This document shows, piece by piece, positions 1 to 64,000 of a stretch of DNA of 64,000 bases (its first letter is position 1; each line of letters opens with the position of its first letter). Made by a program: the position numbers and the translations under genes. Origin of the DNA: Spirochaetae bacterium HGW-Spirochaetae-1. Its GTDB lineage: Bacteria; Spirochaetota; UBA4802; UBA5550. The notes under the pieces were generated by a model. That model was not told where the DNA came from and made no database searches. It saw nothing but the letters and a program-made list of their open reading frames with translations. The stretch is from positions 62,001 through 126,000 of the forward strand of contig PGXY01000007.1 in assembly GCA_002839375.1 (NCBI GenBank). Direction: 5' to 3'.

Positions 1-1002
1 GTAAATCCGGTTGGCCCTTTCGGCATAGGGAGACCTTACCGTCATTATTTCCCCGGGACGGTATATGCCGCTATGGAAATAATCATTCCGGAAAAGCCCG
101 TAGAGTCCCAGGGTCACATCGGCAAGGAGGGGTATCGCCAGGAATGCCACTATGGCAGCAAGGGATATTTTTTTCATACCCAGGACGGTCTTCTGTATTC
201 TGCTTCCCGGGTCCCTGGCGCGGATTTTTCCCGTCAGAAATAAGGCCGTCCCCTGGATCTCATCGACGGAAAAAAGCCGTTTCATTCTGATTTTGAACCG
301 GGCCTTGTGACGGATGAATTCATCGGGAGCGAAATCGGGAAAATAATGCAGGATATAACTTTCCGGGAAGGGTCTCGCAAGCATTTTCCCGGAATATATC
401 TTCCCCAGCCTGACAATGCCGCTCTGCGTGAATACTTTTTTCCGCTCCCTGTTTCCTGCCGTCTTCCCGTTGTGGTCAAGCCTGTCATCGATATGCAACA
501 GATTCTCGATATAGAAACATCTTTCCCTTTCGTCATCGGCATAGATATTGGCAAGGCCTGTTTTTATCATTTTCGACAGCGGAGAACCGGGAATGAGGAA
601 AGAGGGGGATTCTTTCTTTAAATACGCAAGGCCCCGCCGGCACTGGCGGTTGAGAGCATTTTTCATGGCTATGAAAATATTTCTTTTTCTTCCCAGCGCG
701 GACCGCGTCCTGTTATACGTTCCCGATGAGTTGAGCGGCCTGTCCAGGATTTTAACGCCGCCCTTTCCGGTTTCCTTTTTAACGAAAAGCCGGTCTGCGC
801 TATTTTTCACCGCCAGGGGATAAAACACACCATCGATTTCAATAATTTTTCTGAATATATTTTGCTTCCGGAGAATGCCTGCCGGGACGAGGGACAGAAA
901 CAGCACCAATTTTCTCAGGAGCGGGACCCTAAACCAGTAATCGCCGCATATCCATTTCGACAGGGGCAGGCAGTGAAGGAAATTATCCCGTTTTAATTTC
1001 AT
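1..1002 (-). CDS. Unrecognised membrane protein, 3' end outside window
   Basis: The minus-strand frame is open from an ATG at 1002 to base 1 (334 codons, no stop), so the C-terminus is cut by the window edge. A GGAG about nine bases upstream of the ATG supports the start. The protein is basic. It has one hydrophobic stretch near residues 29-43 and a clearer membrane segment near 277-295, followed by a predicted extracytoplasmic part that opens with a GIYRPGEIMTVRSPYAERAN stretch at the edge. I recognise no family. It is transcribed away from the signalling gene at 1142-3655 on the same strand. The coding call is secure because of the long open frame and the ribosome site; the function is unknown. 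Confidence 0.72.
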   Translation of the reverse strand, partial: MKLKRDNFLHCLPLSKWICGDYWFRVPLLRKLVLFLSLVPAGILRKQNIFRKIIEIDGVFYPLAVKNSADRLFVKKETGKGGVKILDRPLNSSGTYNRTRSALGRKRNIFIAMKNALNRQCRRGLAYLKKESPSFLIPGSPLSKMIKTGLANIYADDERERCFYIENLLHIDDRLDHNGKTAGNRERKKVFTQSGIVRLGKIYSGKMLARPFPESYILHYFPDFAPDEFIRHKARFKIRMKRLFSVDEIQGTALFLTGKIRARDPGSRIQKTVLGMKKISLAAIVAFLAIPLLADVTLGLYGLFRNDYFHSGIYRPGEIMTVRSPYAERANRIY

Positions 1003-1141
1003 ATCCGAGTCTCCAGTCGGGACATAGTGTGTCTATTGATTATGTCCTGAAGAAGTACTCTTAAATTATCATAAATTGCGATATAAGACAAGCACCGGGT
1101 TTTGATAAATAGTAAATATTAGCGGTTTTTTTCAGTTGATT

Positions 1142-3655
1142 TCACCCCTTATTCCGGTTCTTGAGAAAGGATAAAAATTCATCGAGAGGGATGGGTTTGC
1201 TGTAATAATACCCCTGGGCGATATCACAGTCCAGGGTATGCAGGAACTGCAGCTGTTCGACCGTTTCAACCCCTTCCGCCACCACCTTCATTCCCAGGCT
1301 GTGAGCCATGGCGATGATCGCCTTGGAAAGAGCAACATCCTCCTGGTCACCGGGCAGGTTCCTGATAAAGGACTTGTCTATCTTCAGTGTATGAATGGGA
1401 AAGCGTTTCAGGTAGCTCAGCGATGAGTACCCCGTACCGAAATCATCGATGGAAACGGTTATATCCATATTGACGATTTCGTTGAGCATGGCTATCATCT
1501 TGTCCACCTCATCAACGAGCATACTCTCGGTTATTTCTATTTCCAGGTTTTCCCTGGGGAAGGGAGACTCTTCAATTATGGATCGGAATCTTTCAATAAA
1601 GTTATCATTCCTGAACTGTCGGTACGAAACATTTACCGCCAGGGTGAGCGGCGTGTCATAAACCTCTTTCCACTGTGCCGCCTCTTTGCAGGCCCGTATC
1701 ATCACATATTCGCCGATTCCCGTTATAAGGCCCGTGTCTTCAGCGACGGGGATGAATGAATCGGGAGGGACCATGCCCAGTTCATCGTTTTTCCACCGGA
1801 GCAGGCATTCGGCGCCCACAACCCTTCCGGAGTCGATGGAAATCTGCGGCTGGTAATAGAGAGAAAGTTCATTTTTTTCAATGGCATGGCGCAGGAGGGT
1901 TTCCATCCTGATCCGGCTGATGGCCAGGTCATTCAGTTCCCTGGAAAAGAAACGGAACCGGTTAGACCCCTCGTCTTTGGCGTGATACAGCGCGGCATCG
2001 GCATTCCTCATGAGAATCTCGGCGCTGTCACCGTCATTGGGAAACACGGTCATCCCGATGGTAGCCGACATGTTAAACTCATCGTTATGAATAAAAAATG
2101 GTTCTTCAATGGAAGCCAGCAGTTTTTCGGCGATCATCTCGGCCTCGACGGGATCGATGAGTTCCGGAACCGCGATAAAAAATTTATCTCCGCTGAAACG
2201 GGCCACGGTATCGGAGGCCCGTACACCTTTCCGAAGACGGTGTGCCACTTCCTTGAGCATCTCGTCGCCGATCTGGTGTCCTTTTGTGTCATTGATAATC
2301 TTAAAGTCATTTACATCAAGCAGCATGAGTACAAGATAAAGATCATACCGCGCGGCACGCTGTATGCCCTGGGAGAGTCGGTCCAGAAGAAGTACCCGGT
2401 TGGGAAGTTCAGTCAGGCTGTCGTAATTGGCCTGTCTGAAAAGTTTATCCTCATACTCCTTGTGGACCGTTATGTCCTCCATTATTGCCACAAAATTTCT
2501 GATGGAGCCGTCTTGCTTCTTTATGGATGAAATGCTGGCAAACTCCCAGAAGTCCTTGCCGTTCTTTTTACGGTTATGAAATTCACCGCGCCAGGTATCC
2601 CCGCCTTTTATCATCTCCCACAGCTCGCGATAGAATCCACGAGTCAGCGTGCCCGATTTAAGTATGCTGGGTTTTTGCCCAATGGCCTCGGCCGGCTTGT
2701 ACCCCGTCACCTCGGTGAACTTGGGGTTGACGTATTCGATCACCCCGTCGGGATCGGTGATCATGACCATGGCCGGGTTCTGATCTATAACGAGAGAAAA
2801 TTTTTTCAGCTCCTCCTCGGCTCTTCTTCGGTCGGTAATATCACGCACTATGGCCACGAGGTATTCTTCATTATCGAGCTTCAGTGTACTGAAGCTCACT
2901 TCGGAAGGGAAAACATCACCGCCGGACCTGACAAAATCCCATTCGGTAAAAATTTCACCGTCCCTGCTCATTTTTTCCATAATCAGTTTTGCCCTGACAG
3001 AGCTTTTTTCCCCATCGGACTGGTATTGGGGGGAAAAATCAAGGGGCGTTTTCCCCAGGAGATCATCCTTTGTCACGGCGAACATTTCCAGGGTCTTCCT
3101 GTTGCAGTCGAAAAAGCGGAGATCATTGAGAAGAATAATGGCGCTGTTGGCGCTTTCAAACAGAGTCCTGTATTTCTTTTCCGCCTGTTTTTTTTCCCTG
3201 ATCTCCAGTTCCAGTGCGGCCGTGCGCTTCCGCACTTCATCCTCCAGGTGTTCCTGGTATTTTTTATTCGTCTGAATAAGGCGGGAACGGTCCAGGGCCT
3301 TTTCCACCTGGTGCAGGAGAACATCCATATCAAGGACCGGTTTCGTGATGAAGTCCCAGGCGCCCATGGATATGGACTTCATGGCCTTATCCACGGCTCC
3401 GACACCGGAAACAACGATAACGGGAAAATCGGGGTTATGGTCGAGCAATTTTTCCAGGACCTGGTAACCGCTCATTTTGGGCATGGAAAGGTCAAGAAGA
3501 ACGATATCGGGATTCTCTTTTCGGTATTCCTCGAGACCCTGCTCTCCGTCAAAGGCCATGACGGTCTCATAACCGCTGTCGAGAAGAAAATCAGACAATG
3601 TTTCACAGAGGAGTTTCTCATCGTCAATGATCAGAATTTTCGATTTCTTGTCCAT
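1142..3655 (-). CDS. Response regulator with PAS-PAS-GGDEF-EAL output (c-di-GMP phosphodiesterase)
   Basis: This 837-residue soluble protein starts with a receiver domain (about 6-120; acidic pocket DD at 11-12, phospho-acceptor D55, K105). Then come a coiled linker, two PAS domains (about 165-285 and 290-405), GGDEF (about 415-575) and EAL (about 590-830). The GGDEF signature reads SGDKF at 488-492, so cyclase activity is unlikely. The EAL domain keeps its Glu (ECL, E616) and the later NVSYRQF, EITES, DDFGTGYSSL, KIDKSFI and EGVET motifs, which predicts an active cyclic-di-GMP phosphodiesterase, perhaps with the GGDEF half as a GTP sensor. No partner kinase is adjacent. The ATG lacks a strong ribosome site, so the start is less sure than the frame. 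Confidence 0.93.
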   Translation of the reverse strand: MDKKSKILIIDDEKLLCETLSDFLLDSGYETVMAFDGEQGLEEYRKENPDIVLLDLSMPKMSGYQVLEKLLDHNPDFPVIVVSGVGAVDKAMKSISMGAWDFITKPVLDMDVLLHQVEKALDRSRLIQTNKKYQEHLEDEVRKRTAALELEIREKKQAEKKYRTLFESANSAIILLNDLRFFDCNRKTLEMFAVTKDDLLGKTPLDFSPQYQSDGEKSSVRAKLIMEKMSRDGEIFTEWDFVRSGGDVFPSEVSFSTLKLDNEEYLVAIVRDITDRRRAEEELKKFSLVIDQNPAMVMITDPDGVIEYVNPKFTEVTGYKPAEAIGQKPSILKSGTLTRGFYRELWEMIKGGDTWRGEFHNRKKNGKDFWEFASISSIKKQDGSIRNFVAIMEDITVHKEYEDKLFRQANYDSLTELPNRVLLLDRLSQGIQRAARYDLYLVLMLLDVNDFKIINDTKGHQIGDEMLKEVAHRLRKGVRASDTVARFSGDKFFIAVPELIDPVEAEMIAEKLLASIEEPFFIHNDEFNMSATIGMTVFPNDGDSAEILMRNADAALYHAKDEGSNRFRFFSRELNDLAISRIRMETLLRHAIEKNELSLYYQPQISIDSGRVVGAECLLRWKNDELGMVPPDSFIPVAEDTGLITGIGEYVMIRACKEAAQWKEVYDTPLTLAVNVSYRQFRNDNFIERFRSIIEESPFPRENLEIEITESMLVDEVDKMIAMLNEIVNMDITVSIDDFGTGYSSLSYLKRFPIHTLKIDKSFIRNLPGDQEDVALSKAIIAMAHSLGMKVVAEGVETVEQLQFLHTLDCDIAQGYYYSKPIPLDEFLSFLKNRNKG

Positions 3656-3743
3656 TTACTTGCGCCCGGTTATTCTCTTTTACCAGTCCAGGAGCCTATT
3701 ATAACCGAAATATTATGAATTGTAAATAAAAATATTCCGGTAA

Positions 3744-5993
3744 TTATTTCTTCTTTATTACTATAAGCGTGAGGTCATCGGAAAGCTTCCCGTTCCCGGT
3801 AAAGGCATGAAAATCATGCATGATATAGTCCAGGATTGAACGGGATGATTCGCCCGGCGCTTTGTGCAGGGCCCGTGCCAGGCCTTCGGACCCGTATTCC
3901 GTTTTTTCAGCATTGGTTCCTTCGGCGATCCCGTCGGTATAAACCAGCAGCACGTCACCCGGCTCCACGTTGAACTTGAGTGTGCGGTACGGAAAATCCA
4001 TTGCCCGCACTCCGAGAAAGGCTCCCCTGAAATTACGGTCCCGGGAGTTGACCATTGAAACTACGCCGTTTTTACTCTGTCGGAGAACGAGATCGGGATG
4101 GCCTGCGTTGACATATTCAACCGTTTCATCGGTGAAACGCAGCACAATGCCGGTAAGGTAGTTATCCACGTTTTCAATCTCGTTAATGAGATCCCGGTTC
4201 GCCTCCTCGACCACGCTTCCAAGTTTCACGTCATTGTACCGGAAAAAATTCCGCTGAAAAACAGAACGTGCTATCATGGTGATAAGGCCCGAGGCGATGC
4301 CATGGCCCGACACATCGAGCAACACCAGTCCCTTCAGATCACCGTCTTCGACATAAAAATCATAGAAGTCGCCGGAGATTCCCGCCATGGGTTTAAAAAC
4401 CAGGGCAATATCCCAGCCCGGTGTTTCAGGAGGCTCGGCCGGCAGAAGGGATTTCTGAACGTTCACTGCCATCATCATGTCCATCTCGGCTATTTTCCGA
4501 GCGCTGTTCAGTTCATCATTGGTCCTGGTAAGTTCTTCGTTGAAGGCCTCGACCTTTTCCATGGCGCTGAGAAGTTCTTCCGTTCTCTTTGTCACCTTGT
4601 CTTCCAGGTTATCCTTCAGATCGCTGAGATCCTGGTACATGAGTGAATTGCTGATGGAGATGGAGAGAGCCGAACGCACACTGTTAATAAACCGCGTCTC
4701 CTCATAATTCAGTTCCTTAAGAGTGAGACGTTCCCCGAGAAGCGCTACGCCGATGAGCTCGTTGTTCTGCACCAGGGGGAGTATATAACGCGAATTATTA
4801 TCATCGAGCACTGCAAGCATCTTTTCCCTGATGTACAGGTAGTAGGGATCGGCGAGGACCATATCCCTGTCCGCAAGATGATTGGCGCCGATGAACCATT
4901 CCCGAATATCATCGTCCACGGCAATTTCTTTTCCGCCCTGGTTCCAGTAACCCTCCTTCTCATTCAACCTGATGAAAATATCCACCTCTCTGAAATACAG
5001 ATTTTTCTGAAGTGTGCCGGTAAACACCCTGGTAAGCTCTTCGAGGGTCTTCAGGACCGATATGTTCTCGACAAACTGAACCTCCAGGCGCTGCAGGTTG
5101 AACTTCTGCTTGTTGAAAATCCTGTCAATAGCGGGCTGAATTATTTTCAGATAGAGGTAATTGAGAATAAACCAGACCAGTAACAGGAAAAAACCCGCGG
5201 CATATCCGAAATGCCCCAGGTACGGTTTCAGGAGATAATAGGCGATGATATTGGGAATCAGTATCAGAGAGGAAGTGACACCCCAGATTAACGTAATGTG
5301 CATTACACTCCTGATATCCATGAAGCGGTAACGCAGCACGCCGTATGCCAGCAGGGAAAGGGGAATGAACATGAAATTCCCGAAGGCGTAAAAGTCTATG
5401 CCGCTTATGGCAGGAATGTTGAGTATTGTAAGAATTGCCGTTGCCAGAAAAGAAAAGTTAATATACTTAAGCTTGAGCTTTTCCGTCGAGCCCGCAGCCG
5501 CCCTTATTTTATAAATAAAGAAAAACACACCAAAAATAGTGACAAGCATTGCGTAGACACCAAAAATTTTGAAGGCTATGCCGCCCCGGGCGCTGTATCC
5601 CCAGCTGTAGGTATACAGACCGTTAAAATAATATTCCGTAGGGACAAATCCCGATACGGCTGCGCTGATGATAAAAGATGCTATGACAAGAAATCTTTTA
5701 TTCAGATTGAAGACCATCTGGAGGTACAGCAGCATGATGAAGGGAATATATACATAGATGAAATGGACTGACCGTTCCACCATCATAATTTTGTCCGTTT
5801 CCCCCCGGAATACCTGGTGTGAGATAAAAACAAGGGGCATAAAAGTCCACCAGAGGCACATAAGGGCAAAAAGTATGTTCTCACGCCGCATTTTACCCTT
5901 GATCACGGCAACAAGAGCCAGGACCCATCCCAGGAGCAGCGACAGGAGCGGCGGGATCACATAGAGATTGAATCGTCCAAATATAAGGTCCAT
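3744..5993 (-). CDS. 7TM-GAF-PP2C (SpoIIE/RsbU-type) serine phosphatase
   Basis: This 749-residue protein has about seven to eight membrane helices in residues 5-270, resembling the N-terminal 7TM region of some histidine kinases. A GAF-like domain (about 300-440), a coiled coil (about 450-505) and a C-terminal PP2C/SpoIIE phosphatase domain (about 515-748) follow. Metal-binding acidic motifs are visible: GISGDFYDFY, LLDVSGHG, VYTDGIAEG and the terminal DDLTLIVIK. Such phosphatases normally dephosphorylate anti-sigma-factor antagonists, so a partner-switching stress pathway is likely. No antagonist or anti-sigma gene is adjacent, unless the GHKL-like protein at 13669-14787 plays that role. 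It diverges from ptsP across a 300-bp region carrying a 16-bp palindrome. Confidence 0.92.
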   Translation of the reverse strand: MDLIFGRFNLYVIPPLLSLLLGWVLALVAVIKGKMRRENILFALMCLWWTFMPLVFISHQVFRGETDKIMMVERSVHFIYVYIPFIMLLYLQMVFNLNKRFLVIASFIISAAVSGFVPTEYYFNGLYTYSWGYSARGGIAFKIFGVYAMLVTIFGVFFFIYKIRAAAGSTEKLKLKYINFSFLATAILTILNIPAISGIDFYAFGNFMFIPLSLLAYGVLRYRFMDIRSVMHITLIWGVTSSLILIPNIIAYYLLKPYLGHFGYAAGFFLLLVWFILNYLYLKIIQPAIDRIFNKQKFNLQRLEVQFVENISVLKTLEELTRVFTGTLQKNLYFREVDIFIRLNEKEGYWNQGGKEIAVDDDIREWFIGANHLADRDMVLADPYYLYIREKMLAVLDDNNSRYILPLVQNNELIGVALLGERLTLKELNYEETRFINSVRSALSISISNSLMYQDLSDLKDNLEDKVTKRTEELLSAMEKVEAFNEELTRTNDELNSARKIAEMDMMMAVNVQKSLLPAEPPETPGWDIALVFKPMAGISGDFYDFYVEDGDLKGLVLLDVSGHGIASGLITMIARSVFQRNFFRYNDVKLGSVVEEANRDLINEIENVDNYLTGIVLRFTDETVEYVNAGHPDLVLRQSKNGVVSMVNSRDRNFRGAFLGVRAMDFPYRTLKFNVEPGDVLLVYTDGIAEGTNAEKTEYGSEGLARALHKAPGESSRSILDYIMHDFHAFTGNGKLSDDLTLIVIKKK

Positions 5994-6294
5994 ATTTTTT
6001 ATCCAGAAACTTTCAGTTTATGCGGCACCGGGAATATATCGGCATACATGCTGTCGTGAGAGACCGGCAGGAAGCGTCAGAAATCATTCCACGGAATGAA
6101 ACATTTGCAGATGAGCAGAAAATATACAATTATCTATACAGTGTCAATTAAAAAAGAAAGGCAACAGAAAGACTAAAATTTTAAATTATTATTGCGGTTT
6201 TTAATCCCCCATGGCATTATACTGGAAAGTGCGCTTAATTTCAACGGTAATACACCGGTACACGCGCCATAACAATTTTCCGACAGGGGACATC
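5994..6294. other. Divergent intergenic region, PP2C phosphatase / ptsP
   Basis: This 301-bp gap separates two genes read outward and must hold both promoters. It is AT-rich near the ptsP side (about 6120-6200) and contains the 16-bp palindrome at 6084-6099. I find no coding potential; the longer plus-strand frame entering from 6211 lacks a ribosome site and family similarity. Confidence 0.5.
6084..6099. promoter_or_regulatory. 16-bp palindrome, candidate operator
   Basis: The arms TCATTCC and GGAATGA are perfect inverted repeats around a 2-base centre. It lies about 90 bp upstream of the phosphatase start and about 195 bp upstream of ptsP. The size and symmetry fit a dimeric regulator's operator; no binding protein is identified. 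Confidence 0.35.
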
Positions 6295-8568
6295 ATGACC
6301 ACGGACCATATCAAAATGCTCTGCGATATCAGCGAGCTAAACAGCCTCTTTGAGGAAAGCAGCATCGACAACTGTCTCCAGAAAACCGTGGACATGGTGG
6401 CGGAACACATGAATGCCGATGTCTGTTCCATATATATTTATGATGAAAACAGCGGTGATCTGGTTCTGAAGGCGACGCGCGGTCTCGATCCGCAGTCGGT
6501 CAACAGAATCACCATGAAACTCGGCGAAGGACTTGTGGGTACGGCCCTGAAGGAACTGCGGATAATACGGGAGGACCGGGGAAACAGCAATCCCCTTTTC
6601 AAATTTTATCCCGGAACAAACGAAGAACTCTACGAAGCCTTCCTGGCCGTTCCCATTGTGCGCGGCAGATACAGGATCGGCGTGCTGGTTATTCAGCGGA
6701 AGCGGGGCAACCCCTTCGTGGAGCAGGATATCATGGCGATGAAGGCTACGGCATCACAGCTGGCCACCCTGCTGGAACATATCAAGCTGCTCCTGTCCAC
6801 ACAGCAGGTGCCGTCTCCAGAGCCCGGCATAACCGACCAGGGCTTATACCGGTTCCTGAAAGGCAAATCGGCCTCCAAGGGAATCGCCCTGGCTCCGGCC
6901 GTGGTAAAAAAGGACATCAAGCACGATATTCTCTTCAGGCGGAAAACTTTCGAGGAGATCTTCACCCTTGAACAGTTCGAAACAGCCCTTAAGAACACGG
7001 AAATACAGCTCGAAGACATGCAGCGGCGCGTTGAGGAAAAACTCGCCGATGCGGCGTCCCTCATTTTCGCATCCCATCTGCTCATGCTGAAGGACCAGGG
7101 ATTCGTGGGCGCCATGCGGGACATGATCCGGATAGGAGAAAATCCCCCCAGCGCTATCGTGGCCATTTTCCTTAAATATAAGGGGCTTTTTTCAGAAAGT
7201 CCCAACCTCCTCATCAGGGAAAAAGTACAGGATATAGAAGACCTGACAAAACGGATAATGAACAACCTGCTCCAGCAGGTTCCCGAGGAGGCGGTTTACC
7301 GGGACCGCATAATCATCGCCAGGGACCTTTTCCCCTCGGAACTCCTCATGCTTTCCATTGAAGGAATAATAGGAGTTATCCTGGTAAGCGGCGGAGTCAC
7401 TTCGCATGTGGGTATTCTGGCCCGCTCTCTGAAAGTTCCCCTGGTATTCATCGATGAACCGGACCTGCTGGGTCTTCCCGAAAATATCATGGTGCTCCTT
7501 GACGCGGAACAGGGAAACGTGTACATCAGTCCCGCCGAAGAAATTGTGGCCAGGTTCAGGGAGCAGGAAAAAACCCGTACGGCATTGAATGAGCGACAGA
7601 CAATGATCAAGGGCCCGGCCCTGACAAAGGACGGCAGCCAGGTCAGAGTCATGCTGAACATCAACCTCCTCTCGGACATGCAGCAGGTGAGCATAGATGA
7701 TATTGACGGCGTGGGCCTGTACCGGACCGAGTTCCCCTTCATGATACGGAACAGCTTCCCCTCGGAGGAGGAACAGTATTTCATATATAAAAAACTTGTC
7801 GACCAGATGAACGGAAAACCCGTTACCTTCAGGACCCTGGATATCGGCGGGGACAAGGTTCTCTCGTATTACGATGTTCCCCGCGAGGAAAATCCCTTCC
7901 TGGGCATGAGGTCCATCCGCTTCTCTCTGCAGCACGAAGATCTTTTCAAGCAGCAGATACGGGCGATACTCCGGGCCGGCGCCGGAAGCAACCTGAAGAT
8001 AATGTTTCCCATGATATCATCTCTCGATGAATTTCTCCAGTCCAGGGCCATCCTCGATGTATGTCTCGAAGAGCTGCGCCGTGAAGGGGCCGAATATAAC
8101 GCGGAACCCCTGGTGGGCATGATGGTGGAAATACCCTCAGTGGTTCCCATAATCGAAGACCTGGCTGACGAAGCCGATTTTTTTTCCATCGGCACCAACG
8201 ATCTCATCCAGTACACTATCGCCGTGGACAGGACAAATGAGAAAGTAGCGGCCATGTATATTCCCCATCACCCCGCCATACTGCGGTCCCTGGAAAAGAT
8301 TGCCCGGGCAGGAATCGCAGCAGGAATCGAGGTATCCATCTGCGGCGACATGGCTAACCAGGAACGCTATATCCCCTTCCTCCTGGGCATAGGCATCACG
8401 TACCTGAGCGTCGATGCCATGTATATTCCCCGCGTTAAAAAGACACTGCTGGAGATCGATATAAAAGAGGCCCGCGCAAGGGCACAGAAAATGCTGGCAG
8501 GGCGCACAATTATGGAGATTGAGACTCTCCTGGATTCCGCGGCAGAGGAAATTAAATTACCGGGATAG
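6295..8568 (+). CDS. ptsP: PtsP, GAF-containing PEP-protein phosphotransferase (enzyme I-Ntr)
   Basis: Enzyme I of the nitrogen-type phosphotransferase system transfers phosphate from phosphoenolpyruvate to an HPr-like carrier. The 757-residue product has an N-terminal GAF domain (about 5-160), the HPr-binding/phosphohistidine region with GGVTSHVGILAR (active His371), and the PEP-binding barrel (GLYRTEFPF, GTNDLIQYTIAVDR, catalytic Cys683 in CGDMA). I chose the ATG at 6295, behind an AGGGGA, over the frame's first ATG at 6211, because the GAF homology starts there and the upstream 28 residues look non-coding. No HPr or EIIA gene is nearby. The organism may use it as a nitrogen or redox sensor, as in proteobacteria. 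Confidence 0.93.
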   Translation: MTTDHIKMLCDISELNSLFEESSIDNCLQKTVDMVAEHMNADVCSIYIYDENSGDLVLKATRGLDPQSVNRITMKLGEGLVGTALKELRIIREDRGNSNPLFKFYPGTNEELYEAFLAVPIVRGRYRIGVLVIQRKRGNPFVEQDIMAMKATASQLATLLEHIKLLLSTQQVPSPEPGITDQGLYRFLKGKSASKGIALAPAVVKKDIKHDILFRRKTFEEIFTLEQFETALKNTEIQLEDMQRRVEEKLADAASLIFASHLLMLKDQGFVGAMRDMIRIGENPPSAIVAIFLKYKGLFSESPNLLIREKVQDIEDLTKRIMNNLLQQVPEEAVYRDRIIIARDLFPSELLMLSIEGIIGVILVSGGVTSHVGILARSLKVPLVFIDEPDLLGLPENIMVLLDAEQGNVYISPAEEIVARFREQEKTRTALNERQTMIKGPALTKDGSQVRVMLNINLLSDMQQVSIDDIDGVGLYRTEFPFMIRNSFPSEEEQYFIYKKLVDQMNGKPVTFRTLDIGGDKVLSYYDVPREENPFLGMRSIRFSLQHEDLFKQQIRAILRAGAGSNLKIMFPMISSLDEFLQSRAILDVCLEELRREGAEYNAEPLVGMMVEIPSVVPIIEDLADEADFFSIGTNDLIQYTIAVDRTNEKVAAMYIPHHPAILRSLEKIARAGIAAGIEVSICGDMANQERYIPFLLGIGITYLSVDAMYIPRVKKTLLEIDIKEARARAQKMLAGRTIMEIETLLDSAAEEIKLPG

Positions 8569-8829
8569 CCCCACCAGTCGCCGCCGGCGTATCGGCCGTG
8601 TTCGTATTCCCGGTCGAAATACCAGTTGATGTGCACTGACCCGGAACCGGAAGCCGTCACCGGAAGGTTTTGGCGCCGATTAGATAGCACTGTTACAACG
8701 GGCTTATCTCTTTTTTAATGCCGGTCCGCGTATGGCGCTATTAATATCTTGACATTTTATAAGAGCCCGGTCTACTCTCATCTATCGCCGCATATGGATT
8801 CACTCATTTATTCAGCCGGGAGGACCTCG

Positions 8830-9402
8830 ATGAAAAACAAACTATCTCTTACACTGCCCATTTTTATTATCGCCCTTTTTGCCGGGAGTTTATTCATGAT
8901 CAGCATGCTGCAGGCCCAGGGCGGTGATATCGGTTACCGCAAACTCATGCTGGGACAGAGTAAAGACCAGATCAGGCAGGTCATAAAGTCAAACTTTGGC
9001 AGCGAATATACCAGCACCGACGAAGGTGACAATGCCATTATATTGAGAAAAATGCAGGCGGCAAAGCCGGTCATTCTCATCGAGCTTCTCTTCGACCGGA
9101 ACGACGTGCTATACAAGATAAATGTTAAGATCAGGAAGATACCGGGAAACCCGGTGCCCGATGACGTCATAAAAGTAATCGAGGACAAATACGGGAAGCC
9201 CGTCAAGCGCGACATCACCAGCGGCCTGGACATGGTTCTCCGGTGGAATATAAAGGACGGCAGGTATGATATCTTCTTCCAGAGCATATCGTCGTGGGAC
9301 AAGTTTGACGTTCAGTATACCGACACATCGCTGCAGAAACGAAAAGAAGACTACGACAAAGAGATGAAGAGGAAACCCGTGAGCAGGGATCTGGAGTTTT
9401 AA
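8830..9402 (+). CDS. Exported protein of unknown function
   Basis: The start at 8830 has a GGGAGG ribosome site, and the 190-residue product opens with a signal peptide (KNK, then a hydrophobic run to about residue 26, ending ML-QAQ). The mature part (about residues 30-190) is mixed alpha/beta. It includes a segment that reads like the small repeating beta-alpha fold seen in periplasmic proteins (KVIEDKYGKP, VLRWNIKDGRYDIFF). I recognise no named family. The methyltransferase at 9454 follows 51 bp downstream and could be co-transcribed. The coding call rests on the ribosome site, the signal peptide and the uninterrupted frame. Confidence 0.82.
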   Translation: MKNKLSLTLPIFIIALFAGSLFMISMLQAQGGDIGYRKLMLGQSKDQIRQVIKSNFGSEYTSTDEGDNAIILRKMQAAKPVILIELLFDRNDVLYKINVKIRKIPGNPVPDDVIKVIEDKYGKPVKRDITSGLDMVLRWNIKDGRYDIFFQSISSWDKFDVQYTDTSLQKRKEDYDKEMKRKPVSRDLEF

Positions 9403-9453
9403 AATGCATCGGTAATAGACGATGAATCCTCCCGATGACCCGAAGGGAAAAGC

Positions 9454-10152
9454 ATGAGCACGATAAAAATTTCATTGTTGTCCATATGCGCACTGATTGT
9501 CATTACTATTGTCTTGTTTTTTTCTTCCACATCCTTTGTCGGCAGGCTGAATATTTCATATCCGGCGAAGACCGATTTCATTCATCCATCGAAAATGCTG
9601 GTCCGGTACGAGACCTTCATCGCCTCCACGATCTTGAGGCCGGCGTATGCGGGATTTGTCCGCAGCATCAACCTCACGGGAGATGAACGCATTCTCGATT
9701 TCGGTTCAGGCGCCGGCGGTGAGGCCCTTTTCCTGGCAAAGGCGATACAGGGCAAAAAGGGCACCCTCACCTGCCTGGATATTTCCCCGGCATGGCTCGA
9801 AGTAGTGAAGTCCCGGCTGGCGGAATATAAAAAGGTGTTCTATATGCAGGGTGATATTACCAGGCTGGACATTTCCCCAGGGTCCTTCGACGTCATCGTA
9901 GTCCGCCTCGTTCTCCACGACATAGACAGGGATCAGAGAAAGGCGGTGATCGCGGCTTTCAGAAAAATACTCGCAGCCGGCGGCTCCATGCATATCCTTG
10001 AACCTCTGGGAACGGGACACGCCATCGACGAGGATGAAATGCGGTCCCTGTTTAAAGAAGCGGGATTCAAGGAACGGTTTTTTAAAAAGAATTTTTCCTT
10101 TGTTATGGTCCCGCCCCGCACCATGGGCCGGGCGATTTATTACATCAATTGA
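9454..10152 (+). CDS. Class I SAM-dependent methyltransferase, N-terminally membrane anchored
   Basis: The 232-residue protein begins with one hydrophobic helix (about 5-29) that would anchor or export it. The Rossmann methyltransferase core follows: motif I ILDFGSGAGGEALFLA (about 73-88), the acidic CLDIS that follows it, GDITRLDISPGSFDVIVVRLVLHD and LAAGGSMHILEPLG. The layout matches Methyltransf_11/25-type enzymes; the substrate cannot be read from sequence. The HDIDRD segment after motif IV is typical of quinone or lipid methyltransferases, but this is weak evidence. The gene ends before a tandem repeat and a bidirectional terminator shared with the convergent acyl-CoA dehydrogenase. Confidence 0.88.
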   Translation: MSTIKISLLSICALIVITIVLFFSSTSFVGRLNISYPAKTDFIHPSKMLVRYETFIASTILRPAYAGFVRSINLTGDERILDFGSGAGGEALFLAKAIQGKKGTLTCLDISPAWLEVVKSRLAEYKKVFYMQGDITRLDISPGSFDVIVVRLVLHDIDRDQRKAVIAAFRKILAAGGSMHILEPLGTGHAIDEDEMRSLFKEAGFKERFFKKNFSFVMVPPRTMGRAIYYIN

Positions 10153-10161
10153 TTACCCTTT

Positions 10162-10205
10162 CTGCTCCTCCGTTGTTCCTCCGTTGCTGCTCCGTTGCTG
10201 CTCCT
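10162..10205. repeat. Short tandem repeat (CTCCGTTGCTG-like units)
   Basis: Three to four imperfect 11-12-bp units of the form CTCCGTTGCTG run head to tail just after the methyltransferase stop. This could vary in copy number between strains by slippage. It carries no reading frame. Confidence 0.6.
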
Positions 10206-10275
10206 ATACAGGCATAACCTCAAATTGCCTATAGGCATGAGTCATCTCTTTGGCTACTGCCATCCCATCAATAAA

Positions 10276-10307
10276 AAAAGGGGTGCCCTTTTCAGGACAC
10301 CCCTTTT
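10276..10307. terminator. Bidirectional rho-independent terminator
   Basis: The 10-bp arms AAAAGGGGTG and CACCCCTTTT are complementary across a 12-base loop, with A- and T-rich flanks on both sides. It lies between the convergent methyltransferase (ends 10152) and acyl-CoA dehydrogenase (ends 10330) and can serve both. Confidence 0.85.
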
Positions 10308-10329
10308 ATATATCAAATGCTAAATTGTT

Positions 10330-12213
10330 TTACTCAGGAAGAACGCCCGTGTAGCACTCTTCGCTCATCTTGATCACAGCGCTCTCATCGAAAAGGAGAG
10401 ATTCGGCGCGACCGAAGAATTTGGGCACTTCTGTTCCGATGTAGAACTGTGAAGACAGAACCTTACCATTATAGTAGGCAGCTTCCAGATTATCGGAAAT
10501 GATTTTTGCGCGGTCAGCGCCTTTGGCGTCGCCCACGAGGGCTTTCAGCTTGGGCTGTGCAATAGTAAGCGCCCAGAGATGAACCCATCCCATGGCGACA
10601 ACATACATTGCCTGCTGAAGAGGAGTGGCATGCATGAAAAGATTCATGAACTTGCCGCCGGCCATCTGCCCTTTCAGGAACTCGATGACTTCATCAAGCT
10701 TTTTGATAGACCGTTCTACCAGGTCGATATACTTGTCATCAACAATGCCCTTGGCTTTGCTGAGAGTATCGTTGACCCGCTTTCTCCACGTGGTGTAATT
10801 GAACTGCTCTTTGTTCATGAGGATCTTCCTCATGGTGAGGTCCATGGACTGGATACCATTGGATCCTTCCCAGATGGGGAGAATCTTTGAATCCCTCATG
10901 TATTTCTCTACAGGGTAGTCAGCACAGTATCCGTATCCGCCGTATACCTGAACTGCCTCGGAGGTAATATCAACACCCTTGTCCGTGCAGCCGGCTTTAC
11001 AGATAGGAGTCAGTATCTCAACAAGTCCCGTTGCTTCCTTGGCAGCGTCGCTGTTCTTGTCCAGCATGCGCTCGGCCAGGTCGATGTTGTTGAACATGTA
11101 ATAGATAAGCATCCGCTGTCCTTCCAGGTGCGACTTCATCCAGAGGAGCATTCTCTTAACATCGGGATGGTTCACGATGGTAACGCCTTTTGCCTCGGGA
11201 TTGAGCATCTGTGTTACGTGAACGCCCTGTACCCTGTTTTTGGCATAGGTTACGGCGTGCATGTATGCAACAGAAGCATTGGACTGTCCCTGAAGGGCAA
11301 CACCCATACGGGCGAAGTTCATCATGCGGAACATGATCTTCATACCCTGTCTTTCTTCTCCCAGGAGATAACCGACGCATTTACCGTTATCGCCGAAGGA
11401 AAGCTGTGATGTTGATGTTCCGGGAATACCCATTTTGTGCTCGATACCGGCGCACCATACATCGTTTCTGTCTCCCAGGGATCCGTCATCTTTGACAAAA
11501 AACTTGGGAACGATGAAGATGGAGATACCTTTTGTTCCTGGAGGGTCTCCTTCGATACGGGCAAGAACGGGGTGAATCATATTTTTATAATAGTCGTTTT
11601 CACCGGAAGAGATGAATATTTTTGTACCGGTGATGAGGTATGTTCCATCGGCCTGTTTAACAGCCTTGGTTTTCAGGGCTCCAACGTCGGAACCGGCATC
11701 GGGCTCGGTAAGACACATGGTACCGCCCCATGTCCCTTCCATCATGGGACCGATGTATTTATCCTTCTGCTCCTGGGTGCCGAAAACTTCGATCAACTCC
11801 ATGGAACCGTGTGTAAGACCGGGATACATGATGAGCGGGTAGTTTCCTGCCATGAGTACTTCATTACATGCTGCACCCATGATTGCGGGCATGCCCATAC
11901 CGCCTACGTGGGGATCGTCGGCAAGGCCCATGAAACCGGCTTCATAATACGCATTAAGAGCAGGCTTGTAGCACTTCGGAATGGCTACTTCTTTTGTCTG
12001 CGGGTCATAATGACATCCGCCTTCTGCGTCACCCTCTTTAGCCGTGGGGAATAACTTCTCAACGGCGATCTGCTCAGCAAGATCGAGAGTTGCTTCAAAG
12101 GTATCTTTGTCAAAATCGGCATAACGCTCGTGCTTAGCCAGTTTTTCCAGTTCCAGCAATTCAAAAAGCACAAAACGCACATCACGAGTGTCAACTAAAG
12201 GATTTAATGCCAT
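10330..12213 (-). CDS. Acyl-CoA dehydrogenase, long (~630-residue) FadE5/DmdC-like type (paralogue 1)
   Basis: This FAD flavoenzyme introduces the alpha-beta double bond into acyl-CoA thioesters. The 627-residue product has the three classical ACAD domains (N-terminal helices, a central beta domain with CLTEPDAGSD and a substrate loop, C-terminal helices) plus the extra C-terminal domain of the long forms. The likely catalytic base is Glu449 in WEGSNGIQ. I placed the start at 12213, where AGGAGG lies seven bases upstream; an in-frame ATG at 12249 has none. A paralogue sits at 20156-22027. Here it stands alone behind a 519-bp upstream region and ends at a terminator. The preferred acyl chain cannot be told from sequence. 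Confidence 0.94.
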   Translation of the reverse strand: MALNPLVDTRDVRFVLFELLELEKLAKHERYADFDKDTFEATLDLAEQIAVEKLFPTAKEGDAEGGCHYDPQTKEVAIPKCYKPALNAYYEAGFMGLADDPHVGGMGMPAIMGAACNEVLMAGNYPLIMYPGLTHGSMELIEVFGTQEQKDKYIGPMMEGTWGGTMCLTEPDAGSDVGALKTKAVKQADGTYLITGTKIFISSGENDYYKNMIHPVLARIEGDPPGTKGISIFIVPKFFVKDDGSLGDRNDVWCAGIEHKMGIPGTSTSQLSFGDNGKCVGYLLGEERQGMKIMFRMMNFARMGVALQGQSNASVAYMHAVTYAKNRVQGVHVTQMLNPEAKGVTIVNHPDVKRMLLWMKSHLEGQRMLIYYMFNNIDLAERMLDKNSDAAKEATGLVEILTPICKAGCTDKGVDITSEAVQVYGGYGYCADYPVEKYMRDSKILPIWEGSNGIQSMDLTMRKILMNKEQFNYTTWRKRVNDTLSKAKGIVDDKYIDLVERSIKKLDEVIEFLKGQMAGGKFMNLFMHATPLQQAMYVVAMGWVHLWALTIAQPKLKALVGDAKGADRAKIISDNLEAAYYNGKVLSSQFYIGTEVPKFFGRAESLLFDESAVIKMSEECYTGVLPE

Positions 12214-12732
12214 AAAGGTCCTCCTGTTTAAAGTTTGTGTAAATCCCAATTAGATAAGCTTTATTATTTCAGCACTTTATAAAACGATAAAAGTACTGAC
12301 GAGAGTTATAGCAAGGTTATTTATGCCTTTTATTCTCCCTAATTTTACGATGTTTATATGCATACCTTATTTTTCAAGCAAAATTAATTTTTTTAGCCGG
12401 CAGGACCGATTATTTACAGCTCCGATGAGTTCCACTTGGCTGCAAGCGTTTTTAAAGATCACCGCAGTGGCGCAGGGACACGGAGAAAGCACAGAGGAAG
12501 AAGGGCGGGGATATTTGTCAGCTCATGCCATCAACTGTTTATGCTATTTGCAAACGAACATCGGCACACATTTTAAAAGATTAAAAAGACATCTTTCGTG
12601 GTTGCATTTTTTACCTTTTCTTGATCAAAGAGTTGTTAATATAATTCATATGTTTTGGAAAAAAATAAAATCCTTGAAATTATAGCTGTTGACTGTTTAT
12701 ATTCCCGGAAACTTAACAAAAGCGGAGCGACC
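12214..12732. other. Divergent intergenic region with a dispersed-repeat fragment
   Basis: This 519-bp AT-rich stretch lies between the divergent acyl-CoA dehydrogenase and dprA-like genes. Around 12462-12502 it holds a GC-richer island (CACCGCAGTGGCGCAG, then ACACGGAGAAAGCACAGAGG) that resembles the direct 'CAGAG/ACGGAG' dispersed repeats seen at 33525-33598. The plus-strand frame from 12323 shows no ribosome site or protein-like composition and I do not call it. Confidence 0.5.
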
Positions 12733-13656
12733 ATGAGCAGCACAAAATACTGGATAGCCCTGGAACAGGCGCAGGGAATGGGACCGGCTCATCTCAGGGA
12801 GATATTTTCAACACTGAAAGAGCTGAATCTCTCTATTGTGGACCTTTTTGACCTGACTGAAGCTGAAATCCGCGGGGAATTTACCTTTTCTGATAAAATC
12901 ATTGAGTCCATTATGCGGGCGAAGGAACTGGTGAGTCAGATCGAAGAAGACTACTTTTCACTCCTTGATGCCGGAATCAGCATCGTGCCTTTTTTTGCCG
13001 CCGAGTATCCCAGCCGATTCTTCGATACCATGGGAAACGCTTTCCCTCCAATCCTCTATACCGTGGGCGACAAGGCCATCCTGCAGGAAAAAAGTATCGC
13101 CATCCTGGGCGACAAAAACGTGAGCGAGAAAGGGGAAATGATCGCCTATGGTGCTGCACGGGAACTTGCACGGCATCATATTGTCACCGTAAGCGGTTTC
13201 GCCGGCGGCGTCGGCATGATTGCGCATCGTTCCGCCATAGAAAACGGCGGCAAGACCATCGCCATTGTCCCTTACGGCATCCTCCATCTCAAGGTTCCGC
13301 CCTTTATCCAGGAAGTTGTAAATCCCGACCGTATCATTTTTATATCCCCCTTCTACCCTACGACAGAAGTGAACAAGTTCAATGCTTTTATAAGAAATAA
13401 AATCGTATGCGGCCTGTCCCATGCCGTCTATATAGTGGAAGCACCGGTGGAGGGAGGTATTTTCGAAGCGGCAAAATCGGCTCAGAAGCTGGGCATCCCG
13501 CTTTACACAACGAAATACGCCGAGTATCCCGAAAACGCGGCGGGCAACCCGAAAATTCTCGACGAGATGGGTGGTCTGGCCATCCAGAGGAAAAAGGAAA
13601 GCGAACGGCTGGAGCCCAACATGGATCAGATCATGGCCCACGCCAAATTTGAGTGA
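12733..13656 (+). CDS. dprA: DprA/Smf-family DNA-processing-like protein
   Basis: DprA loads RecA onto incoming single-stranded DNA during transformation. The 307-residue product has a helical N-terminal domain (about 1-105) and then the Rossmann-like DprA core: VSGFAGGVGMIAHRSAIENGGKTIAIVPYG, FNAFIRNKIVCGLSHAVYIVEAPVEGG and IPLYTTKYAE. It is divergent. The usual GSR at the start of the core reads GDK, the final Gly-rich loop is weak, and no C-terminal winged helix follows. I chose the ATG at 12733 because the family N-terminus begins there. It may be a DprA with relaxed function or a member of the wider DprA-like group. It converges on the GHKL-like gene. Confidence 0.8.
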   Translation: MSSTKYWIALEQAQGMGPAHLREIFSTLKELNLSIVDLFDLTEAEIRGEFTFSDKIIESIMRAKELVSQIEEDYFSLLDAGISIVPFFAAEYPSRFFDTMGNAFPPILYTVGDKAILQEKSIAILGDKNVSEKGEMIAYGAARELARHHIVTVSGFAGGVGMIAHRSAIENGGKTIAIVPYGILHLKVPPFIQEVVNPDRIIFISPFYPTTEVNKFNAFIRNKIVCGLSHAVYIVEAPVEGGIFEAAKSAQKLGIPLYTTKYAEYPENAAGNPKILDEMGGLAIQRKKESERLEPNMDQIMAHAKFE

Positions 13657-13668
13657 TCGTTCAGGCCG

Positions 13669-14787
13669 TCAGGACTTCTTTTTTTCCGGTTCCGGTTCGG
13701 GGATTTTTGCGCGCAGTTTTTCCCTGGTGAGGGTAAATCCGAATTTGATAAATTCGGGATAAAACACCACCTTTAACGGATGGGGATCATCGGAATAGGA
13801 CCGGAGAACCCTCAGGACGAGATTGATTCCCAGGCCGGCTCCTTCCTTTAATTCATCATCGTCATTGACAAAACTGTTTTCTTTCGCAGGACTCATTCCC
13901 AGCTTTTTGATGATCTGCTGCTTCTCCACGGCCGTGATATTCTGGCTGTTGGTGACCCATATCTCGATGGCGTCAATCGTTGACTGAAAGGTGATGGTGA
14001 TATAACGGTCATCCTGGCGCGCCAGTTGAAAAAGATTCGAATTGCCGTTCTCATCTATTTCATCCCTGAATCTTTCCAGGAAGACATGGTAATTCTTCTC
14101 GGCGGTGATACCCTCGGGAGCGGTAACATGCTTCTCGAACAGAAGCTTATAATTGGCTTTACTGGCGTTGATAGCCATCTCCTTGAGGCACACAAACAGA
14201 TCACTGGTAAACATCTGCAGTTCCTGGCGCGTGAGCAGGAGGGTAATGATTTTCCTGATGAGCTCCCCTGTTTCCCTTTCAAGGTCATAAAGGCGGAGAA
14301 CCACGCGCCACTCCAGGTCAGCGATGCTCATGGCCGAGGTGACATCAGTCAACTCTTTGATGATCTCTTTGACGGATACCTTCTCCCTCAAATCGACAAA
14401 ACGTATCTTTTTAAGAAAGTTGATCTCCCGTTCATAGAATGGGTCGAGAAAAAACATGCCGAGATCCCTGTCATAGGACCATTTATGCTTCCGCAGGAGG
14501 TTGAGGAACTCGTCACGGCCCCAGATCGCCAGGTCACGGTTGTAAAAACGCTCACCCTCGTGCAGCAGCATACAGGCAAAAAGGTTCACTATTTCCTCTT
14601 CCGTGGGAAAATAGCTGATGAGTGTATTTGCCGCGGTCTGGCGCGGAACAGGCATTGTGGATGAGAATCCCGCGGCCCTGTTCAGGTTGAAGTTGGAATC
14701 CACCAGCTCACCCAGGTAATTCACCTGCTGGGTATTGAGGGAGTTGTTAATTATCTGACGGAAAAATTTTCTTATTTCTGCACTCAT
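13669..14787 (-). CDS. Protein with C-terminal GHKL (histidine-kinase-like) ATPase domain
   Basis: The 372-residue soluble protein has a helical N-terminal half (about 1-185) without a recognised domain. The second half reads like a divergent GHKL ATPase: an N-box-like LKEMAINASKAN (about 200-211) and a G-box-like KEGAGLGINLVLRVL near 330-344, followed by a beta-hairpin KVVFYPEFIKFGFTL. There is no phospho-accepting His domain. Such stand-alone GHKL proteins are often anti-sigma factors or switch kinases. A functional link with the RsbU-type phosphatase at 3744-5993 is possible but unproven. The first G-box (DxGxG) is not evident, so ATP binding is uncertain. The ribosome site is weak. Confidence 0.75.
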   Translation of the reverse strand: MSAEIRKFFRQIINNSLNTQQVNYLGELVDSNFNLNRAAGFSSTMPVPRQTAANTLISYFPTEEEIVNLFACMLLHEGERFYNRDLAIWGRDEFLNLLRKHKWSYDRDLGMFFLDPFYEREINFLKKIRFVDLREKVSVKEIIKELTDVTSAMSIADLEWRVVLRLYDLERETGELIRKIITLLLTRQELQMFTSDLFVCLKEMAINASKANYKLLFEKHVTAPEGITAEKNYHVFLERFRDEIDENGNSNLFQLARQDDRYITITFQSTIDAIEIWVTNSQNITAVEKQQIIKKLGMSPAKENSFVNDDDELKEGAGLGINLVLRVLRSYSDDPHPLKVVFYPEFIKFGFTLTREKLRAKIPEPEPEKKKS

Positions 14788-14984
14788 ATCTTTTTCTATT
14801 TAAATTATTTATCGGCCATTCCACATTCAGAAACAGTAATAATATTCTACCCTATCTTCCATACTAATTTAAATACATTTTTTATGCCGATACAAAAAAA
14901 ATTTCCTGGATAGTATCCGTTGAAGGCAATTTCTTTTTCCTGCACCCGGAAGCAACGACTTTTTTGAGGATATTTCCGGCGCAA

Positions 14985-15020
14985 AAGAGGCTGTCACACG
15001 TAACCATGGGACAGCCTCTT
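14985..15020 (-). terminator. Rho-independent terminator for the flavoprotein gene
   Basis: The 11-bp perfect arms AAGAGGCTGTC and GACAGCCTCTT flank a 14-base loop, with a short T run on the minus-strand exit. It lies just downstream of the stop at 15065 of the minus-strand flavoprotein gene. Confidence 0.8.
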
Positions 15021-15064
15021 AAAAAAATATTAAATCACATGCCATGCATGAATTCTGTGCAGGT

Positions 15065-16228
15065 TTACAGCCCAGGCAGTCTGAAAATTTTCTTCTTCTT
15101 GCTGAGTTTATAATACAACCCCCAGGCCTGTTTCATCCAGTGACCAATAATGGGAAGGGGCAGCATAAATTCCCTTTTCTCATCGCGGTAAACAATACTG
15201 GCGCCATTCCCGCTGTCCATGATACAGAGAATATTCAGGTGATTTTTATATCCCCGCCTGGCCGGGCTCTGCTTTTCCATGGATTCAATGTTAAAGACGG
15301 CTGTTTTTGCCATGACCTCGGCAATGTGTCCCTGCTTGGCTCTCCATTCCGGTCCTTCAAGGGCCGCAACGTCGCCTATGGCGAAAACATTGGGCCGGCC
15401 CTCCACCTGGCAGTGATCGTCTATCCTGATAAATCCCGAATCAGAAAGGGGCAAATCCGACTCCCGCAATACGGCATGCCCGTCACCGGCGGGAATGAAC
15501 ATGGTGAAATCACTCTCCAGCCTGGAATCATCTTCAAAGACAACCCCATCAGCAACAAACTCTTTTATTTTTTTACCATAATGCTTCCTGATGTCCAGCT
15601 TGTTCAGATAGACATCGGTCATCTTCAGTGCCTTTTGCCCCATCCTGGCGCCCGGTTGAGCCATGGGCGCGAAAAATGTCAGTTCAAAATTTTTCCTCAC
15701 GCCTTTTCTTTTTAGCAGATTATGTATATTGAATAAGACTTCAAAGGCAGGGCCCCCGCGTACCGTGGAAGTATCCCGTGGATTCCCGGCAAAGCCAATG
15801 GCAATTTTCCCGCTCTTTTTTTGAAGCAGGGAATCAATTTTATCCTTTATGGCCAGCGCCTCATCGGGCTCTCCGCAGATTGAAAGAAAATGTTCACGGC
15901 CTTTCGGTTTCAGTTTATGCGACCCCATGGCCACCACCAGGTAATCGTAACTCAGTTCCCGGTTCCGCAGATAAACTTTCTGATTTTTCGCCTCGATTTT
16001 CCTGACCTCATCGTGAATAAAGGTGAATTTATGAATTCTGCTCAATTCCTCCAGGGATATTTTTGCCTTTTCAGGCTTCATTGCTCCCGTGGGTATCCAT
16101 ATTGAGATGGGATACATGTACAGGTAATCCCTGTCCGATACCAGGGTCACATCAAATCCCCCTTTCTTTAAAAAGATGCCTGCCTCTACCCCGGCAAAAC
16201 CGCCGCCCAGAATTAAAACACTTTTCAT
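15065..16228 (-). CDS. FAD/NAD(P)-dependent oxidoreductase, SQR/NDH-2-like
   Basis: The 387-residue two-dinucleotide-fold flavoprotein has the FAD motif GGGFAGVEAG (about 7-16), a second segment AIGFAGNPRD in place of a canonical NADH GxGxxG, the C-terminal FAD motif NVFAIGDVAAL, and a hydrophobic/basic C-terminal tail (HWMKQAWGLYYKLSKKKK) that suggests membrane attachment. It resembles sulfide:quinone oxidoreductases and type II NADH dehydrogenases. The missing glycine-rich NADH motif favours the SQR-like group, but the redox Cys pair of SQR is not obvious. The ATG at 16228 sits four bases after AGGAGG, so I prefer it to a GTG one codon earlier. It is monocistronic with its own terminator. 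Confidence 0.87.
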   Translation of the reverse strand: MKSVLILGGGFAGVEAGIFLKKGGFDVTLVSDRDYLYMYPISIWIPTGAMKPEKAKISLEELSRIHKFTFIHDEVRKIEAKNQKVYLRNRELSYDYLVVAMGSHKLKPKGREHFLSICGEPDEALAIKDKIDSLLQKKSGKIAIGFAGNPRDTSTVRGGPAFEVLFNIHNLLKRKGVRKNFELTFFAPMAQPGARMGQKALKMTDVYLNKLDIRKHYGKKIKEFVADGVVFEDDSRLESDFTMFIPAGDGHAVLRESDLPLSDSGFIRIDDHCQVEGRPNVFAIGDVAALEGPEWRAKQGHIAEVMAKTAVFNIESMEKQSPARRGYKNHLNILCIMDSGNGASIVYRDEKREFMLPLPIIGHWMKQAWGLYYKLSKKKKIFRLPGL

Positions 16229-16448
16229 CACTCCTCCTCGGGAAAGATATTTGCATAATAACAGAATAATACCGATCCATATTTATTAGATTATTTAATA
16301 TTTTATAAAATACTTAATTATCATATCATTTTCTATAAAAATAATTGAATGATTGCATTTTTTAAACAAATTTCTGCAAAAAAAGTTAAAAAATGCTGGA
16401 ATGAAATAATGACTCCAACGATCTTATCAGCATCGAAGGAATATAATC

Positions 16449-17447
16449 ATGAAAAAAATCCTTTTTGTAATTGCCGCCCTGCTACTTGCGGCCCTTTCAA
16501 CCTATACCTGGTTCAACAGCCCTCCCCCCCTCATGCATGATGAGGCCTTCCTGGTAAAACCGGGAGAATCCCTGCACAGTGTAGGCGTTCACCTGAAGGA
16601 ACAGAATCTCATCAGGAGCGTTCCCTTTTTCAAGGCCGCCTCATATATTACCATGCAGCGTCATATCAGGACGGGAAAATATAAGATCTATAAAGATATG
16701 ACTACCATGGAAATATTCCGCAAACTGGCGAGTGGAGAAATAATAACCAGAAAAGTGACTATACCCGAGGGCTTCAACCTGTACCAGATTGCCGAACGAC
16801 TCGATGAGAATGATATTACCGGCGAGGGGAAATTCCTCTATGCGGCCTTTGACGGCTCTTTCCTGCAATCCATCGGCATCAGGTCCCTTTCGGCCGAGGG
16901 ATATCTCTTTCCCGACACCTATGTCTTCCCCGAAGACTGTGACGCCCGCGATGTCATTATCATGATGCACAAAAGAATGCAAAGCGTTCTGAAAGAACTG
17001 GGAGCCCGCGGGGACGGAGGTATGTCCGTTCATGAAATTCTGACCCTGGCCTCCCTGGTGGAAGAAGAGGCGCAGGTCCCTTCGGAGCGGCCCTATATAG
17101 CATCGGTCTTCCATAACCGGCTGGCAAGAGACTGGCGGATGGACTGTGATCCCACGGTCCGGTACGCCGTGAAAAAATTCACCGGCTCCATCACCCTCCG
17201 CGACCTGGAAACCGATTCCCCGTACAATACCTACAAAGTGAAAGGCCTGCCTCCCACGCCCATCACTTCCCCGGGACGAGATGCCATAAAAGCAACGGTA
17301 AAACCCATGAAGACTTCTTACTTGTTTTTCGTGGCCCGCAATGACGGATCACATTATTTTTCCAAAACGCTGCGTGAACACAACAAGGCGGTACTCTATT
17401 ATCAGCGAGGAGAAAAGGTGGATTTCAGGGACAACCAGAAGTTGTAA
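16449..17447 (+). CDS. mltG: Endolytic murein transglycosylase MltG
   Basis: MltG cuts nascent glycan strands in the periplasm and so sets peptidoglycan chain length. The 332-residue product begins with a single membrane anchor (about 4-22), then a LysM-like region (KPGESLHSVGVHLKEQNLI, about 37-55). The catalytic YceG domain follows, with IPEGFNLYQIAERL, SAEGYLFPDTYVFP, LASLVEEEAQ (catalytic Glu near 205) and YNTYKVKGLPPTPITSPG. Length and motif order match the family. The ATG at 16449 follows a GAAGGAA. No nearby terminator is seen. The gene is monocistronic. Confidence 0.95.
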   Translation: MKKILFVIAALLLAALSTYTWFNSPPPLMHDEAFLVKPGESLHSVGVHLKEQNLIRSVPFFKAASYITMQRHIRTGKYKIYKDMTTMEIFRKLASGEIITRKVTIPEGFNLYQIAERLDENDITGEGKFLYAAFDGSFLQSIGIRSLSAEGYLFPDTYVFPEDCDARDVIIMMHKRMQSVLKELGARGDGGMSVHEILTLASLVEEEAQVPSERPYIASVFHNRLARDWRMDCDPTVRYAVKKFTGSITLRDLETDSPYNTYKVKGLPPTPITSPGRDAIKATVKPMKTSYLFFVARNDGSHYFSKTLREHNKAVLYYQRGEKVDFRDNQKL

Positions 17448-17545
17448 CGAACTCAGGAAAGACCGCGTTATAAGTATTTGACTCTTTCCGAATTGTTGGG
17501 AAATTACACTGAAAATTAGAGTTTGGTAAAATTTTTAAAGATAAT

Positions 17546-17677
17546 CACGCAAAGGCGCCAAGACGCAAAGAGATATCTGAAATATAGTCATTCATTTATT
17601 ATTTGATATGGTAATTGCATATGGAGTAAAGTAAGGCAAAAATAATATATGACTTTGCGTCTCTGCGACTTTGCGCG
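17546..17677. repeat. MITE-like imperfect inverted repeat (GCAAAG/GACGCAAAG arms)
   Basis: The left arm 17546-17570 (CACGCAAAGGCGC then CAAGACGCAAAG) and the right arm 17653-17677 (CTTTGCGTCTCTG then CGACTTTGCGCG) are complementary over 25 positions with four mismatches. An AT-rich 82-bp centre lies between them. The pattern is a short non-coding element found dispersed in many environmental genomes. No transposase is inside. Confidence 0.7.
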
Positions 17678-17729
17678 AATTCTTAATAGTTTTCGCTTGG
17701 GTCGAGTTAATAAAAAACGAGAGGCCGCA

Positions 17730-17873
17730 TCATGAATCAGCAGGAGCACGGCATTCGGGGCAGAGTTCGTCTTTTACCGTAACAACACCGGCCGTACAGG
17801 TGTGTACGATTTCCTCCCTCCAGGGCATTTCTTTCCCGCAGTTTTTGCAGTATCGTTTTATCGTGATGGCCAT
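17730..17873 (-). CDS. Zinc-ribbon microprotein, 47 residues
   Basis: A small open frame (ATG at 17871-17873, TGA at 17730-17732) encodes a 47-residue protein with two CxxC knuckles: CKNC near residues 9-12 and CPEC near 39-42, with another Cys between (HTC). This is the pattern of a small zinc ribbon, and the protein probably binds a nucleic acid or a partner protein. It starts 5 bp after the stop of the 75-residue gene at 17879-18106, so the two form a tight pair. I know no named family; composition and cysteine pairing argue for a real gene. Confidence 0.7.
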   Translation of the reverse strand: MAITIKRYCKNCGKEMPWREEIVHTCTAGVVTVKDELCPECRAPADS

Positions 17874-17878
17874 AACTT

Positions 17879-18106
17879 CTATTTTATCTGATCAGTTCCT
17901 TCCAGCCGGTGCCGCAGCATGCGCAGGTCCTCCTGGAGCCAGCTCATGTGCTGCAAAAGAAGATGCCTGATATCCTCATCGGCCTCGCTCAGGGGAAGTC
18001 CGCTTTTTTTCTCATACTCATAGAGACGATGGGAAACCTGGGTCTCCCACTCACCCTTGATCCTGTCCACATACTCCACTATTTTTTCAAGTTCCTTTCC
18101 GCTCAT
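17879..18106 (-). CDS. Small helical protein, 75 residues, upstream of zinc-ribbon gene
   Basis: The start at 18106 follows an AAAGGGGG six bases upstream; the frame continues to 18181 but the extra 25 residues are hydrophobic and lack a ribosome site. The 75-residue product is charged and mainly helical (KIVEYVDRIKGEWETQVSHRL, EDIRHLLLQHMSWLQEDLRML), without Cys and without a signal peptide. It resembles small hemerythrin-like or coiled proteins only in general composition. I assign no function. It overlaps nothing and directly precedes the zinc-ribbon gene, which suggests a bicistronic pair. Confidence 0.68.
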   Translation of the reverse strand: MSGKELEKIVEYVDRIKGEWETQVSHRLYEYEKKSGLPLSEADEDIRHLLLQHMSWLQEDLRMLRHRLEGTDQIK

Positions 18107-18441
18107 GACGACCCCCTTTGTGAACAAGATAATAACGATGGACGATATCATAATGATAGTCAAATCCATGAGGCGAGTCAAGCGGAACTATTCTTATTTC
18201 TTTCCGCAAGGATATGAAGCAAGCGAAGCCCCATATTAGAACTGGATAATCCGTCATTCAGGCCTGGGAAGCAAACTTTTCTTGCCGGGACAAGCTGAGG
18301 AAGCAGAGATCAGAGGGTCAGAGCCTTTTTTTCATAAAAGGCTCTGACCCTCTGCTGTGTATCCTCAAATTTTGTTCATAACCGATATCGCTCCTTCGTG
18401 TAATAGATGACCACAAGAAACAACACAAGGAGCATATCGCC
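18107..18441. other. Intergenic region with REP hairpin upstream of Y1 transposase
   Basis: The 335-bp gap carries the upstream signals of the two divergent gene sets and the REP hairpin at 18311-18354. No gene is seen in the rest. Confidence 0.5.
18311..18354. repeat. REP palindrome with GGGTCAGAGC core
   Basis: Perfect 19-bp inverted arms (CAGAGGGTCAGAGCCTTTT at 18311-18329; complement at 18336-18354) surround a 6-base loop. It lies 87 bp upstream of the Y1 transposase. Single copies of the 10-bp core also occur at 19047-19056, 19907-19916, 27906-27915 and 29600-29609. Confidence 0.85.
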
Positions 18442-19032
18442 ATGCCAAGACAAACCAGAAATATTGCCCAGGGGAATACCCATCACTGTTTTACCCGCTG
18501 CCACGGAAAAAGAGACCTGATGAAAAGCAGCCACGTACGCAAATACCTTATCGAGGCCGTTAAAAAATGCCAGGAAAAATATGATTTTGAGCTTATCGCT
18601 GCCGAACCCTTGACAAATCATATCCATCTTGTCATCCGCACCCTGGAGGACAAGGAAACCGTATCGCGGATCATGCAGTATGTCAAGGCGCGTATCGCCG
18701 AGATGTACAATCGGTCTACGGGAACCACCGGCCCTTTTTGGAATGAAAGATTTGGTTCCACTGTGATTGAGGAAGCGGATGATCCCGAGCAGTACCTGTT
18801 GTGGCTTTTATGGTACATTGGGTATAACCCGGTGCGCAAGAAGCTCGTGCGTGATCCCCGGCAAGCCGATGTGGGGTTTATCAATGTTTATCTCATAGAA
18901 AATTTTGAAGCTCCGGTGAAAATAACACGACATGCTTTTTTCAACCGGCTAGGCGATACTTTTTCAGCCTGCGTGGAGAAATTTCTCAAATATGAGGAGG
19001 CATATCGGAAACGCATGATACCGATTTTTTAA
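18442..19032 (+). CDS. REP-associated tyrosine transposase (RAYT / Y1_Tnp, IS200-like)
   Basis: The 196-residue product belongs to the Y1 HUH single-strand transposases. The HUH motif is at 60-62 (NHIHLVI), the candidate nucleophile is Tyr89 (EMYN), and the family signature LWYIGYNPVRK follows. It is flanked by the palindromic REP at 18311-18354 and a GGGTCAGAGC core at 19047-19056, typical of a RAYT with cognate REP sequences. The frame is intact with an AAGGAG ten bases upstream. RAYTs are usually domesticated single-copy genes thought to move or maintain REP elements; whether this one is active cannot be seen. Confidence 0.9.
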   Translation: MPRQTRNIAQGNTHHCFTRCHGKRDLMKSSHVRKYLIEAVKKCQEKYDFELIAAEPLTNHIHLVIRTLEDKETVSRIMQYVKARIAEMYNRSTGTTGPFWNERFGSTVIEEADDPEQYLLWLLWYIGYNPVRKKLVRDPRQADVGFINVYLIENFEAPVKITRHAFFNRLGDTFSACVEKFLKYEEAYRKRMIPIF

Positions 19033-19046
19033 AAAAGGTTACAGGA

Positions 19047-19056
19047 GGGTCAGAGC
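19047..19056. repeat. REP core, downstream flank of transposase
   Basis: A single GGGTCAGAGC core in direct orientation lies 14 bp after the transposase stop and closes the element opposite the hairpin at 18311-18354. The adjacent bases GAGGGTCAGAGCC also match the upstream arm. Confidence 0.7.
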
Positions 19057-19124
19057 CCGGCTTAGCTTTATGAGCCTGCCATGAGTTTACCTGAAAAAAG
19101 ACAGGCTGTGGATAGTCACATCCA

Positions 19125-19790
19125 TCAGTCTTCGGGCTCCAGGGTCACACGGAACTTCATTCCCTTCAGGCCCGTGTCGCGGCGGATACCGCCCATGATG
19201 AGATCAAAGAGTGAATCTATGTTCTCCACGGGCCTGGTCTTGTCGTCGGGACAGCCGTACATGAGCCAGCGCGTGACGATGAACTCCACGGTGCCGAGAA
19301 TCACACTGCGCACAAAGTGGGGATCGATATCCTTTTTGAATTCACCGGTATTCTTGCCCTCTTCGATGATATCGATAATGATGGTGTAATACTCTCGCAG
19401 GTACTGGTAAATTTCCGTTTCCATGAACTTGCGGTTCGTCTTCAGGATCATGAGGGATATGGCGGCGAAATCGGCGTTTTCCTGGTAGTATTTCAGGAGA
19501 TGGTAGATGACGCTGCGCAGCTTCCCTGTCTGGTCCCGGACATATTCCAGGTGGTCGTCAAGGATGCTTTTGCTGTGACGGATATTGTCCTCGGGTATGG
19601 AAAAGAGCAGCTCTTCCTTCGAGGAAAAATATTCATAGATGGTGGCGTCGGACACGCCGGCCTGTTTTGATACGTCGGAGATTGTGGCGTTCTGAAAGTC
19701 CTTCCGGGAGAAGACCACCTCGGCGGCCCGTATGATCTGTTCCCGGCGATTCTCCTTTTTTGTCCTGGTCGGTGATTTTTTCGCGGTCAT
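19125..19790 (-). CDS. TetR-family transcriptional regulator
   Basis: The 221-residue product has an N-terminal TetR helix-turn-helix: REQIIRAAEVVF, then ATISDVSKQAGVSDATIYEYFSSKEEL (about 18-60). The all-helical ligand-binding domain follows, of the length used by FadR-type fatty-acid regulators. I placed the start at 19790, where an AAAGGA lies eight bases upstream; an ATG three codons earlier overlaps the ribosome site. It diverges from the acyl-CoA dehydrogenase/acyl-CoA synthetase genes at 20156-23743, so it probably represses them and responds to an acyl-CoA. An 8-bp palindrome at 19886-19908 is a possible operator. Confidence 0.92.
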   Translation of the reverse strand: MTAKKSPTRTKKENRREQIIRAAEVVFSRKDFQNATISDVSKQAGVSDATIYEYFSSKEELLFSIPEDNIRHSKSILDDHLEYVRDQTGKLRSVIYHLLKYYQENADFAAISLMILKTNRKFMETEIYQYLREYYTIIIDIIEEGKNTGEFKKDIDPHFVRSVILGTVEFIVTRWLMYGCPDDKTRPVENIDSLFDLIMGGIRRDTGLKGMKFRVTLEPED

Positions 19791-19885
19791 TTTTTTCATC
19801 CTTTCATGGCATGGAGCCCTTTTCGTGTCCGGAGTTGCAGGGCAAAGACCCCGGCGCTCACATATCCTGCACGCTCTTTAAAAAT

Positions 19886-19908
19886 CCCATGATAGTGTGC
19901 ATCATGGG
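19886..19908. promoter_or_regulatory. 8-bp inverted repeat, candidate TetR operator
   Basis: The arms CCCATGAT and ATCATGGG flank a 7-base spacer about 95 bp upstream of tetR. The right arm overlaps the REP core by two bases, so it may instead be part of a REP remnant. Confidence 0.35.
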
Positions 19909-19916
19909 GTCAGAGC
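19907..19916. repeat. Solitary REP core GGGTCAGAGC
   Basis: This is an exact copy of the 10-bp core found in the transposase-linked hairpin at 18311-18354, here without an opposite arm, in the tetR upstream region. Confidence 0.6.
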
Positions 19917-20155
19917 CGTCAATTAAGATTCCACGGCATGGTCATTAAAAGAAGTTTTTCTTAACATCATTTGTTTTTAAGCATTTTTTTAATAGTTATT
20001 ATATATTTATAAAGCATTTTTCTTATATGCTATATGTTTTTTTATTTTTTTTAACATGCATAATCGTTTTTTGCTTGGAATTTATACAGGCTTTATAAAA
20101 TATGATAGCAGATTTAATTACGTCGTCAATTTTATGTATATATCAGGAGTTACTC

Positions 20156-22027
20156 ATGGCCAGCCTTCTTGTTGATAAACGCGATATTGAATTTCTTCTT
20201 TATGAGCAGTTCGAAATACTGAAGCTCACGGAAAAACCCCTTTTCAGCCATCTGTCGAAGAGCGAGTTCGATATGGTCCTGGAACAGGGCCTGCGCTTCG
20301 CCGAAAACGAACTGGCCCCCGTGAACCAGGACGGGGACCGCATCGGCGCGAAGTGGGATAACGGGAAAGTAACGGTGCCGCCGTCGTTTCACCGGCCCAT
20401 TAAGCTCTTTGCCGAGCAGGGCTGGGTATCCTGCGCCGACGACCTTGAGGCGGGGGGACAGGGCCTGCCCATGGCACTTTTTACCGCCGTGAACGAAATG
20501 TTCCATGCCGCCAACACGGCCCTGAACCTGTACACAGGCCTGGTCCACGGCGCCGGCAAGCTCATCGAACTCTTCGGTACGGACAGCCAGAAGGAACGCT
20601 ACCTGGAACGTCTCTACACCTACCAGTGGTCCGGCTCCATGTGCCTCACAGAACCGGGCGCCGGGAGCGACCTGGCCCAGATCACTACCAAGGCCGTAAA
20701 AATGCCCGATGGCCGCTATAAAATTTCAGGCCAGAAAATTTTCATAACGGCAGGCGATCACGACCTCACGGACAACATCATCCATCCAGTCCTGGCCCGT
20801 ATCGAAGGGGACCCCGAAGGCATCAGGGGCATTTCAATTTTTATCGTGCCCAAGTACCGCCTCGATGAGAAAGGCGAAACCGGGGAGTTCAACGACGTGG
20901 TGTGCGCCGGGATCGAGCACAAGATGGGGATAAAGGGCTCGGCCACGTGCCAGCTCTCCTTCGGCGACAACGGCGACTGTATCGGCGAACTGCTGGGAAA
21001 TCCCGGCCAGGGCATCATGATCATGTTCCACATGATGAATGAGGAGCGCCTCAACGTGGGAGTACAGTCCCTGGCGCTCTCTTCAACCTCGTATCTCCAC
21101 GCCCTGAAATACGCCCGGGAGCGCCTCCAGGGAACGGACATACGCCAGAAGGGTCAGAGCACGAAGCTCATGCCCATCATCGGCCATCCCGACATCCGCC
21201 GGGGTCTCCTGTGGATGAAATCTTATATAGAAGGGATCAGGGCCCTGAACTATTACACAGCCCTGTGCATAGACCTGCGGAATGCCGAAGAAGACGAGGC
21301 GCTGAAAAAAGCGGCCGGGGTCCTGGTGGAATTTCTCACGCCGGTATGCAAGGCCTATTCCAGCGACATGGCATGGCGGATATGCTCCGAGGCCATCCAG
21401 GTTTTCGGCGGATACGGCTACTGCGGCGATTATCCCGTAGAGCAGTTCGCCCGGGACACCAAGATCACCTCGCTCTACGAGGGAACCAACGGCATCCAGG
21501 CCATTGACCTCCTGCACCGGAAAATGAGCATGGACAAGGGACGGGCCTTCGCCTATCTCATCAGCCGCATCGAAGAGACCATCAGCGACGCATCAAAGGA
21601 CAGCGAGCTGGTCTCCCTGGCGGAAACAGTGCGGAAAGCAAAAGATGTACTCCTCGAGACGGCAGATCACTTTAAAAGCATGATCGGTGACGGCAAAATA
21701 CCCGAGGCCTTCACCAATGCCGTGCCCTTTCTTGATATCATGGGCGACACCATCCTGGGATGGATGCACCTGTGGCAGGTCACTATCGCCCGGAAAAAAC
21801 TGGAATCCCTATTCACTTCAAAAGGCGCCGGGACACCGCAGGAACAGAGTACAGTTATAAGCGAAAACGCCGAAGCGGCCTTTTATTCGGGGAAAATACA
21901 TTCGGCCCGCTTTTTCATCAACAAGATACTTCCCATCCAGGAGGGAAAAGCCGTGGCTTTGCGGAACGACGATATATCTCCCCTGGAAATTCAAGACCTG
22001 GCCTTTGGCCAGGAACACAAACAATAA
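20156..22027 (+). CDS. Acyl-CoA dehydrogenase, long FadE5/DmdC-like type (paralogue 2)
   Basis: The 623-residue enzyme is a paralogue of the one at 10330-12213, with matching landmarks: CLTEPGAGSD, FSFGDNGDC, YGYCGDYPVEQFARDTKI and the catalytic-base motif YEGTNGIQ (Glu442), plus the extra C-terminal helical domain. It starts at 20156, five bases after an AGGAG; the frame extends 18 codons upstream without a ribosome site. It leads a probable operon with the acyl-CoA synthetase 51 bp downstream and diverges from a TetR gene. The layout indicates activation and first oxidation of a fatty or branched acyl substrate. Its codons at 21151-21160 contain the exact REP core 10-mer, probably by chance. 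Confidence 0.94.
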   Translation: MASLLVDKRDIEFLLYEQFEILKLTEKPLFSHLSKSEFDMVLEQGLRFAENELAPVNQDGDRIGAKWDNGKVTVPPSFHRPIKLFAEQGWVSCADDLEAGGQGLPMALFTAVNEMFHAANTALNLYTGLVHGAGKLIELFGTDSQKERYLERLYTYQWSGSMCLTEPGAGSDLAQITTKAVKMPDGRYKISGQKIFITAGDHDLTDNIIHPVLARIEGDPEGIRGISIFIVPKYRLDEKGETGEFNDVVCAGIEHKMGIKGSATCQLSFGDNGDCIGELLGNPGQGIMIMFHMMNEERLNVGVQSLALSSTSYLHALKYARERLQGTDIRQKGQSTKLMPIIGHPDIRRGLLWMKSYIEGIRALNYYTALCIDLRNAEEDEALKKAAGVLVEFLTPVCKAYSSDMAWRICSEAIQVFGGYGYCGDYPVEQFARDTKITSLYEGTNGIQAIDLLHRKMSMDKGRAFAYLISRIEETISDASKDSELVSLAETVRKAKDVLLETADHFKSMIGDGKIPEAFTNAVPFLDIMGDTILGWMHLWQVTIARKKLESLFTSKGAGTPQEQSTVISENAEAAFYSGKIHSARFFINKILPIQEGKAVALRNDDISPLEIQDLAFGQEHKQ

Positions 22028-22078
22028 AAATAAAAAAGATTATTACATGACTGAAAAAAAAATCAGGGGAAACAGGGT

Positions 22079-23743
22079 ATGGGGAAAATACAAAGAACGT
22101 ATAACATGACGGATTATGACGAAACCTTCCGTCATTTCAAATGGGACATTCCCGAACAGTACAATTTCGTCCAGGACGACTTCGACAAGTGGGCCGCTGA
22201 CAAGACACGCACGGCTCTCCTGACCGTTTCAGAAAACGGCATGACGGCATCGAAGCTCTCTTTCTGGGAACTGGGCATCCTGGCGAATAAATTCGCCCAT
22301 GTTCTGAAGAATATGGGCCTCGTGAAGGGAGACCGGGTCTTTCTCATGCTGCCGCGCTCCGAAGAGTGGTACATCGCAATACTGGGAATGATCAAGTCGG
22401 GAATCATCGCCATGCCCACGCCTAACCTGGTAACAGGCCACGACATCGACTACCGGATTAACAGCGCCGGGGCGGTCATGGCCGTTACCGACGTTGAAGG
22501 AGCGGCGAAGGTCGATGCCGTGCGGGGAAAAATCCCCGGCCTCAAACACCGCATCATCACGGGCGGCGCCTGTACGGGATGGAGTTCCTTCGAAGACCTC
22601 ATGCGTGACGCGCCCCGCACATATAATCCAGAAGATTTCGGCGGAAAAACAAGAAGTGATGATCCCATGCTCATCTATTTCACCTCGGGCACCACGGGCA
22701 ATCCCAAGATGGTGCGCCATACCCAGTCCTACGCCCTGGCCCATGTTGTTACGGCGAAATATATCCAGGAACTGCGTCCCACGGACATCATCTGGGTCCA
22801 TGCCGATACGGGATGGGCCAAGACGGCCTACGGGAAGCTCTTCGGTCAGTGGATCGTGGGCGCCACGGTCATGCAGTGGAAGATGGGGGCCAAGTTCGAT
22901 CCCTCGTTCATGCCCGGCATGATTGAGCGCTACGGCGTTACAGCCTTCTGCGCCCCTCCCACGGTGTACCGGCTTCTTATAGGGCAGGTCGACCTCTCGA
23001 AATATGATTGGAGCGAGCTCCGCCATTCCCTGTCAGCCGGGGAGCCCTTGAATCCCGAGGTCATCAAGGCCTGGAAAGACGCCACGGGTCTGTCAATCTA
23101 CGATTATTACGGCCAGACCGAAACAATCCCCCTTATTTCCAATTATCCCTGCGTTCCCATACGCGAGGGAAGCATGGGAAAACCCACACCGGGCCACGAG
23201 ATTGCCATACTCGACGATGACGGCAATGCGGTGCCGGCAAACGAAGAGGGACACATCGCCGTTAAGATGAAGCCCGTCAACCCTCCCGGGGTTTTCACGG
23301 GATACTGGAAGGACGAAAACAATTCATCTTTTTCAGGGGACTGGTACTTCACCGGCGATAAGGCGTATAAAGATGATGACGGATATTTCTGGTTCGTGGG
23401 CCGTTCCGACGATCTCATCAAATCCAGCGGCTACCGCATCGGCCCCTTCGAGGTGGAAAGCGCCCTGCAGGAACACCCGGCTGTCCTGGAAAACGCCGTT
23501 ATCGGCGCACCCGATGAGCTCAAGGGACAGATAGTCAAGGCCTTCGTGGTCCTGAACAAGGGCTATGAAGCCGGACCGGCACTGGTAAAGGAATTGCAGG
23601 AGCATGTGAAGAAAGTCACGGCGCCTTACAAATATCCCCGTGAAATTGAATTCGTTTCCGATCTTCCCAAGACTATTAGCGGGAAAATACGCCGCGTGGA
23701 ACTGCGTAAAATGGAGATGGAACGGCGGAAAGTCCTCAATTAA
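22079..23743 (+). CDS. AMP-forming acyl-CoA synthetase, medium-chain (ACSM-like)
   Basis: This enzyme activates an acid with ATP and CoA to an acyl-CoA. The 554-residue product has the adenylate-forming motifs YFTSGTTGNPKMV (P-loop), YDYYGQTETIPL, GDKAYKDDDGYFWFVGRSDD and the catalytic lysine K536 in TISGKIRR. Length and the N-terminal HFKWDIPEQYNF segment match the medium-chain ACSM group. It follows the acyl-CoA dehydrogenase by 51 bp and should supply its substrate. The start at 22079 lacks a classical ribosome site; an ATG nine codons later (22106) is an alternative. Its 3' end overlaps the convergent hydrolase by 8 bp. Confidence 0.93.
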   Translation: MGKIQRTYNMTDYDETFRHFKWDIPEQYNFVQDDFDKWAADKTRTALLTVSENGMTASKLSFWELGILANKFAHVLKNMGLVKGDRVFLMLPRSEEWYIAILGMIKSGIIAMPTPNLVTGHDIDYRINSAGAVMAVTDVEGAAKVDAVRGKIPGLKHRIITGGACTGWSSFEDLMRDAPRTYNPEDFGGKTRSDDPMLIYFTSGTTGNPKMVRHTQSYALAHVVTAKYIQELRPTDIIWVHADTGWAKTAYGKLFGQWIVGATVMQWKMGAKFDPSFMPGMIERYGVTAFCAPPTVYRLLIGQVDLSKYDWSELRHSLSAGEPLNPEVIKAWKDATGLSIYDYYGQTETIPLISNYPCVPIREGSMGKPTPGHEIAILDDDGNAVPANEEGHIAVKMKPVNPPGVFTGYWKDENNSSFSGDWYFTGDKAYKDDDGYFWFVGRSDDLIKSSGYRIGPFEVESALQEHPAVLENAVIGAPDELKGQIVKAFVVLNKGYEAGPALVKELQEHVKKVTAPYKYPREIEFVSDLPKTISGKIRRVELRKMEMERRKVLN

Positions 23744-24737
23744 GTTCACTGCCGAAGAGGCGGAGCATCCAGTCCTGGTACCAGGAACGGAGACGGAAAC
23801 CATTGATGTAGCCGCAGTGGCCGCCGTGGGGATGAATGATAAGGCTTACCCGGTCATTCAGCTTTGCCTCGCGGAAATGATTCACATCGATAATGGGATC
23901 ATCCTCGGCAGTGATGATGGACAGGGGCACTGCGGCGGCATCGAGATACCCTTCTTTCAGCGTATACCGGCCGAAGTAATCTGCGGCATTGCCGTAATCG
24001 GTATAACGGCGGATAAGCAGCTCCGTCATTTCCATGCAGGTATCCATGGTCATGATATCGCCGAAATCGTAAAGCTCAGGATAAAGCGCCTGGTTTATGG
24101 CCAGGGACCGTTTCCATTTTTTCAGAAAATATTTTTTTACCAGGGGATGCCTGTCAATATTTCTCGTGGCATCGAGAGGGTCCAGGGGTGGATTGATACA
24201 CACCACGCGCTCCAGGCCCTGAATGGGACTTTCTCCGCAAAGACGGGACATGCGAAGAGCGAAATTCCCTCCCATGGAAAACCCCACGAGAAACACGGGA
24301 CCCCGGCCAAAATCCAGCGCTGCCCGGCGGACCGCCTGCAGTGATTCATCAATGAGAGTGCCCAGGAAAAGCCCACTGTTCAGGCCGTGACTGGAACCGT
24401 GGTCCCGAAGATTCAGCCGGAATATATCATAGCCGCCGAGAAAAAGCCTTTTACCGGTGTTCACGATATAGGCCGAGTCAGCACTCCCCTCCCAGCCGTG
24501 AAGCATAATAACCAGCCCCCTTTCCTTCGGCTCCTTCCCGTGGGAAGAATGGAATCCCTGGAGCTTCACGCCGTCACCGGCATCGATGATCACCTCAACT
24601 GAGTTGCCCAGCATTTCATTTCTGCCCAGCCTGCGCAGACCGCTGCTGGAGAGCAGGGTCTGGAGCATGGGATTGCGGAGATACAGGGGGGCTGTAAAAA
24701 TATCGGAATTTGCATTCATAGAAATTTTTATCACCAT
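23736..24737 (-). CDS. Alpha/beta hydrolase, YheT-like
   Basis: The 333-residue protein has the alpha/beta-hydrolase landmarks of the YheT group: the oxyanion segment MLHGWEGSADSAY, the nucleophile elbow GFSMGGN, an acid (TAEDDPII) and a catalytic His in HPHGGHCGY. The NLRDHGSSHGLNSGLF segment is characteristic of YheT proteins. These hydrolases act on unknown, possibly lipid, esters. Residue 1 at 24737 has only a weak ribosome site; the ATG at 24719 is an alternative. The last 8 bp overlap the 3' end of the convergent acyl-CoA synthetase. It may fit the lipid block, but family and position give only a guess. Confidence 0.88.
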   Translation of the reverse strand: MVIKISMNANSDIFTAPLYLRNPMLQTLLSSSGLRRLGRNEMLGNSVEVIIDAGDGVKLQGFHSSHGKEPKERGLVIMLHGWEGSADSAYIVNTGKRLFLGGYDIFRLNLRDHGSSHGLNSGLFLGTLIDESLQAVRRAALDFGRGPVFLVGFSMGGNFALRMSRLCGESPIQGLERVVCINPPLDPLDATRNIDRHPLVKKYFLKKWKRSLAINQALYPELYDFGDIMTMDTCMEMTELLIRRYTDYGNAADYFGRYTLKEGYLDAAAVPLSIITAEDDPIIDVNHFREAKLNDRVSLIIHPHGGHCGYINGFRLRSWYQDWMLRLFGSELN

Positions 24738-24881
24738 GAAATATTTTTTTCAGCAGAAATTATCGAAGACCACAACAAGTAGACCCCGGCGAAAACCCGT
24801 ATAAGTATTTTACTGATGTCTTCGCCGTGGGTCTTCGAATCTTTGCGCATTGATTTTAAAATCAACTTTATGATCGTTGCA

Positions 24882-26846
24882 TCACGATATAAGCTTCACA
24901 TCTCCAGAGCTTTCCTTTCCCGAACCATCCAGTTTAAAAAATGCAATGACCTGCTTCAGTTCTTCGGCCTGTTTTCTCAGCATTTCCGAAGTCGATGAGA
25001 GTTCCTCCGACGTGGAGGCATTGCTCTGTGTTATCTCATTGAGCTGAGTCATGCCATTGTTAATCTGGGAAACGCCGTTATCCTGCTCTTCTGAAGAAGC
25101 GGTTATTTCCTGGATAAGGCGGGCCGTATTCTCGATGGCGGGAACTATTTCCTGCAGCAGCCGGCCGGCTTTTTCGGAAATCTCGAAACTGTTTGAGGTG
25201 AGATGACCGATCTCCTGGGAAGCCACCTGACTTTTTTCCGCCAGTTTGCGCACTTCGCTCGCGACAACGGCGAAGCCCTTGCCGTGTTCTCCGGCCCGGG
25301 CCGCTTCTATGGCGGCATTGAGCGCCAGGAGGTTCGTCTGGTAAGCGATATCCTCAATGAGCGTTATTTTCGCGTTGATATTTTTCATGGCTTCGACCGT
25401 ATCCAGTACGGCTTTGCCACCCTCCCTGGCCTGTTCCGCGGCCTTCCGGGAAATAACATCGGTGTTCTTCGCATTCTGAGTATTCTGGTTGATACCGGCA
25501 CCTATTTCCTCAAGCGAAGAAGTTATCTCTTCCACATTGGCGGCCTGTTCGTTCGAGGAAGAACTCATATTCTGCGATGTTGAGCTCACCTCAAATGAGG
25601 CCAGGGCCAGGGAATCGGCATTGACGGCGATCCTTCCCACCACATTACGCAATTGGCTCACCATATTGGAAAAGGCCCCGGCCAGCTTGCCGATTTCATC
25701 TTTGCGGTTCAGATATATTTCCGGCGGTTGCACCGTGAGATCGCCGGCGGCTATGGCGTCGGCCAGGTCAACCGAAACGGCCAGCGGCGTCGCTATATTC
25801 CTGGCAATGACGATGATTATACCGCTTAATATAATGGATGCAGCCAGTACAATGAGAATAGCAAATATCTTCATGGCGCTCACCGTTTCCAGAACCTTAG
25901 TCATGGGGATACCAATGGCCAGTGACCAGGGCGTGGTGCTTTTCCCAATGTAAAACGGCGAGCCAAGTACATACACATCGCTTTTCATCTGCGCGGAGTA
26001 AACAGTATAATGCTCGGTCTCACCTTTTTTAACGGCATCGGCAAATTTGTCGGTAAAATCACCGGACATATCCCGCTCTGTAACCCTCATCTGTTTTCCC
26101 AGGCGCGACGGATCAAAGTGACCCGCCACTATACCGCTATTCGAGAAAAGGGCCGAAACGCCCGTTTCAAAAGGTTTGATTTTGCTGATCTTGTCCTGGA
26201 TATCGGAGAGGGCCACGTCTATACCGGCTATCCCCATAAACCTGCCATTCACCATTATGGGTACCACAAGAGAGGTGATCAAGGTGTCCTTACCGGCTAT
26301 AGGATATATATAGGGATCTATGATTGCCTCGTTCTGTGTATTCTTCGGTATGAGGTAATAATCACCGGCACCCGCTTTTTCATAATCCATGAGAGGCTCA
26401 AGTATGATTTTCCCGGAACCACGGTTATAGTAGGGAATAAACCGGCCCGTCCTGTCGCTGCCCGGAGCATTAACGTAGGCGGCATCCATACCGTCAAAGG
26501 CATTGGGCTCCCAGCATGTATAGCTTCCAAGGAATTGAGGATTCTCCTTCAGGACGCCTTCCAGGATTGCTCCCAGCATTCTCCTGTCGGCGATACCTCT
26601 GGCCCGCAGAGTCCCAAAAGACTGGGCCATGATCCGTGCCGCATCCATGGCCACTTCCAGTTCTGCCTTGATTCCATTTCCATGATTCATGGACATTTCG
26701 TTGGCGTATTTGTACGCCATGTCCTCCTGGGCTGAGGAAAATTTTCCCAGCATGAAAGTCATGACAATGGCCAGTGCCAGGACATTCACCGAAACAAGCA
26801 TAATAATCAGTTTGGCGCCGATTTTAAGATTTTTAAACCATTCCAT
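24882..26846 (-). CDS. Methyl-accepting chemotaxis protein with dCache sensor
   Basis: The 654-residue chemoreceptor starts at 26846 behind AAGGGGGC. It has a first TM (about 12-32), a large periplasmic double-Cache domain (about 35-320) with [24 protein letters not shown] and [18 protein letters not shown], a second TM (about 325-350) and HAMP. The cytoplasmic hairpin tip contains [35 protein letters not shown]. The chemotaxis protein interacts with CheA/CheW at the poles. No CheR-tethering pentapeptide ends the protein. The dCache ligand cannot be named, though the tryptophan/tyrosine-rich pocket is of the kind that binds small amino- or carboxylate ligands. No che genes are nearby. Confidence 0.94.
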
Positions 26847-26997
26847 AGTGCCCCCTTCTGTCTGTAAAATATTCCGATAGTACCGGACCGATAACACCCC
26901 TGTAGAGCAGACGATGTGGTCGCCATCCTCCGGATAAAAAATTCACGTTAAGCAATAATTGTATACCGGTTTGCCCCGCGGTTCAAGATAAAAAAAA

Positions 26998-27855
26998 TCA
27001 TGGCATATTTTTTATAAATGTACCGTTGTTATACTCTTCAAAGGCCTGTTCAAGCTCCTGGCGCGTATTCATGACGATGGGACCGTGCCAGGCCACGGGT
27101 TCCCCCAGAGGACTGCCGGAAATAAGAAGGAATCGCACCGGTTCACGGGCCGTTGTGACGGTGACAGGACCGCCGCTGCCGAAGGCCACAACATGATCTT
27201 CCCGTACGAAGGGATTCCTCTTTCTGTCAAAATACCCGCCGCCCGTGACGACATAAGCCAGCACCGTGTCATCCGGCTCGGTTGCGAGTCTGAAGACATT
27301 CCCGGGCGGAACAGTTATATCGAGATAGCGCGGTGCGGCAACGATATCCTGCGCCGGGCCTTTTACATTCTCAGCGGTACCGCATATAATCCGGATCTCG
27401 ACACCGTTTTCCGCGGTCACGCAGGGAATGGAGTCTCCCGTAATATCCCTGTAGCGCGGCGCCATCATCTTGTGTGATGCCGGGAGATTGATCCAGAGCT
27501 GAAATCCCCTCAGCAGGCCGCTCCTTTCATCGGGCATCTCGGAATGGATTATCCCGCTGCCCGCCGTCATCCACTGCACGTCACCGGCATGAACGGTTCC
27601 GCTGTTCCCCAGACTGTCCCTGTGGTCAATGGACCCGTGGAGCATATACGTGACGGTTTCGATGCCCCGGTGCGGATGCCAGGGAAACCCGGCCCGGTAA
27701 TCGTCGGGATTGTCGGAATGAAAATCATCGAGAAGCAGAAAAGGATCAAAAAGCGGGACCTCGTAAAACCCGAAGGCGCGTTTCAATCTCACGCCGGCCC
27801 CTTCCAGTGTCGGCTTGCTTCTTAGTATGCGGTGTATGAGCCGCTCGCCAGGCAT
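26998..27855 (-). CDS. Pirin family protein
   Basis: The 285-residue bicupin carries the pirin metal site in the N-terminal cupin: H60, H62 (HPHRG), H104 and E106 (GIIHSEMP). Pirins bind iron or another metal and act as quercetinase-like dioxygenases or as regulatory partners. The start at 27855 has AGGAGGG eight bases upstream; the frame's earlier ATG at 27876 overlaps this site. The gene stands alone, with a REP core just upstream at 27906-27915. No clue to the substrate is visible. Confidence 0.92.
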   Translation of the reverse strand: MPGERLIHRILRSKPTLEGAGVRLKRAFGFYEVPLFDPFLLLDDFHSDNPDDYRAGFPWHPHRGIETVTYMLHGSIDHRDSLGNSGTVHAGDVQWMTAGSGIIHSEMPDERSGLLRGFQLWINLPASHKMMAPRYRDITGDSIPCVTAENGVEIRIICGTAENVKGPAQDIVAAPRYLDITVPPGNVFRLATEPDDTVLAYVVTGGGYFDRKRNPFVREDHVVAFGSGGPVTVTTAREPVRFLLISGSPLGEPVAWHGPIVMNTRQELEQAFEEYNNGTFIKNMP

Positions 27856-27905
27856 AATATATCCCTCCTTTTTCAACAGTTCTCATTAAAATCCCTTTAA
27901 ACAAA

Positions 27906-27915
27906 GCTCTGACCC
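27906..27915. repeat. Solitary REP core (inverted copy)
   Basis: This exact reverse-complement copy, GCTCTGACCC, of the transposase-linked core lies between the pirin start and the sigma-54 activator gene. No second arm was found. Confidence 0.6.
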
Positions 27916-28123
27916 CGATAAAAACCATGCCGTATTCATAATGCTGATATACTGATATTTTATCATGTGCAATTATGTTATTCAAGATAATTATTCACGA
28001 TAAATATGCAGCATACGATACATGAGTGCTTTATTATGTCCCATGGAACGCCAGTCACTCAGCAACATGCTTGACAGCAGAACACACTGCGGTACAAAGT
28101 ATAAACAGGAATATTACGATACC

Positions 28124-29446
28124 ATGATGTATAAAGATTTTTCAAAAGAAAGGAATGTCATACTGGACAGCATAGCCGACGGCGTGTTCACCATCGACAT
28201 GGATTATAAAATCACATCGATCAACCGCGCCGCCGAAACCATCCTGGGCATACGCGAGGAAGAAGCCCTGGGAAAGTTCTGCTATGAAATTTTTCATGCC
28301 AGCATCTGCGAGCATTCCTGCGCCATGAAGGAAACGCTGATAACCGGAAGAAACATCGTGAACCGGACCATCTTCATTGTCAATTCCCGGGGCGACAGGG
28401 TCCCGGTGTCTATCAGCACGGCCCTGTTGAAGAATGAAAAAGGTGAAACCATGGGCGGCGTGGAAACCTTCCGTGACATTACCGAAATCGAGGAACTGCG
28501 AAAAACCATTGAGGCCCGGTTTACCTTTGAGGATATCGTCAGCAAGGATAAGGTCATGCAGGAGATCTTTCATATCCTGCCCGACATTGCCGAAAGTGAC
28601 AGCTCGGTGCTCATTGAAGGGCCCAGCGGCACCGGCAAAGAGCTCATGGCCAGGGCCGTGCACAATCTGAGCAGGCGAAGTGAAAAACCCATGATCACCA
28701 TCAACTGCGCCGCCCTCCCCGACACCCTGCTGGAGTCGGAACTCTTCGGCTATAAGGCCGGGGCCTTCACTGACGCCCGGAAGGACAGGCCGGGAAAAAT
28801 CGCCGCAGCCCAGGGAGGCACCATCTTCCTCGACGAAATAGGCGAGATTTCCCGGGCTCTCCAGGTAAAGCTTCTGCGCTTTCTTCAGTCCCATGAATAC
28901 GAGCCCCTGGGTGACACGAAAACCGTAAAAGCCGATGTGCGGATAATCGCCGCCACAAATAAAAACCTGTACAGCGAGGTCCAGGCAGGAAATTTCCGCG
29001 ACGATCTCTATTACCGTCTCAATGTCATCACCATAGACCTTCCTCCACTGCATAAGAGAAAGGAGGATATCCCCTTCCTGGTGAAACACTTCATACGTCA
29101 GTTCAACGCCCTGAAGGGTAAAAACATCGAAGGGGCCTCGGACGCGGTCATGAATGTCCTCATGGAATACAGCTACCCGGGAAATATCCGCGAGCTGGAG
29201 AATATCATAGAACACAGCTTTGTATTATGCAATGACTCCTATATCCAGCCTGCCCATCTTCCCCGCTTTCTGCGCGGCGCTGATACTCCCCTGCCGGAAA
29301 CCATGACTCTCGACGAGGTGGAGCGCCTCTACATCATCAAGTCTCTGGAAAAAAATGACTGGAACCGCTCCAGAACAGCAGATGAACTGGGTATTGACGC
29401 GTCCACCCTCTGGCGCAAGATGAAAAAGTACCAGATCACACAGTGA
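28124..29446 (+). CDS. Sigma-54-dependent activator, PAS-AAA-Fis, of the ORP-type cluster
   Basis: The 440-residue bacterial enhancer-binding protein has an N-terminal PAS domain (about 5-125), the AAA+ core with Walker A GPSGTGKE and Walker B FLDEIG, and a C-terminal Fis-type helix-turn-helix (NRSRTADELGIDASTLWRKMKKY). The sigma-54-contacting loop reads GAFTDA (213-218) instead of GAFTGA. It opens the cluster of NifX/ORP and MinD-type genes at 29685-34957, so it most likely activates that cluster, as the DVU2106 regulator does for the Desulfovibrio vulgaris ORP operons. The start is a choice: the frame reaches 28022 but the PAS homology begins here; the ribosome site is weak. Confidence 0.88.
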   Translation: MMYKDFSKERNVILDSIADGVFTIDMDYKITSINRAAETILGIREEEALGKFCYEIFHASICEHSCAMKETLITGRNIVNRTIFIVNSRGDRVPVSISTALLKNEKGETMGGVETFRDITEIEELRKTIEARFTFEDIVSKDKVMQEIFHILPDIAESDSSVLIEGPSGTGKELMARAVHNLSRRSEKPMITINCAALPDTLLESELFGYKAGAFTDARKDRPGKIAAAQGGTIFLDEIGEISRALQVKLLRFLQSHEYEPLGDTKTVKADVRIIAATNKNLYSEVQAGNFRDDLYYRLNVITIDLPPLHKRKEDIPFLVKHFIRQFNALKGKNIEGASDAVMNVLMEYSYPGNIRELENIIEHSFVLCNDSYIQPAHLPRFLRGADTPLPETMTLDEVERLYIIKSLEKNDWNRSRTADELGIDASTLWRKMKKYQITQ

Positions 29447-29448
29447 TA

Positions 29449-29495
29449 TATTGCGTTTTGCAATAATCACAACAGAAAAACATTGCATATTGCAA
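29449..29495 (+). promoter_or_regulatory. Paired TTGC-N5-GCAA dyads, candidate activator binding sites
   Basis: Site 1 (TATTGC then GCAATA, 29449-29465) and site 2 (TTGCA then TGCAA, 29483-29495) share TTGC-N5-GCAA and are spaced 32 bp (three helical turns) apart. They start 2 bp after the activator gene and lie about 180 bp upstream of the -24/-12-like element at 29657. This is the distance and arrangement of an upstream activating sequence for a sigma-54 activator dimer pair. Confidence 0.55.
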
Positions 29496-29599
29496 CACTT
29501 CTTCCCATCAGGCCCCGGTGGAGTGATATTTCATGTTTCAAATAATCTTCTTTCACCGCACCCTGAGAGGGCTTAAAACCTGTATTTTCACATAAACAG

Positions 29600-29609
29600 G
29601 CTCTGACCC
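29600..29609. repeat. Solitary REP core (inverted copy)
   Basis: This exact reverse complement of the GGGTCAGAGC core lies between the sigma-54 activator gene and the first NifX-family gene, near the regulatory dyads. Confidence 0.6.
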
Positions 29610-29656
29610 CCTATATTTTCACGTCCTTAAAACAAATTTATACTCTCATTCATTTC

Positions 29657-29672
29657 CGGCACGAATCGTGCG
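29657..29672 (+). promoter_or_regulatory. -24/-12-like sigma-54 promoter candidate / palindrome
   Basis: The sequence CGGCACG-N4-GTGC has GG and GC at the -24 and -12 spacing and matches most of the consensus TGGCACG-N4-TTGC. It also reads as a perfect 13-base palindrome GCACGA-A-TCGTGC, so an operator is the alternative. The predicted transcription start (about 29683) leaves only about two bases before the ATG at 29685, so the promoter reading needs caution. Confidence 0.42.
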
Positions 29673-29684
29673 TATATAGATAGT

Positions 29685-30113
29685 ATGGATACGGAAAAAA
29701 TAGCCATACCGGTTTTCACGGGCCGTATTTCCCCTCTCTTTGACGTGGCCAAAGAGTTCCATATTTTCAGCGTCCGCAACGGGGAGATTGTAAACAGCTA
29801 TTCCGTGAACACGGCGGGATGCTCCGAGCTCTCCATCGTGGGGAAACTGAGACAGGAAGAGGCATCGGTGATAATATGCAGCGCCATAAGCCGATGCACG
29901 GCCGACACTGTAGTGGCCGGCGGGATAAATCTCATCCCGGGAGTGATCGGCTGTGTCGACGAGGTCATTAAAGCATATACAGAAAACAGCCTTGTCGTTG
30001 AGCGCTTTGCCATGCCGGGCTGTCAGGGCCGGGGAAGAGGACGCCGTCGGGCCCTGGGACAGTGTCCCTTCTATAATGGAAGCAATGATGAAAACGATAT
30101 AAAAAGGAGATAA
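29685..30113 (+). CDS. NifX/ORP-family protein (dinitrogenase FeMo-cofactor biosynthesis-like), 142 residues
   Basis: The N-terminus KIAIPVFTGRISPLFDVA is the signature of the dinitrogenase iron-molybdenum cofactor biosynthesis family (Nitro_FeMo-Co, to which ORP belongs). A mixed alpha/beta core follows to about residue 110. A C-terminal Arg/Gly/Cys tail (CQGRGRGRRRALGQCPF) resembles tails seen on ORP-like proteins. It probably handles a Mo/Fe-S or Mo-Cu-S cluster. It begins the operon: the next NifX gene starts after a 4-bp gap, and the -24/-12-like element sits just upstream. No ribosome site is visible, so a leaderless or unusual initiation is possible. Confidence 0.84.
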   Translation: MDTEKIAIPVFTGRISPLFDVAKEFHIFSVRNGEIVNSYSVNTAGCSELSIVGKLRQEEASVIICSAISRCTADTVVAGGINLIPGVIGCVDEVIKAYTENSLVVERFAMPGCQGRGRGRRRALGQCPFYNGSNDENDIKRR

Positions 30114-30117
30114 ATAA

Positions 30118-30477
30118 ATGAAAATAGCCATTACATCGGAAGGAAAGGACCTGCAATCAACCGTGGATCCCCGCTTCGGCAGGGCAAAGGGCTTCATCAT
30201 ATATGACGAGGCCTCGGGTAAATCGTCATATATCGACAACGTGCAGAATCTCAATGCTCCCCAGGGAGCGGGCATCCAGTCTGCAAAAAACATCGTCGAT
30301 GCCGGCGCGGAAGTGCTCATCACGGGCAATGTGGGCCCCAAGGCCTTCAATGTCCTTAACCAGGCATCGGTAAAAATAATGATCGGCGCATCGGGGAGCG
30401 TGAGCCGGGCGCTGGAGGATTTCAAAGCAGGCAAACTCCAGGAGGCCGGGGATGCCAACGTGGAAGGTCACTGGTAA
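30118..30477 (+). CDS. NifX/ORP-family protein, 119 residues
   Basis: A second member of the same family, 119 residues long, reads MKIAITSEGKDLQSTVDPRFGRAKGFIIYD and GAEVLITGNVGPKAFNVLNQASVKIMIGA. The TVDPRFGRA motif is the family hallmark. An AAAGGAG in front of the ATG and a 4-bp gap to the previous gene indicate co-translation. It carries no extra domain and no Cys-rich tail. In Desulfovibrio this type of single-domain protein binds the Mo-Cu-S cluster of the orange protein; that function is inferred only from family and cluster context. Confidence 0.88.
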   Translation: MKIAITSEGKDLQSTVDPRFGRAKGFIIYDEASGKSSYIDNVQNLNAPQGAGIQSAKNIVDAGAEVLITGNVGPKAFNVLNQASVKIMIGASGSVSRALEDFKAGKLQEAGDANVEGHW

Positions 30478-30505
30478 CAAACATTTCATTTAAGGAGGTA
30501 AGGAT

Positions 30506-30736
30506 ATGCCGGGAAGAGATGGGAAAGGACCCGACGGAAAAGGGCCTATGACAGGTAGAAAGGCCGGACGGTGCGGCGGCAACAAAAACACAGAAGACAC
30601 GAACCAGTTGGGCCGCGGAATCGGAACCGGCGGAGGAAGAGGAAGAGGACTCGGAAAGGGCCCGCGTGACGGAAGCGGCCCGGGAGCATCCCGTGGTGGA
30701 AAATTTAACCCTCCACTTCCCCGGGAAAAAGAATAG
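30506..30736 (+). CDS. DUF5320-type Gly/Arg-rich small protein
   Basis: The 76-residue product is rich in Gly, Arg and Lys and begins MPGRDGKGPDGKGPMTGRKAGRC, the typical DUF5320 opening. It has a single Cys (KAGRCGGNKN) and no hydrophobic core, so it is likely disordered and basic. A GGAGG ribosome site lies ahead of the start at 30506. DUF5320 genes occur with NifX/ORP and Mrp genes in anaerobes; the role is unknown. It could bind an RNA or an acidic metal-cluster protein. Confidence 0.82.
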   Translation: MPGRDGKGPDGKGPMTGRKAGRCGGNKNTEDTNQLGRGIGTGGGRGRGLGKGPRDGSGPGASRGGKFNPPLPREKE

Positions 30737-30882
30737 CTGTTCATCGGGGCGGGCGGAATTTTTTAAAAAGCGAATAAAACCTTGCAAAATATATAGAGAA
30801 ATAAGCTGCTTGCAATTACACAAAAAGGTTATGGGGCTCTGAAAAATATTATAATGAGTCCTGAAGGACTAAAGGAGATTGT

Positions 30883-31725
30883 ATGAAGGTTACAGTAGTA
30901 TGTGAAAACACCGTGGGCGTTCCCATGCCCCGGGGACTGATCGGGGAGCATGGCCTCAGTTTCCTCATCGAGGGCGAAACACGGACACTCTTTGACACAG
31001 GCCAGGGAATGGGCGTCATTAAGAACCTGGCCATAATGGGAAAGGACGTCAAGACCCTGGACAGGATAATCCTCAGCCACGGCCATTTTGATCACGTGGG
31101 CGGACTTGCCGACGTTCTCGCTGCTAAAGGAACATCTATTCCCGTATACATCCACCCCGAGGCATTCCAGAAAAAAATCGCCCATGTGGAACTTCCGGGC
31201 AATGCACTGGAAATCCCCATTGGTTTCGGCTTATCCAGAGAAGAATATGAGGGCAAGGGAGCTCAGTTTAAAGATGTGAAGGGCTTCATGGAAATAGAAA
31301 AGGGCCTTTCGGCCATTAGTGAGATAGCAAGGCCCGCGGGATGGAAGACATGGGACGTGCGCCTCAAAGTGAAAGAAGGAGACGCCATTAAAAGCGATCC
31401 CTTCAACGACGACCTTTCCCTGCTCCTGGAAACTGACTCGGGCCCCGTTGTGCTCCTGGGATGCGCCCATGCCGGCATGGTGGAGATACTGCAGGACCTG
31501 AGCAATAAAAGCGGCCACAGGGAATTCCATGCCGTCATCGGCGGTACACACCTGGAAACGGCGCCGGCTGATTACGTGGAAAAAGCAATACAGGCGCTGT
31601 CGGATTTCAAGGTCAAAGTAGTGGCCACGTCGCACTGCACGGGTTATGCCCCGGCCAATAAAATAGCAACCCGTTTCAAGGAGGCCTTCAAGCCAGCTGC
31701 CGTGGGAAGTGTTTTTGATTTTTAA
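30883..31725 (+). CDS. MBL-fold metallo-hydrolase, ORP-cluster type
   Basis: The 280-residue metallo-beta-lactamase-fold protein has the metal motif LSHGHFDHVGGL (about 65-76), a further metal residue in GCAHAGM and a late His in ATSHCTGYAP. It begins with KVTVVCENTVGVP, a form seen in the group related to 7,8-dihydropterin-6-yl-methyl-4-aminobenzene phosphate synthase-like hydrolases. An AAAGGAG precedes the ATG. It sits between the NifX genes and two Fe-S MinD-type ATPases. The substrate is unknown; the SHGHFDH order and the C-terminal CTGYAP suggest a redox- or Fe-site hydrolase rather than a lactamase. Confidence 0.9.
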   Translation: MKVTVVCENTVGVPMPRGLIGEHGLSFLIEGETRTLFDTGQGMGVIKNLAIMGKDVKTLDRIILSHGHFDHVGGLADVLAAKGTSIPVYIHPEAFQKKIAHVELPGNALEIPIGFGLSREEYEGKGAQFKDVKGFMEIEKGLSAISEIARPAGWKTWDVRLKVKEGDAIKSDPFNDDLSLLLETDSGPVVLLGCAHAGMVEILQDLSNKSGHREFHAVIGGTHLETAPADYVEKAIQALSDFKVKVVATSHCTGYAPANKIATRFKEAFKPAAVGSVFDF

Positions 31726-31735
31726 ACAAGGATAG

Positions 31736-32602
31736 ATGATGAATATAGCAATAGCGAGCGGAAAGGGGGGCACGGGAAAAACGACAGTTTCGGTTTCCCT
31801 GGCCCTGTACATGTCTAAAAAAGGTATCGACGTCACAATCGCGGATTGTGACGTCGAAGAACCCAACGTGGATCTCTTCTTAAAGACAACGGGGAAAAAT
31901 ACACTAGCGGCCCATTCGCTGAAACCATCGGTAGACATGGAAAAATGCAGCGGATGCGGCAAATGCCAGGATATTTGCGCCTTTTCTTCTATCGTCATGA
32001 TCAAGGGAAAGCCCCTGGTTCTCCCCGACATGTGCCATTCCTGCGGGGGATGCAAGCTGGTATGCCCCGAAGGGGCTATCATGGAAATTGAAAAAGAGAT
32101 AGGCACGATAGAAGAAAGCTCCGGCCCGCATCTCCGCTATATCGGCGGAAGGCTCAACATCGGGGAACCCATGTCGCCGCCGCTCATAAAACAGGTAAAA
32201 GAAAAGATCGGCACCGGCGCATGTGCCATTATTGACTCGCCTCCCGGAACTTCGTGCCCCGTAATCGAATCGATAAACGGTGCGGACCACATCCTGCTGG
32301 TGACAGAACCGACCCCCTTCGGCCTCAACGACCTTAAACTGGCCGTTGGTATGGTGAGGGAAACCGGCACACCCTTCAGTGTAGTCATAAACCGCTGTGA
32401 TACGGGCGATGACGGGGTCCTGCAGTACTGCCGGGATGAGAATATTGACGTGGCCGCTTCCTTTCCCGATTCACGCGAGGCGGCGGAATACTATTCCCGG
32501 GGAGAGGTTGCGGAATACTTCGCGGATAAGTTTGCTCCCATCCTGGAAGAAATTTCATCGCGATTCTGTATCGAGGACTCAAACGCAGGGAGGAAGCGAT
32601 GA
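31736..32602 (+). CDS. MinD/ParA-type ATPase with 2x[4Fe-4S] ferredoxin domain (first)
   Basis: The 288-residue P-loop protein has a deviant Walker A SGKGGTGKTT (about 8-17), an inserted double 4Fe-4S ferredoxin segment with CSGCGKCQDIC and CHSCGGCKLVC (about 63-115), and the later DSPPGTSCPVIESI and TEPTPFGLNDLK switch motifs. It is of the DVU2103/DVU2104 kind, partner ATPases of ORP. The start codon at 31736 is adjacent to a second ATG and preceded by AAGGAT. Its stop overlaps the next gene by four bases (ATGA), so the two ATPases are translationally coupled and probably form a heterodimer that loads or moves a metal cluster. Confidence 0.92.
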   Translation: MMNIAIASGKGGTGKTTVSVSLALYMSKKGIDVTIADCDVEEPNVDLFLKTTGKNTLAAHSLKPSVDMEKCSGCGKCQDICAFSSIVMIKGKPLVLPDMCHSCGGCKLVCPEGAIMEIEKEIGTIEESSGPHLRYIGGRLNIGEPMSPPLIKQVKEKIGTGACAIIDSPPGTSCPVIESINGADHILLVTEPTPFGLNDLKLAVGMVRETGTPFSVVINRCDTGDDGVLQYCRDENIDVAASFPDSREAAEYYSRGEVAEYFADKFAPILEEISSRFCIEDSNAGRKR

Positions 32603-33480
32603 AAGAACTGGTGGTTATAAGCGGAAAAGGGGGCACGGGAAAAACCAGCATCACCGCCTCACTATCCTCCCTGGCCGAAAACAAGGTCGTGGCGGACTGC
32701 GATGTCGATGCCGCCGACATGCATCTCATATTGAAGCCCCGGGTTCAGTTCGAAGAAGAATTTGAAGGGGGCCGCATGGCCGTGATCGACCCCGCAGCAT
32801 GCACGTCATGCGGAGAATGCACGCGCCTCTGCAGGTTCGACGCCATCAAAGTAACTGACGGCGTATACAGCGTCAAGAAGCTTTCCTGTGAGGGGTGCAA
32901 TGTCTGCGCTCACTTCTGTCCCGTCGGGGCCATAGAAATGAAGGATAAAATCGCCGGCAAATGGTTTATTTCCGACACACGGCACGGCCCATTTGTCCAT
33001 GCCGCCATGAACATTGCCGAGGAGAATTCAGGCAAACTTGTCACAAAAGTACGCCAGGAGGCAAAAAAAATTGCCGTTGAAAAGGGGCTGGATTTCATCA
33101 TCACCGACGGTTCCCCCGGCATCGGATGCCCTGTCATAGCATCCATTACGGGAGCCGACCAGGTACTCATCGTCACGGAACCGACCGTATCGGGATACCA
33201 CGATATGCGCCGCACTGTGGAGCTCATCAGCCACTTCAGGATACCGGGGATGGTATGCATTAATAAATATGATCTCAACATGGATGTTGTTGCTGAAATA
33301 GAAGAATTTTGCAAAACAAACGGGATAGAGGTGATAGCCCGGGTACCCTACGACCGTGATTTCACCAGAGCCATGCTTAACGCACAGAGCATCATAGAAT
33401 ATTCCGGCGGGACCACATCGGCGATCATACGGGCGATGTGGGAAAAAATACTGTCGTCTCCTGCCGTGGCGGAAAAGTGA
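32599..33480 (+). CDS. MinD/ParA-type ATPase with 2x[4Fe-4S] ferredoxin domain (second)
   Basis: The 293-residue companion ATPase has Walker A SGKGGTGKTS, ferredoxin cysteines CTSCGECTRLC and CEGCNVCAHFC, then DGSPGIGCPVIASI and TEPTVSGYHDMRRT. It overlaps its partner by four bases. Unlike the partner, the ferredoxin part is followed by a shorter linker. Together they resemble the DVU2103-2104 pair in the Desulfovibrio ORP cluster. They likely couple ATP hydrolysis to electron or metal-cluster transfer onto the NifX-family proteins. Downstream lies a 257-bp gap with an inverted repeat, so the Mrp gene may be a separate transcript. Confidence 0.92.
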   Translation: MKELVVISGKGGTGKTSITASLSSLAENKVVADCDVDAADMHLILKPRVQFEEEFEGGRMAVIDPAACTSCGECTRLCRFDAIKVTDGVYSVKKLSCEGCNVCAHFCPVGAIEMKDKIAGKWFISDTRHGPFVHAAMNIAEENSGKLVTKVRQEAKKIAVEKGLDFIITDGSPGIGCPVIASITGADQVLIVTEPTVSGYHDMRRTVELISHFRIPGMVCINKYDLNMDVVAEIEEFCKTNGIEVIARVPYDRDFTRAMLNAQSIIEYSGGTTSAIIRAMWEKILSSPAVAEK

Positions 33481-33524
33481 ATTCTTTTATGGCAACTATC
33501 ACCACTCGCTCACTGCCGTTCGCT

Positions 33525-33598
33525 GGAGACACGGAGTTCACGGAGATTTTTGTATTATACTTAACTCAAATTGCAGTCTCCGCCTTCTCCGTGTCTCC
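33525..33598. repeat. MITE-like inverted repeat with ACGGAG arms
   Basis: The left arm 33525-33546 (GGAGACACGGAG...CGGAGA) and right arm 33577-33598 (TCTCCG...CTCCGTGTCTCC) are complementary over 18 of 22 positions, with the four central ones unpaired. It lies inside the ORP-type cluster between the second ATPase and mrp. The family resembles the direct repeat fragment near 12462-12502. Confidence 0.75.
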
Positions 33599-33737
33599 GT
33601 GGTGATATTTTTAAGAATTTAACCTGGAAGTATTTTTCTCACAGGGAGGTAAAAGTATGATTAACATTTTTTTATTGCGTGATTATCAAGTAAGCTGAAA
33701 ATTGAAAAACTAAATTTTATTAAGGGAGAAATACAAC

Positions 33738-34604
33738 ATGACTTTTAAAAACAATAAAACAGGCACGGCTATCCCCGTCCATTCGGCAACGGATATCACA
33801 AAACAGAAGGAGGAGCAGGACCTGAAGGAGAATCTTGGAAAAATCAAACACAAGATAGTAGTCCTTTCCGGAAAGGGCGGCGTAGGGAAAAGCACCGTGG
33901 CCGTAAACCTGGCCGTGTCCCTGGCGGAAAAAAAATTCCGCGTCGGCCTTCTGGATGTGGACATTCACGGCCCCAGCGTTCCCAAACTTCTGGGACTGGA
34001 AAAAAACAAACTCTCGGCCGACGAAAATGAGAAATTGCTGCCGGCCGTATATAGTGACCATCTCAAGGTGGTTTCGGTGGGTTTTCTTATCGACGATGAA
34101 AAAGATCCTGTTGTCTGGCGCGGCCCTCTGAAATACGGCATTATCAAGCAATTTCTTAAAGACGTGGCCTGGGGAGAACTTGATTATCTCATCATCGATT
34201 CTCCTCCCGGCACAGGTGACGAGCCTCTTTCAGTATGCCAGCTTATTGAAGACGCAGCAGGAGCCGTCGTGGTCACCACGCCCCAGGACGTGGCACTTAT
34301 AGATGTAAAAAAATCCATCACCTTCTGCCACAAGCTCAACATGCCGGTTCTGGGTGTGGTGGAAAACATGAGCGGGTTTACCTGCCCCCACTGCGGAAAA
34401 ACCGTGGATATTTTCAAAAAAGGCGGCGGAAAAAGCATGTCGGAGGAGATGAACGTGCCCTTCTTGGGCGCCATCCCCATTGACATTTCCATCGCCCACG
34501 GGGGTGATGCGGGTAAACCGGAAATTCTCGCCAATCCGGAAAAGACCACGGGAAAGGCCTTTACGGAAATACTGAACAATATTTTGAAAAATATATCCAA
34601 ATAA
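33738..34604 (+). CDS. mrp: Mrp/NBP35-type Fe-S cluster carrier ATPase
   Basis: The 288-residue product has deviant Walker A SGKGGVGKST, the DIHGPSVPKLLG switch, DSPPGTGDEPLS and the cluster-binding CPHC motif (in MSGFTCPHCGK). An N-terminal extension of about 35 residues is charged and lacks the MRP N-terminal domain. It should assemble and transfer 4Fe-4S clusters and is the counterpart of DVU2109 in the Desulfovibrio ORP cluster. A GGGAG lies seven bases before the ATG. Directly upstream is a second ribosome site with a 13-codon open frame at 33657 that does not connect to it. The next gene, another NifX/ORP protein, starts 14 bp after its stop. Confidence 0.92.
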   Translation: MTFKNNKTGTAIPVHSATDITKQKEEQDLKENLGKIKHKIVVLSGKGGVGKSTVAVNLAVSLAEKKFRVGLLDVDIHGPSVPKLLGLEKNKLSADENEKLLPAVYSDHLKVVSVGFLIDDEKDPVVWRGPLKYGIIKQFLKDVAWGELDYLIIDSPPGTGDEPLSVCQLIEDAAGAVVVTTPQDVALIDVKKSITFCHKLNMPVLGVVENMSGFTCPHCGKTVDIFKKGGGKSMSEEMNVPFLGAIPIDISIAHGGDAGKPEILANPEKTTGKAFTEILNNILKNISK

Positions 34605-34618
34605 AAAAGGAGAATGAT

Positions 34619-34957
34619 ATGAGAATAGCAATCCCCGTAGCCAACGGCGCACTGTGCATGCACTTCGGTCACTGTGAACAGTTTGCCATAATCGATGTGG
34701 ATGTGGAGAAAAAATCCATTCTTAAAAAAGATTTCGTGACACCCCCGCCCCACGAGCCGGGACTTTTACCCCGCTGGCTCGCCGAAAAGGGCGCCACGTG
34801 CATCATTGCCGGGGGCATGGGCGGCAGGGCCCAGGACCTCTTTACGCAGAATAACATCCGGGTCGTAACGGGCGCACCGGCGGAGAGCCCGGATAAAATC
34901 GTCGAGGCCTTTCTTGACAATAAACTGGTCACGGGCCCCAACACCTGCGATCATTAA
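34619..34957 (+). CDS. NifX/ORP-family protein closest to orange protein, 112 residues
   Basis: The 112-residue protein begins MRIAIPVANGALCMHFGHCEQF, has IIAGGMGGRAQDLFTQNNIRVVTGAP and ends with the Cys-Asp-His tail NTCDH that many ORP-like members share. Cys and His residues in HFGHCEQF and the C-terminal CDH are candidate metal ligands. It directly follows mrp and has an AAAGGAG upstream, so cluster transfer from Mrp to this protein is plausible. Among the three NifX-family genes here it looks most like a metal-cluster carrier. It ends before a 15-bp hairpin that closes the cluster. Confidence 0.88.
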   Translation: MRIAIPVANGALCMHFGHCEQFAIIDVDVEKKSILKKDFVTPPPHEPGLLPRWLAEKGATCIIAGGMGGRAQDLFTQNNIRVVTGAPAESPDKIVEAFLDNKLVTGPNTCDH

Positions 34958-34986
34958 AAAAATGTATGTAGGGACAGTTTGTTATA

Positions 34987-35017
34987 TGCCGGGACAGGTT
35001 TCAAACCTGTCCCGGCA
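34987..35017. terminator. Strong hairpin between convergent genes
   Basis: Arms TGCCGGGACAGGTTT and AAACCTGTCCCGGCA are perfectly complementary around a single C, so a 12-13-bp stem with a small loop forms on either strand. It lies between the ORP-type cluster (plus) and the DUF4019 gene (minus). It lacks a T tract, so it may be a dispersed palindrome rather than a rho-independent terminator. Confidence 0.55.
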
Positions 35018-35022
35018 CATAT

Positions 35023-35454
35023 TCAATTAATAAAATAACCCACGGCCCGCCACTGTCCCCTCTCATCGGCCATGGTTACGGTTTCCACGGCCTCCATTTT
35101 CTTTTCAAAGGACGAGCGGAACTGGATTAAGACATATTTTCCATCGGGAGCGCCGGGCAGACCCCGGGCAAGCTCAACTGACAGTTTGCTCCGCGATATG
35201 ATCTTCCCCAGGGGATTCCTCACGGCATACACGTTCCTGCCCCATTCCTTTTCCGACATATAGTTTTTAAATAATTCACCGGCACCGGTATAACTGTCAC
35301 CATATTTCCCTTCATCAATCAGCTTAAGCCATGTTTCCGCGGCCGACACAGCGGAATTGGCAGCCTCACTGTCCGACACGGCACGGGCATTTCCGCAGCT
35401 CCCCATGAACGCGGCAAAAATCATCACTATCGATAGCACCTGTTTTCTTTTCAC
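35023..35454 (-). CDS. DUF4019 exported (probable lipo-) protein
   Basis: The 143-residue product is a single DUF4019 domain: AETWLKLIDEGKYGDSYTGAGELF, YMSEKEWGRNV, RNPLGKIISRSKL, LPGAPDGKYVLIQFRSSFEKK and WRAVGYFI. I start it at a GTG (35454) with an AGGAGAA six bases upstream; the frame opens farther upstream without a ribosome site. The N-terminus is a signal peptide ending in GSC, so a lipoprotein is possible. The family function is unknown. It faces the ORP-type cluster, separated by a hairpin. Confidence 0.86.
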   Translation of the reverse strand: MKRKQVLSIVMIFAAFMGSCGNARAVSDSEAANSAVSAAETWLKLIDEGKYGDSYTGAGELFKNYMSEKEWGRNVYAVRNPLGKIISRSKLSVELARGLPGAPDGKYVLIQFRSSFEKKMEAVETVTMADERGQWRAVGYFIN

Positions 35455-35662
35455 GGTATTCTCCTGTATAACTGGTATTTTCAATCCTACATCATGAAGA
35501 AAAAAAGTCAACAACTATGGAGCATATCCCCATTGATAGTATTCTGTATTATATTTTCCCATCCACGAACACCCGCCCGGAAATAAGGCAGCGGTAAAAC
35601 CGGTTTTTAATTTGACTCTCCTGGTATATGCAACTAAAGTTGGCTCAACGAAGTATCTGCCA

Positions 35663-38611
35663 ATGAAAATTAAAATTGCCGCAACGCTGATGTTCCTTTC
35701 TGTCATCTTCCTTTCAGGCCCGCACCTGATAAGCGCCGGGGAAAAGGACTATACCCGTGATCCCCGCTACACGGAATTTTCACGCCTGTACCGGGCCTAC
35801 GAAGAAGCAGCGGCGTCAAGGAATTACGCAGCGGCACTTAGGCCTCTCTCCAGGGCCCTGGACCTGGGTAAAGAGATATTCGGTGAGACTTCCGCCACGG
35901 CGGGCGTATTATACGACAGGCTGGGATACGCCGAATTTGCCACGGGCAGCTTCGACCGGGCCATTACGTTTTTTAACCGGGCCGTGGAAATCTACAAACT
36001 GAATTACGGACCCGACAATGAATACACCGGCACAGTCTACATCAATATCGGCGAGGCATACCGGAGCAAGGGCGATATCGACCGGGCCCTGGAATTTCAC
36101 TTTTCGGCCCTGCGGATATATACACATAAACTCGGCGCGGAACACACCTATGTAGGAACGGCCTGCAACTATATCGGCGGCGCCTACAAATCCATGGGCC
36201 GGTATGACACGGCCATCGAATACTACCGGAAAGCCCTGGATATTTACCGGAAAAACCTGGGAGAAGACCATGAGTTCACGGCCACGACCTACACCAACCT
36301 GGGCGGCGCCCATGAACCGAAGGGCGACTACGAAAAGGCCGTGGAATACTACCTGAAGGCAATCCCCATCTACCGGAAAACCCTGGGCGATGAACATCCC
36401 TTCCTCGCCGTTGCCTACAACAACCTGGGACTGGGATATTATTACCTCCATGACGGCGTCCGGTCGGCACAGTACTATGAAAAGGCCCTGGCTATCTACC
36501 TGAAAACGATGGGAGAACATCATCCCCATACCGCCTACACCTGGATCAACCTGGGACTCGCGTACCGGTCAATCAATAATACCGACAAGGCCCTTGCGTA
36601 TTACGGAAAGGCCCTTGACTCACTGGAAAAAAGCGGCGACCGCGACGGATATATACAGGTCCTTGCCCACAGGGGAGAGCTCTTCCGGAATATGGGCGAC
36701 ATGGATCGCGCGTCGGACTCTTACAGAATGGCCATATCGTCAATCCTGAAATCCCGGCTTGAAATAGGCAGGGGCAAGTCGGCTTTCGCCTCACGGTATG
36801 GATATATCTTCAGCAGCCTCATTGATATCGAACTAGCCAGGGGCCGTATAGATAAGGCCTTCATGACAGATTCCCTGAAGAAGGGCCTCTCCATAGCGGA
36901 GGATATGAGTCTCGGGGATGCCCTGGAACATGGCGGTGTTCCAGGGGACAGGGCGCATGCGTTGATTTCACTGGCAAACGAAATTGAAGTCCTTGAATCA
37001 CGCAGAAACGTTGCAACTGCCAAAAGCGACAGAGATGAAGCCGACAGCCTGGTAAAGCAGATATGGGAGCTGGAGGCAAAAAAAGATTCTCTTGATACGA
37101 AATTGAAAAAAGACTATCCCCGTTATGAGGCCCTGCGCTCACCAAAACCTCCCACGGTTGAAAAGCTGCAGGACGCCCTTTCCACCGATGAAGCGCTGGT
37201 CAGTTACAGCCTGGACGATAAAAACTGCCTTGCCTTCATAATAACAAAACAGGGCGGCCTGGACATGGTAAAACTGGGTCGGGAAAGCGATCCTCCATAC
37301 TGGAAAATAACCGTCAATACGGAAAACCTCCACGCCCTGCTGAAACATCCCCTGGAAAGCAGCAGTCTGACAAGGATAACCGACGATCGGGGCGGTGTGA
37401 TCCTCTGGAACCGGGAGAAGGAAGACTGGAAATACACTGTTGACAATACAGCCGTATACCTGCGCCGGCCTGAGATGATGCCCCGGGCACTTCTTCCCGA
37501 TAGTGCCGGGCAGACCGATCCGCTGCGGAAAGCGGGAGTTCTTTCAGGCAAATTAAATTCACGGGAAGCCGGGGCCCTGCGCCAGTCCCTGTCAATGACA
37601 CTCTTCGCCGATCTGCTGGAACCGGTATTGCGGAAAACCCGCAATGCCCGGAATATCATCATAATCCCCGACGGGCCTCTCTATTATGTTCCCTGGGGCA
37701 TACTGGGAAACGGCGGTGACACGCTCTTTTCATCGACCCACGTTCACCGCCTGGTGCATTCCTCCACGGTGTGGCTGAACCTGAGAAACCGGAAAGTGGG
37801 AACGTCCCGCTATCCGCTCCTTGCCGTGGGCAATGCCGTCTACAATAAAGACCACGCCGAGATGACGGGAACACGATCCGGCAGGTCACGGTCGGCGGGC
37901 GGAACGGCGATCTCGGCAATCATAAAGAATAATCCCGGCGAAAAACCGGGCGACGAAAAAAATGAAGCGGTTTATGACAACCTGCCCGGCACCGACCAGG
38001 AAGTGCGGGCCATCATCGGACTGGCCTACGGTGAAAAAAAAGCAACCGGCCCCCATTCGCTCACGGGAATCGCAGCGAATGAAGATATCATTTTCAGTAT
38101 GAACGATTCCCGCATGCTGTCACAGTACGGCATTATCCACTTTGCGGCCCATGGACTCTTTGTTGACGGCAATCCTTCCATGAATGCCATTGTTCTCACG
38201 CTCCCCCCCATGGCAAAATTATACCGGAAAGACGCTTACGTTTCATACATGGCGCAGCACGGAGACCTGAAAAGAGACGGATACCTGAGGCTGGGAGAGA
38301 TCAAGTCCCTGGACCTTCAATGTGACCTTGTAGTCATGAGCGCCTGCGAGACCTCCATGGGGAATATTGTCAATGGCGAAGGCATGATCGGACTTCCCCA
38401 GGCCTTTCTTATAGCGGGTTCCCGGTCCGTTATGGCAAGCCTCTGGCCCGTTGATGACGAGGCGACCTTTATCCTCATGGAAGAGTTTTACAGAAATATC
38501 TTTAAAAAACATATGGGACCCCATGAAGCCCTGCAGAAAGCCCGTGAGGTCATACGCGCTGAATATGATGATCCCTATTACTGGGCACCCTTTATCTTAT
38601 ATGGAGAATAA
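35663..38611 (+). CDS. Exported TPR-CHAT protein
   Basis: The 982-residue product has a signal peptide (MKIKIAATLMFLSVIFLSG, about 1-27), eight or more tetratricopeptide repeats of the kinesin-light-chain type (about 60-400; AYRSKGDIDRAL, YYRKALDIYRKNLGE and so on), a coiled region (about 430-500), and a C-terminal CHAT domain (about 690-982). The caspase-like dyad is intact: His830 in HFAAHG and Cys895 in SACET. CHAT domains include cysteine proteases; the signal sequence puts this one outside the cytoplasm. The FecR-like gene starts 3 bp downstream, so the two are probably one unit. The start at 35663 has no strong ribosome site. Confidence 0.9.
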   Translation: MKIKIAATLMFLSVIFLSGPHLISAGEKDYTRDPRYTEFSRLYRAYEEAAASRNYAAALRPLSRALDLGKEIFGETSATAGVLYDRLGYAEFATGSFDRAITFFNRAVEIYKLNYGPDNEYTGTVYINIGEAYRSKGDIDRALEFHFSALRIYTHKLGAEHTYVGTACNYIGGAYKSMGRYDTAIEYYRKALDIYRKNLGEDHEFTATTYTNLGGAHEPKGDYEKAVEYYLKAIPIYRKTLGDEHPFLAVAYNNLGLGYYYLHDGVRSAQYYEKALAIYLKTMGEHHPHTAYTWINLGLAYRSINNTDKALAYYGKALDSLEKSGDRDGYIQVLAHRGELFRNMGDMDRASDSYRMAISSILKSRLEIGRGKSAFASRYGYIFSSLIDIELARGRIDKAFMTDSLKKGLSIAEDMSLGDALEHGGVPGDRAHALISLANEIEVLESRRNVATAKSDRDEADSLVKQIWELEAKKDSLDTKLKKDYPRYEALRSPKPPTVEKLQDALSTDEALVSYSLDDKNCLAFIITKQGGLDMVKLGRESDPPYWKITVNTENLHALLKHPLESSSLTRITDDRGGVILWNREKEDWKYTVDNTAVYLRRPEMMPRALLPDSAGQTDPLRKAGVLSGKLNSREAGALRQSLSMTLFADLLEPVLRKTRNARNIIIIPDGPLYYVPWGILGNGGDTLFSSTHVHRLVHSSTVWLNLRNRKVGTSRYPLLAVGNAVYNKDHAEMTGTRSGRSRSAGGTAISAIIKNNPGEKPGDEKNEAVYDNLPGTDQEVRAIIGLAYGEKKATGPHSLTGIAANEDIIFSMNDSRMLSQYGIIHFAAHGLFVDGNPSMNAIVLTLPPMAKLYRKDAYVSYMAQHGDLKRDGYLRLGEIKSLDLQCDLVVMSACETSMGNIVNGEGMIGLPQAFLIAGSRSVMASLWPVDDEATFILMEEFYRNIFKKHMGPHEALQKAREVIRAEYDDPYYWAPFILYGE

Positions 38612-38614
38612 AAC

Positions 38615-39451
38615 ATGACTGTTAAGCATATCCGCCCGATTATAGCTGCCGTCACCTGCATTACTATCATGTCCCTGCCCCCGGTCCTGTCAGGAGAAAT
38701 AAAGGCGGCAAGGTACAGAGTTTCTTTTTTGCTGGGCAGTGTTGAATTACGAAACGACGATAAAAGCACAACCGTAAAAAACGGTGATTTTATCAACGAG
38801 GGGGATATTCTCTTCGTTGGAGATAAATCCCTGGTTGAACTAAGGCCGGAACAGGGCGATGCGAGTTTTAAAATCTCCGGTCCCCTGGTATACCGCTGCA
38901 CCCGGTACAAACTCGCCAAAGACTTCAGCCGGAATAACCTGGCTTACCGGTTCTACAGCAAGCTGGCGCAGGATACCTATCACTACTACCCCAGGACCAT
39001 TATCAGCGCGGTACGCGGGGAAAAAGACGATGAGGCCGAAGTAAGAAACCGTGAACAGAGTGAGGCATTGAAGGAAGCCATTGATCTGTTCAGGAATGCC
39101 CGCCTCGACGAATCATTGAGAACCTTTGAAAAAATTGCCGCCCAGAAAGGTCTCCAGAGACATGTCCTCTATCTCATTGACTTTTACAGGGCCGAGATCC
39201 TCTTTACACAGCTGGACTATCCCGGGGCGATGGCCCTGTATCTGTCGGTATACAAGACACGCAACAAACAATTCATGCACAGCGAAATAGCCCTATGCAG
39301 GGCCATACTCTGTGCGGTTTACTCCGACAGGCCGGAACAGGCCCGGAAGCTCATCGCCGAGTATGAGAACATATACGACAATAAGGGCGCCTACATGGCA
39401 ATGCTCGGTGAGCTGAAAAGCGACCTGGCGGACCCGCAGCCGGAACAATAG
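38615..39451 (+). CDS. FecR-like/TPR protein paired with the CHAT protein
   Basis: The 278-residue exported protein begins with a signal peptide (about 1-27). A FecR-like domain (about 33-95: YRVSFLLGSVELRNDDKSTTVKNGDFINEGDILFVGDKSLVEL) and a helical TPR-like half (about 140-270) follow. It starts 3 bp after the stop of the TPR-CHAT gene, with a GGAG eight bases upstream, so the two should be made together. FecR-like periplasmic domains usually detect a stimulus and the TPR part would provide the partner interface. Neither a sigma factor nor a TonB receptor is nearby. Function is unknown. Confidence 0.85.
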   Translation: MTVKHIRPIIAAVTCITIMSLPPVLSGEIKAARYRVSFLLGSVELRNDDKSTTVKNGDFINEGDILFVGDKSLVELRPEQGDASFKISGPLVYRCTRYKLAKDFSRNNLAYRFYSKLAQDTYHYYPRTIISAVRGEKDDEAEVRNREQSEALKEAIDLFRNARLDESLRTFEKIAAQKGLQRHVLYLIDFYRAEILFTQLDYPGAMALYLSVYKTRNKQFMHSEIALCRAILCAVYSDRPEQARKLIAEYENIYDNKGAYMAMLGELKSDLADPQPEQ

Positions 39452-39462
39452 TCCGATGCCTG

Positions 39463-39948
39463 ATGAATACATCACATACTGAAATTAATATTTACACCGA
39501 TGGCAGCTGCAATCCTTCACATAAAACAGGCGGCTGGGCTGCGATATTATTAATGAAAGGACAAAAAATTTCTTTAACGGGCGAAGAAACAGAAACAACA
39601 CATAACCGGATGGAACTGCTGGCCATCATCAGGGCGCTTGAGTATATCATGGCCCAGGGCACTACACCCTGCTCCATTATAATACATTCCGACAGTCAAT
39701 ATGCCGTATCGCTGATCGACCGCAGGGAAAAACTCATAGCCGCTTCTTTTATGACAAAAAAAGGCAGCGACATAAGGAACAAGGACCTGGTTATGCTACT
39801 CTTCAGTTACATTGAATCGTTACATCCTGTTTTCAAAAAAGTAAAAGCGCATCAGCGCAAAAGCGAGTCAGACAACTATAACCGTGACGCCGACAAACTG
39901 GCAAGAAAAACAGTACGCGAGCAAGTCCGTAAACATTACACTGATTAA
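39463..39948 (+). CDS. rnhA: Ribonuclease HI
   Basis: The 161-residue protein degrades RNA in RNA-DNA hybrids. The four catalytic carboxylates are visible: Asp in YTDGSC (about 12), Glu in RMELL (about 51), Asp in HSDSQY (about 76) and Asp in NRDADKLAR (about 136). Length fits the family. The ATG at 39463 has no strong ribosome site. The gene follows the CHAT/FecR pair by 11 bp on the same strand but looks like housekeeping, not part of that unit. It ends 32 bp before a YaiI-family gene. Confidence 0.93.
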   Translation: MNTSHTEINIYTDGSCNPSHKTGGWAAILLMKGQKISLTGEETETTHNRMELLAIIRALEYIMAQGTTPCSIIIHSDSQYAVSLIDRREKLIAASFMTKKGSDIRNKDLVMLLFSYIESLHPVFKKVKAHQRKSESDNYNRDADKLARKTVREQVRKHYTD

Positions 39949-39980
39949 AAGCAGCTCTATTTTTTCTCCGGGAAGTATAT

Positions 39981-40427
39981 ATGAAAATTCTTGTTGATGC
40001 CGATGCCTGTCCCTCAGCCATAAAGGATATACTGATCCGGGCTGCGGAACGGGTCAGGATACCCGTTATTTTTATCGCCAATCAGCATGTCCGACTGCCT
40101 GTTTCGGATTATATCTCAATGATACTCGTCGAGGCCGGACCTGATATTGCCGATGACAGGATAGTTGAACTTGCGGAAGACGGCGACATTGTTATCAGTG
40201 AAGATATTCCCCTGGCCGATCGCGCGATAGATAAAGGAGCTTTTATAATATCTACACGGGGTGAACTGTACACAAAGGAAAATATCAAACAACGCCTTGC
40301 CACGCGTGATCTGCTGAATGATCTCCGCAGTGCCGGAATAGAAACGGGAGGCCCCGACCGATTGAGCCAGAAAGATATCAGGATGTTCGCCAATCAGCTG
40401 GACCGGTTTTTGACAAAGCACTGCTGA
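39981..40427 (+). CDS. yaiI: YaiI/YqxD family (UPF0178) protein
   Basis: The 148-residue product matches the YaiI/YqxD family, including the N-terminal KILVDADACPSAIKDILIRAAER, the SEDIPLADRAIDKGAFIISTRGELYTKENI stretch and the short helical tail. The fold is PIN-like (acidic residues DAD, ED and D) so a nuclease role is often suggested but untested. A GGGAAG sits about six bases before the ATG. It follows rnhA by 32 bp and is likely co-transcribed. A 232-bp regulatory gap separates it from the transporter. Confidence 0.92.
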   Translation: MKILVDADACPSAIKDILIRAAERVRIPVIFIANQHVRLPVSDYISMILVEAGPDIADDRIVELAEDGDIVISEDIPLADRAIDKGAFIISTRGELYTKENIKQRLATRDLLNDLRSAGIETGGPDRLSQKDIRMFANQLDRFLTKHC

Positions 40428-40548
40428 GCAACATCTCGAACTGTTTCTGCCTCCCGGCAATAATCAAAGTAATCATCGGCGTATCCAAAAATAAAAATCC
40501 ATAATGATTTATTGACATTTGACCTTTCCCCTTCAGTTCAATAATTCC

Positions 40549-40576
40549 TTGACTTCCCGTCTCGTTTTTACAGAAT
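40549..40576 (+). promoter_or_regulatory. Sigma-70-like promoter of the NSS transporter
   Basis: A TTGACT (40549-40554) and CAGAAT (40571-40576) are 16 bp apart, which fits a vegetative promoter about 85 bp upstream of the transporter. A second TTGACA at 40512-40517 has no matching -10. Confidence 0.4.
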
Positions 40577-40600
40577 CTGTTTCGAAATCAAAAATTATTT

Positions 40601-40628
40601 ATGGGATGATAATCCTGAATCATCCCAT
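40601..40628 (+). promoter_or_regulatory. 10-bp inverted repeat before the NSS transporter
   Basis: The perfect arms ATGGGATGAT and ATCATCCCAT flank an 8-base loop, 31 bp before the start codon. It could be an operator or a leader hairpin controlling the transporter. Confidence 0.45.
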
Positions 40629-40659
40629 GCAGATTAAATAGAATACGGGGTTAACTGTT

Positions 40660-42021
40660 ATGGAAAACCAGAATGCACGCGAACACTGGGGATCACGATT
40701 GGGGTTTATACTTGCCGCCGCGGGTTCGGCTGTCGGTCTGGGCAACATCTGGAAATTCCCCTATCTTGCCGGTGAAAACGGGGGAGCGGCCTTCGTATTA
40801 ATATACCTGCTCTGTATTCTGATACTGGGGTTACCCATCATGATCGCCGAGATCGTCATCGGCAGGCACACAGAAAAAAATCCCGTTGGCGCCTTCAGGA
40901 CCATCGGGGGAGGAAGATGGGTCATTGTGGGCTACATGGGGGTCATTACCGGCTTTCTTATCATGACCTATTACAGCGTCGTGGGCGGCTGGACCATGGG
41001 ATATATGGTAAAAAGCCTTTCGGGCACCATAACATCAATATCGAGCACCCGGATGTCCGAAGATATTTTCTCAGCGTTCATACAGGACCCTGTTCAGATG
41101 CTTGCATATCACTCCCTTTTTATCTCAGCCACGGTCTTCATTGTATATCGGGGGATATCAAACGGTATTGAAAAATGGACCAAGGTACTCATGCCCGTAC
41201 TCTTTATCATCATATTAATTCTTATCGTACGGTCCGTCACGCTTCCCGGCGCGGAAAGAGGTCTCTCTTTCTACCTCATGCCCGATTTCTCAAAAATCAC
41301 CACCAAGGTCATTATTGAAGCCCTGGGCCAGTGTTTTTTCAGCCTGAGCCTGGGCATGGGAGCCATGATCACCTATGGAAGCTACCTGTCGCGCAAGGAA
41401 AAGATACTTTCTTCAGCCCTGCAGATAGTGATCCTCGACACGCTCGCTGCCTTTCTCGTGGGACTGGCCATTTTCCCCGCGCTCTTCGCCGTGGGCATGA
41501 CTCCAGAAAAAGGGCCCGGGCTCACGTTCAATGTGCTTCCCGTGGTATTTTCCAAAATGCCCTATGGATCCATTTTCTCAACGCTCTTTTTCATGCTCCT
41601 GTTTATCGCGGCCCTCACTTCATCCATATCCCTGGTACAGGTAGTTGTATCCTATACCACGGATGAATGGGGCTGGAGCCGCAGAAAGGCGGCACTCTCT
41701 ACCGGAGCAGCTATTCTCCTCCTGGGCATACCCGCCGCGCTTTCCTTCGGCGCCATGAAAGATGTTAAAATCTTCCTGGGCAATACCTATTTCGATTTTA
41801 TGGATAAAGTGACGACCATTTACATGCTTCCCATTGGAGGGCTTTTAATCGCCATTTGCCTGGGATGGAAATATGGTCTGAACAATACCATGCATGAACT
41901 CGATCCCGACACCAACAATGTGCTCCTGGAAAAAATATGGGCCCTTTCGATTAAATATATAGCGCCCCTGCTGCTCGTGGCGATTATCGGATATTTTGGT
42001 ATTTACAGTATGGTGAAATAA
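40660..42021 (+). CDS. Neurotransmitter:sodium symporter (NSS/SNF) family transporter
   Basis: The 453-residue membrane protein has about 11 membrane helices and the NSS signature at the first one: WGSRLGFILAAAGSAVGLGNIWKFPYLAGENGGAAF (about 10-45), which forms the sodium and substrate site. These transporters carry amino acids or related solutes with sodium. The substrate cannot be read with certainty. It is separated from the previous gene by a regulatory gap with an inverted repeat, and it ends without a clear terminator. The downstream carbonic anhydrase has its own promoter. Confidence 0.94.
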   Translation: MENQNAREHWGSRLGFILAAAGSAVGLGNIWKFPYLAGENGGAAFVLIYLLCILILGLPIMIAEIVIGRHTEKNPVGAFRTIGGGRWVIVGYMGVITGFLIMTYYSVVGGWTMGYMVKSLSGTITSISSTRMSEDIFSAFIQDPVQMLAYHSLFISATVFIVYRGISNGIEKWTKVLMPVLFIIILILIVRSVTLPGAERGLSFYLMPDFSKITTKVIIEALGQCFFSLSLGMGAMITYGSYLSRKEKILSSALQIVILDTLAAFLVGLAIFPALFAVGMTPEKGPGLTFNVLPVVFSKMPYGSIFSTLFFMLLFIAALTSSISLVQVVVSYTTDEWGWSRRKAALSTGAAILLLGIPAALSFGAMKDVKIFLGNTYFDFMDKVTTIYMLPIGGLLIAICLGWKYGLNNTMHELDPDTNNVLLEKIWALSIKYIAPLLLVAIIGYFGIYSMVK

Positions 42022-42072
42022 GCGGATGGTCGAAAGGAAAAACCTGTTTTTTCGAAGTGTTGGTAAATCACA

Positions 42073-42101
42073 TTGACAAAGATATACATTCCCTGTACAA
42101 T
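42073..42101 (+). promoter_or_regulatory. Consensus-like sigma-70 promoter of the carbonic anhydrase gene
   Basis: TTGACA (42073-42078) and TACAAT (42096-42101) are 17 bp apart and match the vegetative consensus at 11 of 12 positions. The start codon lies about 40 bp downstream, behind an AGGGGG. Confidence 0.8.
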
Positions 42102-42141
42102 AAAGTAGAGCAATTATCAATAACAACAGGGGGAATCAATC

Positions 42142-43251
42142 ATGACCATACATAATTGGAAATCAGCTTCCCGGTTAATCATATTATTCCTGGCATGGTT
42201 TTTACTTGCAATTATCGCTCCCTTACTCGCATCGGAAAGCCGTAGCGGCATATCTCCCGATGAGGCGCTGACGCTTTTGAAAACAGGCAATGAACGCTAC
42301 AGCACCGCCAGGATGATACACCCCAACATCACCAGGCTGAGAATGGAGGAAACGGACAAAAACGGCCAGCATCCCTATGCTACGATAATCGGCTGTTCCG
42401 ATTCCCGCGTTCCCCTGGAACTTATCTTTGACGCGGGCCTCGGGGACATTTTCGTAATCCGCGTTGCCGGCAATGTCGCCGATACTGACGAAGCCGGTTC
42501 CATTGAATACGGCGTGGACCACCTGGGAACGCCCGTGCTGATCGTTCTGGGCCATTCAAAATGCGGAGCAGTAACGGCCGTTGCAAAAGGTGACGAAGTC
42601 CATGGCAACATCCCCCGTCTAGTTGACAACATCGGGCCCGCCGTAGATAAAGCAAGGGAAAAACTCGGAAATGATTTTTCCCCCGCCCTGCTTGAAGCTT
42701 CGATCGTAAACAATGTATGGCAATCCATCGAGGACCTCTACACGAGAAGTCCCTCAACAATACAACGCGTACGGGAAGGAAAGCTCAAAGTCCTGGGTGC
42801 GGTTTACCATCTTGAATCGGGAAAGGTTGAATGGCTTGGCGAGCATCCGCAGCAGAATTCTCTGTTAAAGCAGGGTGATACAATCTTTATTTTACCGGCC
42901 CTCACACCGTCTATGTTCCTGACAACGGGAATTATCCTCGTACTGCTGATCGGAGCCATGTTTTTCTTTGTGAGCCGCAAACGAATTATAAAGATGGGAA
43001 TAAAAGGAAGAGTATATGCAGCGTTTCTTTCATTGATTGCGGTCACGTGCATTGCTTCGATATATGCCATACGGGCATCATCGGTTTATTCATCGCAGCA
43101 CTTCACGTTATCCATCATAATTATGTATGTTCTCATTCCGGCCGTAATTGTCCTTGTTTTTTCATTTATTTTCGCCGGTTCAATTCTCACTTCCTTCCGC
43201 ACCATTATAAGCACCCTCAAGAAGGAGGTCGGGGAATCTCCCGCGGAATAG
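42142..43251 (+). CDS. Beta-carbonic anhydrase with N-terminal anchor and C-terminal membrane tail
   Basis: The enzyme hydrates CO2 to bicarbonate. The 369-residue product has an N-terminal signal/anchor helix (about 11-30) that places the catalytic domain outside the cytoplasm. The beta-CA domain (about 36-245) keeps zinc ligands Cys85 and Asp87 (CSDSR), with Arg89, and His138 and Cys141 (HSKCGAV). About residues 257-345 add two or three membrane helices with a GIKGRVYAAFLSLI stretch like the first helix of chemoreceptors, ending in a HAMP-like FRTIISTLKKE. The fused tail is unusual and its role is unclear. It precedes the multiheme cytochrome operon and has its own promoter. Confidence 0.9.
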   Translation: MTIHNWKSASRLIILFLAWFLLAIIAPLLASESRSGISPDEALTLLKTGNERYSTARMIHPNITRLRMEETDKNGQHPYATIIGCSDSRVPLELIFDAGLGDIFVIRVAGNVADTDEAGSIEYGVDHLGTPVLIVLGHSKCGAVTAVAKGDEVHGNIPRLVDNIGPAVDKAREKLGNDFSPALLEASIVNNVWQSIEDLYTRSPSTIQRVREGKLKVLGAVYHLESGKVEWLGEHPQQNSLLKQGDTIFILPALTPSMFLTTGIILVLLIGAMFFFVSRKRIIKMGIKGRVYAAFLSLIAVTCIASIYAIRASSVYSSQHFTLSIIIMYVLIPAVIVLVFSFIFAGSILTSFRTIISTLKKEVGESPAE

Positions 43252-43283
43252 ACAGGACTTAAGAGGATTTTCCGTTTAAGGAA

Positions 43284-43312
43284 TTGACATTGTCCCGACA
43301 ATACTATACACT
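43284..43312 (+). promoter_or_regulatory. Promoter of the porin-cytochrome operon with a spacer palindrome
   Basis: TTGACA (43284-43289) is followed by TATACACT (43305-43312), giving a 15- or 17-bp spacer depending on the -10 chosen. Inside the spacer, ATTGTC-CC-GACAAT (43289-43302) is a perfect 14-bp dyad. A repressor or activator bound there would sit between the -35 and -10 boxes. Confidence 0.5.
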
Positions 43313-43330
43313 TTACAGAAGAGAATGCTT

Positions 43331-43933
43331 ATGAAAACATTGAACTGTATCCTTCTCCTGACTTCCGCACTGTTCCTCCTTAAGTGCAATCCCATGTATG
43401 AGGATGTTCAGGGGAAAATGCGCAACTCGCTCCACCCCTCCAGGCCCCCATTCAGCACCATATACCATGGGGCCTCATTCCGTTTCCCCTATGGCGCCTG
43501 CGATGAAGTGCAGTGCCACGGCGCAGACCTGCGTGGAGGTAACTCAGGAGCACCATCGTGCTATTCCTGTCACGGTAACAAGTGGACCATCTTTACAACG
43601 ACCCATACTCTTAAAGTGGCAGGCATATATCACCACACTGCCGTAGATACGGGAAGCACCACGGACAACACCTCATGGTTCAGCACGTGCAAGGACGCCG
43701 CCTGTCATGGCGTCAATCTGGAAGGTGTGGCAGGAGCGGGCTATCGCTGCCAGGATTGTCACAACCCTATTCCGGCTCCAGGACACCGCAGCAAGAAGGA
43801 AGGGGCATGGCATCACTTTAATTACAGTCATGAGAATCCATCTGTGTACTGCAGCGGTAGCGTATGCCATGGCGCAAGTGGTGAGGGTACCGGAACAACG
43901 TTAGCTCCCCCCTGTTCAACGTGTCATGATTAA
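43331..43933 (+). CDS. Hexaheme c-type cytochrome lipoprotein (alternating CX4CH/CX2CH)
   Basis: The 200-residue exported protein has a lipoprotein signal (LLKC) and six heme-attachment motifs in three pairs: CDEVQCH and CYSCH; CKDAACH and CQDCH; CSGSVCH and CSTCH. The CX4CH then CX2CH alternation is the hallmark of the Geobacter CxxxxCH/CxxCH cytochrome repeat (PF09698-like). It should lie on the periplasmic or outer face of the outer membrane and carry electrons. I start it at 43331, where AGAAGAG lies about eight bases upstream; an ATG two codons earlier is too close to it. The triheme protein and the barrel follow. Confidence 0.9.
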   Translation: MKTLNCILLLTSALFLLKCNPMYEDVQGKMRNSLHPSRPPFSTIYHGASFRFPYGACDEVQCHGADLRGGNSGAPSCYSCHGNKWTIFTTTHTLKVAGIYHHTAVDTGSTTDNTSWFSTCKDAACHGVNLEGVAGAGYRCQDCHNPIPAPGHRSKKEGAWHHFNYSHENPSVYCSGSVCHGASGEGTGTTLAPPCSTCHD

Positions 43934-44000
43934 CATGATGAATCGGCCGTTCTGTACGCTAATAATATTTTATATAGAAATGAACTCAGCAAAAGGATAT

Positions 44001-44315
44001 ATGAAACATAAAACGGCAATCATACTGCTGGTAATCACAGCCATCTTCGCCGGGGCCTGTTCCTTTTTCAGGCCTGCCGAAGAACACTCCTTCGGTGATG
44101 AGTGCAAGCACTGCCACGGAGAAAAGCTTCAGGGCGTGCATAACGTGAAAGCCACATGCGGACAGTGCCATGACCTGAAACCCATACGTCCCGAAGAAAT
44201 TACTGACGCGGCCCGCAAAGAGGCAGTTCTGTCGGAGCCCCACATACATCGTGTGAAAAACATGTTCAGCAGCACACCGTCATGCTTCAATTGTCATCGC
44301 AGGACAGATTTTTAG
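44001..44315 (+). CDS. Triheme c-type cytochrome lipoprotein
   Basis: The start at 44001 follows AAAGGAT, giving a 104-residue protein with a lipoprotein signal (GAC). It carries three CxxCH heme motifs: CKHCH, CGQCH and CFNCH. Helix-poor, charged spacing around the motifs is typical for a small exported multiheme carrier. The open frame reaches back into the previous gene but without a ribosome site, so I do not use that start. It sits between the hexaheme cytochrome and the beta-barrel and probably belongs to the same electron path. Confidence 0.88.
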   Translation: MKHKTAIILLVITAIFAGACSFFRPAEEHSFGDECKHCHGEKLQGVHNVKATCGQCHDLKPIRPEEITDAARKEAVLSEPHIHRVKNMFSSTPSCFNCHRRTDF

Positions 44316-44330
44316 GGACGAGGTACAACT

Positions 44331-45146
44331 ATGAAAAGCAGACTCATCGCCCTTTCGCTCATGATTCTTCCGATAATTTCAGGACCGGTTTTTGCCGGCG
44401 GTACCGTTCCCTACATCTTCAATCTTCCCACCTCCCAGACCAATGGTTCAAAGGTCTTTATTCTGGACGTGGGGCATCGTTATTTTGATGTCAACCGGCA
44501 CACCACCAACATAAACCTGTCCCTGTCCTATGGTATCATCGATCCCCTGGACGTACTCCTGGGCTACTCATTCAAAAATAAGGATATCGTTCTGAGCGGG
44601 AAATATAACATTCTCAATGACTTCAGCGCGAGTGATATCTTCTCACTTTCAATAGTCCTGGGCGGGGGATTCAAGGATACGAACGGTATCAATAACTCCC
44701 TGTCCCTGTCCTACGCCGACAAGGCGAACATCGATTCGCAGACCACACTCCCCATGAAGGACCGTCCCTCTTTTTTCACCCAGGCCGTCATGGAAAAACA
44801 TTTTTTCAGCAACAAACTGACCCTGGGCATTGTCCCCACCTTCGCCTATAACACCAATTTCTTCGGCATAAACAGCAGCTACGATTTTACCTTCGGCGCC
44901 GGGTTCCAGGCCGGTTATTACATCTTCGATCACGTGGCCCTCTGCAGTGAGGTGACCATGAATATCTTCGGCTTCGCCTTCAAGTACGTGAACTACAATG
45001 CCGGGGTAAAATACGCCGGATACCGGCACACCTTTTCCCTCTGGGTAGGCAATAGCGCCGGCTACTCACCCGTGGAATATGTTACGGGAAACAATGTCCT
45101 GACGCCAAAATTCAGCTTTACTTTCACGCGCGAATTTGATCTATAG
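44331..45146 (+). CDS. DUF5777-like outer-membrane beta-barrel
   Basis: The 271-residue protein has a signal peptide (about 1-22) and repeated amphipathic beta strands with aromatic girdle residues (SLSYGIIDPLDVLLGYSF, GAGFQAGYYIFDHV, SLWVGNSAGYSPVEY), ending in FTREFDL with a terminal hydrophobic residue as in outer-membrane barrels. The opening HRYFDVNRHTTNINLSLSYG is the DUF5777-like signature. Barrel plus multiheme cytochromes in one operon suggests a porin-cytochrome conduit for electrons. It starts 15 bp after the triheme cytochrome. Alternatively it is a barrel for another purpose. Confidence 0.82.
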   Translation: MKSRLIALSLMILPIISGPVFAGGTVPYIFNLPTSQTNGSKVFILDVGHRYFDVNRHTTNINLSLSYGIIDPLDVLLGYSFKNKDIVLSGKYNILNDFSASDIFSLSIVLGGGFKDTNGINNSLSLSYADKANIDSQTTLPMKDRPSFFTQAVMEKHFFSNKLTLGIVPTFAYNTNFFGINSSYDFTFGAGFQAGYYIFDHVALCSEVTMNIFGFAFKYVNYNAGVKYAGYRHTFSLWVGNSAGYSPVEYVTGNNVLTPKFSFTFTREFDL

Positions 45147-45179
45147 AACTGAACCATAGAAAAAGGAGTCTTACTGCCG

Positions 45180-45704
45180 ATGAAAAAATGGGTCTATACC
45201 TTTAAGAGCATTCGTGTGGATACGGTAGAAAAACCGGTACTCGGGACGGGCTACTCCAGAATGGCACTGGAATTTGATATGGCGAGTGTTCAGGAACACC
45301 ATCTTGAACTGGGCCTTCTGCAGATTCTCCGCGACCGGACATGGAAAATGAATATATCCCTGTCGGCCATGGTTATCTTCGCTGTTTTTTCCCTCCTCTA
45401 CGGCCTGCTTAAAATAGGCCTCAGAGTGGATTTTGGCGCGCCCGAAGGAGCCCTGGTCCGCAATATCTATATCCTGTCCCTGGTTCTTTCTTTCCTTTTT
45501 ATCTGGATATTGTTTTCCCTCCGGTTCGGTATAACAAACCTGAAAAAAGAAGCGGTGGAAAAGGAACGGGGACCGGGAACCTGGAAACTCATCGATGAAA
45601 AAGAATGGGACCGGTTCTACCGCCTGTGGAAACTGGCCAGGGAAAAGGAAGAAAAAGACCTGGAGGAATTTAAAAATAAACTTGCCACAAAAGACACGAA
45701 ATAG
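45180..45704 (+). CDS. Two-TM protein, unknown
   Basis: The 174-residue product has two membrane helices (about 62-78 and 97-118) between a charged N-terminal part (about 1-55) and a strongly charged C-terminal part (EKERGPGTWKLIDEKEWDRFYRLWK...EEKDLEEFKNK). It resembles no family I know. It follows the barrel by 33 bp and has an AGGAG upstream at suboptimal spacing. The context may be the operon end rather than a functional partner. Confidence 0.68.
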   Translation: MKKWVYTFKSIRVDTVEKPVLGTGYSRMALEFDMASVQEHHLELGLLQILRDRTWKMNISLSAMVIFAVFSLLYGLLKIGLRVDFGAPEGALVRNIYILSLVLSFLFIWILFSLRFGITNLKKEAVEKERGPGTWKLIDEKEWDRFYRLWKLAREKEEKDLEEFKNKLATKDTK

Positions 45705-45722
45705 AAAATTCCCCTTTAAAAG

Positions 45723-45776
45723 ACCTGTCCGTGAGGCAGGTACATTCAACTGACACGAACGCCCCAGACCGGGGCG
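45723..45776 (+). promoter_or_regulatory. Two hairpins upstream of the IMP cyclohydrolase gene
   Basis: ACCTG...CAGGT (45723-45741) and CGCCCC...GGGGCG (45760-45776, 5-base loop) form consecutive stems 28 bp before the start codon of purO. They could be a terminator or leader structure. I find no riboswitch signature. Confidence 0.35.
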
Positions 45777-45803
45777 ACAAACCATGACCGAGAGGAAATA
45801 CCC

Positions 45804-46532
45804 ATGCAGATCAACGAAACGGCAAAAACAAACTTTTCCGGCCTCAGCGCCAATCCCTATCCCGGAAGGGGCATTGTCATCGGCACATCCCCCGATGAAA
45901 CGAGCATCTATCAGATTTACTGGATCATGGGCAGAAGCGCCAACAGTCGCAACCGGATATTCCTGAAAGAAGACAACAATTTTCTCAAGACCAAGGCCTT
46001 CGACGAATCCAAAGTGGAGGACCCTTCCCTAATCATCTACTATCCCCTTAAGCATATAAAAAACGCCCACATCGTTACCAACGGCGACCAGACCGACACA
46101 ATTCATGAATCGATCAAAAAAGGCGGCTCCTTCGAAGACGCTCTGCACACGCGCGATTTCGAGCCCGACGGCCCCAACTTCACACCCAGGATTTCCGGCA
46201 TCACTGATCTGGACGACAAAAAATATATTTACCGGCTGGCCATTAACAAGACCATCGGCAACAACGAAAAATATCCCCTGCGTCAGTTCTTCTGCTACGC
46301 ATCGCCCCTGGCGGGTTTCGGCCACATGATCACAACCTATTCCGGCGACGGCAATCCACTTCCCTCATTCCAGGGAGAGCCGCTCATCGTGCCCATATTT
46401 GACAGCATCGGGGAAAACCTGAAAAACTACTGGGGAGCCCTGAACAGCGATAACAGGATATCCCTCCTGGTGAAAAAAATAGACCGCCGGGAAGGAACCG
46501 TTGAGATTGTCGTGGAGAACAAACTGGTTTAA
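45804..46532 (+). CDS. purO: IMP cyclohydrolase, archaeal PurO type
   Basis: The 242-residue enzyme closes FAICAR to IMP in purine synthesis. It has the archaeal-type PurO domain: NPYPGRGIVIGTSPDETSIYQIYWIMGRSANSRNRIF (about 17-53) and FFCYASPLAGFGHMITTYSG. Bacteria usually carry out this step with PurH, so the archaeal family is unusual but not unique. No other purine gene is adjacent. The start at 45804 follows an AGGAA by about nine bases. A terminator hairpin lies at 46579-46606. Confidence 0.88.
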   Translation: MQINETAKTNFSGLSANPYPGRGIVIGTSPDETSIYQIYWIMGRSANSRNRIFLKEDNNFLKTKAFDESKVEDPSLIIYYPLKHIKNAHIVTNGDQTDTIHESIKKGGSFEDALHTRDFEPDGPNFTPRISGITDLDDKKYIYRLAINKTIGNNEKYPLRQFFCYASPLAGFGHMITTYSGDGNPLPSFQGEPLIVPIFDSIGENLKNYWGALNSDNRISLLVKKIDRREGTVEIVVENKLV

Positions 46533-46578
46533 CTGGCAGCACTTTGGTATACCAGGCATTTAAGGCAGGCTAACGCAC

Positions 46579-46606
46579 AGGGGTGTCACCAAAAGGCACC
46601 CCTTTT
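46579..46606 (+). terminator. Rho-independent terminator after purO
   Basis: The arms AGGGGTG (46579-46585) and CACCCCT (46597-46603) pair around an 11-base loop and are followed by a T run. It lies about 47 bp after the purO stop. Confidence 0.8.
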
Positions 46607-46682
46607 GTATTTCCCTATGTCTCGAAATCGGGGTCGGGGATTGTTCTTCCGGTTTGAATTGCTTTGTCAGTTTGAGTGCGGG

Positions 46683-46979
46683 TTACTGGTTTTTTTCGTA
46701 ATGTTCAAGGCCGAAATAGGTAAGCATATCCTGAAAAAGGGACTCGGCGCGGATATCCTTTCTTCTGTCAATGTAGAGTTTGAAATAGCCTTCGAAATCC
46801 TCGCGCATATGATTGAGTATTTTTCTCGTCTCTTCCCGTTCCTGCGTGTCAAGGATCTCCTCACACCGTTTATAGGCATCAAGAAGGTGTTCCGTCAGCA
46901 TCCTGATATCATCACAGATCTTTTCGATATCAGAGCTCAACCGCGAAATTATTCTTTTCTGGTTCATGTCAGCACACAT
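46683..46979 (-). CDS. Small helical protein, unknown
   Basis: The 98-residue product is charged and helical throughout (KRIISRLSSDIEKICDDIRML, EEILDTQEREETRKILNHMRED), with no signal peptide or metal-binding motif beyond one early Cys-Ala-Asp. No family is recognised. The start at 46979 lacks a ribosome site; an ATG at 46967 would remove four residues. The gene is alone on the minus strand between purO and the hybrid kinase. I call it because the frame is uninterrupted and protein-like. Confidence 0.62.
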   Translation of the reverse strand: MCADMNQKRIISRLSSDIEKICDDIRMLTEHLLDAYKRCEEILDTQEREETRKILNHMREDFEGYFKLYIDRRKDIRAESLFQDMLTYFGLEHYEKNQ

Positions 46980-47252
46980 ATGAAATATACATCACTAAAA
47001 CGCGGCTAGTATAAAACAACGGGCTTCTATTGTCAATATCATTTCATAATGTGAAACGGATTGATAAAAATGATACGGGTAAATATTTCTTGATATTTGC
47101 CGGATTTCATTTACACTATTGCGATGATGTCTATAAATAGTATCCGGAAATATCCCGCTATCGATATCATTCGCATGGACAATGATCGGGGAAACGGCAT
47201 GGACGGATCTCAGGCAGAAAAACATGCAATGACTGAAATGTGGTAATTCATA

Positions 47253-49481
47253 ATGGGACCAAAAAATAGAATTTCAGCGTTTATGGGAAAAATCACCGGT
47301 ACCACTTCGGGAAATCCCGATACGGCGCTCATGGAATACATGACAAAAACCGTGCTCATTGTTCTTACCCTGGTGAGCGCTTCTTTTTCAATCATTTCCA
47401 TGGCGGGATGGATTTTCAACATCATTCCCGGCGATACTGTACTTATCCTCCTTTCCATGAACCCTCTTTTTATAACAGGATGGCTCCTTGCCCGGCATGG
47501 ATACTGGCGCCTTGGAAGCCTGATTCCCCCAACCCTTATTTTTTCTTCTGCTGTGTATGGCAATTACATCGGCGGTATCGATGCGCCGGCCATGCTCCTG
47601 TATGTTACTGCTATAATCCTGGTGGCCATGCTCAGGGGAATCCGTGATATGTACTGGGCCCTGTTTTTCTCCCTGGCTTCTTACCTTGGCCTGGGAGTGG
47701 CGCATCACCTGCATATAATTGAACAGATGCGCTCGGGCAAAACGGTCTTCATGAACCGCATAACCGTCACCATTTCCGTCATCACGGGAATCACTCTACT
47801 GGTCCGCTTTCTGATCATCCAGTTCCGGAAAGCCCTGGACCAGGCACGCAGTGAAATCAGGGAGCGCAGGGTCGTGGAGGAAGAGCTCCGTGTCAGCGAA
47901 AAAAAATACCGTGACCTGGTGCAGAGCGCCAATAGTATCATCATCCGAATAAACATGCGAGGCGAAGTCACGTTCTGGAATGAATTCGCCGAAAGCTTTT
48001 TTGGATTTCGCAGCGATGAAATCATGGGCCGCAACGTCGTGGGGACCATTGTTCCCGAGAGCGACATGGCAGGCACAAACCTGAAACTCATGATGGAAAA
48101 TATCCTGAAAAACCCCGAAAGCTTCCGTTCCAATGAAAATGAAAACATGACACGCGACGGGAATCGGGTCTGGATAGCCTGGGCCAACAGGCCCATCCTG
48201 GACTTACAGGGAAATTTCCAGGAGATCCTCTGCGTGGGCAATGATATCACGGAAAGAAAACGAGCCCATGAAGAAAAGGAAAAAATGCAGGATCAGCTTA
48301 TCCATGCCCAGAAAATGGAGGCCATTGGAACGCTCACGAGCGGCCTGGCTCATGATTTCAACAATATTTTAAGCGGCATCATGGGGAGCCTGAGTCTTCT
48401 GGATAATCTGCTGAAAAAGGAAACCATAAACAGGCGGGATAAGTCTGATAACTATATCAGAACAGCCCTGGAGTCGTCCCGACGGGCATCGGATATGATA
48501 CGTCAGCTCCTGCTCCTGTCGCGGAAACAGGACATCAGCCTCGAACCCATCGACATAAACGAATCGCTCAGTCATGTAATCAACATCTGCATGAACAGCT
48601 TTCCAAAAAGTATTACCGTCAATGCACAATACAGCGAAAAACCCACGATCGTCATGGCCGACTCTATTCTCATCGAACAGATTTTCCTGAACTTCTGCGT
48701 CAATGCCTCCCATTCAATGACGGTTATGAGAAATCCCGGTAATGCCGAGGGGGGCGATCTAACCGTTACCGTTTCATCGGCACAAATACATGAAGAAGAA
48801 TGGCCACAGTCCCATGAAAACAGCCATGGCGGCCGCTTTGCGGCTATTGAATTCAGCGACACGGGAATCGGCATGGACAAGGAAACACAGGAACGTATAT
48901 TCGAACCCTTTTACACCATGAAAAAAAATGAAGGAGGGACGGGCCTTGGGCTTTCCATAGCCTACGGCTTTGTCAGTCGCCTTGGTGGCTTCATAAAGGT
49001 CAAGTCCGCCATAAGTAAGGGATCAACTTTCACCATTTTCCTGCCGGAACTGAGTGATAAAACGGTATGCCGCGAAAGAATGGAAGCCCCCAAAGATCTC
49101 ATCAGCGGCCACGGTACCATTCTGGTCATCGATGACGAACCGTTCGTACGAGATGTTGCCGGAGACTCCCTCACATCATGCGGTTATGAAGTTATTACCG
49201 CCCATGACGGCATGAGCGGCATTTCAATGTACCGGGAAAGACGGGAAAGTATCGACGCCGTACTCCTGGATATATCCATGCCCTACATGTCGGGGCTCGA
49301 GGTCCTGGGAAAACTGAAGGAAATCAATGAATCCGTTGTGGTGATACTCAGTTCAGGTTACTCCGACGACCCCCGGGTGTCAGCCGGGCTTGAACAGGGC
49401 GCTGCGGGATTTATCCGGAAACCCTACACAGCCGGGGAACTATCCAGCTGCATATATGAAATTCTGCACAAACACCGATGA
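47253..49481 (+). CDS. Hybrid histidine kinase (6TM-PAS-HisKA-HATPase-REC)
   Basis: The 742-residue sensor has about six membrane helices (about 28-190), a PAS domain (about 215-335), HisKA with the phospho-accepting His in GLAHDFNNIL, HATPase_c with N, G1 and G2 boxes (FCVNASHSM, DTGIGMDKET, GTGLGLSIAYG) and a C-terminal receiver domain (about 620-740; Asp in AVLLDISMP). It is of the hybrid type that phosphorylates a histidine phosphotransferase or an absent partner. The likely start is 47253. A TTGATA/TACACT promoter lies upstream around 47090-47120. The signal is unknown and no partner regulator is adjacent. Confidence 0.9.
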   Translation: MGPKNRISAFMGKITGTTSGNPDTALMEYMTKTVLIVLTLVSASFSIISMAGWIFNIIPGDTVLILLSMNPLFITGWLLARHGYWRLGSLIPPTLIFSSAVYGNYIGGIDAPAMLLYVTAIILVAMLRGIRDMYWALFFSLASYLGLGVAHHLHIIEQMRSGKTVFMNRITVTISVITGITLLVRFLIIQFRKALDQARSEIRERRVVEEELRVSEKKYRDLVQSANSIIIRINMRGEVTFWNEFAESFFGFRSDEIMGRNVVGTIVPESDMAGTNLKLMMENILKNPESFRSNENENMTRDGNRVWIAWANRPILDLQGNFQEILCVGNDITERKRAHEEKEKMQDQLIHAQKMEAIGTLTSGLAHDFNNILSGIMGSLSLLDNLLKKETINRRDKSDNYIRTALESSRRASDMIRQLLLLSRKQDISLEPIDINESLSHVINICMNSFPKSITVNAQYSEKPTIVMADSILIEQIFLNFCVNASHSMTVMRNPGNAEGGDLTVTVSSAQIHEEEWPQSHENSHGGRFAAIEFSDTGIGMDKETQERIFEPFYTMKKNEGGTGLGLSIAYGFVSRLGGFIKVKSAISKGSTFTIFLPELSDKTVCRERMEAPKDLISGHGTILVIDDEPFVRDVAGDSLTSCGYEVITAHDGMSGISMYRERRESIDAVLLDISMPYMSGLEVLGKLKEINESVVVILSSGYSDDPRVSAGLEQGAAGFIRKPYTAGELSSCIYEILHKHR

Positions 49482-49623
49482 TTTCACCTCATCATGTTAA
49501 GATTCCATAAATTTTTGCGGGAATGGCGCTACCGCCCTACCACTGAAATAAATTTTATTTGACGAAATTACCCATAAATTTATGTATAATCCCTTCCTGA
49601 AATATTTTTAACCGGGGATTAAA

Positions 49624-50652
49624 ATGATTACTTCAAAGGACTCAACTGAAAACAAAGAATACTTTTCGAAAAGTGATGGTGTTTCTTCACGCGTGAAACG
49701 CATCGGCGTACTTACCTCGGGCGGCGACTGCAGCGGTATGAACGCCTGCGTGCGCTCCATTGTCCGGACCGCCCTGTCCCAGGGCATCGAAGTCTACGGC
49801 TTTAAAAAGGGCTACCAGGGCCTTCTGGACAATGATTATCGCAGCCTCACATCCCAGGACGTTTCCGGCAAAATCGGCCGGGCCGGCACTTTTCTTCAAT
49901 CGGCGCGCTGCCTGGAATTCAAAACCGACGAAGGAATGAAGCGCGGCCATGAAAACCTCATCGACCTGGGCATCGACGGGATCATTGTCATCGGCGGAAA
50001 CGGCTCCCTCTCAGGAGCGCTGAAGCTCCATGAGATCGGTGTTCCTGCCGTGGGCGTTCCCGCATCAATAGACAATGACCTTTACGGGACGGACATGTCC
50101 ATGGGCGTCGACTCTGCTCTCAACGTGATTGTCAACGCCGTTGATATGATCAGGGACACGGCCTCGAGCCATGACCGCATGTTCATTATCGAGGTGATGG
50201 GAAGAAACTGCGGCTACCTGGCCCTGGCTTCAGCCGTGGCAACAGGAGCCGAGGCGGCCCTCATACCCGAGGTACCTTACAACCTTGATGAAATCGCGCG
50301 CAGGCTCAAGCGCCGCTTCAAGGAAAAGAAAACAAACAGCATCATCATTGTTTCTGAAGGCGCCGGATCGGCCGCGGATTTCGCCGCAAAGCTTACGGGG
50401 AAAGTGGGGTATGATATACGCGTCTCCGTACTGGGACACATGCAGCGCGGGGGAAATCCCTCGGTGTTCGACCGCGTACTGGCGAGCAAGATGGGCCGTA
50501 ATGCCGTACTGGCCCTGGAAAAGGGCGAGAGCGGCGTCATGATGACCTACTGTGACAGTGTATATTCATCCATATCCCTGAGCGAGGCACTGTCGAAGCA
50601 GCGGCCCCTGTCGCAGAGCCTCCTGGATCTCGCGGCTCTGCTGGAGAGCTGA
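49624..50652 (+). CDS. pfkA: 6-phosphofructokinase
   Basis: This enzyme phosphorylates fructose 6-phosphate. The 342-residue product has an N-terminal extension of about 25 residues before GVLTSGGDCSGMN, then IIVIGGNGSLSG, PASIDNDLYGTDMSMG, VMGRNCGY and LGHMQRGGNPS. The nucleotide loop reads GGNG: Gly127 favours ATP rather than pyrophosphate use, but Asn126 replaces the usual Asp. Catalytic Asp in IDND and the substrate arginines are kept. A TATAAT (49585-49590) lies just upstream. Biochemistry may thus differ from E. coli PfkA. Confidence 0.93.
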   Translation: MITSKDSTENKEYFSKSDGVSSRVKRIGVLTSGGDCSGMNACVRSIVRTALSQGIEVYGFKKGYQGLLDNDYRSLTSQDVSGKIGRAGTFLQSARCLEFKTDEGMKRGHENLIDLGIDGIIVIGGNGSLSGALKLHEIGVPAVGVPASIDNDLYGTDMSMGVDSALNVIVNAVDMIRDTASSHDRMFIIEVMGRNCGYLALASAVATGAEAALIPEVPYNLDEIARRLKRRFKEKKTNSIIIVSEGAGSAADFAAKLTGKVGYDIRVSVLGHMQRGGNPSVFDRVLASKMGRNAVLALEKGESGVMMTYCDSVYSSISLSEALSKQRPLSQSLLDLAALLES

Positions 50653-50731
50653 CGGGCACACGGATATCAGCGCCCCTCTTCATCAAATCCGGTGGTGAAT
50701 TCTGATCATGAAAATTAACACTGTTTTTATC

Positions 50732-50760
50732 TTGACAAAAAAACCGTCCAGGTGGATGAT
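50732..50760 (+). promoter_or_regulatory. Sigma-70-like promoter running into the palindrome
   Basis: TTGACA (50732-50737) and GATGAT (50755-50760) are 17 bp apart. The -10 box and the predicted transcription start (about 50767) both fall within the 42-bp palindrome, as expected for a repressible promoter. Confidence 0.55.
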
Positions 50761-50789
50761 GAGTGACATGTCAGTCATCATCCACCTGG
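50748..50789. promoter_or_regulatory. 42-bp near-perfect palindrome, operator-like
   Basis: The 15-bp arms CCAGGTGGATGATGA and TCATCATCCACCTGG flank GTGACATGTCAG, whose inner TGACATGTCA is itself palindromic, so 40 of 42 positions pair and only the pair at 50763/50774 does not. It overlaps the -10 box and the first bases of the ribosome site GGAGGA (50788-50793) of the lipoprotein gene. A repressor site, an RNA hairpin, or both would act on this gene. Confidence 0.8.
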
Positions 50790-50796
50790 AGGAAAT

Positions 50797-53151
50797 ATGA
50801 AAAACTATTCCAATTCCCGCAGCCTGATCATGACCTTACTTATGGCAACCCTATGTATGACGGGCTGTTTCGAAAGCCTGAATCCACCGATAACTGATGA
50901 AACCAATAATATAACGCCTGCAAATATTGATGAAAGCAGCCCCTATCAATTTGCCAACGGCTGCTATTCCATGGAATTTACCCGGACCGGCGAATCCCTG
51001 GAGGGGCAAAATACATGCTACAGGGCCGGGGACAACGGGGAACCTTTTTTCATGAAACCGGCAGCATTGGGACAGTATATCTTCCATGACAGCCGGGGAC
51101 GCTATCTCGCCATAGTAAAAACTATCACGGGCTATCGGCCCGTAAGAACGGACAGGCTGAACACCGGTGCCATCTGGGAATTGAAATGGGAAAACTCCAT
51201 GGAAGGCTATGTTCTGCGTTCTATCCAGGCCGGTCTCATCCTTGAAATGAACGAAAAAGGGGCTCTGACCCTGACGCGCGAAACCTCGGAGCGGTGCCTC
51301 GTCGCCTTTACTGAAACCGAAGGATGCAGGAGCTTCCCCGAGGCCGATCTGAATGTCAATCTGAACATCGATGCGAAAAAGGCACTTTCACGGCCCAATC
51401 CCGGAACCCCCGGTGATAAGTATTCCGACAGGGAACCTGTTACGGGTTACGCCGATACACATGCCCACCTGAACCACTTCCTGGGCTCGGGCCAGACCAC
51501 CTTCGTGGGCGAGACCTTCAATCCCCTGGGAATCACCGAAGCCTTGAAGGACTGCTCGTCCCTGCACGGCATCGATGGTGTAACCGATCTTTTCGGCATG
51601 GCCGTGGACGGCCATGCGTCTCATGACACTTCGGGCTGGCCCGATTTTAATTTCTGGCCCACAACGTATACCAGCACGCATCAGCAGGCCTATTACCGCT
51701 GGCTCGAACGATCCTGGCTGGCCGGGCAGAGGGTCCTGGTACAACAGATGGTGAGCAATGAAATCCTGTGTAACATCAAGAAACTGATTCCCAGTGAAAA
51801 AATCGGCGTCACCTGTGATGACATGGAAATCGCCGAGCTTCAGCTGAATAATATCTACGAGATGCAGGATTACATCGATGCCCAGTGCGGCGGCCCCGGA
51901 CAGGGCTGGTTCCGCATCGTCACATCGTCACGGGAGGCCCGCCGCGTTATCGCGCAGGGTAAGATGGCAGTCTTTTTGTCCCTTGAATTCGACACGGTCT
52001 TCGGGGCCGGTATTGATTATTTCGGCCGCTATGAGAGCGGAAAAATATCACGGGAAGAGCTCGACGATGAGCTCCGCAACATAGAGGAGCAGCTCGATTA
52101 TTTTTATGAACGGGGCGTACGCAGCGTGTTCCCCATCCATGCCTTCAACAACGGTTTCGGCGGAGCGCAGCTCTATCAGACACCAATTTTCAACCTGGTC
52201 AACATGATGGAACGCGGATCATTCTTTGACGTGGAGGCTGCATCCAATCCCCGCATACAGTACCGGGAAGACGGCATTGCCGTGGATAATCCCGATGAGA
52301 TGCAGGCCCTGTTCCCCTTCCTGCCCTTCGTGCCGATAACGGCTGAAGGCCAGGGTCACTCCAACACCCTGGGCATGAGCGGCCTGGGCGAATGGCTCCT
52401 GGAGTTACTTATAAACAGAAGAATGATCATAGAGATAGACCATATGGGCGAACACACACTGGACCGGGCCATGGAAATATTATGGGAGGCGAAATATCCC
52501 GGGGTCATAGCTTCACATACCCGCATTATCGATCTCAAGGAAGGCCAGAAGGCCTGGGAGCAGCTTGATATCCCCCGCATGATTAAGATATTGCAGTTGG
52601 GAGGCATCGTGGCCCCCATGCTCTGGGAAACACTGGAAGGACACCAGAAATGCGTTGCCGATTACCTGAAGCTCATGATGGACGGCGGCGGCAGGATAGA
52701 AAACGAACAGTATGAAAAATACGGGCAGAACGAAGTCCATGCCTCATGGTATGATATGAATGACGAATCCCTGGACGACCTGGTATGGGGCGTTCCCTAT
52801 GCCACGGACGTTAACGGCGCCTGTCCCCTGCCCAACTTCGACACTTTCCCGCAATTTCAGGAAACCATAGAATACGGCTTCGGTCCTCTCTTCCCGGGTG
52901 TATATTCACCGGGCACGGAGATATCTTTTGAAAAACAGGTAACGGGCAGCCGCATCTTTGACATCAACGGCGACCGGGGCATGGCCCACTACGGCCTTAT
53001 GCCGGACATGATCAGAAAGATGCAGCTTGATCCCGAAACTGTATTGATGCAGCCCTTATTCAATTCGGCCGAAGCCTACCTGAGGATGATGGAACGCGTT
53101 GAACGCTATTCTGACACATACCCGGCAAGGGACAGTGAGTACTGGGAATAA
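50797..53151 (+). CDS. Large lipoprotein, amidohydrolase/membrane-dipeptidase-like
   Basis: The 784-residue exported lipoprotein (lipobox MTGC at 20-23) has an N-terminal module of about 180 residues (ANGCYSMEF, WELKWENSMEGYVLRSIQAGLILEM) that reads like a beta-trefoil/ligand-binding part. A metal-dependent TIM-barrel hydrolase follows: HxH in YADTHAHLNH, LEFD, SVFPIHAFNN, EIDHMGEHTLDRAM and VIASHT. The family resembles membrane dipeptidase/amidohydrolase proteins, but a substrate is not evident. Its expression is probably tightly regulated by the 42-bp palindrome. It converges on the copper efflux operon. Confidence 0.85.
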   Translation: MKNYSNSRSLIMTLLMATLCMTGCFESLNPPITDETNNITPANIDESSPYQFANGCYSMEFTRTGESLEGQNTCYRAGDNGEPFFMKPAALGQYIFHDSRGRYLAIVKTITGYRPVRTDRLNTGAIWELKWENSMEGYVLRSIQAGLILEMNEKGALTLTRETSERCLVAFTETEGCRSFPEADLNVNLNIDAKKALSRPNPGTPGDKYSDREPVTGYADTHAHLNHFLGSGQTTFVGETFNPLGITEALKDCSSLHGIDGVTDLFGMAVDGHASHDTSGWPDFNFWPTTYTSTHQQAYYRWLERSWLAGQRVLVQQMVSNEILCNIKKLIPSEKIGVTCDDMEIAELQLNNIYEMQDYIDAQCGGPGQGWFRIVTSSREARRVIAQGKMAVFLSLEFDTVFGAGIDYFGRYESGKISREELDDELRNIEEQLDYFYERGVRSVFPIHAFNNGFGGAQLYQTPIFNLVNMMERGSFFDVEAASNPRIQYREDGIAVDNPDEMQALFPFLPFVPITAEGQGHSNTLGMSGLGEWLLELLINRRMIIEIDHMGEHTLDRAMEILWEAKYPGVIASHTRIIDLKEGQKAWEQLDIPRMIKILQLGGIVAPMLWETLEGHQKCVADYLKLMMDGGGRIENEQYEKYGQNEVHASWYDMNDESLDDLVWGVPYATDVNGACPLPNFDTFPQFQETIEYGFGPLFPGVYSPGTEISFEKQVTGSRIFDINGDRGMAHYGLMPDMIRKMQLDPETVLMQPLFNSAEAYLRMMERVERYSDTYPARDSEYWE

Positions 53152-53191
53152 TACTTACTTGTTCCGGACCGACACACCGGGAAAGCCGGGC

Positions 53192-56100
53192 TCACTCCAC
53201 CTCGCGTTTTTTCCATAACAGGTATATGGCCGGATACACAAGAAGTTCCATGATAAATGAAGTGAACAATCCGCCCACCATGGGCGCGGCAATCCGCTTC
53301 ATCACATCCGCTCCCGTGCCCATGGACCACATTATGGGCATGAGACCCATCACCGCGGTCATTACCGTCATTATTTTGGGACGGATTCGTTTGACCGCGC
53401 CGTGAACTATGGCTTCTTTCAGTTCATGAAGATTATTAAGCCTTCCGTTCTTTTTCGCATCATTATAGGATAGGTCCAGAAACAACAGCATGAATACGCC
53501 GGTCTCGGCATCGAGCCCCATGAGAGCAATCAAACCCACCCATACCGCTATGGAGGTGTGATAGCCCAGCACGTACATGAGCCAGATCGCACCCACGGCT
53601 GAAAACGGTACGGCAAGCATTACCACCGATGCCTTGAATGCTGATTTTGTATTCATGTACAAGAGCACGAATATCAGCAGGATCGTGATGGGCAGAACTA
53701 TTTTTAATCGATCAGCAACCCGCTGCATGTTTTCATACTGCCCGCTCCAGGTGAGGGAATACCCGGCGGGCATCCTGATATTCTTGCGGACAATTTCTTT
53801 CGCTTCCTTTACGTATGATCCCACATCACGATCGGCGATATCGACATACACATATCCGGCCAGCCTCCCGTTTTCATCGCGTATCATTGCCGGTCCGTAT
53901 GTCAGCTTGATGTCGGCCACTTCCTTCATCGGCACCTGGACGCCCTTCATTGTTGTAATGAATACACGTTCCAGATCATCCACCTGGGTACGCATTGATC
54001 GCGGATACCTGACGTTAATGGAATATCTCTCTCTCCCTTCAATTGTCATGGATACGGTATCGCCGCCTATGGCGCTCATAACGACCTCCTGAAAGTCGTC
54101 TATGTTCAGGCCGTAACGCGCAAGCGCCTCTCTTTTCGGAGTGAGGTCAACGTAAAAGCCACCCCCTACCCGCTCGGCAAAAACGCTCCGTGTACCCTTA
54201 ACATTCTTAAGCACGGTCTCGATTTCACCGCCAACCCGCTGTATCTCGTTGAGGTCCGAACCGAATATCTTGATGCCCACGGGGGTCCTTACACCGGTGG
54301 TCAGCATGTCGATACGCCCTTTAATCGGCATTGTCCATGCATTACTATTCCCGGGAATCTGCATTTTCTCATCCATTAAAGCGATAAGCTCGTCATAGCT
54401 TATTTTATCGGGCCAGATCCGGCGCAGCAGCCATTTAAGCGGCGCAGGCGCCCAGGAAGAATACCAGCGGTTTTTGTCACGCCATTCTTCCTGAGGACGA
54501 AGATGTATGGTAGTTTCCATCATGGAAAAAGGCGCGGGGTCCGTAGAAGTGTCGGCGCGGCCCGCTTTGCCGAAAACCGTATGTACTTCCGGAAAGGATT
54601 TTAATATTTTATCCTGCATGAGCAACAGGTTACGCGCCTCGGTCACGGAAATGCCCGGCAGCGTTGTGGGCATATACAGTATGGTCCCCTCGTTGAGCGG
54701 AGGCATAAACTCCGACCCGAGCCGGCAATAAACGGGAATTGATGTAATAACCAGCAGCATGGCGGCGGCTATCACCCTCTTCGGGTGTTCCAGAACCCAC
54801 CTGCACGGCCCGTCATAGAGCCTGAAAAGGACACTGCTTATGGGGTGTTTTTCCTCGGGATAATACTTTCCAACAAAAAGGCTGGTCATGGTCCGGGAGA
54901 GCCACGGGGGTTTAAGATGGAACGGTTCAAGCCTCGTAAAAAGCATACGCACAGCCGGGTCGAGCGTGACGGCAAGCAGAGCAGCAATGCCGATGGTCAA
55001 CGTCTTTGTCCAGGCCAGCGGCGAAAAGAGACGGCCTTCCTGGTCCACCAGGGTGAATACGGGAAGAAATGCCACGGCGATCACCAGCAGAGAGAAAAAG
55101 ACCGACGGCCCCACTTCCATGAGCGCTTCAAGCCTGACCTCATGAAAGTCGCCTTTGCGGCCCCCGGCAATCCATTGTTCAATTTTTTTATATGCGTTTT
55201 CCACTTCAACGATGGCCCCATCGACGAGCACTCCAATTGAAATGGCGATTCCCGCAAGACTCATAATGTTGGAAGAAATACCGAAAAAATACATGGGGAT
55301 AAAAGCCAGCACAACTGATATGGGAATGGTTATAATAGGCACCATTGCCGAGGGAAAATGCCAGAGGAATAGAAGAATGACGAGACTCACGATGACCATT
55401 TCTACTATAAGCTCGTCTTTCAGGTTGTCTATGGATTTACGTATCAGATCTGACCGGTCATAGACCGTTTTAATTTCAACGCCCGATGGAAGAGTCGGTT
55501 TTAAATCCTCAATTCTTGATTTTATCCGTTCGATGACCCTCAACGCGTTCTCTCCGTGGCGTATTATAACAATGCCGCCCGTTACATCACCGAGCCCGTC
55601 AAGTTCCGCAAGCCCGCGGCGGATCTGGGGGCCCAGAGTAATCGTCGCCACGTTTTCCAGCATGACGGGGGTTCCGCCGCTTTCCTTGAGTGGTATTTTT
55701 TTAAGGTCGTCGGTGCTCTTTACGTATCCCTTGGCCCGTACCATGAACTCTTTTCCGGACCATTCAATAAGGCGTCCTCCGGCTTCATTATTATTTTTCT
55801 TGATAGCGTCAATTATATTCACCAGCGATAAGTTGTACGCATGAAGAAGGTCCGGATTGACAATAACCTGGTATTGTTTTTCAAAGCCGCCGATGCTTGC
55901 CACTTCGGCCACGCCGGGTATGCTCTGCAGTTCATATTTCAGCGTCCAGTCCTGGAAGGACCTGAGGCTTGCCAGGTCATGGGTGCCGGATTTATCAATA
56001 AGCACATACTGAAAAACCCATCCGACGCCCGTTGCGTCGGGACCCATTTCCATCTTGGCTCCTGAAGGCAGACTCCCCTGAATTTTCGAGAGGTATTCCA

Positions 56101-56428
56101 GCACCCGGCTGCGCGCCCAGTATATGTCAGTTCCGTCCTTAAAAATAACGTACACGTAGGAAAAACCGAAATCGCTGTAGCCGCGAATAGCCTTTACGCG
56201 TGGTGCTCCGAGAAGAGCTGTTATTATCGGGTAGGTGACCTGGTCTTCCAGGATGTCGGGACTACGGTCCCATTTCGTATACACAATCACCTGTGTGTCG
56301 GAGAGGTCCGGGATCGCGTCCAGGGGAATATTATTTATGGCATACACTGCATAGGCGAATGCCGCCGATATAAGGAGAATCACCAGCATCTTATTGTGTG
56401 CGGAAAATGAAATGATTTTTTTAATCAT
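53192..56428 (-). CDS. cusA: CusA-type Cu/Ag RND efflux transporter
   Basis: The 1078-residue inner-membrane pump has RND topology with 12 membrane helices and two large periplasmic loops. The segment MPIKGRIDMLTTGVRTPVGIKIFG matches the copper/silver CusA rather than the zinc/cobalt CzcA class; MPTTLPGISVTEARNLL and LVDGAIVEVENAYKK support the family. I put the start at 56428 (MIKKIISF), behind an AGGA, four bases after the stop of cusB; the open frame extends 15 codons more. It works with CusB and CusC to export metal from the periplasm. It is the last gene of the operon. Confidence 0.94.
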   Translation of the reverse strand: MIKKIISFSAHNKMLVILLISAAFAYAVYAINNIPLDAIPDLSDTQVIVYTKWDRSPDILEDQVTYPIITALLGAPRVKAIRGYSDFGFSYVYVIFKDGTDIYWARSRVLEYLSKIQGSLPSGAKMEMGPDATGVGWVFQYVLIDKSGTHDLASLRSFQDWTLKYELQSIPGVAEVASIGGFEKQYQVIVNPDLLHAYNLSLVNIIDAIKKNNNEAGGRLIEWSGKEFMVRAKGYVKSTDDLKKIPLKESGGTPVMLENVATITLGPQIRRGLAELDGLGDVTGGIVIIRHGENALRVIERIKSRIEDLKPTLPSGVEIKTVYDRSDLIRKSIDNLKDELIVEMVIVSLVILLFLWHFPSAMVPIITIPISVVLAFIPMYFFGISSNIMSLAGIAISIGVLVDGAIVEVENAYKKIEQWIAGGRKGDFHEVRLEALMEVGPSVFFSLLVIAVAFLPVFTLVDQEGRLFSPLAWTKTLTIGIAALLAVTLDPAVRMLFTRLEPFHLKPPWLSRTMTSLFVGKYYPEEKHPISSVLFRLYDGPCRWVLEHPKRVIAAAMLLVITSIPVYCRLGSEFMPPLNEGTILYMPTTLPGISVTEARNLLLMQDKILKSFPEVHTVFGKAGRADTSTDPAPFSMMETTIHLRPQEEWRDKNRWYSSWAPAPLKWLLRRIWPDKISYDELIALMDEKMQIPGNSNAWTMPIKGRIDMLTTGVRTPVGIKIFGSDLNEIQRVGGEIETVLKNVKGTRSVFAERVGGGFYVDLTPKREALARYGLNIDDFQEVVMSAIGGDTVSMTIEGRERYSINVRYPRSMRTQVDDLERVFITTMKGVQVPMKEVADIKLTYGPAMIRDENGRLAGYVYVDIADRDVGSYVKEAKEIVRKNIRMPAGYSLTWSGQYENMQRVADRLKIVLPITILLIFVLLYMNTKSAFKASVVMLAVPFSAVGAIWLMYVLGYHTSIAVWVGLIALMGLDAETGVFMLLFLDLSYNDAKKNGRLNNLHELKEAIVHGAVKRIRPKIMTVMTAVMGLMPIMWSMGTGADVMKRIAAPMVGGLFTSFIMELLVYPAIYLLWKKREVE

Positions 56429-56432
56429 CGGT

Positions 56433-57866
56433 TCATTCCTGGTGCTGATGCCCGCCTTCAGTGCCCTTTTCATCCATGGCTCTATCGGGCTCCATACCCG
56501 ATCCTTCCTTGCCGCTCACTGACCTGAAAGCGGCCTTCAGGGAAGATTCCGAATCAATAAGAAAGTTCGCCGATGTGACCACTCTCTCGCCTTCCTTTAC
56601 ACCGGAAATCACCTCGTAATACCCGTCAGCGGAATGAATGCCCGTTTTAATTTCATAGGGCACGATAAGATCACCCTTACCCTCGATGAAGATATAATTG
56701 AACAATCCCGTCTTCATGACCGCCTGGTCCGGAACGGCCAGCTTTTTACCCATGGTAAATGACAGTACCGCGTCCCCATACATATTTGGCTTGAGAATCA
56801 ATCCCCCGTTGGGTATCTCCACCCTGGCTTTGAGAACGCGCGTCTCATCGTCCAGGAAGGGATTCAGAAAACTGATTCTTCCTTTAAAAGACTTTCCCTG
56901 CCAGTATGAAAGCGTCACATCCACGGACATGCCGATTTTGACAAAGGGAAGATCCGATTCATGAATATCCAGCACTCCCCATACACGTGAAAGATCAACA
57001 ATCGACATGAGAGGATCGTTCATCATAATTTTCTGACCCTCGAGAACCATTTTCTCAGTCACATATCCCGACGCGGGGGCATACAGGATCACTACACGAT
57101 CAATCTTACCCGACACTTTAATCTTATTGATTTGCGCCTCCGATATATCCAGGAGCCGGAGACGTTCGTGCACCGCCGATTCAATTTCCCTCATGCTGCG
57201 TGCGATATCGGAATTGTCATCCTCGGAAAACTTCTGAACGGCCTTGATCGCTGAAAGATATTCCTGCTGCGCCGAGAGCAGTTCCGGACTGTATATGGAC
57301 AGAAGGGGGCTCCCTCTTCTGACAAATTGTCCGGTCTGATTCACATAGAGCTTCTCCACCCACCCGTTCATCTTGGTCATTACCCTGTACTGCCGGGTTT
57401 CATCGGGCACAATTTTTACTGATGTGCGTATTTCCTTCCTGATATTTCTGAACCCGACCCTTTCAAAGGACAGTCCGATCATTTCCCTCTTATCCCTGGT
57501 TATGGTCACCGGCGCCAGCCCAACGGGCGTCTTAATATCATCGACACTCCCGGGTTCAAAGGGGATCATATCCATCCCCATGGAATCCTTGCCGGGATGA
57601 TCACTGATTTCGCCGGGATTCATACTGGACCGGTACATGGTCTTTTTATGCTTTGGTTCCGGCACAATGGGGACAAGCTTCATACCGCAAATGGGACAGT
57701 CGCCGGGTTTGTCCTGAACAATCTGAGGATGCATGGGGCAGGTATAAAGCTGTTTCTGCTCAGCCTGATGTAATTTATGACCCAGGGGCGTATGGTATAT
57801 GATAGCATATCCCCCCGTAATAATCACCATTGCCGCCACTATGAATATTTTCAATCGACGCTTCAC
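56433..57866 (-). CDS. cusB: CusB-type membrane-fusion protein with metal-binding domain
   Basis: The 477-residue periplasmic adaptor has an N-terminal anchor (about 7-25), then the heavy-metal-binding domain with YTCPMHPQIVQDKPGDCPICGMKL (about 41-64) and a second Met-rich segment (YRSSMNPGEISDHPGKDSMGMDMI). Membrane-fusion modules (RQYRVMTKMNGWVEKLYV, VILYAPASGYVTEKMVLEGQ, GLILKPNMYGDAVLS) follow. It links CusA to CusC and donates metal. Its start overlaps the stop of cusC by four bases, and its stop lies 4 bp before cusA, so the order cusC-cusB-cusA is translationally coupled. Confidence 0.94.
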   Translation of the reverse strand: MKRRLKIFIVAAMVIITGGYAIIYHTPLGHKLHQAEQKQLYTCPMHPQIVQDKPGDCPICGMKLVPIVPEPKHKKTMYRSSMNPGEISDHPGKDSMGMDMIPFEPGSVDDIKTPVGLAPVTITRDKREMIGLSFERVGFRNIRKEIRTSVKIVPDETRQYRVMTKMNGWVEKLYVNQTGQFVRRGSPLLSIYSPELLSAQQEYLSAIKAVQKFSEDDNSDIARSMREIESAVHERLRLLDISEAQINKIKVSGKIDRVVILYAPASGYVTEKMVLEGQKIMMNDPLMSIVDLSRVWGVLDIHESDLPFVKIGMSVDVTLSYWQGKSFKGRISFLNPFLDDETRVLKARVEIPNGGLILKPNMYGDAVLSFTMGKKLAVPDQAVMKTGLFNYIFIEGKGDLIVPYEIKTGIHSADGYYEVISGVKEGERVVTSANFLIDSESSLKAAFRSVSGKEGSGMEPDRAMDEKGTEGGHQHQE

Positions 57867-59101
57867 CGTATTACCTCTACACCCATCAGTGCATTCATTT
57901 CCGAATATGACGTATAATATTCCTTCACAGCCATGAACTGTTCTTTCCGGTACCGCAGGAGCATACGCACGGTATCCACAACGGGCATGAACTCAACGGA
58001 GCTTGTCCTGTAGCGCGCCATGGTGGTCTCCAGTGCAAGTTCCGTCTGGGGGATGAGCTTGTCATGATAAAGAAAATACAGATCCCTCCACCGTGTCATC
58101 TGGCTTGCCAGTGTTTCCGCTCTGGCAAACAGTTTATTCAGAAAATCCTCCCTCATATTTTTCGCCGATTCATTTTTTTTCTTCATCTCGTCGATCATGG
58201 GGATATTCTTTTTCCAGAACCATGCGGGAATGGAAAAAGAGACCATTGCCGAAACCATGTCGTCCCTCTTCTCAGCGCCATTGTCCTGCCGCTGCATATA
58301 GGAGACGCCGACATCCATGTCAGGCACGTATTCTGATTTTTTCAGTGATATCTCGTTGCCGCTGATTTCCACATTCAGGGAGAGCAGCTTCAGCTGCGGA
58401 TTCGACGCCAGTATTTCACTGCGCACGGTTTCCATGGGGATAGAGCTGAAATCCTTCACCGGCAGTTCCGCGGCGGAAATTTTCACTGTCCTTCCGGCGA
58501 GGTAATTCAGGTTCTGTTCCATTTCCTTCTGTTTTTGTACCAGAGTAATGATTTCCCCGTCTATCAGATTATATTCAACATTAGCCTTGATGACATTCGC
58601 GATATTTCCCGTTCCCGCCTTTGTGGCCGCGACCTCGCTGTCTATTACAAGCCTGATCTGTTTTTTAATATCCTCAAGAATACCGATGGAAGAAATGGTA
58701 TACATCAGTTCATAATAATACATTCTCACCATATGAAGAGTTTCAACCCTTTCAGCCTTGAGTATTGTCAGTGCTTTGTCATATTCGAGAACAGCTATTT
58801 TCCTGCGGTATGAGAGTTTGCCGAGAGGAATCATCTGTGAAAGGCCTATCTCTTTAGAAGTCATGCCTTCTTTTGAGAAGGAAAACGATGCGAGGGGAAG
58901 ATTGTTAAGGCCCAGTTTCAGTTTCGGGTCTTCCAGAGCATCGCTCTGCGACACCCGTGCCTTCATCATGAGAACTTCCCCTTCCATGGCTTTAATACGC
59001 GGGTTCCCATCAAGCACCATCCTCTGCAGATCATGTATAGTGAATGATTCTCCATAAATAGGAAGCCATATCAACACAAGGGGAAGTAATAATTTTTTCA
59101 T
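57863..59101 (-). CDS. cusC: CusC/TolC-type outer-membrane efflux protein
   Basis: The 412-residue exported protein has a signal peptide (about 1-18) and the two helical repeats of the TolC family (SYRRKIAVLEYDKALTILKAERVETLHMVRMYYYELM; KQIRLVIDSEVAATKAGTGNIANVIKANVEYNLIDGEIITL). It forms the outer-membrane duct of the copper/silver efflux system. The start at 59101 follows a weak AAGGGGAAG. The stop overlaps cusB. It is the second gene after the YHS-domain protein. Confidence 0.92.
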   Translation of the reverse strand: MKKLLLPLVLIWLPIYGESFTIHDLQRMVLDGNPRIKAMEGEVLMMKARVSQSDALEDPKLKLGLNNLPLASFSFSKEGMTSKEIGLSQMIPLGKLSYRRKIAVLEYDKALTILKAERVETLHMVRMYYYELMYTISSIGILEDIKKQIRLVIDSEVAATKAGTGNIANVIKANVEYNLIDGEIITLVQKQKEMEQNLNYLAGRTVKISAAELPVKDFSSIPMETVRSEILASNPQLKLLSLNVEISGNEISLKKSEYVPDMDVGVSYMQRQDNGAEKRDDMVSAMVSFSIPAWFWKKNIPMIDEMKKKNESAKNMREDFLNKLFARAETLASQMTRWRDLYFLYHDKLIPQTELALETTMARYRTSSVEFMPVVDTVRMLLRYRKEQFMAVKEYYTSYSEMNALMGVEVIR

Positions 59102-59186
59102 GATGAATAATTTTCCAATTTTAACTCCGTACTCCGGGTCTGCGGTTTTTCTCCATGACAGAAAATTTTGTCATCAAGATATCATT

Positions 59187-59495
59187 CTATTTGCCGCGCT
59201 TGTGTTTCGAATGATCCTCAGGGGCCTTTTCAGGAATTACGCCGTCTTTCCTGAGTTCCTTCATGTACTTTTCAGGGTCCTTATTAAAATTTTGCATGCA
59301 ATCCTGGCAGCAGAAGTATACCCGGTTGCCCTTGTAATCCACGTATACGGTTTTATCGATGGGGCCTTTCATTACCGGGCAGATTGTCTGCACAGTGCCT
59401 TTTTTATCGGCCCCTTCCGCCGTGTGCGACATGGGTCCCATCAGCAATACTCCTCCTGCGGCAATCACTAAGAGAACGATCAATGTTTTCTTCAT
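59187..59495 (-). CDS. Exported YHS-domain metal-binding protein
   Basis: The 102-residue exported protein has a signal peptide (about 1-28) and one YHS-like domain: TICPVMKGPIDKTVYVDYKGNRVYFCCQDCMQNFNKDPEKYM. The Cys residues in CPVM and CCQDC suit copper or silver binding. A charged His/Lys tail (EDHSKHKRGK) adds metal-binding capacity. It precedes cusC by 85 bp and probably acts as a periplasmic metal carrier or sensor for the Cus operon. The ATG has a GGAGGA seven bases upstream. Confidence 0.92.
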   Translation of the reverse strand: MKKTLIVLLVIAAGGVLLMGPMSHTAEGADKKGTVQTICPVMKGPIDKTVYVDYKGNRVYFCCQDCMQNFNKDPEKYMKELRKDGVIPEKAPEDHSKHKRGK

Positions 59496-59579
59496 CGCAG
59501 TTCCTCCATAAATATTTATTTTAAAGGTCGTCTGTAAATATCGTCCGTGCCCGCGTACCGGCTTCCGAAATATGTACTT

Positions 59580-59592
59580 ACAGTACTACTGT
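59580..59592. promoter_or_regulatory. 13-bp palindrome upstream of the Cus operon
   Basis: ACAGTA and TACTGT are perfectly inverted around a single C. It lies 85 bp upstream of the YHS gene, a fitting distance for a copper-responsive regulator. No matching regulator gene is present in the window. Confidence 0.4.
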
Positions 59593-59751
59593 TCAGACAT
59601 TTATTCAAGTAATTTGTTTTCGCTTTTTTCAAATACTCCTATATTTGCTTTTCACTGAATGTCTCTCTGAACATGACGATGGATAACTCGACCCCGTTCA
59701 TTGATCCCGAAAAATGTCATGGATCACGACAGTATCATGCTAAATTATCGC

Positions 59752-59780
59752 TTGATCTGATCGCGAACATATCATATACT
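59752..59780 (+). promoter_or_regulatory. Sigma-70-like promoter of the multi-PAS kinase
   Basis: TTGATC (59752-59757) and TATACT (59775-59780) are 17 bp apart, 33 bp before the start codon. The match is 10 of 12 positions. Confidence 0.7.
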
Positions 59781-59812
59781 AGGCCGATATTTATTTCTTC
59801 CGGAGCTTGTGA

Positions 59813-62800
59813 ATGAAAAACCTCTTCTCGCGGATATTAAAGATTTATGATGAAAGGGATTTTCTCCTTTACCAGAAGGCAAAGGTTATCGCCTCTCTCA
59901 ATATCGTAATCATTGCATTAACCTGTATCACCATCGTCAGCACCCTTGCAATCCAGGTTAAGATTAAGCCTAATATAATTTTAACCGAATCAATCGTCCT
60001 CCTCTATGGTATTGCGGCTCTGGTTCTGCTCCGCAGGGGATATTATCATGTTTCGGCCCATGGAATAATAATAGCAATCATGATAGCCGTCTGGACCGTC
60101 ATGTCCCTGGACAAGGCCCATATAGTAAGCCGCCTGGACAGCATCGCCTATATCCTGGCTATAATGACACTAACCTCTATTGCGGTCGTCCGGAGGAAAT
60201 GGATTATTATTCTCTATGGAGCCGTAAACCAGGTTGTCCTCATAATTTATGCTTATGTTTTTCTTTTTCTTCCCGCTGAAACCCCCTTCATAGCCAACTC
60301 ATCAAAATTCGATTATCTGCTGGACAACAGCATCTCCATTTTCTTAATCACTTTTGTTGCCTACAAGGTGTTCTCCATAAACCAGAAGTCGCTTGTGAGA
60401 GCGGAGGAGGAAATAGCCAGGAGACGGCTATCGGAGGAACATATCCGGGATAAAAATACGGAACTTGCCACTACAAACGAAGAACTGGAAGCAACCAACG
60501 AGGAGCTCCAGGCCACTATGGAGGAACTGGAGGCCTCCAACGAGGAATTCGAGGTGATCAACGAGGAACTGATAACGGCGTACCATAACCTTGAGGAGAG
60601 CGAAGCAAAGCTGCGCAATATTTTCATGGCGGCGCCCGTGGGCATTATCTCTGTTAAGAACAGGACCATCCAGTGGGCCAGTGACTACTTTTTCGGCATG
60701 CTGGGCTATTCCCACGACGAGATCGTCGGCAGTGATGCCCGGGTCTTCTTCGAAAGTGAGGAGGAATATAATCACCTGGGGTCCTTCGCCGCCAGGGCCC
60801 TTGAAACAGGCAAAACCATGGAGCTGGAGACGCGTTACCGGAAAAAAGACGGCACTCTCATCGACGTCCTCCTGAGCGGGCGCGCCCTGAACCCGGCGGA
60901 CAGGGAACCGGATTTTATCGTCATTGCCGTGGATATTTCCAGCCTGAAAAAAATGGAAAACAGTCTCATGGAGAGCGAAGAAAAATTCCGCACCATTGCG
61001 GAACAGTCCCTCATGGGAGTAGTCATGGTACAGAATCACCGGTTCATATTCGTCAACCAGGCCGTTAGCGACATCAATGAATACAGCGTTGAAGAAATGC
61101 TGAGCTGGACGCCGGAGAAATATGCCGAAACCATTTATCCCGAGGATCTACCCCGCATACTGGAAATCACAAGAAAAAAAGAAAACGGTGAAATGCCCTA
61201 TGCTGGAAACAACCAGTGGCGCATTGTGGCCAGGTCTGGCAAAACAAAGTGGGTGGAAACATCGTCAAGCCCCGTTACAATTGGAGGAAAACCGGCACTG
61301 CTGACAACCGTGATCGACATCACCGAAAGAAAAAAAGCCGAGAAAGAAAATCATGAACGGCTGCGTTCCCTGGAAATACTGGAAATGATCGACCGCGCCA
61401 TCCGCGGGACACTGGATTTGGACAAGATGATGAAAAACGTCCTTACCATTCTTCTCGATATATACGACTGCGACCGGGCCTGGTTCTTCTATCCTGCCGA
61501 CCCTGAGGCTGATACGTGGAATCTCCCCATGGTAATGTCCAGGCCTGAGTATAATATGGATGCACACCTGAAGATTGATACACCCATGATCAATAAAATG
61601 CGTATTGCCATCAAATCCATACTGGCGAAAAACGCCCCCACGGCAACCGTAGAACTGGAAGGGAAATCCTTATCGGAGATCACCGGAGATTACAGCATCA
61701 AATCCCTCCTGGTAATGCCCATATATCCCCGCCTGGGCAAACCCTGGCTCGTCGGGCTTCACCAATGCTCGCATGCCAGGTCATGGACCGACAGCGAAAT
61801 AAATCTGCTGAAAGAAACGGGCCGCAAAATGTCCGACGCCCTTTCGAGTCTCATTTTCTTCCGCGATCTCATGGAAAGCGAAGACCGCTTCAGGACTATG
61901 ATAGATCTCGCGCCCTACCCTATAGCCATGTCGGAGAAGGACGGTAAAGTCACCTACCTGAACCGGGCCTTCAGGGATGTTTTCGGCTACACCCATGATG
62001 ATCTGCCGCACCTTGACCAGTGGTGGCAAAAAGCCTATCCTGATCCGGTTTACCGTGACAAGGTCAGCGCCATGTGGGATATTGCCACGCAGGAGGCCCT
62101 TCGGGAAAACCGGCCCATATCACCGCAGGAATGGATTGTCACCTGCAAAGACGGCAGCATGCGCAACATTGAGTTCCGCATGGTTCCCATCGGTGATGTA
62201 TCCTTTACCGTCATGGATGACCTGACGGAGAAAAAGATCACGCAGGAAATGATGATACAATCGGAAAAAATGATGACCGTTGGCAGCCTTGCCGCGGGCA
62301 TGGCCCATGAAATAAACAATCCCCTGGGCATAATCCTCCAGGGAATCCAGAACACCCTGCGGCGCGTGAATCCCGACAATGTGAAAAACGATGCCGTGGC
62401 CCGCGAGTGCGACACCGCCATCAGACAGATACACGGCTACCTGGAAAAACAGAATATCCTTTCATACCTGGACGGCATACGCGAGGCGGGAAACAGGGCG
62501 GCAAAAATAGTGGCCAGCATGCTGCAGTTCAGCAGAAAAAGCGATTCGGAAATGAAATCCGTGGACCTGAATACACTCATTGAACAGACCCTGGAAATAG
62601 CGGCCCAGGACTATGACCTGAAAAAAAGCTATGATTTTAAAAAAATCTCGGTAATGAAAAATTTCGGGCCGGCTATCCCGGCCATCCGCTGCATCGAGAC
62701 GGAAATCGAACAGGTGCTGCTGAACCTGTTAAAAAACGCGGCCCAGGCCATGAACGAGATTCACGACCCGGACTATGCCCCTGAAATTCACATAACCACG

Positions 62801-63052
62801 GCACAGGACGGTGAGTTCGCCATACTGCAGGTTTACGACAACGGCCCCGGTATCGGAGAAGATACCATCAAGCATATATTCGAGCCCTTTTATACCACAA
62901 AAAGCGTGGGGACCGGAACGGGACTGGGGCTGTCCGTGTCATATTTCATCATAACCAATAACCATGGCGGTGAAATATCCGCCGAATCGGAACCGGGAAA
63001 AGGAGTGACCTTTACGGTAAAAATTCCCCTGGCATGGAGGATGCATGGATGA
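59813..63052 (+). CDS. Multi-PAS sensor histidine kinase
   Basis: The 1079-residue kinase has about six membrane helices (about 25-185), a heptad-repeat coiled coil (EELEATNEELQATMEELEASNEEFEV, about 215-260), PAS domains at about 265-385 and 390-510, a GAF-like domain (about 520-680), another PAS (about 685-810), HisKA with His in GMAHEINNPL, and HATPase_c (LLKNAAQAM, DNGPGIGED, GTGLGLSVSY). There is no receiver domain, so a separate response regulator must receive the phosphate. Its stop overlaps the next sensor gene by four bases, which suggests a paired system. The strong promoter at 59752-59780 drives both. Confidence 0.92.
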   Translation: MKNLFSRILKIYDERDFLLYQKAKVIASLNIVIIALTCITIVSTLAIQVKIKPNIILTESIVLLYGIAALVLLRRGYYHVSAHGIIIAIMIAVWTVMSLDKAHIVSRLDSIAYILAIMTLTSIAVVRRKWIIILYGAVNQVVLIIYAYVFLFLPAETPFIANSSKFDYLLDNSISIFLITFVAYKVFSINQKSLVRAEEEIARRRLSEEHIRDKNTELATTNEELEATNEELQATMEELEASNEEFEVINEELITAYHNLEESEAKLRNIFMAAPVGIISVKNRTIQWASDYFFGMLGYSHDEIVGSDARVFFESEEEYNHLGSFAARALETGKTMELETRYRKKDGTLIDVLLSGRALNPADREPDFIVIAVDISSLKKMENSLMESEEKFRTIAEQSLMGVVMVQNHRFIFVNQAVSDINEYSVEEMLSWTPEKYAETIYPEDLPRILEITRKKENGEMPYAGNNQWRIVARSGKTKWVETSSSPVTIGGKPALLTTVIDITERKKAEKENHERLRSLEILEMIDRAIRGTLDLDKMMKNVLTILLDIYDCDRAWFFYPADPEADTWNLPMVMSRPEYNMDAHLKIDTPMINKMRIAIKSILAKNAPTATVELEGKSLSEITGDYSIKSLLVMPIYPRLGKPWLVGLHQCSHARSWTDSEINLLKETGRKMSDALSSLIFFRDLMESEDRFRTMIDLAPYPIAMSEKDGKVTYLNRAFRDVFGYTHDDLPHLDQWWQKAYPDPVYRDKVSAMWDIATQEALRENRPISPQEWIVTCKDGSMRNIEFRMVPIGDVSFTVMDDLTEKKITQEMMIQSEKMMTVGSLAAGMAHEINNPLGIILQGIQNTLRRVNPDNVKNDAVARECDTAIRQIHGYLEKQNILSYLDGIREAGNRAAKIVASMLQFSRKSDSEMKSVDLNTLIEQTLEIAAQDYDLKKSYDFKKISVMKNFGPAIPAIRCIETEIEQVLLNLLKNAAQAMNEIHDPDYAPEIHITTAQDGEFAILQVYDNGPGIGEDTIKHIFEPFYTTKSVGTGTGLGLSVSYFIITNNHGGEISAESEPGKGVTFTVKIPLAWRMHG

Positions 63053-64000
63053 TGCTTTCGCAACCTCCACCGGACCATCCTCTCACTCCCGGGGTTCTGA
63101 TGAATAAGACGGGGTGCAGACATCCTTTATTTTTCATCACATACCTTGTTATCGCAGCATGTATTGCCGTTTCAAACAACAGCGTTTATGCAGCCGAGGA
63201 CAGACCGACGCTGATAGTGCGCGGAGACCAGGACTATCCTCCCTTTGAATATATCAATGAGCTTGGCATTTCCGATGGATATAACATCGACATCATGACG
63301 GCAGTGGCCCGTGTCATGAACCTGGACATCAGCATAAGCCTCGGCCCCTGGGACCAGGTGAGGCGGGAACTGGAAGAGGGAAAAATCGATGTCCTCATGG
63401 GCATGTATAAAACCGTGGAAAGGGACCGCCTCGTTGATTTCAGCGTGCCCCACCTCGTTGTTTCCTACAGCATATTCGTTCGTGATGATTCCCCCCCGAT
63501 CCGTTCCATTGACGACCTGAAGGGAAAAACAATTATCGTGCAGAAAGATGATCTGGGACACGATTTTATCAGGGAGCAAAAAATAACAGAGAAAATTATC
63601 ATTGAAAGGGACTGGGTAAACACCCTCAAGACACTGGCCCGGGGAGCCGGCGACTGCGCCGTTGTTTCCCGGCTCCAGGGAATACGTCTCATCAAAAACC
63701 TCAATATTAAAAATATTCATGCCGTTGGTCCACCCCTGCTGCAGCGGGGCTACTGCATCGCCGTCCCCCAGGGACGCAGAGATCTCCTGGCGGAGATAAA
63801 CGAGGGCCTGGGCATATTGAAGGCCACGGGGGAGTATGACCGCATTTATGAGAAGTGGTTCGGCATCTACGAGGAAAGGCCCCTGGGCCGATACATGAAA
63901 TATATCTTATGGGCGCTGATCCCGCTGACATTCATGGCGTTAACGGGCTACCTGTGGTCCTGGTCCCTGCGGAAACAGGTGGCGGCCCGTACCGGCGCAC
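63049..64000 (+). CDS. Sensor with periplasmic solute-binding domain, 3' end outside window
   Basis: The reading frame starts at the ATG overlapping the kinase stop (ATGA), with GGAGG eight bases upstream, and is open to the window end (about 317 codons). An N-terminal signal region (about 18-45) leads into a family 3 solute-binding domain (about 50-275: PPFEYINELGISDGYNIDIMTAVARVM, GKIDVLMGMYKTVERDRLVDFS, DLKGKTIIVQKDDL). A membrane helix (about 283-305) and SLRKQVAARTG, the typical start of a kinase or GGDEF linker, follow. The output domain is off the edge; BvgS-like kinases have this layout. A start at 63100 would shorten the N-terminus. Confidence 0.85.
   Translation, partial: MMLSQPPPDHPLTPGVLMNKTGCRHPLFFITYLVIAACIAVSNNSVYAAEDRPTLIVRGDQDYPPFEYINELGISDGYNIDIMTAVARVMNLDISISLGPWDQVRRELEEGKIDVLMGMYKTVERDRLVDFSVPHLVVSYSIFVRDDSPPIRSIDDLKGKTIIVQKDDLGHDFIREQKITEKIIIERDWVNTLKTLARGAGDCAVVSRLQGIRLIKNLNIKNIHAVGPPLLQRGYCIAVPQGRRDLLAEINEGLGILKATGEYDRIYEKWFGIYEERPLGRYMKYILWALIPLTFMALTGYLWSWSLRKQVAARTGA

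Follow-up and report, generated by a model that had tools for sequence, protein, structure and literature searches.

The window, a 64,000-nucleotide stretch of contig C7 of a 5.2-Mb spirochaete genome (G000), contains two multihaem cytochrome genes followed by the gene of a predicted outer-membrane barrel. The first-pass annotation had described these genes as contiguous, and we found all three ORFs adjacent and on the same strand, downstream of a promoter-like site:

43284..43312, + strand: sigma-70-like promoter TTGACA-17-TACACT, 10/12 matches, just upstream of the cassette
43331..43933, + strand: hexahaem cytochrome, probable lipoprotein; 200 aa, three H..H..CX4CH..CX2CH repeats
44001..44315, + strand: trihaem c-type cytochrome, probable lipoprotein; 104 aa, three CXXCH motifs
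44331..45146, + strand: DUF5777 outer-membrane beta-barrel with signal peptide; 271 aa, PF19089 E 8.8e-17, ~12 strands predicted

The hexahaem and trihaem genes are separated by 67 bases, and the trihaem and barrel genes by 15. A single promoter at 43284-43312 is plausible for the cassette; promoter-like sites in the region are not above chance (2 found, 3.6 expected). The hexahaem ORF spans 43325-43933, and the alternative start at 43331 is favoured because the AGAAGAG just upstream fits it better than 43325. Haem motifs were present in only 2 of the 55 non-overlapping ORFs of the window, the hexahaem and trihaem genes, and these motifs are kept in five further genomes; they are therefore not a product of chance.

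Searches with the barrel returned six genomes of the order, G000, G180 and G162 from one family and G195, G071 and G158 from another (f3), and searches of a 59-genome set with the two cytochromes returned the same six. The full cassette was found in none of the other 53 genomes (Fisher p 2e-8 for co-occurrence, relatedness ignored). The trihaem protein occurred in no other genome of the 59 searched; outside the six, a hexahaem-like stretch was seen only in G013 and G003, where it resembles one unit of the protein. The order hexahaem, trihaem, barrel was kept in 6/6 genomes with unrelated flanks (the G158 contig is only 3.2 kb), at identities of 48-76% between barrels, 40-70% between trihaem proteins and 34-62% between hexahaem proteins. 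Co-occurrence in relatives, on which the first-pass annotation had made its proposal depend, is thus borne out, and the three genes are a conserved, self-contained cassette with a patchy distribution. The neighbouring genes, upstream a carbonic anhydrase and an SNF transporter and others downstream, were considered as further parts and discarded, as they are not conserved with the cassette. By barrel, the nearest named relatives are the Spirochaetota metagenome genomes HGW-Spirochaetae-5, RA.bin95, UBA5368 and SRR5215464_bin.19. The cassette may have been transferred horizontally, as the trees of six short sequences, one of them on a long branch, disagree: the hexahaem tree places G195 with G000 and G180, whereas the three f3 members stay together in the barrel tree.

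The hexahaem protein carries, in order, CDEVQCH, CYSCH, CKDAACH, CQDCH, CSGSVCH and CSTCH. It had been described as a lipoprotein with alternating CX4CH and CX2CH motifs; the alternation is strict, and lipidation is likely rather than certain because the lipobox of the window protein is weak (LLKC, with a non-canonical Lys at -1). The orthologues read ITC, AGC, LAC, LTC and LTC at this position, and a Cys behind the hydrophobic leader is invariant in all of them. Apart from the motifs, exactly six His residues are invariant in the orthologue alignment, equal to the number of haems (37, 48, 94, 103, 154 and 163, numbered from the 43325 start), and two precede each CX4CH/CX2CH pair. The alternating motifs recall the TIGR01904 cytochromes of Geobacter, but the protein does not match that profile (9.5 bits against a cut-off of 27, E 0.79). 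The same H..H..C..CH..C..CH unit stands alone in dihaem lipoproteins of other Spirochaetota (L027 and L028), which have CX2CH at both sites and with which no DUF5777 was detected; the hexahaem protein therefore looks like a triplicated dihaem unit. Sequence searches returned no relatives of it among solved structures, and its AlphaFold model (pLDDT 37) was set aside, so that no result rests on it. One in-frame TAA interrupts the orthologous gene in G180 (L029), and an apparent frameshift precedes the last haem pair in G195 (L031/L049); these may be assembly errors or decay. In G071 (L032) one motif, CGDTVTCH, has the spacing CX5CH in place of the CX4CH of its orthologues.

The three CXXCH motifs reported for the trihaem protein are present (CKHCH, CGQCH and CFNCH), and its lipobox, FAGAC, is ordinary-looking, in keeping with the earlier label of lipoprotein. 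Both cytochromes appear to be lipid-anchored. Here too the invariant non-motif His residues, exactly three (37, 81 and 83), equal the haems in number. Since spare His residues match haems 6/6 and 3/3, the most economical interpretation is a pair of His ligands on each haem, and both proteins look like all-bis-His, pure electron carriers. Against profile libraries, the two gave only generic c7/c3 matches, below cut-off, and the trihaem protein gave only generic cytochrome matches in sequence searches of solved structures. For haem attachment, the genome encodes two PF01578 cytochrome c assembly genes of CcmC/CcmF size at C4:290354-292648.

The assignment of the third protein as a DUF5777-like outer-membrane barrel held up well: residues 29-255 match PF19089, a 'membrane bound beta barrel' family, at 61.6 bits against a curated cut-off of 23.1, and an ordinary-looking signal peptide (VFA/GG) precedes them. 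No sequence relatives were found among solved structures. AlphaFold, working from an alignment of only five sequences, gave a low-confidence model with 12 strands (mean pLDDT 49.9, pTM 0.52), and at this pLDDT the true number of strands could differ by two. The best PDB fold matches to this model were mostly 12-stranded barrels, among them FapF, the COG4313 channel, OMPLA, LpxR, NanC and a designed 12-strand barrel. By standard barrel geometry, 12 strands enclose a lumen of ~6-7 A radius, as opposed to 18.5 A for 26 strands. MtrB of MtrCAB has 26 strands and Cyc2 has 16 (PMC8406198), while 18 and 21 are predicted for ExtB and ExtE (PMC6148476). Because known conduits have 16-26 strands, a haem wire inside the cassette barrel is unlikely; as modelled, the barrel looks too narrow to hold one. 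An alignment of 14 distant DUF5777 barrels shows His49 and His233 (window barrel numbering) and several polar positions unchanged throughout, a hint of a metal, haem or catalytic site in the barrel.

The cassette proteins are unlike the well-known Omb and Mtr families in sequence, as the first-pass annotation had recognized, and the barrel matches PF19089 only, not the MtrB family. The further proposal of an extracellular electron-transfer conduit is partly supported: the genes are a conserved unit of a barrel and carrier-like cytochromes, but comparison with known systems did not support the working layout of an Mtr or Omb conduit. The Geobacter clusters ExtABCD, ExtEFG and OmbB-OmaB-OmcB likewise place a barrel and multihaem lipoprotein cytochromes contiguously in one operon, but those conduits have 18-21 predicted strands (Ext), periplasmic 12-haem partners and larger cytochromes (PMC6148476), whereas the cassette has ~12 predicted strands, six plus three haems, unrelated sequences and no clear soluble periplasmic cytochrome. 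MtrCAB shares the pairing of barrel with multihaem cytochromes, and OmcA/MtrC-like proteins adjoin DUF5777 in two related genomes; however, the cassette lacks MtrA and MtrC, and its barrel is predicted to have ~12 strands against the 26 of MtrB. In Cyc2, the domain with the single haem is proposed to plug the mouth of the barrel instead of threading it, and the substrate enters the pore (PMC8406198). This pairing of a small barrel with a small cytochrome at its mouth is the proposed parallel to the cassette, but Cyc2 joins its one haem and 16 strands in a single polypeptide, whereas the cassette spreads nine haems and a DUF5777 barrel over three separately encoded proteins; it is not a Cyc2.

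The same barrel family occurs beside cytochromes elsewhere. A c-type cytochrome was nearby in 15/16 strong DUF5777 loci outside the window (counting the run-off frame of L040, below), and haem ORFs were enriched within 2.5 kb of DUF5777 (20/97, against 5/104 further away). In other Spirochaetota, strong DUF5777 genes adjoin YceI and a one-haem lipoprotein (L033, L034, L036 and L038); a profile confirmed the LIC11213 family lipoprotein in L036 and L037, the latter also with a six-motif cytochrome. Four plasmids from Bacteroidota (Emticicia, Hymenobacter, Persicobacter and Aureibacter) carry DUF5777 alongside YceI and the gene of a small c-type cytochrome lipoprotein, and the cytochromes of 2/4 of these clusters contain CX4CH motifs. 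Such clusters resemble the cassette in setting the barrel beside a cytochrome lipoprotein, but have mostly one or two haems and YceI, where the cassette has six plus three haems and no recognised YceI. Two further genomes showed the order YceI, DUF5777, OmcA/MtrC-like lipoprotein cytochrome: G220 (L039 4376-8041) and G178 (L040 6803-10898). The L039 cytochrome matched TIGR03507 (E 6.8e-58) at 196.6 bits, under the curated cut-off of 209.3, and the L040 frame, which runs off the contig end, was assigned by its similarity to L039; the label is limited to these two. Matches to PF22113 (MtrC/MtrF domain) were rejected as proof of OmcA/MtrC identity, as octahaem and c7-type cytochromes of the window's genome score against this profile as well. 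The MtrB family barrel (PF11854) was absent from all 12 genomes searched, including G220, G178 and the window's genome, and the weak DUF5777 matches L042-L044 had no cytochrome neighbourhood.

The association of the DUF5777 family with envelope cytochromes supports an outer-membrane redox role. Cytophagales are generally aerobic; those with DUF5777 are not known for extracellular respiration, and we would not expect it there. This occurrence, the one-haem partners and the barrel's predicted narrowness argue against a general role of DUF5777 as a classical Mtr-type conduit. We consider the family-wide link between barrel and cytochrome the most interesting part of the analysis, and found no paper on DUF5777 in the literature searched. 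DUF5777 barrels could be undescribed, widespread outer-membrane redox modules, each a barrel with cytochrome lipoproteins and usually YceI, which in some Spirochaetota replace MtrB/OmbB and support electron exchange with the cell exterior although no haem wire would fit inside them; in this full form the proposal is unlikely. Only a handful of barrel types are known for outer-membrane electron exchange, and no outer-membrane redox route has yet been worked out for the Spirochaetota and Bacteroidota lineages concerned. A minimal DUF5777 barrel with c-type cytochromes is a testable candidate for another such route.

For the cassette, we infer a probable role in electron transfer at the outer membrane, played by its two haem-rich cytochromes and its small barrel. 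Our preferred reading, held tentatively and at somewhat less than an even chance, is that the three genes are one transcription unit for a redox module whose cytochromes dock on the narrow barrel, Cyc2-like in principle. Both cytochromes would be lipid-anchored in the outer membrane beside the barrel. The trihaem protein would exchange electrons between the periplasmic cytochrome pool and the hexahaem protein, which would sit at a mouth of the barrel. A small redox partner (a metal ion, complex or shuttle) would then meet the electrons in or through the pore, with flow possible in either direction; since the barrel appears too narrow for haems, they would not travel along threaded haems as in MtrCAB.

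Other arrangements of the same proteins were weighed. The barrel might anchor the hexahaem lipoprotein or help to export it, so that it acts outside the cell as a terminal reductase or as the contact to an electron acceptor, fed by the trihaem protein or another conduit. Such display is suggested by G220 and G178, where one operon encodes DUF5777, YceI and an OmcA/MtrC-like surface cytochrome and no MtrB was detected. We nevertheless regard it as rather unlikely: the cassette has neither an export motif nor a Slam-like domain, the match to FapF comes from a low-confidence model, and the OmcA/MtrC assignment falls below its curated cut-off. Less probable again is a classical porin-cytochrome conduit, in which the barrel would sheath the cytochromes as a continuous haem wire across the membrane. 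The gene content (a barrel and multihaem lipoproteins), the strict co-occurrence and the association of DUF5777 elsewhere with OmcA/MtrC-like proteins all fit it, and yet the predicted ~12 strands and ~6-7 A lumen fall short of the 16-26 strands of known conduits (PMC6148476, PMC8406198), the cassette has no clear soluble periplasmic multihaem cytochrome, and related barrels in Bacteroidota pair with one-haem proteins. We consider this reading very doubtful.

A narrow barrel suits a substrate channel, and could be a selective pore that admits a soluble oxyanion or metal complex for periplasmic-side reduction by the lipoprotein cytochromes, no electrons crossing the membrane. There is precedent in Geobacter, where the porin ExtI is encoded within a cytochrome cluster and is needed for normal selenite and tellurite reduction (PMC5877670). 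The cassette includes no reductase, however, and two His ligands on apparently all haems suit carriers more than catalytic sites, which leaves uptake with reduction improbable, if slightly less so than the classical conduit. The least probable of the alternatives makes the barrel itself an outer-membrane enzyme or binding site (for a metal, quinone or lipid) served by the cytochromes, with the usual YceI partner carrying a hydrophobic ligand and the spirochaete cassette a derived version without YceI. The polar residues, His49 and His233 among them, that stay invariant across distant DUF5777 proteins would be explained, as would YceI adjoining DUF5777 in most other loci, and two 12-strand enzyme barrels, OMPLA and LpxR, are among the fold matches. 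Those matches rest on a weak model, though, and reading the flanks of the six cassettes by eye revealed no recognisable YceI.

The genome's stronger conduit candidate lies elsewhere. At C3:411511-416710 (L063:1511-6710), a 15-haem cytochrome, a 430-aa barrel-like protein with no Pfam match, 13- and 5-haem TIGR01904-type cytochromes and a dihaem protein form a cluster that fits the definition of a conduit better than the window cassette does. The barrel-like gene is shared by five other members of the family, G154, G102, G127, G139 and G020, in all of which an 11-17-haem frame is adjacent, and is absent from the other five cassette genomes. The idea that the cassette is a companion of this canonical conduit was dropped, as the two occur together only in G000. 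The C3 cluster makes extracellular respiration plausible for the organism, with no part of the cassette in it implied. Other parts of the periplasmic cytochrome network are an octahaem tetrathionate-reductase-family cytochrome with a haem/b561 fusion (L059, on C6, 4533-8398) and a Qrc-like menaquinone complex (L060, on C7, 5446-10076). Within the window, downstream of the cassette, 45804-46532 encodes an IMP cyclohydrolase-like protein (PF07826) that weakly resembles archaeal PurO and is unusual-looking in a spirochaete.
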